Part shown: in pieces, positions 1 through 37,818 of the stretch | Layout: each line of letters opens with the position of its first letter | How positions within the stretch are numbered: position 1 is the first letter of the stretch | Assembly: GCA_027023255.1 (NCBI GenBank) | Contig: JALVVU010000109.1 | Location: 1 to 37,818 of the forward strand | DNA: 37,818 nt | DNA from: Desulfurococcales archaeon | Lineage (GTDB): Archaea > Thermoproteota > Thermoprotei_A > Sulfolobales > NBVN01 | Direction: 5' to 3' | Translations under genes and position numbers: made by a program | Notes under the pieces: model-generated | Told to the model about the DNA's origin: nothing | Seen by the model: only the letters and a program-made list of their open reading frames with translations | Database searches by the model: none

Positions 1-517
1 ATATTATCGTTACCGCAGGTTTGGGTGAATGCTTAGCGAACTTTAGCTCCTTAAGCCTTTTCAGTCCCTCAAGTACCCTAGTAAGCGAACCCCCTAACCT
101 TAGCTTCGAGAACGTCTCCACTTCAGGGGAGTCCACACTAACGTATAGCCCGTCGATCTTCATCCTTATTAGGTCGTCAGCTAACTCAGCAAGGGTTACG
201 CCGTTCGTGCTTAGGTACACTTCCTTAGCAACTTTCTTGGCTTGGTCAAGCATGTCGAGTATGTTGGGGTGAACAGTTGGTTCGCCCCACCCAGTTAGGG
301 TTATTCTCTCCACGCCTCCCCAGTCACGCATCTCCCGCATTAGCCTCAAGAATAGCTCGTAATCCATGTCACCCTCTACTTCCCGCATGCTCCTTCTGAA
401 GCAGTGCACACACGATAGGTTACACCTAGTCGTCACTTCCATCACTAGTATGGAAGGCTTCGAGGGGACGTACCTTACTTCCCATTCGTGAAATTTAAAG
501 GTGTTCCAAGCACTCAT
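1..517 (-). CDS. Radical SAM protein, probable AOR-associated maturase (3' part missing)
   Basis: This reading frame is absent from the ORF track because it runs off the window; I translated it from the reverse strand (172 codons visible). It starts at an ATG (MSAWNTFKFHEW) and carries the radical SAM cluster motif CNLSCVHC (C32, C36, C39), followed by a SAM-binding-like TGWGEPTVHP stretch and LSTNG and VSVDSP strands of the TIM barrel. It lies directly downstream of, and on the same strand as, the tungsten-type aldehyde oxidoreductase. Radical SAM maturases are a known companion of such enzymes, so a role in maturing AOR or its pterin cofactor is the best inference. A TATA-like AAATTAAATG about 20 bases upstream suggests its own, leaderless promoter. 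The family is confident, the substrate is not. Confidence 0.85.
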   Translation of the reverse strand, partial: MSAWNTFKFHEWEVRYVPSKPSILVMEVTTRCNLSCVHCFRRSMREVEGDMDYELFLRLMREMRDWGGVERITLTGWGEPTVHPNILDMLDQAKKVAKEVYLSTNGVTLAELADDLIRMKIDGLYVSVDSPEVETFSKLRLGGSLTRVLEGLKRLKELKFAKHSPKPAVTII

Positions 518-610
518 ATGACATACCTATCATTTAATTTCTAGGTAGCTCTGAGTAAAATACGTTGAGTTCGAATTCCTAACTAATATTCATTTAAGGT
601 TTAGGTGCTT

Positions 611-623
611 CCCAAAAACTGGG
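611..623 (-). terminator. Possible terminator hairpin/T-run after AOR
   Basis: On the minus strand, just after the AOR stop, the sequence CCCAGTTTTTGGG forms a short 4-bp stem around a T-run. Archaeal termination relies on T-rich stretches, so this could end the AOR transcript before the radical SAM gene, which appears to have its own TATA-like element. The stem is short and the call is weak. Confidence 0.3.
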
Positions 624-649
624 TTTTATGTTTCGGAACGCACACCCAT

Positions 650-2539
650 TCACTCAGGTAGGAGTCCCTCCTCAGCGAGCCACTCAGCAAGCCATTTGAG
701 GCCTAGCTCCTCTAGCTTAGCTCTGGTGGGTCTCCCGTCCTTCCAGCCTCTGACCTTATAGTACTCGTCAAGCATCTCGTTCAGCTTGACGACGTAGCCC
801 TTGCTTGGTCCCTCGGGCATTGGCTCCTCCAGTAACCTCTTGGGTAGCGTGTCGTATTCCCTCCCATCACCGAATGAGAGTACGTTGAATGCTCTCTCAG
901 CGTTGTAGATCCTCTCACCCACAACCTCAATGTCCTTCGCTGTGTACGGTATGCCGGTTACGGCCGAGAGCATTTCAGCGAAGTCCTCAGCCCATAGGGC
1001 GAACGTCGTGAACTTACACACGACTAGCGAGTCAACGACGGCTGACACGTCCTGGAAGTGCTTCACCATTGCTGGCTTACCTTCGGTCTTGAATCTGTCG
1101 ACTAGCTGAGGTACTCCAAGCACTTCAGGCGATATCATGTAGGCCCTTAAGTGGCAGCCTCCGCGGTTGCTGGTGGCGTACGCGAGTCCATGTCCCTGAG
1201 CGCCTCTTGGGTCGTAGGCAGGTAGTTCCTGACCCCTCACAACCATCGCTATGTCTGGTACTCCGTACTTCTTCGCTAGCCTTAACGCTCCCTCCGCTAA
1301 GTCATTACCAATACCTGACCTGTAGGCTGTCCTCCACACCAGCTCGACGATAGCTTCGGGCGTTCCCCATTCTGCCTTTAGACCACGTAGGGCTTCCTTC
1401 GGCACCTTACCCATCTCAACTAGCTCCATGAGCGTTCCTATCGTGTGACCCATGGATATCGTGTCTAGGCCAAGCTCATTGCAGAGGAAGTTAGCCTTGC
1501 AGATCGCCTCCAAGTTATCGGTACCCGTCTGCGCACCAAAGGCCCATATGGTCTCGTACTCGGGTCCTCCGCCCTCACCGCTGAAGGGTGAGTTCGTTAC
1601 CTTAGCATACCTTGCACATCCTATCGGGCATCCCCAGCATATTTCCTCACGCTGCTTGTTCCAGTCCACGAATTCCTTAGCTAGCCTCTCACCGCTTATC
1701 CTCTCTGCTCCTGGGAACACGCCTGTCCTGAAGTTCTTGGTCGGGAATATCCCCGCCTTGTTTATGATGTTCACTAGCACTGCCGTACCTAGCTTAGGCA
1801 GCGCCTCGGCAGTTACTGAGTTCTTCTTTATTTTGTCCATGGCCTTAACAAGGGCGTCCCTTAACTTACTTGGGTCGGCTACTGGCGGCTTGCCGTGACC
1901 CAGTACGGCTATTGCTTTGAGTTTCTTGGATCCCCAAACCGCTCCGTGACCTCCTCTGCCTGCTGCCCTGTTCTTATCATTCATTATTGAGGCTATCCTA
2001 ACTAGGTTCTCTCCGGCTGGTCCTATGCATGCTACCTTGATCTTCTTGGCCTCATCCTTACCTACCTCCGCCGCTAGCTCCTCCTGGATCGCGTCTGTTG
2101 TCGCGTGTACATCCTTACCCCAGAGGTGCTTTGCGTCCCTTATCTCTACCTTCCCATCCTTAATCCAGAGGTATACGGGTTCCTCTGACTTGTCCTCGAT
2201 TATGATGGCGTCGAAGCCAGCGAACTTTAGCTCAGGCCCGAACTTGCCTCCGCTCTGGGAGTCGTGCACGGTGTTCGTGAGCGGGGACTTAGTTACTGAG
2301 GCCCACCTACCGGCTGAAGGTACCCCAGGTATACCCGTTAATGGGCCTGTAGCAACTATGGCCTTATTTGATGGGCTTAGGGGGTCAACCTTCGGGTTGA
2401 CTTCCTTAAGCATCAAATACACTCCAAGTCCTCTTCCACCGATCCAGTTCTTGAGCACCTCCTCAGGAAGTTCCTCAACACTTACTTTACTTGACCAAAG
2501 GTTAACTCTAAGTATTTTGCCTGCATAACCTCCTGGCAA
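650..2539 (-). CDS. aor: Tungsten-type aldehyde:ferredoxin oxidoreductase
   Basis: This protein of 629 aa is close to the usual size of the AOR family (about 600-620 aa). It oxidises aldehydes to carboxylic acids with ferredoxin as acceptor, using a tungsto-bispterin and one [4Fe-4S] cluster. The N-terminal pterin-binding domain shows the GGRGLGVYL motif and SGGKFGPELKFAGFD. Cluster ligands are visible as C301, C304 and C308 (CWGCPIGC) with the fourth near C508. YDPRGAQGHGLAYATSNRGG is a family signature. The start is a TTG at 2539, preceded by GAGGTG eight bases upstream and a TATA-like TTAATAAT. The substrate (general aldehyde, formaldehyde, glyceraldehyde-3-P) cannot be decided from sequence. 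The radical SAM gene downstream and the Tfx-like regulator opposite fit a tungsten-enzyme locus. Confidence 0.95.
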   Translation of the reverse strand: MPGGYAGKILRVNLWSSKVSVEELPEEVLKNWIGGRGLGVYLMLKEVNPKVDPLSPSNKAIVATGPLTGIPGVPSAGRWASVTKSPLTNTVHDSQSGGKFGPELKFAGFDAIIIEDKSEEPVYLWIKDGKVEIRDAKHLWGKDVHATTDAIQEELAAEVGKDEAKKIKVACIGPAGENLVRIASIMNDKNRAAGRGGHGAVWGSKKLKAIAVLGHGKPPVADPSKLRDALVKAMDKIKKNSVTAEALPKLGTAVLVNIINKAGIFPTKNFRTGVFPGAERISGERLAKEFVDWNKQREEICWGCPIGCARYAKVTNSPFSGEGGGPEYETIWAFGAQTGTDNLEAICKANFLCNELGLDTISMGHTIGTLMELVEMGKVPKEALRGLKAEWGTPEAIVELVWRTAYRSGIGNDLAEGALRLAKKYGVPDIAMVVRGQELPAYDPRGAQGHGLAYATSNRGGCHLRAYMISPEVLGVPQLVDRFKTEGKPAMVKHFQDVSAVVDSLVVCKFTTFALWAEDFAEMLSAVTGIPYTAKDIEVVGERIYNAERAFNVLSFGDGREYDTLPKRLLEEPMPEGPSKGYVVKLNEMLDEYYKVRGWKDGRPTRAKLEELGLKWLAEWLAEEGLLPE

Positions 2540-2542
2540 GAA

Positions 2543-2661
2543 GTGTACACCTCTTTACACTATATGTTTTGAAGAATTATTAATTTTCAGTAATGCGACA
2601 CTGATTAACATTTTACTTGAGGTTGTCAATCGAATTCATTAAACAACCAGTCAGGTTTAAA
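2543..2661. promoter_or_regulatory. Divergent AOR / Tfx-like regulator promoter region
   Basis: The two divergent genes share 169 bases. For AOR (minus) I see a TATA-like TTAATAAT at about 2576-2583 and a Shine-Dalgarno GAGGTG at 2548-2553. The 8-bp palindrome GTGTACAC (2543-2550) overlaps this leader and forms a larger GTGTA...TACAC repeat out to 2560. For the regulator (plus) there is TTTAAA at 2656-2661, preceded by the short dyad AACCagtcaGGTT, and a second TATA candidate (AATAATAT) near 2674 that would give an almost leaderless transcript. The dyads are plausible operator sites for the adjacent regulator, but this is inference. Confidence 0.45.
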
Positions 2662-2708
2662 GCACCATTCGTGAATAATATAGTAGCTCCCTCAAGCCCT
2701 CACCACAG

Positions 2709-3149
2709 GTGTTAGGATTGCCTGGAAGATACGGTGACACGTACTTCACCGAGACGCAGGTTAAGGTACTTGAAATGTACTTCAGCGGGATGAAGGTTGA
2801 CGAGATAGCTAAGAAACTCGGTAAGTCTAGGGCAGACATATACTTAATACTCAGGAGGGCTAAGAACGTCGTTAAGCGGTGCTCCAAAACGCTGGAGGTT
2901 TACGCTTCGGTTAGGGGGTTTATTGACGTGGAGCTTGAGGCAGGGAAGGATGTGTTATCAGTTATTGACACCGTACTGAGGGCGGCAGATGCGCATAACA
3001 TTAAGTTATCGGAGACCTCAGCCCAGTTACTGATGTCCTTACTCAAAACCGCTGAAGCCTGCGGCAGTATTGAGGGTCTCTCCCTCAAGCGCCCGATTAA
3101 GGCGAGAATAAGAAAGGAGGGTAAGGTTCTCTTCATGTGCGTTACGTAG
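2709..3149 (+). CDS. Tfx-family HTH transcriptional regulator
   Basis: The N-terminal half (about residues 12-60) reads as a sigma-like helix-turn-helix of the Tfx type: TETQVKVLEMYFSGMKVDEIAKKLGKS followed by ILRRAKNVVKRCSKTLE. Tfx proteins are archaeal DNA-binding proteins; the founding member binds at the molybdenum formylmethanofuran dehydrogenase operon of Methanothermobacter. The C-terminal half (about 65-146) is a small helical and strand-forming domain of unknown ligand. The 146 aa length is typical. Start is a GTG with no obvious Shine-Dalgarno and a TATA-like AATAATAT roughly 30 bases upstream, suggesting a leaderless or short-leader message; a TTG nine bases later is an alternative. 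Divergence from AOR suggests it regulates AOR, possibly in response to W/Mo or aldehydes. Confidence 0.8.
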   Translation: MLGLPGRYGDTYFTETQVKVLEMYFSGMKVDEIAKKLGKSRADIYLILRRAKNVVKRCSKTLEVYASVRGFIDVELEAGKDVLSVIDTVLRAADAHNIKLSETSAQLLMSLLKTAEACGSIEGLSLKRPIKARIRKEGKVLFMCVT

Positions 3150-3176
3150 TGCAGGGTTGCTCCGTCGCTACGCCTC

Positions 3177-4136
3177 CTACCAAGTCACCCTGCTTATCCT
3201 TAGGTTTCGGCTCGCCTCCTCAAGCGTTAACCAGTCCTCAATACTTAAGTACCAGTTCTCGCCAGCTACGGCATTGTCTTCAACCTGCTTCTCGTTCTTC
3301 GCACCCGGTATCACTATAACCGTGTCGGAGGCTTGAATCAACCACTTCAACGCCACCTGGGCTGGCGTCTTCCCGTACTTCCTCGATACTTCGAGGAGCT
3401 TCTTCACTAGGGTGTTGTAAATGGCGTTGAAGTTCTCAGGGTGGAAGAGCGGGTCGTTCTGCCTTACATCGGTGAATGCAGGAAGGTTATCGGGTGTGTA
3501 TTTCCCTGTTAGGACTCCCTTGGCTAGGGGCGACCACGCTATTATTGAGAGTCCCTCGGCTTCCGCATAAGGTATTATCTCCTTCTCCGCATCCCGCTCT
3601 ACCAGGTTGTATCTGACCTGATTGCTTACTACGTCCTCCCTAGCTAAGCATGCCCTAGCTGAGTCCAGTAGTTCAGGGGCGAAGTTACTCACGCCTATGG
3701 CCTTAATCAAACCTAGGTTAACCAGCTTCTCTAACGCGCGCATGTACTCGCACGTCGGTATGTTGTGCCAGGCTGGCGGCCAGTGAACCTGCATTAAGTC
3801 TATCGAGTCAACACCTAGTCTCCTAAGCGATCTTCGAGTAGCCTTAAACACGTCCCCATACGCCAAGAACTCACCCGGTATCTTGGTCGCGATCACGAAG
3901 TGCTCCCTAGCACCTAGCTCCTTGATTGCACGTCCTACGAACTCCTCGCTTAAACCCTGCCCGTAAACTATGGCTGTATCTATGAAGTTTATTCCAGCCT
4001 CTAACGCCTTAGTTATTATTTTCTTAGCTGTGGCATAGTCCTTAACACCCCAAGCATCGCTGAATTGCCACGTGCCTAACCCAACCACGGTAACCTTAAT
4101 CCCGGATGAACCAAGCTCACGCTTCTCTAGTGCCAT
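3177..4136 (-). CDS. Aldo/keto reductase
   Basis: This is a 319-aa (beta/alpha)8 aldo/keto reductase using NAD(P)H to interconvert carbonyls and alcohols. The catalytic tetrad is intact: D53 (FIDTA), Y58 (VYGQG), K85 (ATKIP) and H118 (MQVHW). Other family marks are IKAIGVSNF, NQVRYNLV, WSPLAKGVLTGKY and the cofactor-phosphate loop VIPGAKNEKQVEDN. It converges on the Tfx-like gene with 27 bases between them. The ATG start at 4136 is preceded by a TATA-like GTTTTTAC near 4168-4175. The endogenous substrate is unknown; its position next to an AOR hints at aldehyde metabolism, which is only inference. Confidence 0.92.
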   Translation of the reverse strand: MALEKRELGSSGIKVTVVGLGTWQFSDAWGVKDYATAKKIITKALEAGINFIDTAIVYGQGLSEEFVGRAIKELGAREHFVIATKIPGEFLAYGDVFKATRRSLRRLGVDSIDLMQVHWPPAWHNIPTCEYMRALEKLVNLGLIKAIGVSNFAPELLDSARACLAREDVVSNQVRYNLVERDAEKEIIPYAEAEGLSIIAWSPLAKGVLTGKYTPDNLPAFTDVRQNDPLFHPENFNAIYNTLVKKLLEVSRKYGKTPAQVALKWLIQASDTVIVIPGAKNEKQVEDNAVAGENWYLSIEDWLTLEEASRNLRISRVTW

Positions 4137-4221
4137 CAGAATAACCCTGTTATGCTTGGTGCCGAAGGTAAAAACACTTTACGTGATCAGTGCCCTCCTT
4201 TAATGACTGGCTCGTCCTGCA

Positions 4222-4240
4222 TTTTACACTGGCTGTAAAA
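4222..4240. promoter_or_regulatory. 19-bp perfect palindromic operator candidate
   Basis: TTTTACActggcTGTAAAA is a perfect 7-bp inverted repeat with a 5-base centre. It lies immediately upstream of a TATA-like CTTTAATCC (about 4250-4258) that is correctly spaced for a leaderless start at the GTG of 4279, and about 47 bases upstream of the probable aldo/keto reductase TATA on the other strand. A TACA/TGTA dyad of this kind is typical of a dimeric winged-helix regulator site. A second nested dyad, ACTGG...CCAGT, overlaps it (4228-4246). Confidence 0.5.
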
Positions 4241-4278
4241 ACCAGTTATCTTTAATCCTCAATACCCAAGTAAACCAG

Positions 4279-4467
4279 GTGCATACAAGGTTGCGTCGCG
4301 ATGATATAAAGCAAGAAGAGAGCGTACTTAAGCAGGTCATGAATGGCCAGGAATTCGAAGAACTCATTAACTACATAATTAATGAAGCAAACATACCCCG
4401 CGAATACGTTATCAAGGTTCTCTTTTACGAACGCATGTTTTACCTGCGGAACACCGTGGAAGGCTGA
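4279..4467 (+). CDS. Small hypothetical protein (62 aa)
   Basis: I do not recognise this protein. It is charged and mainly helical in composition (ELINYIINEANIPREYVIKVLF) with no transmembrane segment or cysteine motif. The GTG start lies about 25 bases after a TATA-like TTTAAT, which fits a leaderless archaeal gene, and a perfect palindrome sits just upstream of that TATA element. It is separated from the convergent STAND regulator by about 80 bases. The positional promoter evidence is the main reason to keep it; homology would have to confirm that it is translated. Confidence 0.5.
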   Translation: MHTRLRRDDIKQEESVLKQVMNGQEFEELINYIINEANIPREYVIKVLFYERMFYLRNTVEG

Positions 4468-4544
4468 CAGAGCCGCTAAAGAGTTAATGATTAAAATTAA
4501 GTAAGAAGGAAGTTAGGATCATGTGTTCCTCTGAGCTACTTAGA

Positions 4545-7037
4545 TCAGTTCTCTTGTTGAATCACGTATTTTAGTGCTTCAAATGACTCAATCATATTTC
4601 TGATGCGTTCCTTACTAGTAGCTTCAGGATAGAGTTCCTTAGAACACCTGATCAGTACTTCCCTAGCCTTGTCCTGACCCTGCTTAAAGTACGTTATGAC
4701 GGTATCCAATGCACATAGGGCACCCTTGTATTCGACGCATAGCAGGCGTGCTGACTCCGTTAATTGGTTAGCGTCCTCCTCCTTACCAGCAGCGTAGAAC
4801 GCGTACGTTACTAATGGAATTGCATTACAGTAAAAGAACATCCTACCCAGCTCCAGCATCTCGGCAAGCACCTCAGAACCCGTTTGAGCTACTTCCTCGA
4901 TCCTGCCCACGTCAGTTAGGCCGACTATGAGCGCGTACCCTAATTGCGTAGCTAGACCTCGTACCTTAAGTAACTTGAGGTCTCTCCGTATCTGCTTGAG
5001 CATCACGATGCTTTCCTCAAGCTTACCCATTAACCCCTTAACTATGGCTACGTGAGAGAGGGACAGCATGTGCTGGATCGGGTCATTAAGCATGCCGGCT
5101 ACCTCTACCTCCTTCAGCACGTACTCGTAGGCCTTATCCAGCTCCTCTCGGAACACGTAGACCTTAGTTAAGTTTGAGTAGGCTGAATGCAGTGCGTGCG
5201 GTCGTAGTTCACTGTCCTCCACGCGTAGAGCCTTATCCAGAGCTTGTAGGGCTCTTTTCAAGCTCTCCTTCGCGTCACCTAGGTCTACTAGTACGCTACT
5301 TATGACGGAGTTCGCGTATGATAGTAGGAAGTTGTTCCTCAGTAACTCACCTATCCGGGCAGCTCTCTTGAGGCGCTCAAGACCCTCCTTAAGCTTACCT
5401 AAGTTGACAAGCACCATGCCGAGTTCTAGGTTGAGGTAGCCCAGCAGTTCAGGGTTCTTAGCGAATCTATCGATCTCCAGCAGCACATTCCGGTAGCTTT
5501 CCAGTATCTCGAGTAGCCTGTACTTTATTCTGAGTAACCGATGCCTTAACGCGGCAAGACATCTTCCCTCATCACCCGCCTTCACGTAGTAGCGCAGTGC
5601 TTTAATGAAGAGTTCGACATTATCTGATGACTTTAGGTACGTGTCACCTACCTTGATGTAATATGCTGGGTTGATATGCCTTAATTTCATAACGCTCCTA
5701 ACCCAGTCCTTCAACCTAAAACCTAACCCGACCTCCTCAGCCATCCCCTTATCCACTAAGGTGTAGAGCGCCCTTACCGCACCCCTCATTCCGGCCATTT
5801 CAGCTATCAACTCAGGGGGCAACGCCTCATCAAAGTGCGCCAGAACCCTCAACGCCCTCCTCTCGGCGGGGGTTAGCGAGGAATAGATTCTCATCCAGAA
5901 AGCACTCGCTATTGCACCACTACGTAACGCGTTAAGCGCCTCCTCTAGACCCCTATTCCTAACTAGGGTTGCGAATGCCTCCACTAACGCAGGTATTCCT
6001 TGTGTAGCCACATGAACCTCTACAGTCACTTTATTATCCACGGCTACATTGTAGCTCTGAAGCAAGTCCTTAACCTCATGGAATTTCAGCCCCCTTAATT
6101 CAATGCTTTCCGGGGGCCTCGATAAGGTCAGTAATTCCTGCGGTGTTACCCTGGAGATCACTATGAGTTGAGAGGCACTTATCCTCACAGCAATTACGGG
6201 TAAGAGTAACTTAACTTTCCCGTCACCGCACTTGTGGTAATCATCAAGCACAAGTATAGTGCCGGTCTTATCCATTCCCTCGGCTAGGAGGCGTGCTAGA
6301 AGGTCATTATCGCGTTCTCCCCTCCGTAACGCGTCAATCAGTGCTACGTAGCCTCTCCTTTCAAGGGCTGACGCTACGTGCCTTAAGAAAGAGTAGTAGT
6401 CCTCAAGTCCGGTGAACTCGTACCACATAACCTTATCTGCTAACCCATACCTATGCACGTACTCTGTTACGAGTGAGGTCTTCCCAACACCAGAGACACC
6501 AGTAATGATAACTGTACCTGGCCAGTTATCATGCAGTGTTTTGAGATCCTCTTCCCTTCCAACGAATGTCATGAGCCTTGGGGGTGGAGCATCATAGGAC
6601 AGTGTTAGTGCTTTGTCTATCCTCCCGCCACATTCCTCCCTGCCTTTACCCGGATCCTTAAGGAGTATCTTGGGTGAGGGGTAAGAAGCCACCAGCGTAA
6701 GTGCTCTCTTAGACAATCTATACACCTTCAGGTTCCTATCACCTGAGCGAACCCAGGAGTACTCCACTAGCCTATGCTCCTTAAGCCTCTTTAGTTTCCT
6801 TGAAACTATGGATTCATCCACGCCTGTGGCTTCAGCTATTTGCCGCGGGCTTAGCTCGCCGGTCGATAGCACACTAATAATCTTGAGAACAACCTTACTC
6901 GATAGTAACTTCAGCAGAGCGGAAACCTCTTCCAGACCTTCCACGGCTTCGGTGCCGTTAGGGGCCACGAACTCTACACCATCCCAAGATATACTGCCTT
7001 TAATGTTTACTTGTTTCTTGTTTTTAAAGTTTAACAA
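4545..7037 (-). CDS. STAND-type ATPase regulator: winged HTH + P-loop NTPase + TPR repeats
   Basis: The 830-aa protein has three parts. Residues about 35-115 form an ArsR/MarR-like winged helix (STGELSPRQIAEATGVDESIVSRKLKRL). Residues about 155-350 form an NTPase with a Walker A at 180-188 (GVSGVGKTS), a Walker B at 261-266 (ILVLDD) and the FVGREEDL lead-in typical of STAND/AAA_16 proteins. From about 450 to the end it is all-helical with TPR-like units. This is the MalT/AfsR type of architecture, with the DNA-binding domain at the N-terminus: ligand binding to the TPR region would gate ATP-dependent oligomerisation. The TTG start is uncertain; a TTTAAA motif inside the first codons and a GTG at 6968 make a shorter form possible. 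The target is unknown; the sugar importer beyond osmC is a candidate. Confidence 0.82.
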   Translation of the reverse strand: MLNFKNKKQVNIKGSISWDGVEFVAPNGTEAVEGLEEVSALLKLLSSKVVLKIISVLSTGELSPRQIAEATGVDESIVSRKLKRLKEHRLVEYSWVRSGDRNLKVYRLSKRALTLVASYPSPKILLKDPGKGREECGGRIDKALTLSYDAPPPRLMTFVGREEDLKTLHDNWPGTVIITGVSGVGKTSLVTEYVHRYGLADKVMWYEFTGLEDYYSFLRHVASALERRGYVALIDALRRGERDNDLLARLLAEGMDKTGTILVLDDYHKCGDGKVKLLLPVIAVRISASQLIVISRVTPQELLTLSRPPESIELRGLKFHEVKDLLQSYNVAVDNKVTVEVHVATQGIPALVEAFATLVRNRGLEEALNALRSGAIASAFWMRIYSSLTPAERRALRVLAHFDEALPPELIAEMAGMRGAVRALYTLVDKGMAEEVGLGFRLKDWVRSVMKLRHINPAYYIKVGDTYLKSSDNVELFIKALRYYVKAGDEGRCLAALRHRLLRIKYRLLEILESYRNVLLEIDRFAKNPELLGYLNLELGMVLVNLGKLKEGLERLKRAARIGELLRNNFLLSYANSVISSVLVDLGDAKESLKRALQALDKALRVEDSELRPHALHSAYSNLTKVYVFREELDKAYEYVLKEVEVAGMLNDPIQHMLSLSHVAIVKGLMGKLEESIVMLKQIRRDLKLLKVRGLATQLGYALIVGLTDVGRIEEVAQTGSEVLAEMLELGRMFFYCNAIPLVTYAFYAAGKEEDANQLTESARLLCVEYKGALCALDTVITYFKQGQDKAREVLIRCSKELYPEATSKERIRNMIESFEALKYVIQQEN

Positions 7038-7186
7038 TAAAACTTTGGTTTATTTCTTAACGAGTGTCCAGCACTATGCTACTAGAATGGCATGTGTATC
7101 TCGGATTTCTAAGACATCTTCTTTATTGAGTTAACATATCATTCAGAGTAAAAATCCGTAAGCAACGGGAGAACCAAGAAGTCACT

Positions 7187-7657
7187 CTAAGCTTTCTTTT
7201 CAACATTAATGATTACCTTAGTTGTATCGACCAACGTATCCTCTATTGGACAGTGCTTCTCAACGAACTCCATAAGCTTCTTTAGGTCCTCCTCACTCGC
7301 GCCCGGTGCATCAACTGTTACTTTCACTCTAATCTCCTGGAAGCCCGGCTTGACGTCCTGACCTGCAAATCCTCTGGGGTCGTAATCACCTTCAACCTCT
7401 ATCTCCATTCCCTTTATTTCTATCCCGAACTTACCGCTGTGAAAGCGCGCAACTATACCTATGCACCCAGCTAGTGATGCAAGCAGAAGCTCTGGTGGTA
7501 AGGGACCGGCATCCTTACCTCCCGCGAACTCAGGTAAGTCCTGAATTATTACGTGCTTACGGGCCTTCGTAACGACCTTGAAGCCTTCTTCGAGGGTTGA
7601 TGTCACCCTTATTGTTTTAAGGTTCTTTTCACGAATCTCGGGCAAGAATATCCCCAA
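7187..7657 (-). CDS. OsmC/Ohr-like peroxiredoxin family protein
   Basis: The 156-aa protein matches the OsmC fold by length and by its two cysteine regions, LLASLAGCIGIVARFH and EKHCPIEDTL. In OsmC/Ohr enzymes this cysteine pair reduces organic hydroperoxides, so a detoxifying role in the cytoplasm is likely, though some archaeal members have no shown activity. The TTG start at 7657 follows a TATA-like TTTTAATATA by about 23 bases and has no Shine-Dalgarno, which points to a leaderless message. It is transcribed away from the sugar importer. Confidence 0.85.
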   Translation of the reverse strand: MGIFLPEIREKNLKTIRVTSTLEEGFKVVTKARKHVIIQDLPEFAGGKDAGPLPPELLLASLAGCIGIVARFHSGKFGIEIKGMEIEVEGDYDPRGFAGQDVKPGFQEIRVKVTVDAPGASEEDLKKLMEFVEKHCPIEDTLVDTTKVIINVEKKA

Positions 7658-7792
7658 ACCTTATGTAGAGCCTATATTAAAATACGTTGGGGTTTGACTA
7701 ATCTAAATCCCTCAAAGAAATTATGTTGGGTAATAAGAAGAACACCATAATTATTTAACCTTACTAAAGTAATGCTCACACCATGAGTAAAC

Positions 7793-7799
7793 CTTTTAT
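7793..7799 (+). promoter_or_regulatory. TATA box of the sugar-importer operon (candidate)
   Basis: CTTTTAT lies in an otherwise AT-rich block and is placed to start transcription around 7822, upstream of the structured leader. A second candidate is the TTATTTAA near 7750. Confidence 0.4.
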
Positions 7800-7821
7800 G
7801 GGTTGTCCTCGGTCTATTAAT

Positions 7822-7982
7822 CGAAGTAAAGCACATGGTGAAATATTGAATAGGCGAAGCATCTCCGCTCCACCGTACTATGGTGGGGCCGGAGGATATG
7901 CGGCCCGTGCGGGCCGTTCGAACCTGCTATGGGTTGAAACCTAGATAAGTCAATCCCATCTAGGTGTGGGGGTGAGGGGTGC
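7822..7982 (+). ncRNA. Structured leader (or small RNA) before the sugar-importer operon
   Basis: This covers the gene-free stretch 7658-7982. A TATA-like CTTTTAT at 7793-7799 would start transcription near 7822, giving a leader of about 160 bases. It holds a two-part stem CTCCG..CCACC / GGTGG..CGGAG (7863-7894), a perfect GC stem CGGCCC-GTGC-GGGCCG (7901-7916) and a perfect 8-bp stem ACCTAGAT / ATCTAGGT (7939-7965) with an 11-base loop. A competing pairing ATGGGTTG / CAAtCCCAT (7929-7933 with 7955-7959 plus flanks) excludes the last stem. The ribosome-binding site GGTGA (7971-7975) follows directly. It matches no RNA class I can name; transcription limits are inferred. Confidence 0.45.
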
Positions 7983-9725
7983 ATGGCAAGTAAAGGTTGG
8001 GCAATTGCGGCCGCAATAATAATCATCATAATCATAATAGGTGCAGCAGCATACTACATGACCCAGAAGCCTGCGCCGACAACTACAACGCCAACCACCG
8101 CTTCAACGACATCAACGACGAGCTCAACCTCCTCAGCATCTCCAACCACGTCGGCAGCACCAGCTAAGCCTGTGCTTACAGGGAACTTCGAGAAGGACGT
8201 CATAGCGATCGGTAAGTACTTAGAGTCAAAGGGCATACACACAGTGAAGTTCACGGTGTGGGCCACCGGAGACCCCAACAGCGTTATGAGGATGTATGGC
8301 CTCTATGAGGCCGCATATAGGATCAATAAGATCTGGGAGAAGAACGGCATTAACGTGAAGATAGTTATGAGTAAGTTCTGGGAGAGTAGCTTCAAGAAAC
8401 TATACGATGAGTTCCTCTCCGCCGTGCCTCAAGGCACTAACGGCGACTTCTTCGTGAACAGCTACATCTACATCGCTAACCTAGCGAGCCAAGGATACAT
8501 ACTTAACATAAACAGCTATGTTGAGAAATATTGGAACAGTGTCTTCAAGGACTTCTACCCCGCGTTAATGAATGCCGCTAAGTACAAGGGCCAGTACTAC
8601 GCGGTGCCTCAGGATACTGAAGCTAGGCCTATATACGTGAGGAAGGACGTGGCGGCATGCATGGGATGGGACATAAGCAACCTAGCTCAGCTAGTTAAGG
8701 AAGGTAAGTTCACGTGGCACGACATGTTCAAGAAGGCTGAGGAGGCCGTAAGCAAGGGATGCGCTAAGTGGGGATTAATCCACAGGAAAGGCAGTGCTCA
8801 CCCGGACTTAATGCAGTTCATCTTCGCCTACGGCGGTAAGCTGTACGACCCTAAGACAGGAAAGCTAGTGTTCGATGTCCCAGCAGTATATAAGTGGTTC
8901 GCTACCGAGTACGCGTTCGCGCAGCACAAGCTACTGCCCAAGGACATGATGTCATGGGACTGGGCACAGCAGATACACCCAACAGTAGTGAATGACTGTA
9001 AAGGCTCACCAACCGGATGCACGCTGTTCTTCATCGGCGGCACCTGGCACTGGACTGAGTGGCAGACAAAGGCATATTACTACGATCCACACACTCACAA
9101 ACGAAGACCATTAACTCCTGAGGAGGAGGTCAAGAAGTTCTACTACATGCTCTTCCCAGCAGGCGACCCTGGTGATAAACCGGTTACGCTGAGCCAGCCA
9201 TTCATGTGGATGATTGCCGAGAACGCCGGTAAGGACAACCCAGACTACAACCAGCTTAAGGATGTGTACCACGAGCTTGCATTCCTAATGATTGTAAAGG
9301 CAAGCGACCCAGAGATAAACGCCATACACAGCGTGATCTCAGGCCACGTACCCGTGAGGAAGGCTGCTGCGGCTCTCCTGAAGAACGAGACCTGGATAAA
9401 CGACTTAATCAACATGAAGATAAACCTAAGCCCTGAGGTCAAGAAAGCCATTGAACCCATAGTTAAGAGGACCGCCAGCAAGATAAACATAGAGTTCCTA
9501 GCGAACGTGAGCTATATGCTAGAGTACACTCACCTAGCGCCAAGCCATCCGCAGTACCCGAAGCTCGCCGGCTACTTCGCTGACGCGATAAATAAGGTGT
9601 TAATGGGTAGTATGACCCCGAAGGAAGCCGTGAACTACATGATTCAAAAGATTAAGGCTGACCCAGACCTCTCTAAAGCTGTTGAGATCGTTGGCAGCAT
9701 ACCAACCAACTGGACATTCCCGTGA
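7983..9725 (+). CDS. Extracellular sugar-binding protein of a CUT1-type ABC importer
   Basis: The 580-aa protein begins MASKG followed by a hydrophobic stretch with eight consecutive isoleucines, then a roughly 40-residue Thr/Ser/Ala-rich linker and a large binding domain of the family 1 solute-binding type. The K-G just before the hydrophobic segment fits a class III (archaellin/pilin-like) signal peptide, as known for crenarchaeal sugar-binding proteins that assemble on the cell surface; an uncleaved anchor is the alternative. The Thr-rich stalk is probably glycosylated. ATG start with GGTGA seven bases upstream. It is the first gene of a four-gene importer; the sugar cannot be told from sequence. 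Confidence 0.9.
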   Translation: MASKGWAIAAAIIIIIIIIGAAAYYMTQKPAPTTTTPTTASTTSTTSSTSSASPTTSAAPAKPVLTGNFEKDVIAIGKYLESKGIHTVKFTVWATGDPNSVMRMYGLYEAAYRINKIWEKNGINVKIVMSKFWESSFKKLYDEFLSAVPQGTNGDFFVNSYIYIANLASQGYILNINSYVEKYWNSVFKDFYPALMNAAKYKGQYYAVPQDTEARPIYVRKDVAACMGWDISNLAQLVKEGKFTWHDMFKKAEEAVSKGCAKWGLIHRKGSAHPDLMQFIFAYGGKLYDPKTGKLVFDVPAVYKWFATEYAFAQHKLLPKDMMSWDWAQQIHPTVVNDCKGSPTGCTLFFIGGTWHWTEWQTKAYYYDPHTHKRRPLTPEEEVKKFYYMLFPAGDPGDKPVTLSQPFMWMIAENAGKDNPDYNQLKDVYHELAFLMIVKASDPEINAIHSVISGHVPVRKAAAALLKNETWINDLINMKINLSPEVKKAIEPIVKRTASKINIEFLANVSYMLEYTHLAPSHPQYPKLAGYFADAINKVLMGSMTPKEAVNYMIQKIKADPDLSKAVEIVGSIPTNWTFP

Positions 9726-9747
9726 GGAGCTGAGGTAGGTGGCCGCA

Positions 9748-10689
9748 ATGAAAATACGTAAAACAAGCCTACTCTTTTTCCTTGGACCCGCGTTATTCGT
9801 TGTCGCACTCTTCTACATAATCCCCCTCTTTCTTTCGGTCTACATAAGCTTCACACCCATGGTTGATTGGAACGTTAACAGGTACTTAACGCAGTTCATA
9901 GGCTTACAGAACTACGAGCGCTTATTCCACATAGTCATGTATGACCCCGACATGAGGGCCGTAGTCATAACAACGGTTGTGTTCGTGCTTGTTACGCTAG
10001 TTATAAACGTATTCGGAGGATTACTCCTAGCGCTCGCAACGTACTTTATGGATGAGAAAATGTCTGCCGCATACCAAGGGCTTTGGTTATTACCTCGTAT
10101 GACCCCTATCGCCGTCTACTCATTGCTGTGGTACTACTTCTTTCATAGTTCGGGAATAGGTATACTTAACTCGATACTGCTTAAACTCCACCTAATAGAT
10201 CACCCAATAGCTCTTGGTTTGGATCCGAAGTACCTTCCCTGGGGTGCTTGGTTCATCATAATATTCGTGAATGGGTTGGTCGGTGTTAGCTACGGTATGA
10301 TAATATTTTACTCAGCCTTCAAGAGCATACCTAAGGAGTTAATAATAGCGGCTAGGGTTGACGGTGCGTCCACGACTAGGATAATAAGGCACATACTCCT
10401 TCCACTGACTAAGTGGCACTTCACGTTCGTAATGGTGTGGCAGATGTTCTCCCTTCTGATGACCTACGCCCAGACATTCCTGCTGGTTGAGTGGAGGGTT
10501 GTCGATAGCACGTGGGGGCAGACTTGGGCCCTCTATGTCTTCAGGACCGCCTTCACTACGACGAAGGATCAGGGGTTGGCGGCGGCAGCCTCTACCTTCC
10601 TGTCGATAATAGGTATTGTTTTAGGTATCATAGCCCTGAAGGCGTTAGGTTACGAGAAGATGATTCTTGAACCGAAGGGTGATATATGA
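9748..10689 (+). CDS. Sugar ABC transporter permease (MalF-like)
   Basis: This is a 313-aa inner-membrane permease with six predicted helices. It carries the EAA coupling loop (ELIIAARVDGASTTRIIRHILLPL) that docks onto the ATPase. The ORF track begins at a GTG nine bases earlier, but AGGTGG sits five bases before the ATG at 9748, so I chose the ATG. It lies 22 bases after the binding-protein gene and its stop overlaps the next permease start, marking one operon. Confidence 0.92.
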   Translation: MKIRKTSLLFFLGPALFVVALFYIIPLFLSVYISFTPMVDWNVNRYLTQFIGLQNYERLFHIVMYDPDMRAVVITTVVFVLVTLVINVFGGLLLALATYFMDEKMSAAYQGLWLLPRMTPIAVYSLLWYYFFHSSGIGILNSILLKLHLIDHPIALGLDPKYLPWGAWFIIIFVNGLVGVSYGMIIFYSAFKSIPKELIIAARVDGASTTRIIRHILLPLTKWHFTFVMVWQMFSLLMTYAQTFLLVEWRVVDSTWGQTWALYVFRTAFTTTKDQGLAAAASTFLSIIGIVLGIIALKALGYEKMILEPKGDI

Positions 10690-11597
10690 TGCCTGAGACA
10701 ACCGATGTTGAGACAATAAATAGGCGTAGGATGAACTTAGCGTTAGGTATAGTGGTGTTGATAGCATCCATACCTATACTCGTGACGTACTTCATACTGA
10801 TGGCTTCAAGCTTCGCTAACCAGATGATAACTGGAAGCATGGTTGGGCAGTTAACATTCACGCTGAAAAACTGGATACTCTTCTTTGAGGGTAAGCTAAC
10901 AGTTGCTTCTGCGGCAGTGTATTCTACGTGGGACATCCTCCGCTACATATTCAATACGTTCATAGTGGCGTTCGGCGTCATGCTCGTCACTACGGCTCTC
11001 GCCACGATGGCCGGTTATGCGTGCTCGCGGATGAAGTTCAAGGGTAGGAAGTTCCTAATACAGCTACTGATACTACTGCATGCGTTCCCGGGCGTATCAC
11101 TGATAATAGCTGTTTACGCCTTATACATATTCTCTAAGGGACCGATCCCGAGCCAGTGGTGGACGCTGTACGCATTCATTTACGTAATAGTTGCTAGGGC
11201 AGCGCTCGAGATACCGATGGATATCTGGATAATGAAGGGCTTCTTCGATAAGGTGCCGTGGGAGGTTGAGTGGTCAGCACTGATAGATGGCGCGTCAAGG
11301 ATTAAGGTGTGGAAGGACATAATATTACCGCTTGTTAAGCCGGGGATCGCCGCCGTGGCTATATTCTCCTTCATAGCTGGGTGGGGAGCCCTGATCTACG
11401 TGTTGGTGTTCCTGCCGCCGACGGAGAAGACGCTCGCCACGTACATAGCTGGGCTCCTAGCCGGAGGGAGCTTAGAGGTTGTGCACTTACCGGTGGTGGC
11501 TGCGGCAGGTACGCTCTACTTGCTACCCACGCTTATCTTCTTTTCTTTCGTGCGTAGGTACATGCTTCAAACAAGCCTAAGCGGTATAAAGGGGTGA
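10689..11597 (+). CDS. Sugar ABC transporter permease (MalG-like)
   Basis: The 302-aa permease is the second membrane subunit of the importer. Six hydrophobic segments are visible and the EAA loop reads WSALIDGASRIKVWKDIILPL. Two adjacent ATGs (10686 and 10689) overlap the upstream stop; the second has better spacing (five bases) to the GGGTGAT ribosome-binding site. Together with the MalF-like partner it would form the heterodimeric channel. Confidence 0.92.
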   Translation: MPETTDVETINRRRMNLALGIVVLIASIPILVTYFILMASSFANQMITGSMVGQLTFTLKNWILFFEGKLTVASAAVYSTWDILRYIFNTFIVAFGVMLVTTALATMAGYACSRMKFKGRKFLIQLLILLHAFPGVSLIIAVYALYIFSKGPIPSQWWTLYAFIYVIVARAALEIPMDIWIMKGFFDKVPWEVEWSALIDGASRIKVWKDIILPLVKPGIAAVAIFSFIAGWGALIYVLVFLPPTEKTLATYIAGLLAGGSLEVVHLPVVAAAGTLYLLPTLIFFSFVRRYMLQTSLSGIKG

Positions 11598-11602
11598 GCC
11601 GC

Positions 11603-12706
11603 GTGGTCAGCATAAGGCTGGATAAGGTAACGAAGAGGTTCGGGAAGGTAGTGGCCGTTAATAACGTGAGTTTAGAGATAGAGGACGGTAAGCTCTACGT
11701 GCTGCTAGGGCCTTCCGGTGGGGGCAAAACCACAACACTCTACCTCATTGCAGGCATATATAAGCCCACATCAGGTAGGATATACTTTAACGAGAAGGAC
11801 GTAACGGACTTAACCCCGGCCGAGAGGAACGTTGGGCTCGTATTCCAGAACTACGCCCTGTATCCCCACATGAAGGTGTATGATAACATTGCCTTCCCCC
11901 TCCGCTTGAGGAAGGAGCCTAAGTCAAAGATAGACTCCAAGGTACATGAGGTAGCTAAGTTCCTGCGCATTGAAAACCTTCTCGACAGGTACCCGCATCA
12001 GCTCTCCGGAGGACAGCAACAGAGGGTTGCCCTAGCTAGGGCCTTAGTGAAGGAGCCAAGCGTCCTGCTCCTTGACGAGCCCCTAAGCAACCTGGATGCG
12101 TTGCTCAGGGTTTACATCAGGGCTGAGTTGAAGAGAATGCAGCAGGACCTAGGGATAACGAGCGTGTACGTAACCCACGACCAGTCCGAGGCACTAGCGA
12201 TAGCTGATAAAATAGTGGTGATTAATAAAGGCATTATTCAGCAGGAGGGAACACCTGAGCAAATATATGAGAATCCTAGGAATGTGTTCGTGGCGACATT
12301 CATAGGTAACCCGCCCATGAACATCGTTAAGGGCACCGTCCTAGAGGACGGCACCATAGAGACGACAGGCTCACGCCTAACCCCACCACCTGCCGTACTG
12401 GAGAAGATTAAGAGGCTGAAGCTGAAGAACATCCTAATGGCGTTCAGACCTGAGAACGCGGTGGTTTCCGAGCACCCCATGGAGGGTAGGTTCTCACCTA
12501 TGGGTGACCTCTTCGAGGTTGAACCCTTAGGGAGGGACGCGGTAGTTACGGTAACGGTCGGTGAGTTCGTCATTAAGGTCGTCATGCCTACGAGGGAGGC
12601 TATGCAGCTACGCATAGGGTCTAAGGTGCACGTCAATATAGATCCTAGCACCATAAAGTACTTCGACCCGAACACGGAGCTTAACTTAGAGTACATTGAA
12701 GCATAG
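11603..12706 (+). CDS. Sugar ABC transporter ATP-binding protein (MalK-like)
   Basis: All ATPase motifs are present: Walker A GPSGGGKTT, Q-loop VFQNYALYPHM, signature LSGGQQQR, Walker B VLLLDEP and the switch histidine in VTHD. The C-terminal third (about residues 235-365) is the OB/TOBE regulatory domain of MalK-type ATPases, which in this family energise sugar importers. The GTG at 11603 has GGGGTGA five bases upstream and is preferred over the GTG at 11594. It ends the importer operon; a new TATA box follows before the glycosyltransferase. Confidence 0.94.
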   Translation: MVSIRLDKVTKRFGKVVAVNNVSLEIEDGKLYVLLGPSGGGKTTTLYLIAGIYKPTSGRIYFNEKDVTDLTPAERNVGLVFQNYALYPHMKVYDNIAFPLRLRKEPKSKIDSKVHEVAKFLRIENLLDRYPHQLSGGQQQRVALARALVKEPSVLLLDEPLSNLDALLRVYIRAELKRMQQDLGITSVYVTHDQSEALAIADKIVVINKGIIQQEGTPEQIYENPRNVFVATFIGNPPMNIVKGTVLEDGTIETTGSRLTPPPAVLEKIKRLKLKNILMAFRPENAVVSEHPMEGRFSPMGDLFEVEPLGRDAVVTVTVGEFVIKVVMPTREAMQLRIGSKVHVNIDPSTIKYFDPNTELNLEYIEA

Positions 12707-12721
12707 CGTAAGTTAACATCA

Positions 12722-12729
12722 TTTTAAAT
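12722..12729 (+). promoter_or_regulatory. TATA box for the glycosyltransferase gene
   Basis: TTTTAAAT lies 31 bases before the ATG at 12760, predicting a transcript starting about ten bases before the start codon. This separates the glycosyltransferase from the importer operon that ends 53 bases upstream. Confidence 0.5.
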
Positions 12730-12759
12730 CCCAACTAACCTAACTTCACGGCTAACATA

Positions 12760-13947
12760 ATGCTGGTAGGCGTGCTCACACTCCTTGGTGAGTCCCTAAT
12801 AATCTTTATCTTAGCTCTAATCACGGCTTTCTGGAGTTACGGACTTTATGGAGTCAGGAAAAGCCTATCAAGACTCAGGAAACCTAATCTGAGCATTACT
12901 CACACACCTAGGTTCTCCATCGTCATACCTTGCCGCAACTGTGCCGACACCATAGCGACTACCATTAAATCCATAGCGACGCAGGATGTCAAGCCCCTTA
13001 ACATAGTCGTCGTTGATGACGGAAGCACAGACGGATCTGCTGGGGTCGTGCATGCGCTAGCATCAGAACTGATTGATCGTGACCTAAGAGTGAGTGTGGT
13101 GAGGGTCAATAGAGTCCCGCGGGGCTGGCTCCCTAAGCCCTACGCTTGCCTGCAGGGCTACTTAAGGGTTAGGGGCGAGTCCGAGGTGCTAGTATTCCTG
13201 GACTCCGACACGTGGTTCACTAAGGAGGACGCCCTGCGTGTATTAGTGGGTGAGGCGTGGGTCACGGGGCTGGCATCGTACGCCCCGCGATTCGTGTGCA
13301 GTACGCGTGCTTGCCGCGCGGCTGAGGTGCTCCTGACCACGCTCTCCCACGCGTTCCTAGGCTTTGATAAGGTGTTTGACCCTAAGTCAAGGATTGCTTG
13401 GTTCTTCGGGTGTTGCTGGGCTGTGCGTAGGGATGTTTACGAGGCATTAGGTACTCATGAGTCCGTTAAGCATGAAATCGTTGAGGATAAGGCATTCGCG
13501 GTGGCTGCTAAGCGTAGGGGTGTGGGTTTCACCGTGCTTGCTGGCTTCGATAGGGCGGCTTCCCTCTGGCACCCAAGGTTAAGTGACTCGGTGAATGTTC
13601 TCGCCAGGATATTCTGGGGGAGGATAATGCGTGAGCGTGGACGCTCCTTAGCGTATGCTGCGTTATTCCTCCTACCCTACCTAGCGCCTGCGTTAGGGCC
13701 CGCATTCTTGGTCAGCATGAATCCATTCCTCATAGTGGCTGGTTACGTGGCGTACGGGGTGTGTGTCCTGACACATGCCATCGGATCTAAGCTTAACGGT
13801 TATTCCGTCGCGTACGCGCTTGCCGCGCCGTACGTTGGTGTTGCCATGATATGCATGTTTATGTCCCGCATACTTAAGGGGGAGTTCGAGTGGCGCGGCA
13901 GGAAAGCGGGTGAGCTACTCGGCAATATCCATGCATGTCCAGCTTGA
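12760..13947 (+). CDS. Membrane-bound family 2 glycosyltransferase (CrtQ/HpnB-like)
   Basis: The 395-aa protein has an N-terminal membrane helix, a GT-A catalytic domain and two to three C-terminal membrane helices. Motifs are the nucleotide-binding VDDGSTDGS, the metal-binding FLDSDTW and the catalytic-base region VEDKAF. The RVPRGWLPKPYACLQGY stretch resembles the GW-x-K-x-(W/Y)A motif of glycosyltransferases next to carotenoid and hopanoid genes. It probably transfers a sugar to a lipid at the cytoplasmic face of the membrane. Acceptor and sugar are unknown. It has its own promoter and is followed 62 bases later by the DUF364-type gene. Confidence 0.88.
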   Translation: MLVGVLTLLGESLIIFILALITAFWSYGLYGVRKSLSRLRKPNLSITHTPRFSIVIPCRNCADTIATTIKSIATQDVKPLNIVVVDDGSTDGSAGVVHALASELIDRDLRVSVVRVNRVPRGWLPKPYACLQGYLRVRGESEVLVFLDSDTWFTKEDALRVLVGEAWVTGLASYAPRFVCSTRACRAAEVLLTTLSHAFLGFDKVFDPKSRIAWFFGCCWAVRRDVYEALGTHESVKHEIVEDKAFAVAAKRRGVGFTVLAGFDRAASLWHPRLSDSVNVLARIFWGRIMRERGRSLAYAALFLLPYLAPALGPAFLVSMNPFLIVAGYVAYGVCVLTHAIGSKLNGYSVAYALAAPYVGVAMICMFMSRILKGEFEWRGRKAGELLGNIHACPA

Positions 13948-14009
13948 GTTGAGAGCATGGGCATAGCATTTACTAGGTTGCCTCACTCACTTACTTGGGG
14001 TTACGTGTA

Positions 14010-14819
14010 ATGCTCATTGATAGGGTAGCTACGTGGGTGTCTAAGCAAATTGAGCGTGTGGGCGCGCCCTTGAGAATTGTTGAGTATGGTGTTGGGGTGA
14101 TGTATTCTTACGTCCTAGTAGAGTGTGGTGGGGAGGAGTACTTAGGGGTGGCGTTAACGCCCCTTGAGGACGTGGCTGGCGTGAGGATTGTGCCGGTGAA
14201 GCGCGTCAGTAGCGTTGCTGAGGCGCTGTCGCTTGTCTCCTCCCTGAACCCTCTGGAGAAGAGTGTTGGTGTTGCCGCTGTCAACGCCGTGTCCTCCTAC
14301 TTACTATGGGGTGCTGGGCAGGACCGGGAGCTACACATTGAGGTTGGGGTCGACATAGTTTCTGCGGTGCCGCGCGTGGCTTCTGGTAAGGTCCTCGTTG
14401 TCGGGCATATGGGGCCCTTAGTGAGAGCGCTGAAGGAGCATGGTGCTCGGGAAGTGCATGTTGTTGAGAGGTGCGCTGCGATGAGGTGTCGTGGCGCGTT
14501 GAGCGACTCAGCCCTTCCCAGGTTAGCTCCGGAGGTCGACACCCTAGTGGTTACTGGCGCGACGCTCGTTAATGATACCCTAGATTACATACTGTCCTTA
14601 AGGAAGGCGGACTCTACCCTAATCCTCGTTGGGCCCACTGCAGGCGCGCACCCAACCCCACTCTTCACAGAGGGTGTTAACGCGATCGCGTCAATGCGTG
14701 CGGTGAAGGTTAGCGCGGTGCTTGACGTGATTAGGCGCGGTGGTGGGAGGTGGGCTTTCACCGAGTTCTGCGAGCAGTACGTTGTTAGGGCTCCAACAAC
14801 CCCCTCAACCTCTCCCTAA
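14010..14819 (+). CDS. DUF364/DUF4213-type protein (putative heavy-metal chelation family)
   Basis: The N-terminal half (YVLVECGGEEYLGVAL) fits the DUF4213 domain and the C-terminal half the DUF364 domain: VVGHMGPLVRALKEHGA, then VDTLVVTGATLVNDTLDYIL and LVGPTAGAHPTPLFTEGV. The family has a Rossmann-like fold related to enolase N-domain plus a ligand pocket; a role in heavy-metal chelation or in transition-metal-linked metabolism is suggested but not proven. The ORF can be extended to a TTG at 13995, but the ATG at 14010 with GGGG upstream looks better. Its last 35 bases overlap the 3' end of argH on the other strand. Confidence 0.75.
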   Translation: MLIDRVATWVSKQIERVGAPLRIVEYGVGVMYSYVLVECGGEEYLGVALTPLEDVAGVRIVPVKRVSSVAEALSLVSSLNPLEKSVGVAAVNAVSSYLLWGAGQDRELHIEVGVDIVSAVPRVASGKVLVVGHMGPLVRALKEHGAREVHVVERCAAMRCRGALSDSALPRLAPEVDTLVVTGATLVNDTLDYILSLRKADSTLILVGPTAGAHPTPLFTEGVNAIASMRAVKVSAVLDVIRRGGGRWAFTEFCEQYVVRAPTTPSTSP

Positions 14820-16116
14820 GGTGCTGCTCAAGCTTCTCCGGGTTAGGCGAGCCAGGATGCGGCTTCATTATGCTTTCCTCGGGGCTTAGCACGTGTCCTA
14901 GGTGCTTCGCTAGTACCCCGTAAAGCTCGTCAATGTTGTGGGACTCCTTGACAGCCTTAGCCACGAGTGCGTGGGCTTCGCGGTAAGGTATTCCTTTCCT
15001 CAAGGAGATGAGTTCGGCGTAATCGGTTGTTAGGATTGGGTACTTCTCAACGTCCTCGAGCAACCTGTCCTTAACTGGTTCTATCCCCTCTACGAGCTTA
15101 TGTAGTACCTTCACGGTTTCTAGGGTTCGGTCCGCTAGCCTGATTGCATGCTTGTTCGCTTCCTGAAGATCCAGCGAGTACCCTGACGGCACTCCCTTCA
15201 CTATGGCTAGCAGTGACGTGAGGTGCCCTATGCTCTCGCCTCCCCACGACCTGATGATCTCAGCAACCACTTGGTTCTTCTTGTGAGGCATTAAGCTGCT
15301 AGTGGCTAGGAAGTCCTGCGGTACTTCTAGGTAATTGAATTGCGGTATGGTGAATACCACTAGGTCCTCTGCGAACCTGCTTAGGGTTACGGAGAGGCAC
15401 GTGAGTATCGCTGACGTGATCATTAGGAAGTCCCTTCCTCCCGCGCCCCTTATGGAGTTAGTGACTATCCGCGTGAACCCTGCCTTCCTTGCGAGTGCTT
15501 CACGGCCTAATGGTGCGTTAGTAGTCACGCACGCGCCGCTACCTAGTGGTGACTCACTCAGCACTTCATTAGCAATGAATCTTAACACGCCCTCATATGT
15601 TGCGAGGGACTCCTCAACCCACGCCAGGTAGTGAGCCAGTGTCGTGACTTGGGCTGGTTGTAGGTGGGTGAATGCAGGCATGAGTGTGTCGAGGTTCTCC
15701 AGCGCCTTACGAATTAATGCCTTACGTAACCCACGTATCGCTCTGATCAGTTCGTTGACTGACTTAAGCATGCGTAGCCTCAGTGCGGCGGCTACGTGGT
15801 CGTTCCTGCTCCTTCCCAGCCCAACCCAGCCTGCATCCGAACCCACCTTATCTGCCAAATACTTCTCTAGGGCTTCATGGACGTCCTCCGCCTCGACTTC
15901 GAATAACGGTGATGGGTCCTTAAGCAACTCGGTTAAAGCATGCGTCACCTTAACTACTGCGTCGCTACGCATTAAGCCCTTCTCGCCCAACTCCCTCACA
16001 TGTGCTAACATAACTTCCACTACTTCCTTAGCGATGCTGACATCGTCCTTCATCGAGGACGTGTACGCCTGCACTCCCGGGTCGCTTACCTCGCCTAGGA
16101 GTTCCCTCCTGTACAA
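14785..16116 (-). CDS. argH: Argininosuccinate lyase
   Basis: ArgH cleaves argininosuccinate to arginine and fumarate, the last step of arginine synthesis. The fumarase/aspartase superfamily signature [11 protein letters not shown] is present, along with [16 protein letters not shown] (substrate-binding region) and [15 protein letters not shown], which carries the conserved histidine. At 443 aa it is slightly shorter than many homologues (about 460 aa). Its start overlaps the end of argG by 22 bases, so the two are translated from one message and are probably translationally coupled. Confidence 0.95.
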
Positions 16117-17318
16117 GTCAGCGCCACCGCCTTCGCTTTAGCCTTCCTCCTTAGGGCCGCGGCAACAGTTGATTGGAGACCCCAGAGCTGTGTGAAGCCC
16201 TTGCCGAGGCTCTGGTCGAAGGAGCTTATGCTTTCGTACGATGATAGCTTCAGGTCATAGAGTGCGTTGGGGGATGCCCTGCCGACCACCGTAGCGGTGC
16301 CCTTGAATAGCTTCAGCTTGACCTCACCCTCAACACCCTCATTCATCAGGTTTATCAGCTCCGTTAACTCCTCTCGGAGGGGCTCGAACCACAGCCCATT
16401 ATAGACGAGCCATGACCAAGTGTTATCGGCTAGTTCCTTAAACATGAGTTCCCACTTCGTCAGCACTAACTTCTCAAGATCCTTATGCGCTTTAATCAGC
16501 GTGATTGCTGCGGGTGCTTCGTAAACCTCCCTGCTCTTTATCCCCACGGTCCTGTCCTCCATGTGATCTATCCTCCCAACACCGTGCTTCCCTGCCACAG
16601 CGTTAAGCAACGATATAATGCTCGTCAACGGTAGCTTCACGCCATTCACGGCTACGGGGATCCCCTCCTCAAACTCAATGCTTAAGTACTCTGGGGTATC
16701 CGGCGCTATCTCCGGCGCGGTCGTCCACTCGAACACCTCCTCAGGCGGCTCAGCGTAAGGATCTTCCAGAACCCCACCCTCTATGCTCCTACCCCACAGG
16801 TTTTCGTCGATGCTGTATATGCCGTGGCTAACGGGTATGCCGTGCTCCGAAGCATACTTCAGTTCCCAGTCACGCGTCAAGCCCCACTCCCGGACGGGGG
16901 CTATTATCTCGGCCTCCGGGTATAGGGCCTTGACAGCGACGTCAAACCTTACTTGGTCGTTTCCCTTTCCTGTGCATCCGTGCGCTATGTAGCGTGTCCC
17001 TTCCTTAAGTGCGACCTCAACAACCTTCTCGACTATCAATGGCCTAGCTAGGGCGGTTGAGAGCGGATACGCTCCCTCATAGAGGGCGTTCGCCTTTACT
17101 GCTGGCGCGACGTACTTCTCGACGAACTCCTGCTTAGCGTCTACATAGTAATGCTTGAGGGCCCCGAGGGCGTATGCCTTCTCCTTAATGAAGTTAAAGT
17201 CCTCCTTCTGACCAACGTCTACAGTTACCGTGATTACCTCCGCACCCATCCTCTCCTGAAGTAAGCGTAGGATTACGGAGGTGTCTAAACCACCTGAAAA
17301 TGCGAGCACTACCTTCAT
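16095..17318 (-). CDS. argG: Argininosuccinate synthase
   Basis: ArgG joins citrulline and aspartate using ATP to form argininosuccinate. The N-terminal ATP-pyrophosphatase P-loop reads AFSGGLDTS, followed by [22 protein letters not shown] and [19 protein letters not shown] are family signatures of the citrulline/aspartate site. Length (407 aa) is normal. The ATG is preceded by the strong ribosome-binding site GAGGAAGGTG. The promoter between this gene and the upstream ACT-domain gene contains a 14-bp perfect palindrome, suggesting regulated expression. Confidence 0.97.
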
Positions 17319-17364
17319 GATTTAGCACCTTCCTCTAGCAGTATGTAAAATATAAATATGTTTT

Positions 17365-17378
17365 GTAACATATGTTAC
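17365..17378. promoter_or_regulatory. 14-bp palindrome in the argGH promoter (operator candidate)
   Basis: GTAACATATGTTAC is a perfect palindrome located between two TATA-like elements on the minus strand (one near 17379-17390, one near 17347-17362) upstream of argG. Related half-sites lie on both sides (GTTACATAT around 17395, TATGTAA around 17343). Its position inside the promoter would let a bound dimer affect argGH transcription. The adjacent ACT-domain protein is the natural candidate. Confidence 0.55.
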
Positions 17379-17434
17379 TAAATAAAAATCATAAGTTACA
17401 TATACAACTACAACAAACTGAGGCAGTCTTAAGG

Positions 17435-18103
17435 TTACTCCCTTGCAGATGATATAATGTTCTCGAGCACTGTGTATGCCCTAGACGCTTCACTCCTATC
17501 ACACACTATGACCGTTTCTCTATGGCATGAGATTATCTGCGTTATGTTAATACCGTTGTTCGCTAGGGCTGAGGTCATGTACGCTATCACGCCTGGTGTA
17601 CGCGTTATTTCCTCGGGGCTAACCATGACTATCGCTGTCTGATCTTCAAGCACCTCGACTATGTTGTCCTCACCTATTAGCTTCACAAGGTCATCCAGAA
17701 CCTCCTTAGCCACTATTATTGTGAGCGACACCGTACCCTGCGTTAGCTGGAAGAACCTAGCGCTCCCAACAACGTTAATTATTGATGCGAGCTTCGGGAT
17801 CACGGCGTTCCTGAAGGCGTTAATGACTACGAGATCTGTTTGCAACTCGATGACTGACGACGCTATTATCTCCTTTATCTTCTCATCAAGTGATTCCTTA
17901 ACACGTAGGAGGTCCTCCCTAATCCTAATTAAGGCCATCTTGACCGCGCCGACCGACGTCTCTATGCCTGACCTCTTGAGTTCGTCCACGATTGCCCGGG
18001 CTAGCGCGCTGTAATTAACGACTCCCCTCTCAAGGCACTCCCTAAGGAAGGGACGGGACATCACGTACTCCCGGACAGCCTCGGATGCTCTTGATATCCT
18101 CAA
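17435..18103 (-). CDS. ACT-domain protein with N-terminal HTH-like region, putative amino-acid-responsive regulator
   Basis: The C-terminal 110 residues contain two ACT-like units: about 118-155 (VSLTIIVAKEVLDDLVKLIG) and about 168-222 (GVIAYMTSALANNGINITQI), the second close to the ACT pattern of aspartokinase. ACT domains bind amino acids. The N-terminal 80 residues are helical, with a possible DNA-binding segment (NYSALARAIVDELKRSG...VGAVKMALIRI). The TTG start has AGGTG at proper spacing. It lies upstream of argG on the same strand, separated by 116 bases of palindrome-containing promoter. I infer a regulator of arginine synthesis; a non-DNA-binding sensor is possible. Confidence 0.65.
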   Translation of the reverse strand: MRISRASEAVREYVMSRPFLRECLERGVVNYSALARAIVDELKRSGIETSVGAVKMALIRIREDLLRVKESLDEKIKEIIASSVIELQTDLVVINAFRNAVIPKLASIINVVGSARFFQLTQGTVSLTIIVAKEVLDDLVKLIGEDNIVEVLEDQTAIVMVSPEEITRTPGVIAYMTSALANNGINITQIISCHRETVIVCDRSEASRAYTVLENIISSARE

Positions 18104-18108
18104 TTTAG

Positions 18109-18190
18109 AACACCTGTGTTGTATTCTGTAAAGTCCTTAATTAATGGGTAATGCATGCCTTGAACCTGTAATTAACAGTTAAACAGTTAA
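18109..18190. promoter_or_regulatory. Divergent promoter with dyads (ACT protein / membrane protein)
   Basis: This interval separates the ACT-domain gene (minus) from the membrane-protein gene (plus). It holds the dyad AACACctGTGTT (18109-18120) around the ACT gene's ribosome-binding site, a TATA candidate CATTAATTAAGG on the minus strand (18136-18146), the palindrome TTAACaGTTAA (18172-18182) and an exact tandem repeat ACAGTTAA x2 (18175-18190) that abuts the plus-strand TATA candidate TTAAATAG (18188-18195). Confidence 0.4.
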
Positions 18191-18224
18191 ATAGTTTATT
18201 GACGCGTTACTAAGCGAAACCACC

Positions 18225-18566
18225 ATGAGCCGGCACGGACTCCCCGCAGGAATATTGGGTACGATGTCTCTGGCTGTTGTGTTACTTGCGATGATACTGT
18301 CAATCCCTCACGCCTCGGTACAGGCTGTAAACGCTGTTAATGTCAGCAACAGTGTTAGCACCACTACCGTTACCGTTACCACGACTGAGTTCCTCACGTG
18401 CTCTCCCTACACCACTACAGTCACGAAGTTCGTTACAATGACTGAGACGGTTACTGTGATGGCGTCAAATCAAGCAACGAGGCTACTAGCTGTGGTAACG
18501 TTAGCGTTACTCGTTGCGGTCATTTTACTCGTGCTGTTACTGGCCTACAAGCGTGTTCGGAAGTAG
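18225..18566 (+). CDS. Small exported, membrane-anchored Val/Thr-rich protein
   Basis: The 113-aa protein has a signal-peptide-like N-terminus (hydrophobic residues about 10-30), a Thr/Val-rich middle with the repeated VTVTTTE / TVTKFVTMTETVTV pattern and a single cysteine, and a C-terminal membrane helix (about residues 86-108) followed by the basic tail YKRVRK. The predicted topology puts the Thr-rich part outside the cell, probably as a glycosylated surface protein. I recognise no family. It has its own TATA box in the region divergent from the ACT-domain gene. Confidence 0.65.
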   Translation: MSRHGLPAGILGTMSLAVVLLAMILSIPHASVQAVNAVNVSNSVSTTTVTVTTTEFLTCSPYTTTVTKFVTMTETVTVMASNQATRLLAVVTLALLVAVILLVLLLAYKRVRK

Positions 18567-18581
18567 TTCTTGCAATATGAG

Positions 18582-18615
18582 TAATACTTTTTAAGCTTAT
18601 AATACTTGTAATACT
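18582..18615 (+). repeat. Three TAATACT boxes in the promoter of the RHH-like gene
   Basis: The heptamer TAATACT occurs at 18582, 18600 and 18609, with start-to-start distances of 18 and 9 bases. The TATA candidate TTTTTAAG (18588-18594) lies between the first two boxes and the predicted start site near the third. Protein bound to these boxes would occlude the promoter. The downstream gene encodes a ribbon-helix-helix-like protein, a class that often binds short repeated operators. Confidence 0.5.
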
Positions 18616-18626
18616 GGGTCAGCAAA

Positions 18627-19139
18627 ATGGTAGGGGAAGAGAAAGACGAGAAGGATAGGGATCGCCCCTATAGGACTAGGATATACACGATAAGGGGTCT
18701 TGACCCCGAACTCTACGAGAAATTCAGCAAGATAGCGAAGGAGATAGGCACTAACATCGGGGCATTAATGAATGAAGCAATGAAGAATGTCATAGCGTTA
18801 ATAGAGGTGGGTAAGGACGTCGGTAAGACAGGGTTAGTCATAGCGACCGCACCAATAAAAGCCGCTAAGGAGGCATCGAAGGAAATCAAGGACTTCGAAG
18901 TGATATCGGGTGTAAGTGAACTCGAGGTTAGCAAGGATGATCTCGAAGCCTTGGACAAGCCGGTAGTATTCACGAACATGAGTAAACTCGTGTTCGCAGA
19001 TGACGTAACCTGGGAGGTCATTGAGAAGAAAGTTAGAGCGATAAAGCTCGTTGATGAGGTTGTCATACCTAAGCACATACCGAAGCTCCAGCTAGTCAAG
19101 CGCTGCAGTATGGTAAAGAAGATCGTGATTAAGGAGTAG
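18627..19139 (+). CDS. Ribbon-helix-helix-like (CopG-type N-terminus) protein of unknown function
   Basis: After a charged leader, residues about 15-60 (TRIYTIRGLDPELYEKFSKIAKEIGTN then IGALMNEAMKNVIALI) look like a beta strand plus two helices of the CopG/MetJ ribbon-helix-helix type. The remaining 100 residues (EVISGVSELEVSKDDLEALDKPVVFTNMSKLVF) read as repeating short strands, like a small beta-solenoid or leucine-rich arrangement, with a C-terminal KKIVIKE. I do not know the family. The ATG is preceded by a promoter with three direct repeats, consistent with self-regulation. A T-rich inverted repeat follows its stop. Confidence 0.65.
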   Translation: MVGEEKDEKDRDRPYRTRIYTIRGLDPELYEKFSKIAKEIGTNIGALMNEAMKNVIALIEVGKDVGKTGLVIATAPIKAAKEASKEIKDFEVISGVSELEVSKDDLEALDKPVVFTNMSKLVFADDVTWEVIEKKVRAIKLVDEVVIPKHIPKLQLVKRCSMVKKIVIKE

Positions 19140-19145
19140 GGTAGT

Positions 19146-19168
19146 TAAAAACGAAACACATGTTTTTA
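19146..19168 (+). terminator. Inverted repeat ending in a T-run after the RHH-like gene
   Basis: TAAAAAC and GTTTTTA form a perfect 7-bp inverted repeat with a 9-base spacer, starting seven bases after the stop codon, and the second arm supplies a run of five Ts. This could act as a transcription terminator. Confidence 0.4.
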
Positions 19169-19233
19169 GCTTAAACACACCTAATCTAGGGTGGTCACTG
19201 CTGTCGGTTTCGTTCTCAAGATACGCAGCGCTC

Positions 19234-19983
19234 GTGAAGAACCTTCGCGGCGTCGTGTTACTGGATCCACACGATGACCTCGCCCCCAACTTCCTTCGGT
19301 GGCTTAACCGCAGGTTCAAGTACAGGGTTCTTGGCATATCACCCCTCATGCTTAAGGAACTAAGGGGAAGGGGTCTCTCGCCGACGAGGCAGGTTAAACC
19401 ACTTCACTACCCAAGCAAGGAGCTTTCCGAGCTTGTGAAGTGCTTGAGCGGCATGCTCGGCAGCATTCCCGAGGACGTTGTTGAGTCCGCCGTGATGGCG
19501 TCAGCCTACGTGTCTCCCCTCATAGTCTTCGGGGAGCCTTCTAAGTCCGTCCTGAACCTAGCTACGCGCGTCGTTAAGACCGTGGTCAAGCTGAACAACG
19601 CGTTGCTCAAGCTACACATGAGGATAGCGGACTACAGCATACTTGACTACTACGTCAAGAACCTAGAACTGCTTGAGAGGCTCTGGAAGGGTGAGTTAAG
19701 CGGTAAGGAGTTCGTCGAGCTACGTAAGGATATGGTTGTGAAGGACTCCAAGAGGTACTGGCGCCTAACCACGCAACCGAGTAAGGGCGGGAAGAAAGGT
19801 GCTAGTAAGACCGAGGTGCTTGAGGAGCCCCAACCCTTCCTTGCGTACGTGGATCCGCTCTCATTACTGATTAGGGAGGGGAGAGGTACTGAGGTGATTA
19901 GGGACTTCAGCTTTGAGGATGTCGGTGCGGGCTTAGTCGTCGTTCCGTCAGTCACTATACCCCCGTATATCGTCGGTAAGTGA
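19234..19983 (+). CDS. Conserved-looking hypothetical protein (249 aa)
   Basis: I do not recognise this protein. It begins with a strand-loop LRGVVLLDPHDDLAPNFLRWL, has a helical middle (AVMASAYVSPLIVFG, VVKTVVKLNNALLKLHMRI) and a basic spacer (PSKGGKKGASK), then ends with strands (FLAYVDPLSLL, LVVVPSVTIPPYIVG). There are no membrane segments and one cysteine only. The GTG start has no ribosome-binding site; the frame stays open upstream to near 19171, but without ATG/GTG/TTG, so the true start is uncertain. It lies 34 bases before the MFS gene and is probably cotranscribed with it. Confidence 0.6.
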   Translation: MKNLRGVVLLDPHDDLAPNFLRWLNRRFKYRVLGISPLMLKELRGRGLSPTRQVKPLHYPSKELSELVKCLSGMLGSIPEDVVESAVMASAYVSPLIVFGEPSKSVLNLATRVVKTVVKLNNALLKLHMRIADYSILDYYVKNLELLERLWKGELSGKEFVELRKDMVVKDSKRYWRLTTQPSKGGKKGASKTEVLEEPQPFLAYVDPLSLLIREGRGTEVIRDFSFEDVGAGLVVVPSVTIPPYIVGK

Positions 19984-20016
19984 GTAGCCAAGGAAGCGTT
20001 GAGGACGTGATGCGGT

Positions 20017-21234
20017 GTGGAGCGCCCTCAACTCGCTAGCATCTTAGTGATACTCGCCGTAAGCTTCGCGGGTACCGCCGCTTTCAGGGTTAGTATACCG
20101 GCAATATCGTTCTACGCTAGAAGCGTGCTTGAGGCGACGGCGTTAGGGGTCGGGATGCTGACCTCCGCATTCTTCTTCGCTAGGGCCCTCTCAGCCATTG
20201 CCGCAGGCAGTGTAGCAGATAAGTACGGGTTTAAGGTGTCGCTTCTAGCCGCGGTGTGCTTTGCGCTGAACGCGCTCGCCGTCCAGCTGTACGGGCTCTC
20301 AAGTAACATAGCCTGGTTCGTCGTTGTCAGGTTAATGCAGGGAGCCCTCAATGGGTTGGCGTGGGTGTCAATGCAGTACATGCTCGGTAGGTTGACCCCT
20401 AAGGACGTTCGCGGGCGTGCTTTCGCAGTTTACTTTGCTGCCGGCACATTCGGCGCCATCGCAGGCAACGCGCTATACTCGATGCTTTCCAACGCACCGC
20501 TGACTGCGTCGCTTGCGGCATCATCGCTTCTGTTCCTTGCCACATCCGCGTTGACTGTCTCGCTCTCGATCCTTGTTAGGGGCACTGAGGTGGGGGGCGG
20601 GGCTAAGGAGTCCGGGGCGCACGGAGCTACGGAGGTACAGCCTTCTCCCATGCTTGGATTGGTCGCTATAGTTCCGCTGGCGATAGTGGTTGCAGGCTCC
20701 AGCATCATTGGCTCGGTAGTTGGCGGTGACTTAACGTACGTGTACATTAAGGAGTTCCTAGGTATCCCTAAGTACGTGGTTGCGGACGCCGTTGCTGTCT
20801 CAAGCCTCGTCGCCCTCCTCGGAACCTACGCTCTTAGCTGGGTCTCAGACAAGGTGGGTGACAGGGTCTCCCTAAGGTTGTCGATATTAGTTGGGTTAGT
20901 GGGGGCATTCATGATGGCGTTACCGTCACTCCCTCTGGTAATTACTGGTAGGGCGTTAGCATCCGTAGGTGGCTCCGCGGTAATGTCCGTCAGCAGGAAG
21001 GTCGCCGTGACCTACTACGGGAAGAGAGGCGTTGCTGTCGGGGTAATAAACGCTACTGGCAATGCCGGTAAGGTTCTGGGCTCCTTAATTGCTGGGCACC
21101 TCTATGACGTGATGTCGGGTTGCGTTATCTCTGTAGGCACGCTTCCAGCCTCGTGCTTTATGTTAGCTATGGCGTCATTGCTATTAATACCGTTGCTAGC
21201 ATCCGCAACGCTACCTTCAAGCAATAAGGGCTGA
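20017..21234 (+). CDS. Major facilitator superfamily transporter
   Basis: The 405-aa protein has about twelve hydrophobic segments. The loop between helices 2 and 3 carries the MFS motif A (GSVADKYGFK), with a second copy in the C-terminal half (SWVSDKVGDR), as expected for two six-helix repeats. The central cytoplasmic loop (about residues 188-210) is Gly/Ser-rich. The GTG start follows the upstream gene by 33 bases. It could be an importer or a drug/metabolite exporter; the substrate cannot be predicted. Confidence 0.88.
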   Translation: MERPQLASILVILAVSFAGTAAFRVSIPAISFYARSVLEATALGVGMLTSAFFFARALSAIAAGSVADKYGFKVSLLAAVCFALNALAVQLYGLSSNIAWFVVVRLMQGALNGLAWVSMQYMLGRLTPKDVRGRAFAVYFAAGTFGAIAGNALYSMLSNAPLTASLAASSLLFLATSALTVSLSILVRGTEVGGGAKESGAHGATEVQPSPMLGLVAIVPLAIVVAGSSIIGSVVGGDLTYVYIKEFLGIPKYVVADAVAVSSLVALLGTYALSWVSDKVGDRVSLRLSILVGLVGAFMMALPSLPLVITGRALASVGGSAVMSVSRKVAVTYYGKRGVAVGVINATGNAGKVLGSLIAGHLYDVMSGCVISVGTLPASCFMLAMASLLLIPLLASATLPSSNKG

Positions 21235-21297
21235 GGGGGAGCTCATTATTTGGTGTAGTATTAAAGGTTACCCTCCCAATATTTACGGTCGAGGGGA

Positions 21298-22554
21298 TTG
21301 CGGCGAGGGGCACTGAGGCTAAGGAGGCTGCGGAGGATTAGGGAGTGGCGCGTTGATATCTCTGAAGAGGTTAGGAAGGACTTTAAGGAGGGTGCATTCT
21401 CGCTTATTCTCTGTAATCTTGGCGACTACATATCCGGTTTCTTCCTGCAGGTTTTCTCCCCGATAATTCAGTCAGCACCTATCCTTATCGCGTTGCTTCC
21501 TGCGGCAAGTGACGCTAGGGGGGACGTGTATTCTAGCTATGGGTCTAGGTTAGGTACGTTGCTTCACTTAGGTCTCGCCAAGAAGATGATTAGAGAGGAG
21601 TTAACGGCATTAGTAACGATATTAATAAGCATTAACTTCTGGGTTGGGGCGATGACCGCTACTGTTGCCTGGGTCGTTAGCGCTGAGGCAGGCATCGAAC
21701 CGACTGCAACGATATTCACCGCCATGGCGTCGGCTGTTTTCTCCGCCGCATTCATGATTCCCGCGACAACGTGGCTTGCCTTCACAGCCTTTAAGAGAGG
21801 TCTGGATCCAGATAACCTTGTCGCGCCGATAGCGACTCTCTTTGGGGACATGATAACGGTCCCGACAATAATAGCTAGTTACGGGATAGCCACTAAACTA
21901 CCTCCGCACCTTAGGGTAGTAATGATCGCTACGCTCCTTAGCCTCGCAGTAATCATGACAGCGTCCGTCGCCGCTAAGTATAAGCGTAAAGGAATGTACG
22001 TTAGGGCATGGAGGATCATAAAGCAGAACCTGCCCGTCATAATGTTATCGACGTCGTTCAGCATGGCTGCAGGCGTAATCCTGCTGGTGAATATCGAAAC
22101 AATAATTCAGGGGTTGGGGATCCTCGCAGTAATCCCCGCGTTCCTAGAGGACGGGGGAGCCATAGCATGCAGGTTTTCGGCGAGACTCTCAACCTCCCTA
22201 CACTTGGGTAAGATACATGCTGAAGTCATCCCAAGGAATAGGTGGGTTATCTCGCAATTCATAGTCAACGCGATTCACGCGGTAATGATCTTCGGGGCGC
22301 TAGGTGTCTTCGGTTACGCAATTGCGCTTTGGAGAGGCGCGACACCCGTGTGGGGATTCAAGGTATTCACTACGGTGCTACTTGCTGGGTTGATGCTCAC
22401 CGCAATAATATCGGTGCTGACGTACTACGCAGCAATAGCGTCCTTCAAGGCCGGTATAGACCCAGATAACGTCCTAGCACCCATACTCACCAGCCTCGCC
22501 GACATCATAGGCACGTCCAGCCTCGCAACCGTTCTACTCCTAATGATACATTAA
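21298..22554 (+). CDS. MgtE/SLC41-like divalent cation transporter with duplicated membrane domain
   Basis: The 418-aa protein has no N-terminal cytoplasmic or CBS domains, but contains two tandem MgtE membrane domains. Each repeat has an LLPA/IPAF..RGDV or EDGGA loop ending in RLGT-LHLG or RLSTSLHLG, and a later GLDPDNLVAPIATLFGD or GIDPDNVLAPILTSLAD motif. In bacterial MgtE such a domain works as a homodimer forming a Mg2+ channel; SLC41 proteins have it duplicated. A Mg2+ or other divalent cation role is therefore likely. The TTG start gives a very basic N-terminus (RRGALRLRRLRRIREWR). TATA candidate at about 21259-21266. Confidence 0.85.
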   Translation: MRRGALRLRRLRRIREWRVDISEEVRKDFKEGAFSLILCNLGDYISGFFLQVFSPIIQSAPILIALLPAASDARGDVYSSYGSRLGTLLHLGLAKKMIREELTALVTILISINFWVGAMTATVAWVVSAEAGIEPTATIFTAMASAVFSAAFMIPATTWLAFTAFKRGLDPDNLVAPIATLFGDMITVPTIIASYGIATKLPPHLRVVMIATLLSLAVIMTASVAAKYKRKGMYVRAWRIIKQNLPVIMLSTSFSMAAGVILLVNIETIIQGLGILAVIPAFLEDGGAIACRFSARLSTSLHLGKIHAEVIPRNRWVISQFIVNAIHAVMIFGALGVFGYAIALWRGATPVWGFKVFTTVLLAGLMLTAIISVLTYYAAIASFKAGIDPDNVLAPILTSLADIIGTSSLATVLLLMIH

Positions 22555-22592
22555 ATCACCCAACATCTTTAAGCCGCATCAAGGATACTTTC

Positions 22593-22635
22593 GTGTTATT
22601 GCACGTAATCCTTATTAATTTCTGTGCTATAACAC
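22593..22635 (+). promoter_or_regulatory. 12-bp inverted repeat flanking a TATA box (Trp-rich operon promoter)
   Basis: GTGTTATTGCAC (22593-22604) and GTGCTATAACAC (22624-22635) are inverted copies of each other with one mismatch in 12. The 19-base spacer holds the only TATA-like element, TTATTAAT (22611-22618), so both arms would be bound exactly next to TBP and the predicted start site near 22640. This looks like a strong repressor or dual operator for the Trp-rich gene pair. Confidence 0.6.
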
Positions 22636-22649
22636 AAAATGGTGGGAAC

Positions 22650-22940
22650 ATGCCCGGATGGGGATGGAGAGGAGGATGGAGAGGACCCTGGCCCGGGAAC
22701 GGCCCCTTCAGCTACCTACCGCCATGGCTAAGGCCTGGATGGGTATTCGGCAGAGGCGCGTGCTGGTGGCTCTTCGGGTACCCGTGGGGCGCTAGGTTGT
22801 GGTACTGGAGATACTGGGGATGGCCTGGATGGGGCTGGGGATGGAGATGGCTATGGAGCTACCACACCGCTAACCCGGTAACCTACACGTACTACCCGCC
22901 AGCGTGGTGGGTAACGTACTGGGGAGTCCCACCTTACTGA
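22650..22940 (+). CDS. Tryptophan-rich small protein (22% Trp)
   Basis: From the ATG at 22650, which has GGTGGG just upstream, the protein is 96 aa with 21 tryptophans, plus many Gly, Pro, Arg and Tyr (MPGWGWRGGWRGPWPG, GRGACWWLFG, RYWGWPGWGWGWRW). It has no classical membrane helix or signal peptide and a single cysteine. The track start at 22593 lies in the promoter and is rejected. The MPG..GRGxC flavour recalls small glycine-rich DUF5320-type proteins of anaerobes, but the tryptophan content is far outside that. It precedes a second Trp/Tyr/Pro-rich gene by 39 bases. Function unknown. Confidence 0.75.
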   Translation: MPGWGWRGGWRGPWPGNGPFSYLPPWLRPGWVFGRGACWWLFGYPWGARLWYWRYWGWPGWGWGWRWLWSYHTANPVTYTYYPPAWWVTYWGVPPY

Positions 22941-22965
22941 ACACAGTACAAAACAAACAGAAATC

Positions 22966-22975
22966 AGGAGGTGAT
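22966..22975 (+). promoter_or_regulatory. Near-perfect Shine-Dalgarno of the second Trp-rich gene
   Basis: AGGAGGTGAT matches the complete archaeal anti-Shine-Dalgarno complement and lies four bases before the ATG at 22980. It decides that ATG over the GTG at 22971 and suggests very strong translation. Confidence 0.8.
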
Positions 22976-22979
22976 AATC

Positions 22980-23393
22980 ATGAGTTACGGCTACGGTTAC
23001 GGATGGGGATGGAGACGCTGGTGGAGATGGAGGGCATGGCAGTATGGCCCACCCTACGGCCCACCAGGGCCTTGGTGGGCTGAGAGACCTCCGGAGTCCG
23101 AGAACGTAGAGAAGGAAACCCAAAGCAGGGAGGACGTAACGCAGAGAGGCTACCGGTACGGCCCGCCATACCCGCCACCCTACTATCCGCCACCATGGTG
23201 GTCAGCGCCGCCAGCACCCTACCCATACCCCTACGGACCTCCAGCACCTCAGAGCCCTGAGGAAGAGCTAGCGATGCTGGAAGAGTACAAGAAGGAGCTT
23301 GAGGCTAGCTTAAAGGATCTGCAGGACGAGCTGAGAAGCGTTGAGGAACGCATTGAGGAGTTAAAGAGGCTCATTAAGGAGAAGGGAGGTTGA
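22980..23393 (+). CDS. Trp/Tyr/Pro-rich protein with C-terminal coiled coil (DUF5320-like)
   Basis: The 137-aa protein starts with MSYGYGYGWGWRRWWRWRAW, continues with Pro/Tyr/Gly repeats (YGPPYGPPGPWW, YGPPYPPPYYPPPWW) and a short charged spacer, and ends in a clear heptad-like coiled coil (EELAMLEEYKKELEASLKDL...RIEELKRLIKEKGG). A Gly/Pro-rich head and such a coiled-coil tail is the layout of DUF5320-type proteins. Ten tryptophans are present. The coiled coil suggests oligomers that display the aromatic heads. It forms an operon with the preceding Trp-rich gene. Function unknown. Confidence 0.75.
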   Translation: MSYGYGYGWGWRRWWRWRAWQYGPPYGPPGPWWAERPPESENVEKETQSREDVTQRGYRYGPPYPPPYYPPPWWSAPPAPYPYPYGPPAPQSPEEELAMLEEYKKELEASLKDLQDELRSVEERIEELKRLIKEKGG

Positions 23394-23453
23394 ACCCCTA
23401 ACTTAAAGTGTTTTTCCACATAGCGCTTTTCGCACCAGTAAAATTCTCTCGCC

Positions 23454-24065
23454 CTACTTGAGTGTGTTCACGGCAATAGTGATTGTTACGGCCGCTACCG
23501 CAGGTACCGCTAGTTCATCATCAACGGATCTCCTACAAAGCCATTCCGCTATGGTTGACGTTGTCGCGGTGAGTAAGGCAATTAGTACCGGTAAGCCTAC
23601 CGCTAGGCATGATGCTGTCCCAGCCAGAAACATGGCTGTGGCCCCAGCGAGGGTTTTTCGAGGGGCCAGAGGGAGCTTAGGTCCGCCCACCGCCTTACCA
23701 ACTATCGCTGCCGCGGCATCCCCGAAGGCTGAAACCATGACTGACGCGGCGGCATGTATGGGTGGGAGTAGCGCGACTAGGAGTAACGTTATTCCCCAGA
23801 AGTACGTGGCTCCTCGGAAGTGCTTCCCCTTAATCTCCTCATCACGAGCCATCATTACGTAGGTATGGTACGCTATGGGGACCTTGAACCTCGTGTTTAC
23901 CCTTAAGCTTACTTCATGGAGTAAGTATAGGGTGAAGAAGAACGCCGCTATGGGGACTGAGACTAGCTTCCCGCCCCAAACGACTACGGGAATCGCCATG
24001 ACCCCCGGTATTATGTGGATAGACTTCCTCTTCACTTCCCGCACGACCTCATCCCATCTACTCAC
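23454..24065 (-). CDS. Dolichol kinase/phytol kinase-like (DGK1/VTE5 family) membrane protein
   Basis: From the GTG at 24065 the protein is 203 aa with about six membrane helices. Family marks are the N-terminal VKRKSIHIIPG and the CTP-binding-like region AFGDAAAAIVGKAVGG followed by PRKTLAGATAMFLAG. Such enzymes phosphorylate polyprenols, dolichol or phytol with CTP; they are relatives of CDP-diacylglycerol synthases. The track start at 24137 would overlap UbiA by 76 bases, whereas this GTG overlaps the UbiA stop as GTGA, so the genes are translationally coupled. I infer an isoprenoid-alcohol or lipid-precursor kinase; a cytidylyltransferase role is the alternative. Confidence 0.8.
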   Translation of the reverse strand: MSRWDEVVREVKRKSIHIIPGVMAIPVVVWGGKLVSVPIAAFFFTLYLLHEVSLRVNTRFKVPIAYHTYVMMARDEEIKGKHFRGATYFWGITLLLVALLPPIHAAASVMVSAFGDAAAAIVGKAVGGPKLPLAPRKTLAGATAMFLAGTASCLAVGLPVLIALLTATTSTIAEWLCRRSVDDELAVPAVAAVTITIAVNTLK

Positions 24066-24919
24066 GGCAAGCACCCCGCGATGAAGGCCAGTAGGCCTGC
24101 CAGGAGCGGTAACTTCAGGATTCGAGTTGCTCTCCACGCATTACGTACAGGGTTAGACAGCATCATAACCGAAGCAATGAACACGGGCACGTCAACGCCG
24201 AGGGAAGCGAACGCGGAGTATGCGACCGTGTTCGAGCAGTACCCAATGATCGCTGGCAACGGGCTTATCGCGACGAGCATGTAAAGCACTACCGTCCCCC
24301 AAAGTACTGCCGCGCCGACCCCCAAGCTCGATGCAATGGTCCGTATACTGTACTTGGAGTCACCGCTCACATCCTCAACACCCTTATAGAGCTCCCTCCC
24401 GAGAATTACCAGGAAAGCGTACACGCCCGGCATTAACGAGTACGCAGGATTAGGTGCGACAATACCGCCGTAAATAATGACGAGGAGTGAAAGGAACGCT
24501 ATCACCACATTACCCGGGAGCCCTAACCTCTTCAACCTCCACGAGTAAACATAGAGGAGTAGGGCAGCAACCAGCGCTACGAGGAAGCACTTCAAAGAAG
24601 CGAATAACGCCATAACCAACCCTGCGAGCGTTAGCGAAGCCCAAGCATTCCTCGCCTCAACCAATGAAATCCTGCCTGAAGGTATCGGGCGCCATGGCTT
24701 ACTCACGGTGTCCGGCCCGACATCAAAGTAATCGTTTATCACGTTCCCCGCAGCACCTATCAACGCTGCCGATAACGCAAGGAGCAACGCCTCCAGCAAG
24801 TCATGCCCGCCGGACACGAAGTACCCTGTTAGGGCGCCCACACCGATAACTACGGAGTTCCCTGGCCTGACGATCTCTACCCATGCACGTACTTTCTTGA
24901 GACCCTCGCGTGGAGTCAT
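24062..24919 (-). CDS. UbiA-family prenyltransferase, probable digeranylgeranylglyceryl phosphate synthase
   Basis: The 285-aa protein has about nine membrane helices. The first Asp-rich motif NVINDYFDVGPD and the following SKPWRPIPSGRIS match the archaeal UbiA enzymes that add the second geranylgeranyl group to geranylgeranylglyceryl phosphate, an essential ether-lipid step; the second Asp motif reads YKGVEDVSGDSKYSIRT. The ATG at 24919 is preferred over the overlapping TTG at 24922; a TATA-like CTTTAATTC about 25 bases upstream fits a leaderless transcript. It is coupled to the dolichol-kinase-like gene. A different prenyl acceptor cannot be excluded. Confidence 0.85.
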   Translation of the reverse strand: MTPREGLKKVRAWVEIVRPGNSVVIGVGALTGYFVSGGHDLLEALLLALSAALIGAAGNVINDYFDVGPDTVSKPWRPIPSGRISLVEARNAWASLTLAGLVMALFASLKCFLVALVAALLLYVYSWRLKRLGLPGNVVIAFLSLLVIIYGGIVAPNPAYSLMPGVYAFLVILGRELYKGVEDVSGDSKYSIRTIASSLGVGAAVLWGTVVLYMLVAISPLPAIIGYCSNTVAYSAFASLGVDVPVFIASVMMLSNPVRNAWRATRILKLPLLAGLLAFIAGCLP

Positions 24920-25078
24920 CAATGACTTACGGCGTGCTGGAATTAAAGCTTGTTGCCGGTAGTGAAGGCCTAATTCACACTAGTGTTGATTTTCATAATC
25001 TTCTAAGGTAACTAAGGTAATGACGTCATTGATGCAGCTAATTAATGCAAAGAGAACATAGCAAGTTAGCTAGGCGGG

Positions 25079-25094
25079 AGCCTTAAATAAGGCT
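25079..25094. repeat. 16-bp inverted repeat AGCCTTAaaTAAGGCT
   Basis: A perfect 7-bp dyad with a two-base centre lies between the DUF72 gene and the UbiA gene, both on the minus strand. It could be an operator or an end-of-transcript element. The surrounding 235 bases show no gene. Confidence 0.35.
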
Positions 25095-25157
25095 TCCTGC
25101 CACTACCTCGATAGCCTAGCCATAATGGCGTTAATTTTAACAACTTCCTAGCCTAAG

Positions 25158-25916
25158 CTACCCTAGCTTAAACCCGTACCCTGTCAGTTTAAGCATGAAT
25201 CTTCGGGCGTTCTCAAGCATGTCGTGATCATTGTTGAAGAACACGTAGGCCTTCTCAATACTCAGCTCACTTAAAACTGAGGCCACCTCATCTAGTTCCT
25301 CGTCGGTATAGTAGTGGGCGTACCAGAATTCCCGACCATGCATGCGTACGTAAGCCGCCGGCCCGGATGACCGTACGTATGTTGCCTGCGGTGAATCAAC
25401 ACTAACGTATGTTACTCCAAGCGAAGCGCAGAAATCTACCCACTCGTCACTAAACCATGACTCATCCCTGAACTCTATGGCTATGCGCCATTCCCCAACG
25501 TCCTTGACTGCTTCCTTGAGGAAGGACGTGAGTCTGGTGATGAAGGGTTTCGTGGGTCTTGCCCTAGGCGGTAGTTGGAGGAGGTAGAAATCCACGTACT
25601 TGTCTAAGGGCTTCATAGTTCTTAGGAAGGCTCTCCAGGGCTTTAATGCCCGCTCATTGAGTAGGTGGACATGAGTCACTAGCCTAGTTACCTTCACCGC
25701 CCACCTCATTCTGCCCTTGGTGAGGCGCTCTGTCTTATTTGCCCATGACTTAACCTGATTAGGGAATGGGAATCTGTAGAAGCTCGCGTTGAGTTCAACC
25801 GCGTTTAGGTTAGAGTGCTTAGCGTACCAGTCGAAGCCATCGGGATTCCAGTCATACATCCACCCGCTGGTGCCGACGTATGCCGTAGGCGTGGGCACCA
25901 CGCTCCTTATTCGCAT
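25158..25916 (-). CDS. DUF72 family protein (YecE-like)
   Basis: The protein begins YVGTSGWMYDWNPDGF, continues with LNAVELNASFYRFP and RMRWAVKVTRLVTH, and has the later IAIEFRDESWF and YVRMHGR blocks that define DUF72, a TIM-barrel family of unknown reaction related to sugar-phosphate isomerase/endonuclease IV folds. I chose the ATG at 25916 (252 aa), whose codon overlaps the end of the PadR gene by ten bases, rather than the track start at 25961. It is cotranscribed with the PadR regulator. Confidence 0.9.
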   Translation of the reverse strand: MRIRSVVPTPTAYVGTSGWMYDWNPDGFDWYAKHSNLNAVELNASFYRFPFPNQVKSWANKTERLTKGRMRWAVKVTRLVTHVHLLNERALKPWRAFLRTMKPLDKYVDFYLLQLPPRARPTKPFITRLTSFLKEAVKDVGEWRIAIEFRDESWFSDEWVDFCASLGVTYVSVDSPQATYVRSSGPAAYVRMHGREFWYAHYYTDEELDEVASVLSELSIEKAYVFFNNDHDMLENARRFMLKLTGYGFKLG

Positions 25917-26413
25917 TTGAGTCCGCTTTCCTTCATCGCTTTCCTGAGTATTTCCGAGCATTCTGCTAGTGCTTTACCCAGTATTTCTTTCTGCTCGTCA
26001 CTTAACGTGCTGAGGGACTTCATGATTGTTCCTAAGCACTTCATGAGTTCCATACCGCCTAACTCAGTGAATTGACGGACGGCCGATGCTTTAAGCAAGA
26101 CATCCCTTAATTCGTCCATGTGCTTCTTAAGGTATTCCTTGCCTCTTTCCGTGAGGCTGTAGACACGTACGGCCTTCCTACCCTTCCCACGGGATTCCTC
26201 GATTACCTTAATTAGGCCTTCCTCCCGCATGACCTTGAGTAGAGGGTAGAGCGACCCTGGGCTCGGTGAGTTGACGCCGAATAACTCGCCTATGCTCTTC
26301 ATTAGCCCATATCCGTGCATTGGCTGCTTCTCTAAGTAATGCAGTACGAGTAGCCTCAGCCTCTCGACCTCGATAGGTGACTTCCTTTCTGGCGCCAACC
26401 TATCGACCGACAT
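25907..26413 (-). CDS. PadR-family transcriptional regulator
   Basis: The 168-aa protein has a PadR winged helix at about residues 20-95: LLVLHYLEKQPMHGYGLMKSI, then SPGSLYPLLKVMREEGLIKVI and a basic wing (SRGKGRKAVRVYSLTERG). The C-terminal part is helical (LSTLSDEQKEILGKALAECSE) and should form the dimerisation arm. PadR proteins repress stress and efflux genes and usually themselves. The 8-bp palindrome CTAGCTAG sits in its promoter about 20 bases upstream. It is coupled to the DUF72 gene, so both may respond to the same signal. Confidence 0.9.
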   Translation of the reverse strand: MSVDRLAPERKSPIEVERLRLLVLHYLEKQPMHGYGLMKSIGELFGVNSPSPGSLYPLLKVMREEGLIKVIEESRGKGRKAVRVYSLTERGKEYLKKHMDELRDVLLKASAVRQFTELGGMELMKCLGTIMKSLSTLSDEQKEILGKALAECSEILRKAMKESGLKCE

Positions 26414-26493
26414 AAGTCTTTTACTAGCTAGCTTAAGTGCGTTGCTGTTAGCACTGGTACCGGGTTGAAGAGAAATTGGCGTGTTAGTGAAAA

Positions 26494-26503
26494 ATATTTT
26501 TAG
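26494..26503 (+). promoter_or_regulatory. TATA box for the Mrp gene cluster
   Basis: ATATTTTTAG in an AT-rich block upstream of mrpF predicts a transcript starting near 26525, about 14 bases before the first start codon. Confidence 0.5.
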
Positions 26504-26538
26504 TTATTCCTTACTCTACACTTCATGGTGTCCTTTGA

Positions 26539-26817
26539 GTGGAGGGTTTTGTGAGCCTAGCGCTCTCCTGCCTGATCCCCCTGTACATCGTCGCAATAGT
26601 CCTGTACGCTGTTAGGGTGTTAAAGGGCCCTACGGTGTCGGATAGGGTTTTGGCTGTGGACGCCTTGGGCTTTGACCTGGCGGCGTTCCTTACGATTCTT
26701 TCCGTGCTGTTTAGAGCACCCATAATGGTGACGACCGCGTTAGTACTGGCGCTCTGGATCTACGCCCTAGACATCTACGTAGCAAAGTACCTGGAGTCTA
26801 AGGAGATGGGTGATTGA
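26539..26817 (+). CDS. mrpF: Mrp antiporter subunit F / hydrogenase MbhB-like
   Basis: The 92-aa protein has three membrane helices and the MrpF signature VLKGPTVSDRVLAVDALG, with the conserved Asp in the second helix region. MrpF belongs to the sodium/proton-translocating part of Mrp antiporters and Mrp-linked hydrogenases (MbhB in Pyrococcus). It starts with GTG (26539; a later GTG at 26551 is possible) and is the first gene of a tightly packed seven-gene Mrp run. No mrpE lies in front of it; mrpE is found later in the run. Confidence 0.92.
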   Translation: MEGFVSLALSCLIPLYIVAIVLYAVRVLKGPTVSDRVLAVDALGFDLAAFLTILSVLFRAPIMVTTALVLALWIYALDIYVAKYLESKEMGD

Positions 26818-26818
26818 A

Positions 26819-27196
26819 ATGTTATGGGAGACCGTGTGCTCGGTGGCCGGCCTCATACTCGTGGCGATAGGTGCTTTCTGTGACATAGCGGCAGCCATAG
26901 GGATTAACAGGTTCCCGAATTTCTTTGTTAGGCTCCATGCCGCCACCGTTGGGGCCATAGGTGGTGCTGTGGTACCGGCTTTCGGTGCCGGCCTAATAGC
27001 TCTAGGGTCGCCCGAGTTAGGGAATTACAGGTTCTTCGTTGCCGGCGTTTCCTTCACTACAGGATTAATGATAATGATTTTAGGGCAGGCAGGCGCTCAC
27101 GCATTAGCTAGAGCCACGCTGAAGGCTAAGGCAGCACCTCTTGAGCCATGCGTACATAACGCGTTAAGGAGGAGGGAAGAGGTGAGGGGTGAATGA
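26819..27196 (+). CDS. mrpG: Mrp antiporter subunit G / MbhC-like
   Basis: The 125-aa protein has three membrane helices and the MrpG block IGINRFPNFFVRLHAATVGAIGG. The ATG at 26819 has GGTGAT four bases upstream, so I prefer it over the GTG at 26810; the stop of mrpF overlaps this ribosome-binding region. It partners with MrpF in the membrane. The C-terminal tail is soluble and charged (NALRRREEVRGE). Confidence 0.92.
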   Translation: MLWETVCSVAGLILVAIGAFCDIAAAIGINRFPNFFVRLHAATVGAIGGAVVPAFGAGLIALGSPELGNYRFFVAGVSFTTGLMIMILGQAGAHALARATLKAKAAPLEPCVHNALRRREEVRGE

Positions 27197-27447
27197 TTGA
27201 CCTTATTGCCGCACTCTTGATGGCTGTGGCTGCGGTAACGTCCATAGTGTTCACGTACTTAGCTGTGGTTGAGAAGAACTTAATTCAGGCGGTGGTGTTC
27301 TCGGCTGTTCAGAGCACCATGTACGCACTGATCTACTTCCTCCTAATGGCCCCCGACATCGTGTTGGTCTACCTGCCCGTGGGTGTCGGTATATACCCCG
27401 CCATAATTTTACTCTTAATTAAGAAAACTGATAAGGTGGATGAGTAG
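27193..27447 (+). CDS. DUF4040 / MbhD-like subunit (MrpA C-terminal segment)
   Basis: This 84-aa protein has three membrane helices and the pattern LIQAVVFSAVQSTMYALIYFLLMAPDIVLVYLPVGVGIYPAII, which corresponds to MbhD of Mrp-linked hydrogenases and to a C-terminal part of bacterial MrpA. The ATG overlaps the mrpG stop (ATGA). Together with the next gene it supplies the MrpA C-terminal pieces as separate subunits. Confidence 0.88.
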   Translation: MIDLIAALLMAVAAVTSIVFTYLAVVEKNLIQAVVFSAVQSTMYALIYFLLMAPDIVLVYLPVGVGIYPAIILLLIKKTDKVDE

Positions 27448-27449
27448 CC

Positions 27450-28262
27450 ATGAAGGTCACAGATCTTGTCGTTGCGGCCTCGATCGTCGCGCTTGCCCTC
27501 CTGCTTAGTTACGCGATGTTTTTGGGCGGAATAGGGCCGGTACCCGTGAGGTCTGAGTTGAGGACCTTAGCCTTGAACTATATCCTACTAACATACAATC
27601 CCGCGAAGATCATTTACAGCGCTTTAGCTCCCGAAGGGGTCACGGCTATCGTGTGGGACTACAGAGGGCTTGACACGTACTTCGAGACAGCCGTTATGTT
27701 CCTAGCGATAATTTCAGTCGTCGCACTAACACACGGATGTAAGGTGAGGATAGGGCTAGGTAAGGGAGGGATGTCATTAATAGTTAAGACCACCACACGC
27801 ATACTAATGCCACTCATAGTGCTGGCCGGCGTCTCAATAACCATGCACGGATGGCTGACCCCCGGCGGAGGCTTCCAGGGCGGCGCGACAATAGCCGTAG
27901 CTACGGTCCTAGCCCTCGTCACATACTCCATTGACACCCTGGCGAAGCACGGCATACGTAAGAAAATACTCCTAGCGATGAGGAGCACGGGCCTCATAGG
28001 CATAGCGCTAACCGCTGTCGCCCTACTCATTATTGGTCTTGCCGTTGGCGTTAATGCGTACATCTTCCAGAACCAGGAACGCATGGGTTCACCACTAGCG
28101 TTCCCAGCATACTTCAGCGGAACACCTACCGGAGGATCGTTACTTTTCTATAACTTGTTTGAGGCGTTTGCTGTGAGTGCCGGTCTCTCGTTAGCGATAA
28201 TAGTGACGTCTCTCCGGGAGGAGGAGGTTAAGGAGACCTTGAGGGGTGAGGGTGTTGAGTGA
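27450..28262 (+). CDS. mrpB: MbhE-MrpB fusion subunit (MbhE/MbhF-like)
   Basis: The 270-aa protein joins two subunits. Residues about 1-95 match MbhE (GVTAIVWDYRGLDTYFETAVMFLAIISV). Residues about 108-265 match MrpB/MbhF, with RILMPLIVLAGVSITMHG and LTPGGGFQGGA, the hallmark of MrpB. In Pyrococcus these are separate genes. It has about seven membrane helices. The Shine-Dalgarno is AAGGTGGA, two bases after the preceding stop codon region, and the run continues without gaps into mrpC. Confidence 0.9.
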   Translation: MKVTDLVVAASIVALALLLSYAMFLGGIGPVPVRSELRTLALNYILLTYNPAKIIYSALAPEGVTAIVWDYRGLDTYFETAVMFLAIISVVALTHGCKVRIGLGKGGMSLIVKTTTRILMPLIVLAGVSITMHGWLTPGGGFQGGATIAVATVLALVTYSIDTLAKHGIRKKILLAMRSTGLIGIALTAVALLIIGLAVGVNAYIFQNQERMGSPLAFPAYFSGTPTGGSLLFYNLFEAFAVSAGLSLAIIVTSLREEEVKETLRGEGVE

Positions 28263-28692
28263 GTTAATCATTCCGTACCTACTGACAGTGGTCTTCGTTT
28301 CCTTCGTGATTAACCTAGTAATAGCTTTGTACGGTATCTTCGCCAGACCGACGCTCGTGAAGAAGATCATAGCGCTGACGATATTCTCTGATAGCCTCAA
28401 TAGCTTAGCCATATTCGTGGGTTACAGGGTAGTTTCAGGGAGAGTCCCGGCACCGCCCGTCGTCGTGAATTACACTAGCCCCCAAGGACCCGCTCAGCTG
28501 GCTAAGGTCACGGTAGATCCATTACCTCAGGCCCTAGTCCTCACAGCCATAGTGATAGGCCTCGCGGTCACGCTCTTCATGGTTAAGGTGACGATGCAGG
28601 TTCATAGGATCTATGGAACGACTAGTGTCCGCAAGCTTGAGCGTATCGAGCACGGCAATAAGGGAGAGGAGGACGAAGGGGTGGTTGAGTGA
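28255..28692 (+). CDS. mrpC: Mrp antiporter subunit C / NuoK-like
   Basis: The 145-aa protein has three helices of the NuoK/MrpC type (NLVIALYGIFARPTLVKKIIALTIFSDSLNSLAIFVGYR) and the conserved DPLPQALVLTAIVIGLAVTLFMV block. The start is uncertain: GTG 28246, GTG 28252 or TTG 28255 are all in frame; GGGTGA at 28244-28249 gives the best spacing to the TTG. It overlaps the end of mrpB. The C-terminal tail is acidic and polar. Confidence 0.9.
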   Translation: MSELIIPYLLTVVFVSFVINLVIALYGIFARPTLVKKIIALTIFSDSLNSLAIFVGYRVVSGRVPAPPVVVNYTSPQGPAQLAKVTVDPLPQALVLTAIVIGLAVTLFMVKVTMQVHRIYGTTSVRKLERIEHGNKGEEDEGVVE

Positions 28693-29195
28693 TGAAGGCG
28701 TTAACGTATGTAGGAGCTTTCCTGTTCTTCCTAGCCTTTTACCTGCTATTCTCCGGCTCCGTAAGCTTGTATGACATCACGGTTGGCTGTGTGGCTTCCG
28801 CAATACTTACGGTGCTTTACGCCAGGATAATGTATGGTAGGGATCTGAAGCCCTCTGACATCGCTAAGGTCGGGCGCCTGATCAAGTACTTCTTCTGGTA
28901 CATGTTTGTGGCGGAGCCTAAGGCACATGCAGACGTGATTAAGAGGGCTTTAAGCCCTTCCATGCCCATAAACCCAGGCATAGTTGAGGTTCCCTTCGAC
29001 GTTAAGAGTGACTTCTCGATAACCCTCATAGCAGGGTCAATAACCAACACTCCCGGCACCGTGACTGTTGAGGTCGATAAGGAGAGGAAGGTACTCTACG
29101 TACACTGGATCGACGTTAAGGTTACGGAGCCCGAAGCCGTGCGTGAGCACGTCTCACGTGACTTCGAGAAACACGCGTCACGGATTTGGGGGTGA
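28692..29195 (+). CDS. mrpE: Mrp antiporter subunit E / MbhA-like
   Basis: The 167-aa protein has two N-terminal membrane helices followed by the soluble MrpE domain with FDVKSDFSITLIAGSITNTPGTVTVEV and YVHWIDV, which are typical of MrpE/MbhA. The ATG at 28692 overlaps the mrpC stop (TGATG) and has GGGGTGG six bases upstream; a GTG at 28689 is the alternative. In many clusters mrpE comes first; here it sits between C and D. Confidence 0.9.
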   Translation: MKALTYVGAFLFFLAFYLLFSGSVSLYDITVGCVASAILTVLYARIMYGRDLKPSDIAKVGRLIKYFFWYMFVAEPKAHADVIKRALSPSMPINPGIVEVPFDVKSDFSITLIAGSITNTPGTVTVEVDKERKVLYVHWIDVKVTEPEAVREHVSRDFEKHASRIWG

Positions 29196-29201
29196 TGAGG
29201 T

Positions 29202-30746
29202 TTGGACGTGAACGTGTTTGTAGGCATCCTCCCGCTTTACCTGATCGCTGCCGCGTTCGCCTTACCTGTCTTCACGCTCTTCATCAAGGATAGGCGGTTC
29301 TTCGAGGGGTACGGCATCGTAGCTGCGGGCATAGCATTAGTGATTTCCGCTAAGGTCTTCATGGATGTGACTAGGGAAGGCATACAGAAGTACTACTTCG
29401 GCGGGTTCCCACCACCTCTCGGCATCGCGTACGAGGTTGACAAGATGGGGGCGTTACTGGGGCTTGTGGCGTCCCTCATAGTCTTCATCACCACAGTCTA
29501 CAGCGCGTGGTTCATGAGGGTTAAGGGTGTTGAGTGGTACTACGCGCTACTCCTAGGCATAGAGGCGGGCTCCGTTGGCGTGCTCTACACGGGCGACTTC
29601 TTCAACATCTTCGTCATGCTTGAGGTGCTATCCATAAGCGCGTACGGGCTCGTGTCATTCTACAGGTGGAGGGGTAAGTCCCTCAGCGCCTCCATAGAGT
29701 ACGCCATAGTGGGTTCAGTAGCGACTGGTCTCTACTTCCTCGCGGTGGTCTTCCTTTACGGGGCATTCGGCACGCTTAACTTAGCGGACCTAACCGCGAA
29801 GGCCATGAGTGACGGTGGGTACGTTAACCAGTGGAGCGGGGGGTTATTCGGCAACGCTGTCGTTGCTTCCGCGGTGGCGTTAGCGTTAACGATGTGGACA
29901 ATAACCTTTAAGTCAGCGATCTTCCCGAACTACTTCTGGTTGCCCGACGTCGTGCCTGAGGCACCCACACCAGTCTCAGCAATATTCGTTGCGGTTGCTG
30001 AGGTTCTGGGTGTGTACCTCTTCGTCAGGTTCATGTACACTGTCTTCTCACCACAGAGCCTGCTAAGCGGGGAGTTGAGGACGTACTTCCTAGTGTTCCT
30101 CCACATACTCGGCATAGTTTCCGCATTCATAGGTGCGTTAGTCCTCAACATTCAGCGCGACGCTAAGAAGTTCATAGCGTACAGCACCGTCAACCAGATG
30201 GGCTTCGTCTTCATGGGATTAACGCTAGGCACTAAGGAAGGAGTAGTGGCTGGACTATACCACCTACTCTCAAATTCCTTCGGCGAAGCCCTACTCTTCT
30301 ACTGCGTCGGCGTAGCGATATGGCTTAAGGGCAGGTCATTAACCGATGCGGGGGTGTTAAGACGTAATCCTGTCATCGCGGCGGGTTTAGTAGTAGGTCT
30401 CCTGAACCTCTTCGGATTACCTCCCTTCATGGGGTTCTTCAGCAAGTACATGCTGTTCAAGGCATGCCTTGATAGGGGATACATCGTGAGCGCCGTGCTA
30501 ATCCTAGTCATAACGGGCATATCGTTGATAGGGTACGCAAGGTTCCTACGCGGACTACTCTCCGGACCTTCGGAGGCTGTGCGGAGCAGGAACCTCATAG
30601 TGCCGCTAATTATTGTGGCGTTCATTACCGCAGTGATAGTGTTGCTGGGTGTGGGCTTCGAGTACGTTATACACTACCTTAACGGCGTCGTTAAGATGGC
30701 ATTCGATTCAGGAACATACGCCATGAATGGGGTGTATCCTCCTTGA
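29202..30746 (+). CDS. mrpD: Mrp antiporter subunit D / MbhH-like (NuoL/M/N family)
   Basis: The 514-aa protein has about fourteen helices of the antiporter-like Nuo family. The helix-5 glutamate (VMLEVLSISAYGLVSF) and the helix-7 lysine (MWTITFKSAIFPNYFWLP) are present, as are EAPTPVSAIF and VNQMGFVFMGL. Where most MrpD/NuoM/NuoN proteins have a helix-8 lysine in (V/T)K-x-GVY, this protein reads AEVLGVY, without the lysine and with a glutamate one residue earlier. TTG start, with GGTGATGAGG just upstream. Last gene of the Mrp unit; 90 bases and a TATA box follow. Confidence 0.92.
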   Translation: MDVNVFVGILPLYLIAAAFALPVFTLFIKDRRFFEGYGIVAAGIALVISAKVFMDVTREGIQKYYFGGFPPPLGIAYEVDKMGALLGLVASLIVFITTVYSAWFMRVKGVEWYYALLLGIEAGSVGVLYTGDFFNIFVMLEVLSISAYGLVSFYRWRGKSLSASIEYAIVGSVATGLYFLAVVFLYGAFGTLNLADLTAKAMSDGGYVNQWSGGLFGNAVVASAVALALTMWTITFKSAIFPNYFWLPDVVPEAPTPVSAIFVAVAEVLGVYLFVRFMYTVFSPQSLLSGELRTYFLVFLHILGIVSAFIGALVLNIQRDAKKFIAYSTVNQMGFVFMGLTLGTKEGVVAGLYHLLSNSFGEALLFYCVGVAIWLKGRSLTDAGVLRRNPVIAAGLVVGLLNLFGLPPFMGFFSKYMLFKACLDRGYIVSAVLILVITGISLIGYARFLRGLLSGPSEAVRSRNLIVPLIIVAFITAVIVLLGVGFEYVIHYLNGVVKMAFDSGTYAMNGVYPP

Positions 30747-30808
30747 TGATGTTAAAGGAAAAACATTCAATCAAGAATTTTAACATTCTTTACGAGCAAC
30801 CAACAAAA

Positions 30809-30815
30809 TTTTTAA
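30809..30815 (+). promoter_or_regulatory. TATA box for the GltD-HycB-hydrogenase unit
   Basis: TTTTTAA preceded by an A-rich stretch lies about 25 bases before the GTG at 30837, predicting a leaderless or near-leaderless transcript. It makes the hydrogenase unit separately regulated from the Mrp unit, which ends 63 bases before it. Confidence 0.55.
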
Positions 30816-30836
30816 CAGAGTACCAATAAAGACAAG

Positions 30837-31904
30837 GTGAGTAGAAGATTGAAGTTCGCATTTCTTTGTAAGGAGAAGGGCTCCGAAGGCCGCGGTAAAG
30901 TAGCGATAGTGGGCGCGGGCCCTGCAGGCCTTGCAGCGGCCGGATACCTTGTGTGCAAGGGTTATGATGTGGAGGTATTCGATAAGTTACCCCTACCCGG
31001 AGGCTTAATGACCTTCGCAATACCATCCTACAGGATCAGGCTCACGACCGTGCTGGAGGGCGTTGAGGATCTCAAGAAGAACTTCGGCGTCCAGTTCCAT
31101 CTATCCACTAAGGTCGTGTGCGGTAAAAGACATGACGAGGGCGACGACTTCGCAAAGAATGAGGTACAGCTGAGCAATCTAGTCAGCGAATTTGATGCTG
31201 TACTGATAGCCACCGGAACCTGGCAGTCTAGGAAGATGAAGATCCCGGGTGAGGACGCTGAGGGTGTTGAGACCGCGCTGGAGTATCTCTTCAAGGTTAG
31301 GGCCCATGAGTACGGTTTAATGCCCGAACCCCCCGTACCGAGGAGGGTCATCGTTGTTGGCGGTGGCCTCTCAGCCGTGGATGCGGCGGAGGTGTCGCTT
31401 GAAAGGGGATCTGAGGTTGTTTACCTGATGTACAGGAGGAGTATCCAGCAGGCACCTGCGGGAGTGTATGAGATAAAGAGGTTGATTAGGAAGGGAGTGA
31501 AGTGGATGGAGCTAGCTAACCCGACGAGGATAATTACCGAGAACGGTAAGGTCAAGGCTGTTGAGGCCATAAGGATGAAGTTGGGTGAGCCTGACGCTAG
31601 CGGCAGGCCAAGACCTGAGCCAATACCTGGAAGCGAGTTCGTTGTCGAGACTGATGCGGTTATTGAGGCGATAGGTGAGTACTCAACCCCACCGATAGGC
31701 GAGGGATGCAGTGAACTAGGCATTGAGGTTGACAGGAAGGGAAGGATTGTGGTCGATGAGAACTTTAGGACGAGTCACCCGAAGGTATTCGCCGCAGGCG
31801 ACGTGGTCACGGGTCCCAGCAAGATAGGGGATGCTTCACTCCTCGGTCTCAGGGCTGCCAAAGCTTTACACCTCGCCCTGAGTAAGGGCTCAACTCGTTT
31901 GTGA
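30837..31904 (+). CDS. GltD-like FAD/NAD(P) oxidoreductase, lacking the N-terminal FeS domain
   Basis: The 355-aa flavoprotein has the FAD motif VAIVGAGPAGLAAAGYL at about residue 22, then LPGGLMTFAIPSYR, the NAD(P) motif VIVVGGGLSAVDAAEVSLERG at about 170 with a YRRS loop that suggests NADP(H), and the C-terminal AGDVVTGPSKIGDASLLGLRAAKAL. It belongs with the small subunit of glutamate synthase, NfnB and related electron-transfer proteins, but those are about 460-480 aa with a two-cluster N-terminal domain that is missing here. The next gene, 16 bases later, encodes a four-cluster ferredoxin that could supply it. It opens the hydrogenase unit, so an electron exchange between NAD(P)H and the hydrogenase is inferred. 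Confidence 0.88.
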   Translation: MSRRLKFAFLCKEKGSEGRGKVAIVGAGPAGLAAAGYLVCKGYDVEVFDKLPLPGGLMTFAIPSYRIRLTTVLEGVEDLKKNFGVQFHLSTKVVCGKRHDEGDDFAKNEVQLSNLVSEFDAVLIATGTWQSRKMKIPGEDAEGVETALEYLFKVRAHEYGLMPEPPVPRRVIVVGGGLSAVDAAEVSLERGSEVVYLMYRRSIQQAPAGVYEIKRLIRKGVKWMELANPTRIITENGKVKAVEAIRMKLGEPDASGRPRPEPIPGSEFVVETDAVIEAIGEYSTPPIGEGCSELGIEVDRKGRIVVDENFRTSHPKVFAAGDVVTGPSKIGDASLLGLRAAKALHLALSKGSTRL

Positions 31905-31920
31905 GGGAGGTGAGCAAGGA

Positions 31921-32457
31921 ATGTCCGTACAGTCAGAGGGTAAGGCCTCAAGGAAGGCCGGTCTTCAGGAGTTAAGACTAATAGACTACGAAAGGTGCAT
32001 GGGGTGCGGCACCTGCGAAGCTGTCTGTGGCTTCATTCACGACGACAGGCCCTACATAAAACTGTACGAGTTATACCCCGGCTTGGTGAGGCCAATATCC
32101 TGCTTCCACTGCAGTAAGGCACCCTGCATTGAGGCGTGCCCGACAGGAGCCATGAGCAGGGATCCTGAGACAGGCGCTGTTTACGTCGAAACAACGCGGT
32201 GCATCGGCTGTATGGCATGCCTTTACGCCTGCCCCTTCGGCATACCTGAGTTCTCCAGGGTCTCTAACACCGCTACCAAGTGCGACCTGTGTCGCAAGCT
32301 AATGCATGAAGGCTTAAGACCGGCATGCGCGGCGATGTGCCCTGCGGAGGCGATAGTGGTCGCGCCGCCTGAGGAGGTAGGTAAGGAGGTTAGGGTGAGG
32401 GTCCTTAAGAAGATAGTTTTACCTAAGCTCGAGGCGCTTGAGGAGAGCCGTAAGTAG
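31921..32457 (+). CDS. HycB-like polyferredoxin (four [4Fe-4S] clusters)
   Basis: The 178-aa protein contains the cysteine pattern of the HycB/DmsB family: CMGCGTCEAVC, CFHCSKAPCIEACP, CIGCMACLYACP and CDLCRKLMHEG...CAAMCP, enough for four [4Fe-4S] clusters. In formate hydrogenlyase, HycB links formate dehydrogenase to the hydrogenase. ATG start with the strong GGAGGTGA ribosome-binding site. It lies between the GltD-like gene and the NuoL-like gene and should pass electrons between them and the hydrogenase small subunit. No formate dehydrogenase catalytic gene is in this window. Confidence 0.92.
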   Translation: MSVQSEGKASRKAGLQELRLIDYERCMGCGTCEAVCGFIHDDRPYIKLYELYPGLVRPISCFHCSKAPCIEACPTGAMSRDPETGAVYVETTRCIGCMACLYACPFGIPEFSRVSNTATKCDLCRKLMHEGLRPACAAMCPAEAIVVAPPEEVGKEVRVRVLKKIVLPKLEALEESRK

Positions 32458-32483
32458 CTCCTTAAGCGATGAGGAGAACCGTC

Positions 32484-34022
32484 ATGAATGCACCGTTAAC
32501 GTATGACACGCTTAGGTACGTAGTAATAGCGGTCTCAGCCGCCACCGTGCTAACCGGATCGTACATAAGTTGGAGACATAAGACTGCGGGAGCGTCCCTA
32601 CGCTCGGCAGGGTACTTACTGTTGGCGTCCCTGCCCCTCATATCTACATACCTTTTTGGAGCTCCCTCCCCTATCCAGCTTGTTTCGTACCTCATGATCT
32701 TCATAGCTTCAGCCATATCGCTGATAGTCTCACTGTACACGTCCTCGTACGTCAAGAAGTACGGCACTAATTCCCTCCAGCTATTGATCGACGCGTTCGC
32801 TCTCTCCATAATAGGTGTGTTCGTGGCTAACTACCTACTTGAGTTCGTGCTGTTCTGGTTGCTTGCGGAGGCCATAGGTTTCTTCGTAATAGTGTATGAT
32901 GCCCTAATAGGCAGGGAGACTAGGGCTTGGCGGGCTGGCCTGAGGTACTTAGCCATCTCCATGATCCCCGCTGATGTCGGCTTAATGACTCTGCTGGCCC
33001 TAGCCGGCCTAGGCAGGGCAGTTACCGTACCGATGTTTAACCTCGGCCTCGACCTAAGCAACCAGGTCATAGTGACGCTGGTTGCGTTAGGCTTCATGGC
33101 TAAGGCAGCGATAGCTCCCCTCCACTTCTGGTTGGCTGACGCGCACTCCATAGCGCCGGCGCCGGGTTCCGCCTTGCTCAGCGGTGTCATGGTTAAGATG
33201 GGTGTTTATGCGTTGCTGGCTCTCCCGTACATGGCTAACGTGCTGTCCAGCACCTACTGGATCGTGCTTGCCGTCTTCGGCGCCATCACAACTATCTACG
33301 GTGGTCTGCAGGCGCTAGTGCAGAGTGACATAAAGAGGATACTCGCGTACAGCACCGTATCCCACACCAGCGAGATGGCTATACTCATAGGCCTCTTCCT
33401 GCTCTCAGGGAATGACGTGTTCTTCGCCGCCGTCATAGCGTACATGGTTGCCCACGCTCTCTACAAGGCCGGCCTCTTCATGGACTCCGGCTTCATAGAG
33501 TTCCACCTCCACACGAGGGACATTAATAAGCTAGGATTCGTGTCCAGGATAGCGCCGAGCGAAACCCTAGCGGCGTTACTGGCGGTAATGTCGTTGATAG
33601 GCATCCCGCCCACCATGGGCTTCCTCGCGAAGCTAATCACGCTCCTTGCCCTAGCAGACAACATAATGTTTGGCGTGGTCTACATTGGCGCACTGGCAGT
33701 AATCCTTGCCGGCATGGTCCTAGCGTTGGGTTACGGTGTGAGGTACTTACTCGTTCACTTAGGTTCCGTGGAGAACCCGGAGACCGAGAAACCGGGGAGA
33801 ATCGAGCACGTTATGAGTGAGGCTGTGATGGCTGCTGCGGCCCTAGGCTTGATACTGCCGCTGGGGCTAGCCCCCATAATAGTGAGTAGGTTAGCGATGC
33901 CCGTGCTGTACTTAGTGCTCGGCGTAACGCTAATGATCGTGCTAGTGATCTTAGCAGCATTAAATGATATACTTAAGAGGGGAAGGAGACATACTCCTTG
34001 GTTAGGAGGGGCGGCACCGTGA
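32484..34022 (+). CDS. HycC/NuoL-like antiporter subunit of the membrane-bound hydrogenase
   Basis: The 512-aa protein has about fourteen helices. It shows the helix-5 glutamate (FWLLAEAIGFFVIVYD), helix-7 lysine (FMAKAAIAPLHFWLADAH), helix-8 lysine (SGVMVKMGVYALL), the YSTVSHTSEMAILIG block and the helix-12 lysine region (AHALYKAGLFMDSG), so the ion-translocating charges are complete. The ATG at 32484 has GAGGAG seven bases upstream and is preferred over 32469. It lacks a clear C-terminal lateral helix, which the next small gene may provide. It is a second antiporter-like subunit besides mrpD. Confidence 0.92.
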   Translation: MNAPLTYDTLRYVVIAVSAATVLTGSYISWRHKTAGASLRSAGYLLLASLPLISTYLFGAPSPIQLVSYLMIFIASAISLIVSLYTSSYVKKYGTNSLQLLIDAFALSIIGVFVANYLLEFVLFWLLAEAIGFFVIVYDALIGRETRAWRAGLRYLAISMIPADVGLMTLLALAGLGRAVTVPMFNLGLDLSNQVIVTLVALGFMAKAAIAPLHFWLADAHSIAPAPGSALLSGVMVKMGVYALLALPYMANVLSSTYWIVLAVFGAITTIYGGLQALVQSDIKRILAYSTVSHTSEMAILIGLFLLSGNDVFFAAVIAYMVAHALYKAGLFMDSGFIEFHLHTRDINKLGFVSRIAPSETLAALLAVMSLIGIPPTMGFLAKLITLLALADNIMFGVVYIGALAVILAGMVLALGYGVRYLLVHLGSVENPETEKPGRIEHVMSEAVMAAAALGLILPLGLAPIIVSRLAMPVLYLVLGVTLMIVLVILAALNDILKRGRRHTPWLGGAAP

Positions 34023-34366
34023 GTCATGTCCGTGCCAACTTACTTTACAGGTTATCCAGACTCGTTAACAGGATGCTAGCTAGGACAGCCCCTCTCTCTA
34101 GGTCTCTTAGGAAAGCCCTCCTAGAGTTAGCACAGGAGGATAGATCCAAGGGAGGCAAGGGTTCCTCACTCCTTGAGAAAGTCGTGAACCTTCCCGGTAG
34201 GTGGGAAGGTCTCGAGTACTACGTTGTTAACGCATTACGGGGCACGGCCGGAGGGATCACGTCCTTCCAGAGCTCCATTGAGAAGTCATTCGCCCTCGCC
34301 TCCTTGCTTGCGGGCGTCCTAACCGTGGTTAGCTTAATGGTTTTGGTGATCGTGCATGTATCTTGA
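34019..34366 (+). CDS. Small membrane subunit of the hydrogenase (NuoL lateral-helix-like fragment)
   Basis: From the GTG at 34019, which overlaps the preceding stop, the protein is 115 aa: a basic N-terminal half (LSRLVNRMLARTAPLSRSLRKALLEL), a central amphipathic stretch (WEGLEYYVVNALRGTAGGITSFQSSIEKS) and one C-terminal membrane helix. This resembles the lateral helix and final transmembrane helix at the C-terminus of NuoL, which in Mrp-linked hydrogenases can be a separate small subunit (MbhI). The assignment is by position and pattern only. It overlaps the NuoH-like gene by eleven bases. Confidence 0.65.
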   Translation: MSHVRANLLYRLSRLVNRMLARTAPLSRSLRKALLELAQEDRSKGGKGSSLLEKVVNLPGRWEGLEYYVVNALRGTAGGITSFQSSIEKSFALASLLAGVLTVVSLMVLVIVHVS

Positions 34367-35213
34367 AATACTCTTGGCAACCGCCCTAACGGTTGCCGGG
34401 GTGGTGCTCGCCCCAATATATGATTCGCTAGAGCGGAAAATTAAGGCTAGACTGCACTCTAGGGTCGGCCCACCAATACTTCAGACGTGGTACGACGTGC
34501 TTAAGCTGCTGGCGAAGGAGTTAGTAATACCTGAGGGAGGGTACTTCACGGCCGCTGTAGTGCTTACGGAGCTGTTCCTCTCGATAGCTCTGCTAGTGTC
34601 CGTGAGTTTCCTGCTATTCTTCCAGTCGCTAACGATGTACGTCCTCGTCGCTGTCTTCATATCGGCGCTAAGTGCCGCCACACTTGTGAAGTCCGTGACG
34701 CAGAACAACCTATTCTCAATCATAGGTGGCTTCCGGGAATACTCAGTAGTGCTTAGTGCGGAGCCATTCCTCATACTGCTCGTACTGTTGATAGGGGCTA
34801 GGGGCGTGACTGACTTAAAGAGCTTGATTGGGTTAGCACCCGTGGTGCTAACGACGTACGTCATGACCGCACGAATACCCTTCGACATAGCTGAGGCTGA
34901 ACCCGAGATAGCTTCAGGAATAATGATAGAGTTATCAGGACCTCTCCTAGCCGCTAATGAGTTATCCCTCCTAACACGAAGGTACGTCATGGCGGCATTA
35001 CCAGCGTACCTCTTCCTCCCATGGCTCATTGCGAACCCCTTACTAAGGGTCGGGTTAGGGCTCGCCTTAACACTACTGACTTGGGTTATCTTCGCCGTTG
35101 TGGCCGTCCTGCTGGGCAGGACTAGGGCTGCCGTAATGCTTAAGGGAACCACGGTCGCCGCTCTCACGTTAACCTTACTATTCATAATTGTGGAGAGTGT
35201 TCCTTATGGGTGA
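34356..35213 (+). CDS. HycD/NuoH-like membrane subunit of the hydrogenase
   Basis: The 285-aa protein has about eight helices and the NuoH family blocks SRVGPPILQTWYDVLKLLAKE near the N-terminus and ARIPFDIAEAEPEIASGIMIELSG in the middle, which form the contact with the peripheral arm and the charged path to the membrane. It overlaps its neighbours on both sides (eleven bases upstream, eight downstream). It anchors the hydrogenase large/small subunits and couples electron transfer to ion movement. Confidence 0.94.
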   Translation: MYLEILLATALTVAGVVLAPIYDSLERKIKARLHSRVGPPILQTWYDVLKLLAKELVIPEGGYFTAAVVLTELFLSIALLVSVSFLLFFQSLTMYVLVAVFISALSAATLVKSVTQNNLFSIIGGFREYSVVLSAEPFLILLVLLIGARGVTDLKSLIGLAPVVLTTYVMTARIPFDIAEAEPEIASGIMIELSGPLLAANELSLLTRRYVMAALPAYLFLPWLIANPLLRVGLGLALTLLTWVIFAVVAVLLGRTRAAVMLKGTTVAALTLTLLFIIVESVPYG

Positions 35214-36903
35214 GCAGGGCAGGTACCTGCCGGAATGTCCTGAAATGAGTGAGGTAGTACGTAAGCTTACTGAGGAGTATGGCGGGCACGTGATTTTCTC
35301 TCGGGAGTCTGAGGTCTACATTGAGGTGCCGCGGCATGAGCTGAAGGATGTCGCTAAGTACCTCTACAGCTCGGGGGCGTTCTTAAAGACCTGCGCGGCC
35401 GTTGATGAGCGCCCACTCAACCGTTCCTTCGCGCTGTACCACATATTCGGCATGGATTCGAAGGGTTACGATGTGATAGTGAAGGTGAGCGCCCCGGAGG
35501 ATGACGCCTGGGTGCCCAGCACAGTCGACGTGGTTCCGGCAGCGGATTGGTGCGAGCTTGAAGCACGCGACATGGTGGGAATCGAGCTCAAAGGTAGGAG
35601 GCTAGTTCGCAGGTTAGTCCTTCCTGAGGACTGGCCTGAAGACATACACCCGCTCAGGAAGGAAGTTCCCCACGATTTCAGGCCACCATCAGTTAAGGCG
35701 GAATCCGAGTTCCGCCCGCCTGAGAGGGGCATACCTATAGGGCCGTATCACCCAGTGCTTCACGAACCCGAGTACTTCGAACTCCTCGTTGAGGGGGAGA
35801 CCGTAGTCGACGTTTACTACAGAGGCTTCCACGTCCACAGGGGCATTGAGAAGCTAGGTGAGTCCCCGAGGTTCACGTATCAGAAGATACCGTTCCTAGC
35901 TGAGAGGATCTGCGGCATATGCGGGTTCGTGCACTCAACCTGCGCCATAATGGCTATGGAGAAAGCCGCCGGAATCAGGCCGCCGGAGAGGGCTGAGTTC
36001 ATTAGGACGATCGTGCTTGAGCTTGAGAGGATCCACAGTCACCTGCTCTGGGTCGGTGTCGCGGCACACGTCCTAGGTTACGACGCGGGCTTCATGCACA
36101 CATGGAGGGTCAGGGAACCAGTAATGATTCTCTCCGAACTCATAACGGGCAGCAGGAAGACGTACGGCTTAAACCTAGTGGGTGGCGTTAGGAGAGACAT
36201 AGACAAGGACAAAATGGAGAAGATCATGAAGACTCTAGACAGGGTTGAGAAGGAGTTTAAGGAGCTAGCTAACCTCCTCGTCTCCGTACCCCAGATACGT
36301 AGGAGGGCGCAGGGCACTGGCGTGCTAACCAGGTCTGAGGCTAGGGCTTTAAGCGTCGTCGGGCCGGTAGCGAGGGCTTCAGGCCTTTACCGTGATGTCA
36401 GGAAGGACTACCCATACTTAGCGTATAAGGAGGCATCCTTCAAGGTCCCGCTCTACACCGAGGGCGATAACCTAGCTAGGGTGCTTGTTAGGGTGGAGGA
36501 GGTCTTCGAGAGCATCAGCATAATAAAGCAGTTACTGGATAAGCTACCTGGAGGCCCTATAATGCATGAGAAGTGCTCAGCAATAATACCTGTGGACGAG
36601 CTAATACCTCCCGGGAAGTACGCCGTAGCTGCTATCGAGGCGCCGCGTGGTGAGGACGTCCACTTCCTAATGACTGGGGAGGGCAGGCCTTACAGGTGGA
36701 GGGTTAGGGCCCCCACCTACCAGAACATACCTGCGTTGAGGCCCATGCTCAGAGGCGATCCCTTAGCCGACGCACCATTAACGATCGCCAGCATAGATCC
36801 TTGTTTCTCGTGCACTGACAGGGCCCTCGTGATCGACGTGAGGACCGGGAGGGCCCGGACGATTAAGCTATGGGATGGAGGTGTCGGTACGTGTCGATTA
36901 TGA
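35206..36903 (+). CDS. HycE-like NuoC/NuoD fusion: group 4 [NiFe] hydrogenase large subunit
   Basis: The 565-aa protein starts with a NuoC-like domain (to about residue 160; WCELEARDMVGIELKGRRLVRR, then LPEDWPEDIHPLRKEV) and continues with the NuoD/hydrogenase large-subunit domain. Both pairs of NiFe-site cysteines are intact: ERICGICGFVHSTC (C236 and C239) and DPCFSCTDR near the C-terminus. So this is a real [NiFe] hydrogenase rather than a Nuo-type subunit. About 25 residues follow the second pair. The ATG at 35206 is preferred over GTG 35188. NuoCD fusion is the HycE arrangement; in Pyrococcus MBH the two are separate. Confidence 0.95.
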   Translation: MGEQGRYLPECPEMSEVVRKLTEEYGGHVIFSRESEVYIEVPRHELKDVAKYLYSSGAFLKTCAAVDERPLNRSFALYHIFGMDSKGYDVIVKVSAPEDDAWVPSTVDVVPAADWCELEARDMVGIELKGRRLVRRLVLPEDWPEDIHPLRKEVPHDFRPPSVKAESEFRPPERGIPIGPYHPVLHEPEYFELLVEGETVVDVYYRGFHVHRGIEKLGESPRFTYQKIPFLAERICGICGFVHSTCAIMAMEKAAGIRPPERAEFIRTIVLELERIHSHLLWVGVAAHVLGYDAGFMHTWRVREPVMILSELITGSRKTYGLNLVGGVRRDIDKDKMEKIMKTLDRVEKEFKELANLLVSVPQIRRRAQGTGVLTRSEARALSVVGPVARASGLYRDVRKDYPYLAYKEASFKVPLYTEGDNLARVLVRVEEVFESISIIKQLLDKLPGGPIMHEKCSAIIPVDELIPPGKYAVAAIEAPRGEDVHFLMTGEGRPYRWRVRAPTYQNIPALRPMLRGDPLADAPLTIASIDPCFSCTDRALVIDVRTGRARTIKLWDGGVGTCRL

Positions 36904-37400
36904 AGCTACTCAGCATAGCGGCTAAGGCTAAGGTAGTCACTAGGAGGTACCCATTCGAACCCCCCGTAGTTACTGAGGGGTTCAGGGGTAAGATTGAGGT
37001 CGACCCTAAGCTCTGCTGGGGCTGTGGCGTATGCACTAGGATATGCCCGCCCAACGCCTTGACGCTTAAGAAGCGGGAGGACGGCACCCTAGTGCTTTCG
37101 TACTTCATGGGTAGGTGCATATTCTGCGGCATGTGCGCTGAGGTATGCCCGCGGGGAGCGATAACTGTTACGAAGGAGTTCGAGCTCGCGTCACTGACTG
37201 CGGAAGACTTGGTTAGGGACGTTAAGCACGACGTGGTTAGGTGCAGGATTTGCGGGCGCGTCATAGGCCCTACCGTGGAGATAAGGGAAGCGACCAAGAG
37301 CGTGGGCGGTGCAGAAGCCAAGTACTACGACCTCTGCCCTGAGTGCCGTAAGCTCGTGGTTGCCCGCGGAATAATGACTAAGGTGGGTGTTAGGCCTTGA
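36891..37400 (+). CDS. HycF/NuoI-like ferredoxin subunit of the hydrogenase
   Basis: The protein carries two [4Fe-4S] motifs, CWGCGVCTRICPPNA and CIFCGMCAEVCPRGA, in the NuoI manner. A C-terminal extension has two more CxxC pairs (CRICGR, CPECRK) spaced about 36 residues apart, which could bind zinc. The GTG at 36891 has GGAGGTG seven bases upstream; ATG 36900 (which overlaps the previous stop as ATGA) and ATG 36870 are alternatives. It carries electrons between the polyferredoxin and the small subunit. Confidence 0.93.
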   Translation: MSIMKLLSIAAKAKVVTRRYPFEPPVVTEGFRGKIEVDPKLCWGCGVCTRICPPNALTLKKREDGTLVLSYFMGRCIFCGMCAEVCPRGAITVTKEFELASLTAEDLVRDVKHDVVRCRICGRVIGPTVEIREATKSVGGAEAKYYDLCPECRKLVVARGIMTKVGVRP

Positions 37401-37818
37401 GCGGGGACGGCTCGAAACTCCTGGCTAAGGCCCTCACCAGGCTAAAGAGAAGTATATGGGTGTTCCACCTTAATACAGGGTCCTGCAATGGTTGCGACAT
37501 AGAGGTTCTGGACGCGCTAACACCTTACTTCGACGTCGAGAGGTTCGGCATAAAGCTAGTTGGTTCCCCGAGACACGCTGACGTCTTCCTCATGACTGGT
37601 CCCGTCACTCGCGAAACCCTGCCTAAAGTGTTAAGGGCGATTGAATCCATGCCCAGACCCCGCCTGATCCTAGCCCTAGGGTCATGCGCCTGTGGGGGCG
37701 GGATCTGGTGGGACACGTACTCCACGATAGGCGGGTACGGGAAACTCAAGGAAATACTGGAGAGGAGAGGTGTCGTAGTCGACCGCGTAGCGTACGTGCC
37801 GGGATGCCCCGTCAGGCC
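37397..37818 (+). CDS. HycG/NuoB-like hydrogenase small subunit (cut by window end)
   Basis: Only the first 140 codons are visible. The TTG start overlaps the stop of the preceding ferredoxin gene. The proximal [4Fe-4S] cluster ligands are seen as TGSCNGCDIE, LGSCACGGG and YVPGCPV, the pattern of group 4 hydrogenase small subunits (HycG, EchC, MbhJ). It passes electrons to the NiFe site of the large subunit. It completes the core hydrogenase; maturation genes or further subunits may lie beyond the window. Confidence 0.92.
   Translation, partial: MSGDGSKLLAKALTRLKRSIWVFHLNTGSCNGCDIEVLDALTPYFDVERFGIKLVGSPRHADVFLMTGPVTRETLPKVLRAIESMPRPRLILALGSCACGGGIWWDTYSTIGGYGKLKEILERRGVVVDRVAYVPGCPVR

Follow-up and report, generated by a model that had tools for sequence, protein, structure and literature searches.

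IssA (SipA, PF2025) of Pyrococcus furiosus is a thioferrate storage protein with an IPR003731/PF02579 domain (PMC5524996). Its tail of 70 residues is Pro-rich and then cationic, aromatic and Gly-rich; it lacks structure, shows conservation chiefly of its overall Trp/Gly/Arg composition, holds the only Cys of the protein, and is the proposed binder of anionic thioferrate (PMC5524996). SipB (PF2026 / TON_0916), considered here as a possible known member of the ORF1 family, has been described as an 'ATPase C-terminus' (PMC4463584), and we claim no relationship. In MrpORP an Mrp NTPase is joined to a PF02579-type domain, and the protein binds Fe-S clusters (PMC6345978).

IssA is the best known answer to the storage of iron and sulfide without ferritin chemistry in strict anaerobes. 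The stretch of archaeal DNA analyzed here (37,818 nucleotides, referred to as the window) carries two small tryptophan-rich genes, ORF1 and ORF2, and we give about an even chance to the proposal that they are the detached two-gene tail of IssA/NifX-type (PF02579) iron-sulfur proteins of anaerobic archaea.

Composition and conservation of the gene pair

ORF1 (22650..22940, + strand, with its ATG at 22650 and its stop at 22940) codes for a Trp/Gly/Pro/Arg protein of 96 aa containing 21 W, 7 R, one conserved Cys (Cys38) and zero D, E or K, with a charge of +6.6 and aromatic and Gly contents of 35% and 18%. ORF2 (22980..23393, + strand, ATG at 22980 and stop at 23393) codes for 137 aa, including 10 W, 24 P and 14 Y, arranged as an aromatic/Arg head, a Pro/Tyr-rich linker and a C-terminal coil. 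The tryptophan counts of the initial annotation (21 in 96 residues for the first protein, 10 together with Tyr/Gly/Pro repeats for the second) are thus confirmed, and both ORFs are correctly placed to the base. Relative to a Trp background of 1.59%, taken from 17 large ORFs of the window, the binomial P of the excess is 4e-18 for ORF1 and 7e-5 for ORF2. AlphaFold2 returns a disordered and uninformative model for ORF1 (pLDDT 47), and for ORF2 a single confident helix at residues 93-136 (pLDDT ~90), the remainder being mostly disordered.

A scan of the gene starts in the window places a perfect Shine-Dalgarno sequence, AGGAGGTGAT, ahead of ORF2 (22965..22974, + strand), where a near-perfect one had been noted before; among the remaining real gene starts of the window, just one, at 31921, has a comparable site. 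High output of ORF2 may be intended, as was suggested earlier, with this ribosome site as the sole basis for the suggestion.

The pair and its gene order are preserved in four species of the window's genus. Comparisons with congeners (three species) give dN/dS values of 0.13-0.38 (ORF1) and 0.06-0.08 (ORF2), similar to those of the upstream MgtE gene (0.10-0.14). Both ORFs are therefore real genes under purifying selection. A search of related genomes, proposed as a check in the initial annotation, finds homologues of ORF1 in 54 of 118 relatives (57 by profile) and of ORF2 in 35 of 118, and the objection that neither protein is conserved fails.

Farther downstream, positions 26539-37400 of the window encode Mrp-antiporter-like subunits, ferredoxins, NuoH/NuoL-like subunits and a hydrogenase-like large subunit with CGIC and CFSC motifs retained; to judge from the ORF translations, this cluster resembles a membrane-bound [NiFe] hydrogenase complex.

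The ORF1 family, its neighbors and the coil

ORF1 belongs to a family spread across hyperthermophilic archaea, with members in many archaeal phyla, and recognized by the motif PWPGxGPFSYLPPWxRPGWxxGRGxCWW, or in its wider form PWPGxGP[FW][SA][YHF]LPPWxRPGWxxGRGxCWW, preceded by a Gly/Trp/Arg-rich start. In ORF1 the signature is GPWPGNGPFSYLPPWLRPGWVFGRGACWW (residues 12-40; 22683..22769, + strand), and an alignment of 62 sequences has P13, P15, G16, G18, P19, F20, S21, L23, P24, P25, W26, R28 and P29 invariant. Part of this invariance is selected in the 80 loci collected by peptide patterns, because one of the patterns, PFSYLPPW, is itself part of the signature; relatives found by translated search, without PFSYLPPW, keep the signature with small changes (F/W/Y, S/A, Y/H/F). 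The signature is not represented by any Pfam or NCBIfam model, and searches of PDB and of full texts also returned nothing, aside from matches to DUF5320 (PF17253) borne by the C-terminal coil in 6 of the 62 members. The family is widespread, so far unnamed, and absent from Pfam and NCBIfam. Two variants in genus g17 (L054 and L058) carry an additional Gln/Pro-rich segment ahead of the signature and have no coil or partner; their genomes also lack DUF134.

Among 130 scanned neighbors the three most frequent families are DUF5320 (35), PF02579 Nitro_FeMo-Co (20) and DUF134 (15). Of 78 loci, 31 have a PF02579 gene less than 1 kb from the signature gene, 35 have one less than 2 kb away and none has one at 4-8 kb; the corresponding numbers for DUF134 are 28, 33 and 0, and one or the other is within 2 kb in 54 of the 78. 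These range over Thermoproteota, Bathyarchaeota, Hecatellales, Hadesarchaea, Hodarchaeaceae, Asgard, Thermococcus, Methanoliparum and one WOR-3 bacterium. The linkage of the family to PF02579 and DUF134 genes is well supported, with the caveat that the loci are not phylogenetically independent and that, for many, the peptide patterns used to collect them cover part of the signature. In many loci Mrp/NBP35-type ATPases are found no more than six genes away from the signature gene. DtxR-type regulators recur as well, and so do FeoB-like GTPases, the latter in some neighborhoods; these names were assigned by sequence inspection and, for Mrp, partly by Pfam.

Fusions are also present. PF02579, a GMGRG-type linker and DUF5320 are joined in a single chain in L113 and L084, with each domain over its cut-off, and similar PF02579-linker-coil chains are seen by inspection in L107, L125, L126, L128 and L131. 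Other PF02579 neighbors have G/R/W-rich tails, for example MSYGYGRGRGRGWGRRGWGRQRGWG. In three Thermococcus loci (L081, L100 and L142) an IssA-like gene immediately precedes the signature gene; in L081 and L100 it is followed straight away by tandem signature genes, and its tail has a Cys-containing stretch (CIHYKNGKCEFW...CPFF) and PWRWW at the end. A CDF cation-efflux transporter with a C-terminal PF02579 domain is present in L138 (9198-10463, by Pfam), and a seemingly similar one in the window's own genome (G000:C138:25097-25396).

ORF2 scores 25.7 bits (E 2.7e-5) against DUF5320, under the Pfam cut-off of 27, with residues 77-120 aligned to profile positions 62-98; the same Pfam scan gives no DUF5320 match for ORF1. 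The feature expected of members, a C-terminal coil after a Pro-rich stretch, is seen in ORF2 as the helix at residues 93-136 (23256..23387, + strand), in which 10 of 13 heptad a/d positions are hydrophobic. By its profile match ORF2 is a sub-threshold DUF5320 relative, which supports the likeness to DUF5320 noted in the initial annotation. Coils among relatives vary in length by whole heptads.

A coil of this kind is part of the signature protein itself in 18 of 98 distinct family members (14 by automatic rule and four, L063, L129, L143 and L144, by eye), and none of the 18 lies within 1.3 kb of a partner gene that encodes a coil. Such a gene is present within 1.3 kb of 56 of the 80 members with no coil of their own (Fisher 1.6e-6, automatic counts), and 34 of 36 partner genes are DUF5320-like at E<=0.1 (best 5.5e-17). 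The coil is thus supplied in cis or in trans but never both, and ORF1 plus ORF2 accordingly represents the split form of one architecture. Several loci have a third small aromatic-rich gene with a short helix (e.g. ...FYAWTAFWMQWIYMTYYIESFKLMLDSWRKFMES...) directly after the signature gene; it sits between the signature and coil genes in L102 (5140-5418), L134 (8129-8428), L009, L052 and L068.

A shared operator and its candidate regulator

The palindrome GTGC-N4-GCAC precedes 45 of 97 family genes, mostly 25-60 bp ahead, compared with 0.2 in shuffles. It is also found at 17 of 810 control ORFs, the majority of which either are DUF134 or PF02579 genes or are served by the same divergent promoter. 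The variants GTGA-N4-TCAC and GAAA-N4-TTTC occur in other clades. The window holds two GTGC-N4-GCAC sites in all, both upstream of ORF1: GTGTTATTGCAC (22593..22604, + strand), a 0-mismatch match to GTGYTATWRCAC that is identical in four congeners, and its inverse copy GTGCTATAACAC (22624..22635, + strand), located by operator pattern matches and congener comparison. Between them is a TATA-box-like stretch, CCTTATTAATTT (22610..22621, + strand), again identical in the four congeners and a putative promoter. Scans of the window for sigma-70 promoters and terminators gave nothing of note, which is expected given that the host is an archaeon. The 60 bp before ORF1 (22590-22649) are near-identical across the four species, with one difference; this is unusually strong conservation for non-coding DNA, the dS of the MgtE gene being ~0.6 in the most distant species.

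The best candidate regulator is DUF134, because it both co-occurs with the signature gene and adjoins it. Across 118 relatives both are present in 48, one without the other in 8 and 9, and neither in 53 (p = 2e-15, a value inflated by shared descent). At the genus level the two are shared in 30 genera, of 31 and 33, and the two genes lie less than 1 kb apart in 34 genomes from 22 genera. DUF134 is a predicted DNA-binding protein, and it probably controls the genes with GTGC-N4-GCAC sites. The family is thus inherited along with IssA/NifX-type iron-sulfur proteins and apparently also induced with them.

The window's own genome contains four PF02579 genes (C9, C27, C138 and C174) and one DUF134 gene (G000:C138:3195-3461). 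Throughout the genus the pair adjoins neither, these genes being on other contigs, and the link in this genus therefore rests on homology and the operator. Mapping of the regulon in this genome was by pattern searches, in which the operator is hardly enriched genome-wide (78 sites vs 69 in the control for the loose pattern, 5 vs 3 for the tight one). The five tight sites comprise the two in the window, one 44 bp upstream of the PF02579 gene at C9, and two inside reading frames (one ABC permease-like, the other another large ORF); given the location of these last two, no further members of the regulon are claimed.

Possible roles and comparison with known systems

The likeness to the IssA tail, the fusions, the coil in cis or in trans and the shared operator make it the simplest reading that ORF1 and ORF2 are the tail and oligomerization parts of an IssA/NifX-type iron-sulfur module, supplied in trans. 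In such a system the ORF2 coil would form ORF2 oligomers, and the aromatic and Pro segments of both proteins would build a joint low-complexity scaffold whose Arg residues, with Cys, could bind anionic iron-sulfur species, either thioferrate-like chains or clusters formed on PF02579 proteins. The scaffold would buffer iron and sulfide and pass clusters to Mrp/NBP35-type carriers, and a palindrome-binding regulator, most likely DUF134, would switch the genes according to iron/sulfide status. The shared operator and neighborhood do not by themselves show iron-sulfur binding; we infer this, along with physical assembly, the role of DUF134 and the signal sensed, and the pair may help to hold iron and sulfur in cells living without oxygen. 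A fuller version, in which signature and coil proteins form an intracellular scaffold or condensate on which PF02579 lays thioferrate-like iron sulfide under a DUF134 switch, making a non-ferritin store of iron and sulfide in trans, is put forward only tentatively. If true, many anaerobic archaea would possess such stores, which would not depend on the fused tail of IssA.

Of the four options offered in the initial annotation, a storage or scaffold material tied to a metal (iron-sulfur) cofactor system is favored by neighborhood, fusions and operators. A surface coat is unsupported, since the proteins that recur beside the family are cofactor proteins of the cytosol.

A somewhat doubtful but still serious rival has the pair acting without any mineral, as a chaperone-like adaptor in Fe-S or cofactor assembly that links PF02579 proteins, Mrp/NBP35 carriers and client enzymes (hydrogenase, AOR), with the signature as a docking peptide. 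The signature is conserved far beyond the needs of a purely electrostatic mineral-binding tail, and its rigidity suggests a specific partner besides electrostatics. The recurrence of Mrp/NBP35-type ATPases near the signature gene and the combination of Mrp NTPase and PF02579-type domains in the cluster-binding MrpORP (PMC6345978) also agree with an adaptor. However, 69 of the 80 members lacking a coil are free of acidic residues, which together with a net charge of +7 fits a polyanion binder, and IssA-like tails share the same chemistry.

It is unlikely that the pair is instead a membrane-interface or remodeling scaffold, with ORF1 on the cytoplasmic face of the membrane and oligomerized by ORF2, perhaps near FeoB, CDF or the adjacent MgtE. 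The interfacial transfer energy of ORF1, calculated from composition on the Wimley-White scale, is favorable at ~-40 kcal/mol, and MgtE directly upstream in the genus, the CDF-PF02579 fusions and FeoB-like GTPases in some neighborhoods point the same way, but the MgtE adjacency is confined to the window's genus as far as seen and the recurrent partners are soluble. Less likely again is a nucleic-acid-binding, RGG-like low-complexity pair co-regulated with iron-sulfur genes; its Arg/Gly/aromatic composition and zero acidic residues would suit this, but Pfam and NCBIfam scans find no known RNA- or DNA-binding domain, and it is PF02579 proteins that take part in the conserved cis/trans exchange. 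Spurious or drifting low-complexity ORFs arising from TGG-rich DNA, or chance, would account for the extreme composition and the unstructured ORF1 (pLDDT 47), but can be dismissed with near certainty, being refuted by the congener dN/dS and opposed by cross-phylum conservation and by the conserved operator and Shine-Dalgarno.

This analysis brings together, as one regulon centered on PF02579 proteins, a very widespread unnamed family rich in Trp, the domains DUF5320 and DUF134, and a conserved operator. It offers testable functions for these two uncharacterized domains, and a DNA site amenable to simple binding assays. DUF5320, whose function is unknown, shares with ORF2 the C-terminal coil behind a Pro-rich linker, although ORF2 matches only its C-terminal part, below the cut-off, and has a Trp/Arg-rich head. 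DUF134 (PF02001, COG1342) has the same operators and neighborhood and co-occurs with the signature gene, but is a candidate regulator and not a homologue of ORF1 or ORF2. MrpORP and the Mrp-NBP35 carriers are similar in tying a PF02579-type domain to Fe-S transfer in anaerobes, and Mrp-like ATPases recur near the ORF1 family, but these are enzyme-like carriers without a low-complexity scaffold. The composition and charge of ORF1, its disorder and its lone Cys all agree with the IssA tail. In contrast to IssA, ORF1 and ORF2 are separate genes without the PF02579 / IPR003731 domain, which a Pfam scan matches in neither, and the description of the P. furiosus tail mentions neither the rigid signature nor the coil that they possess. 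Lacking that domain, neither is an IssA, and by this analogy the pair would be better described as working with and like the IssA tail.
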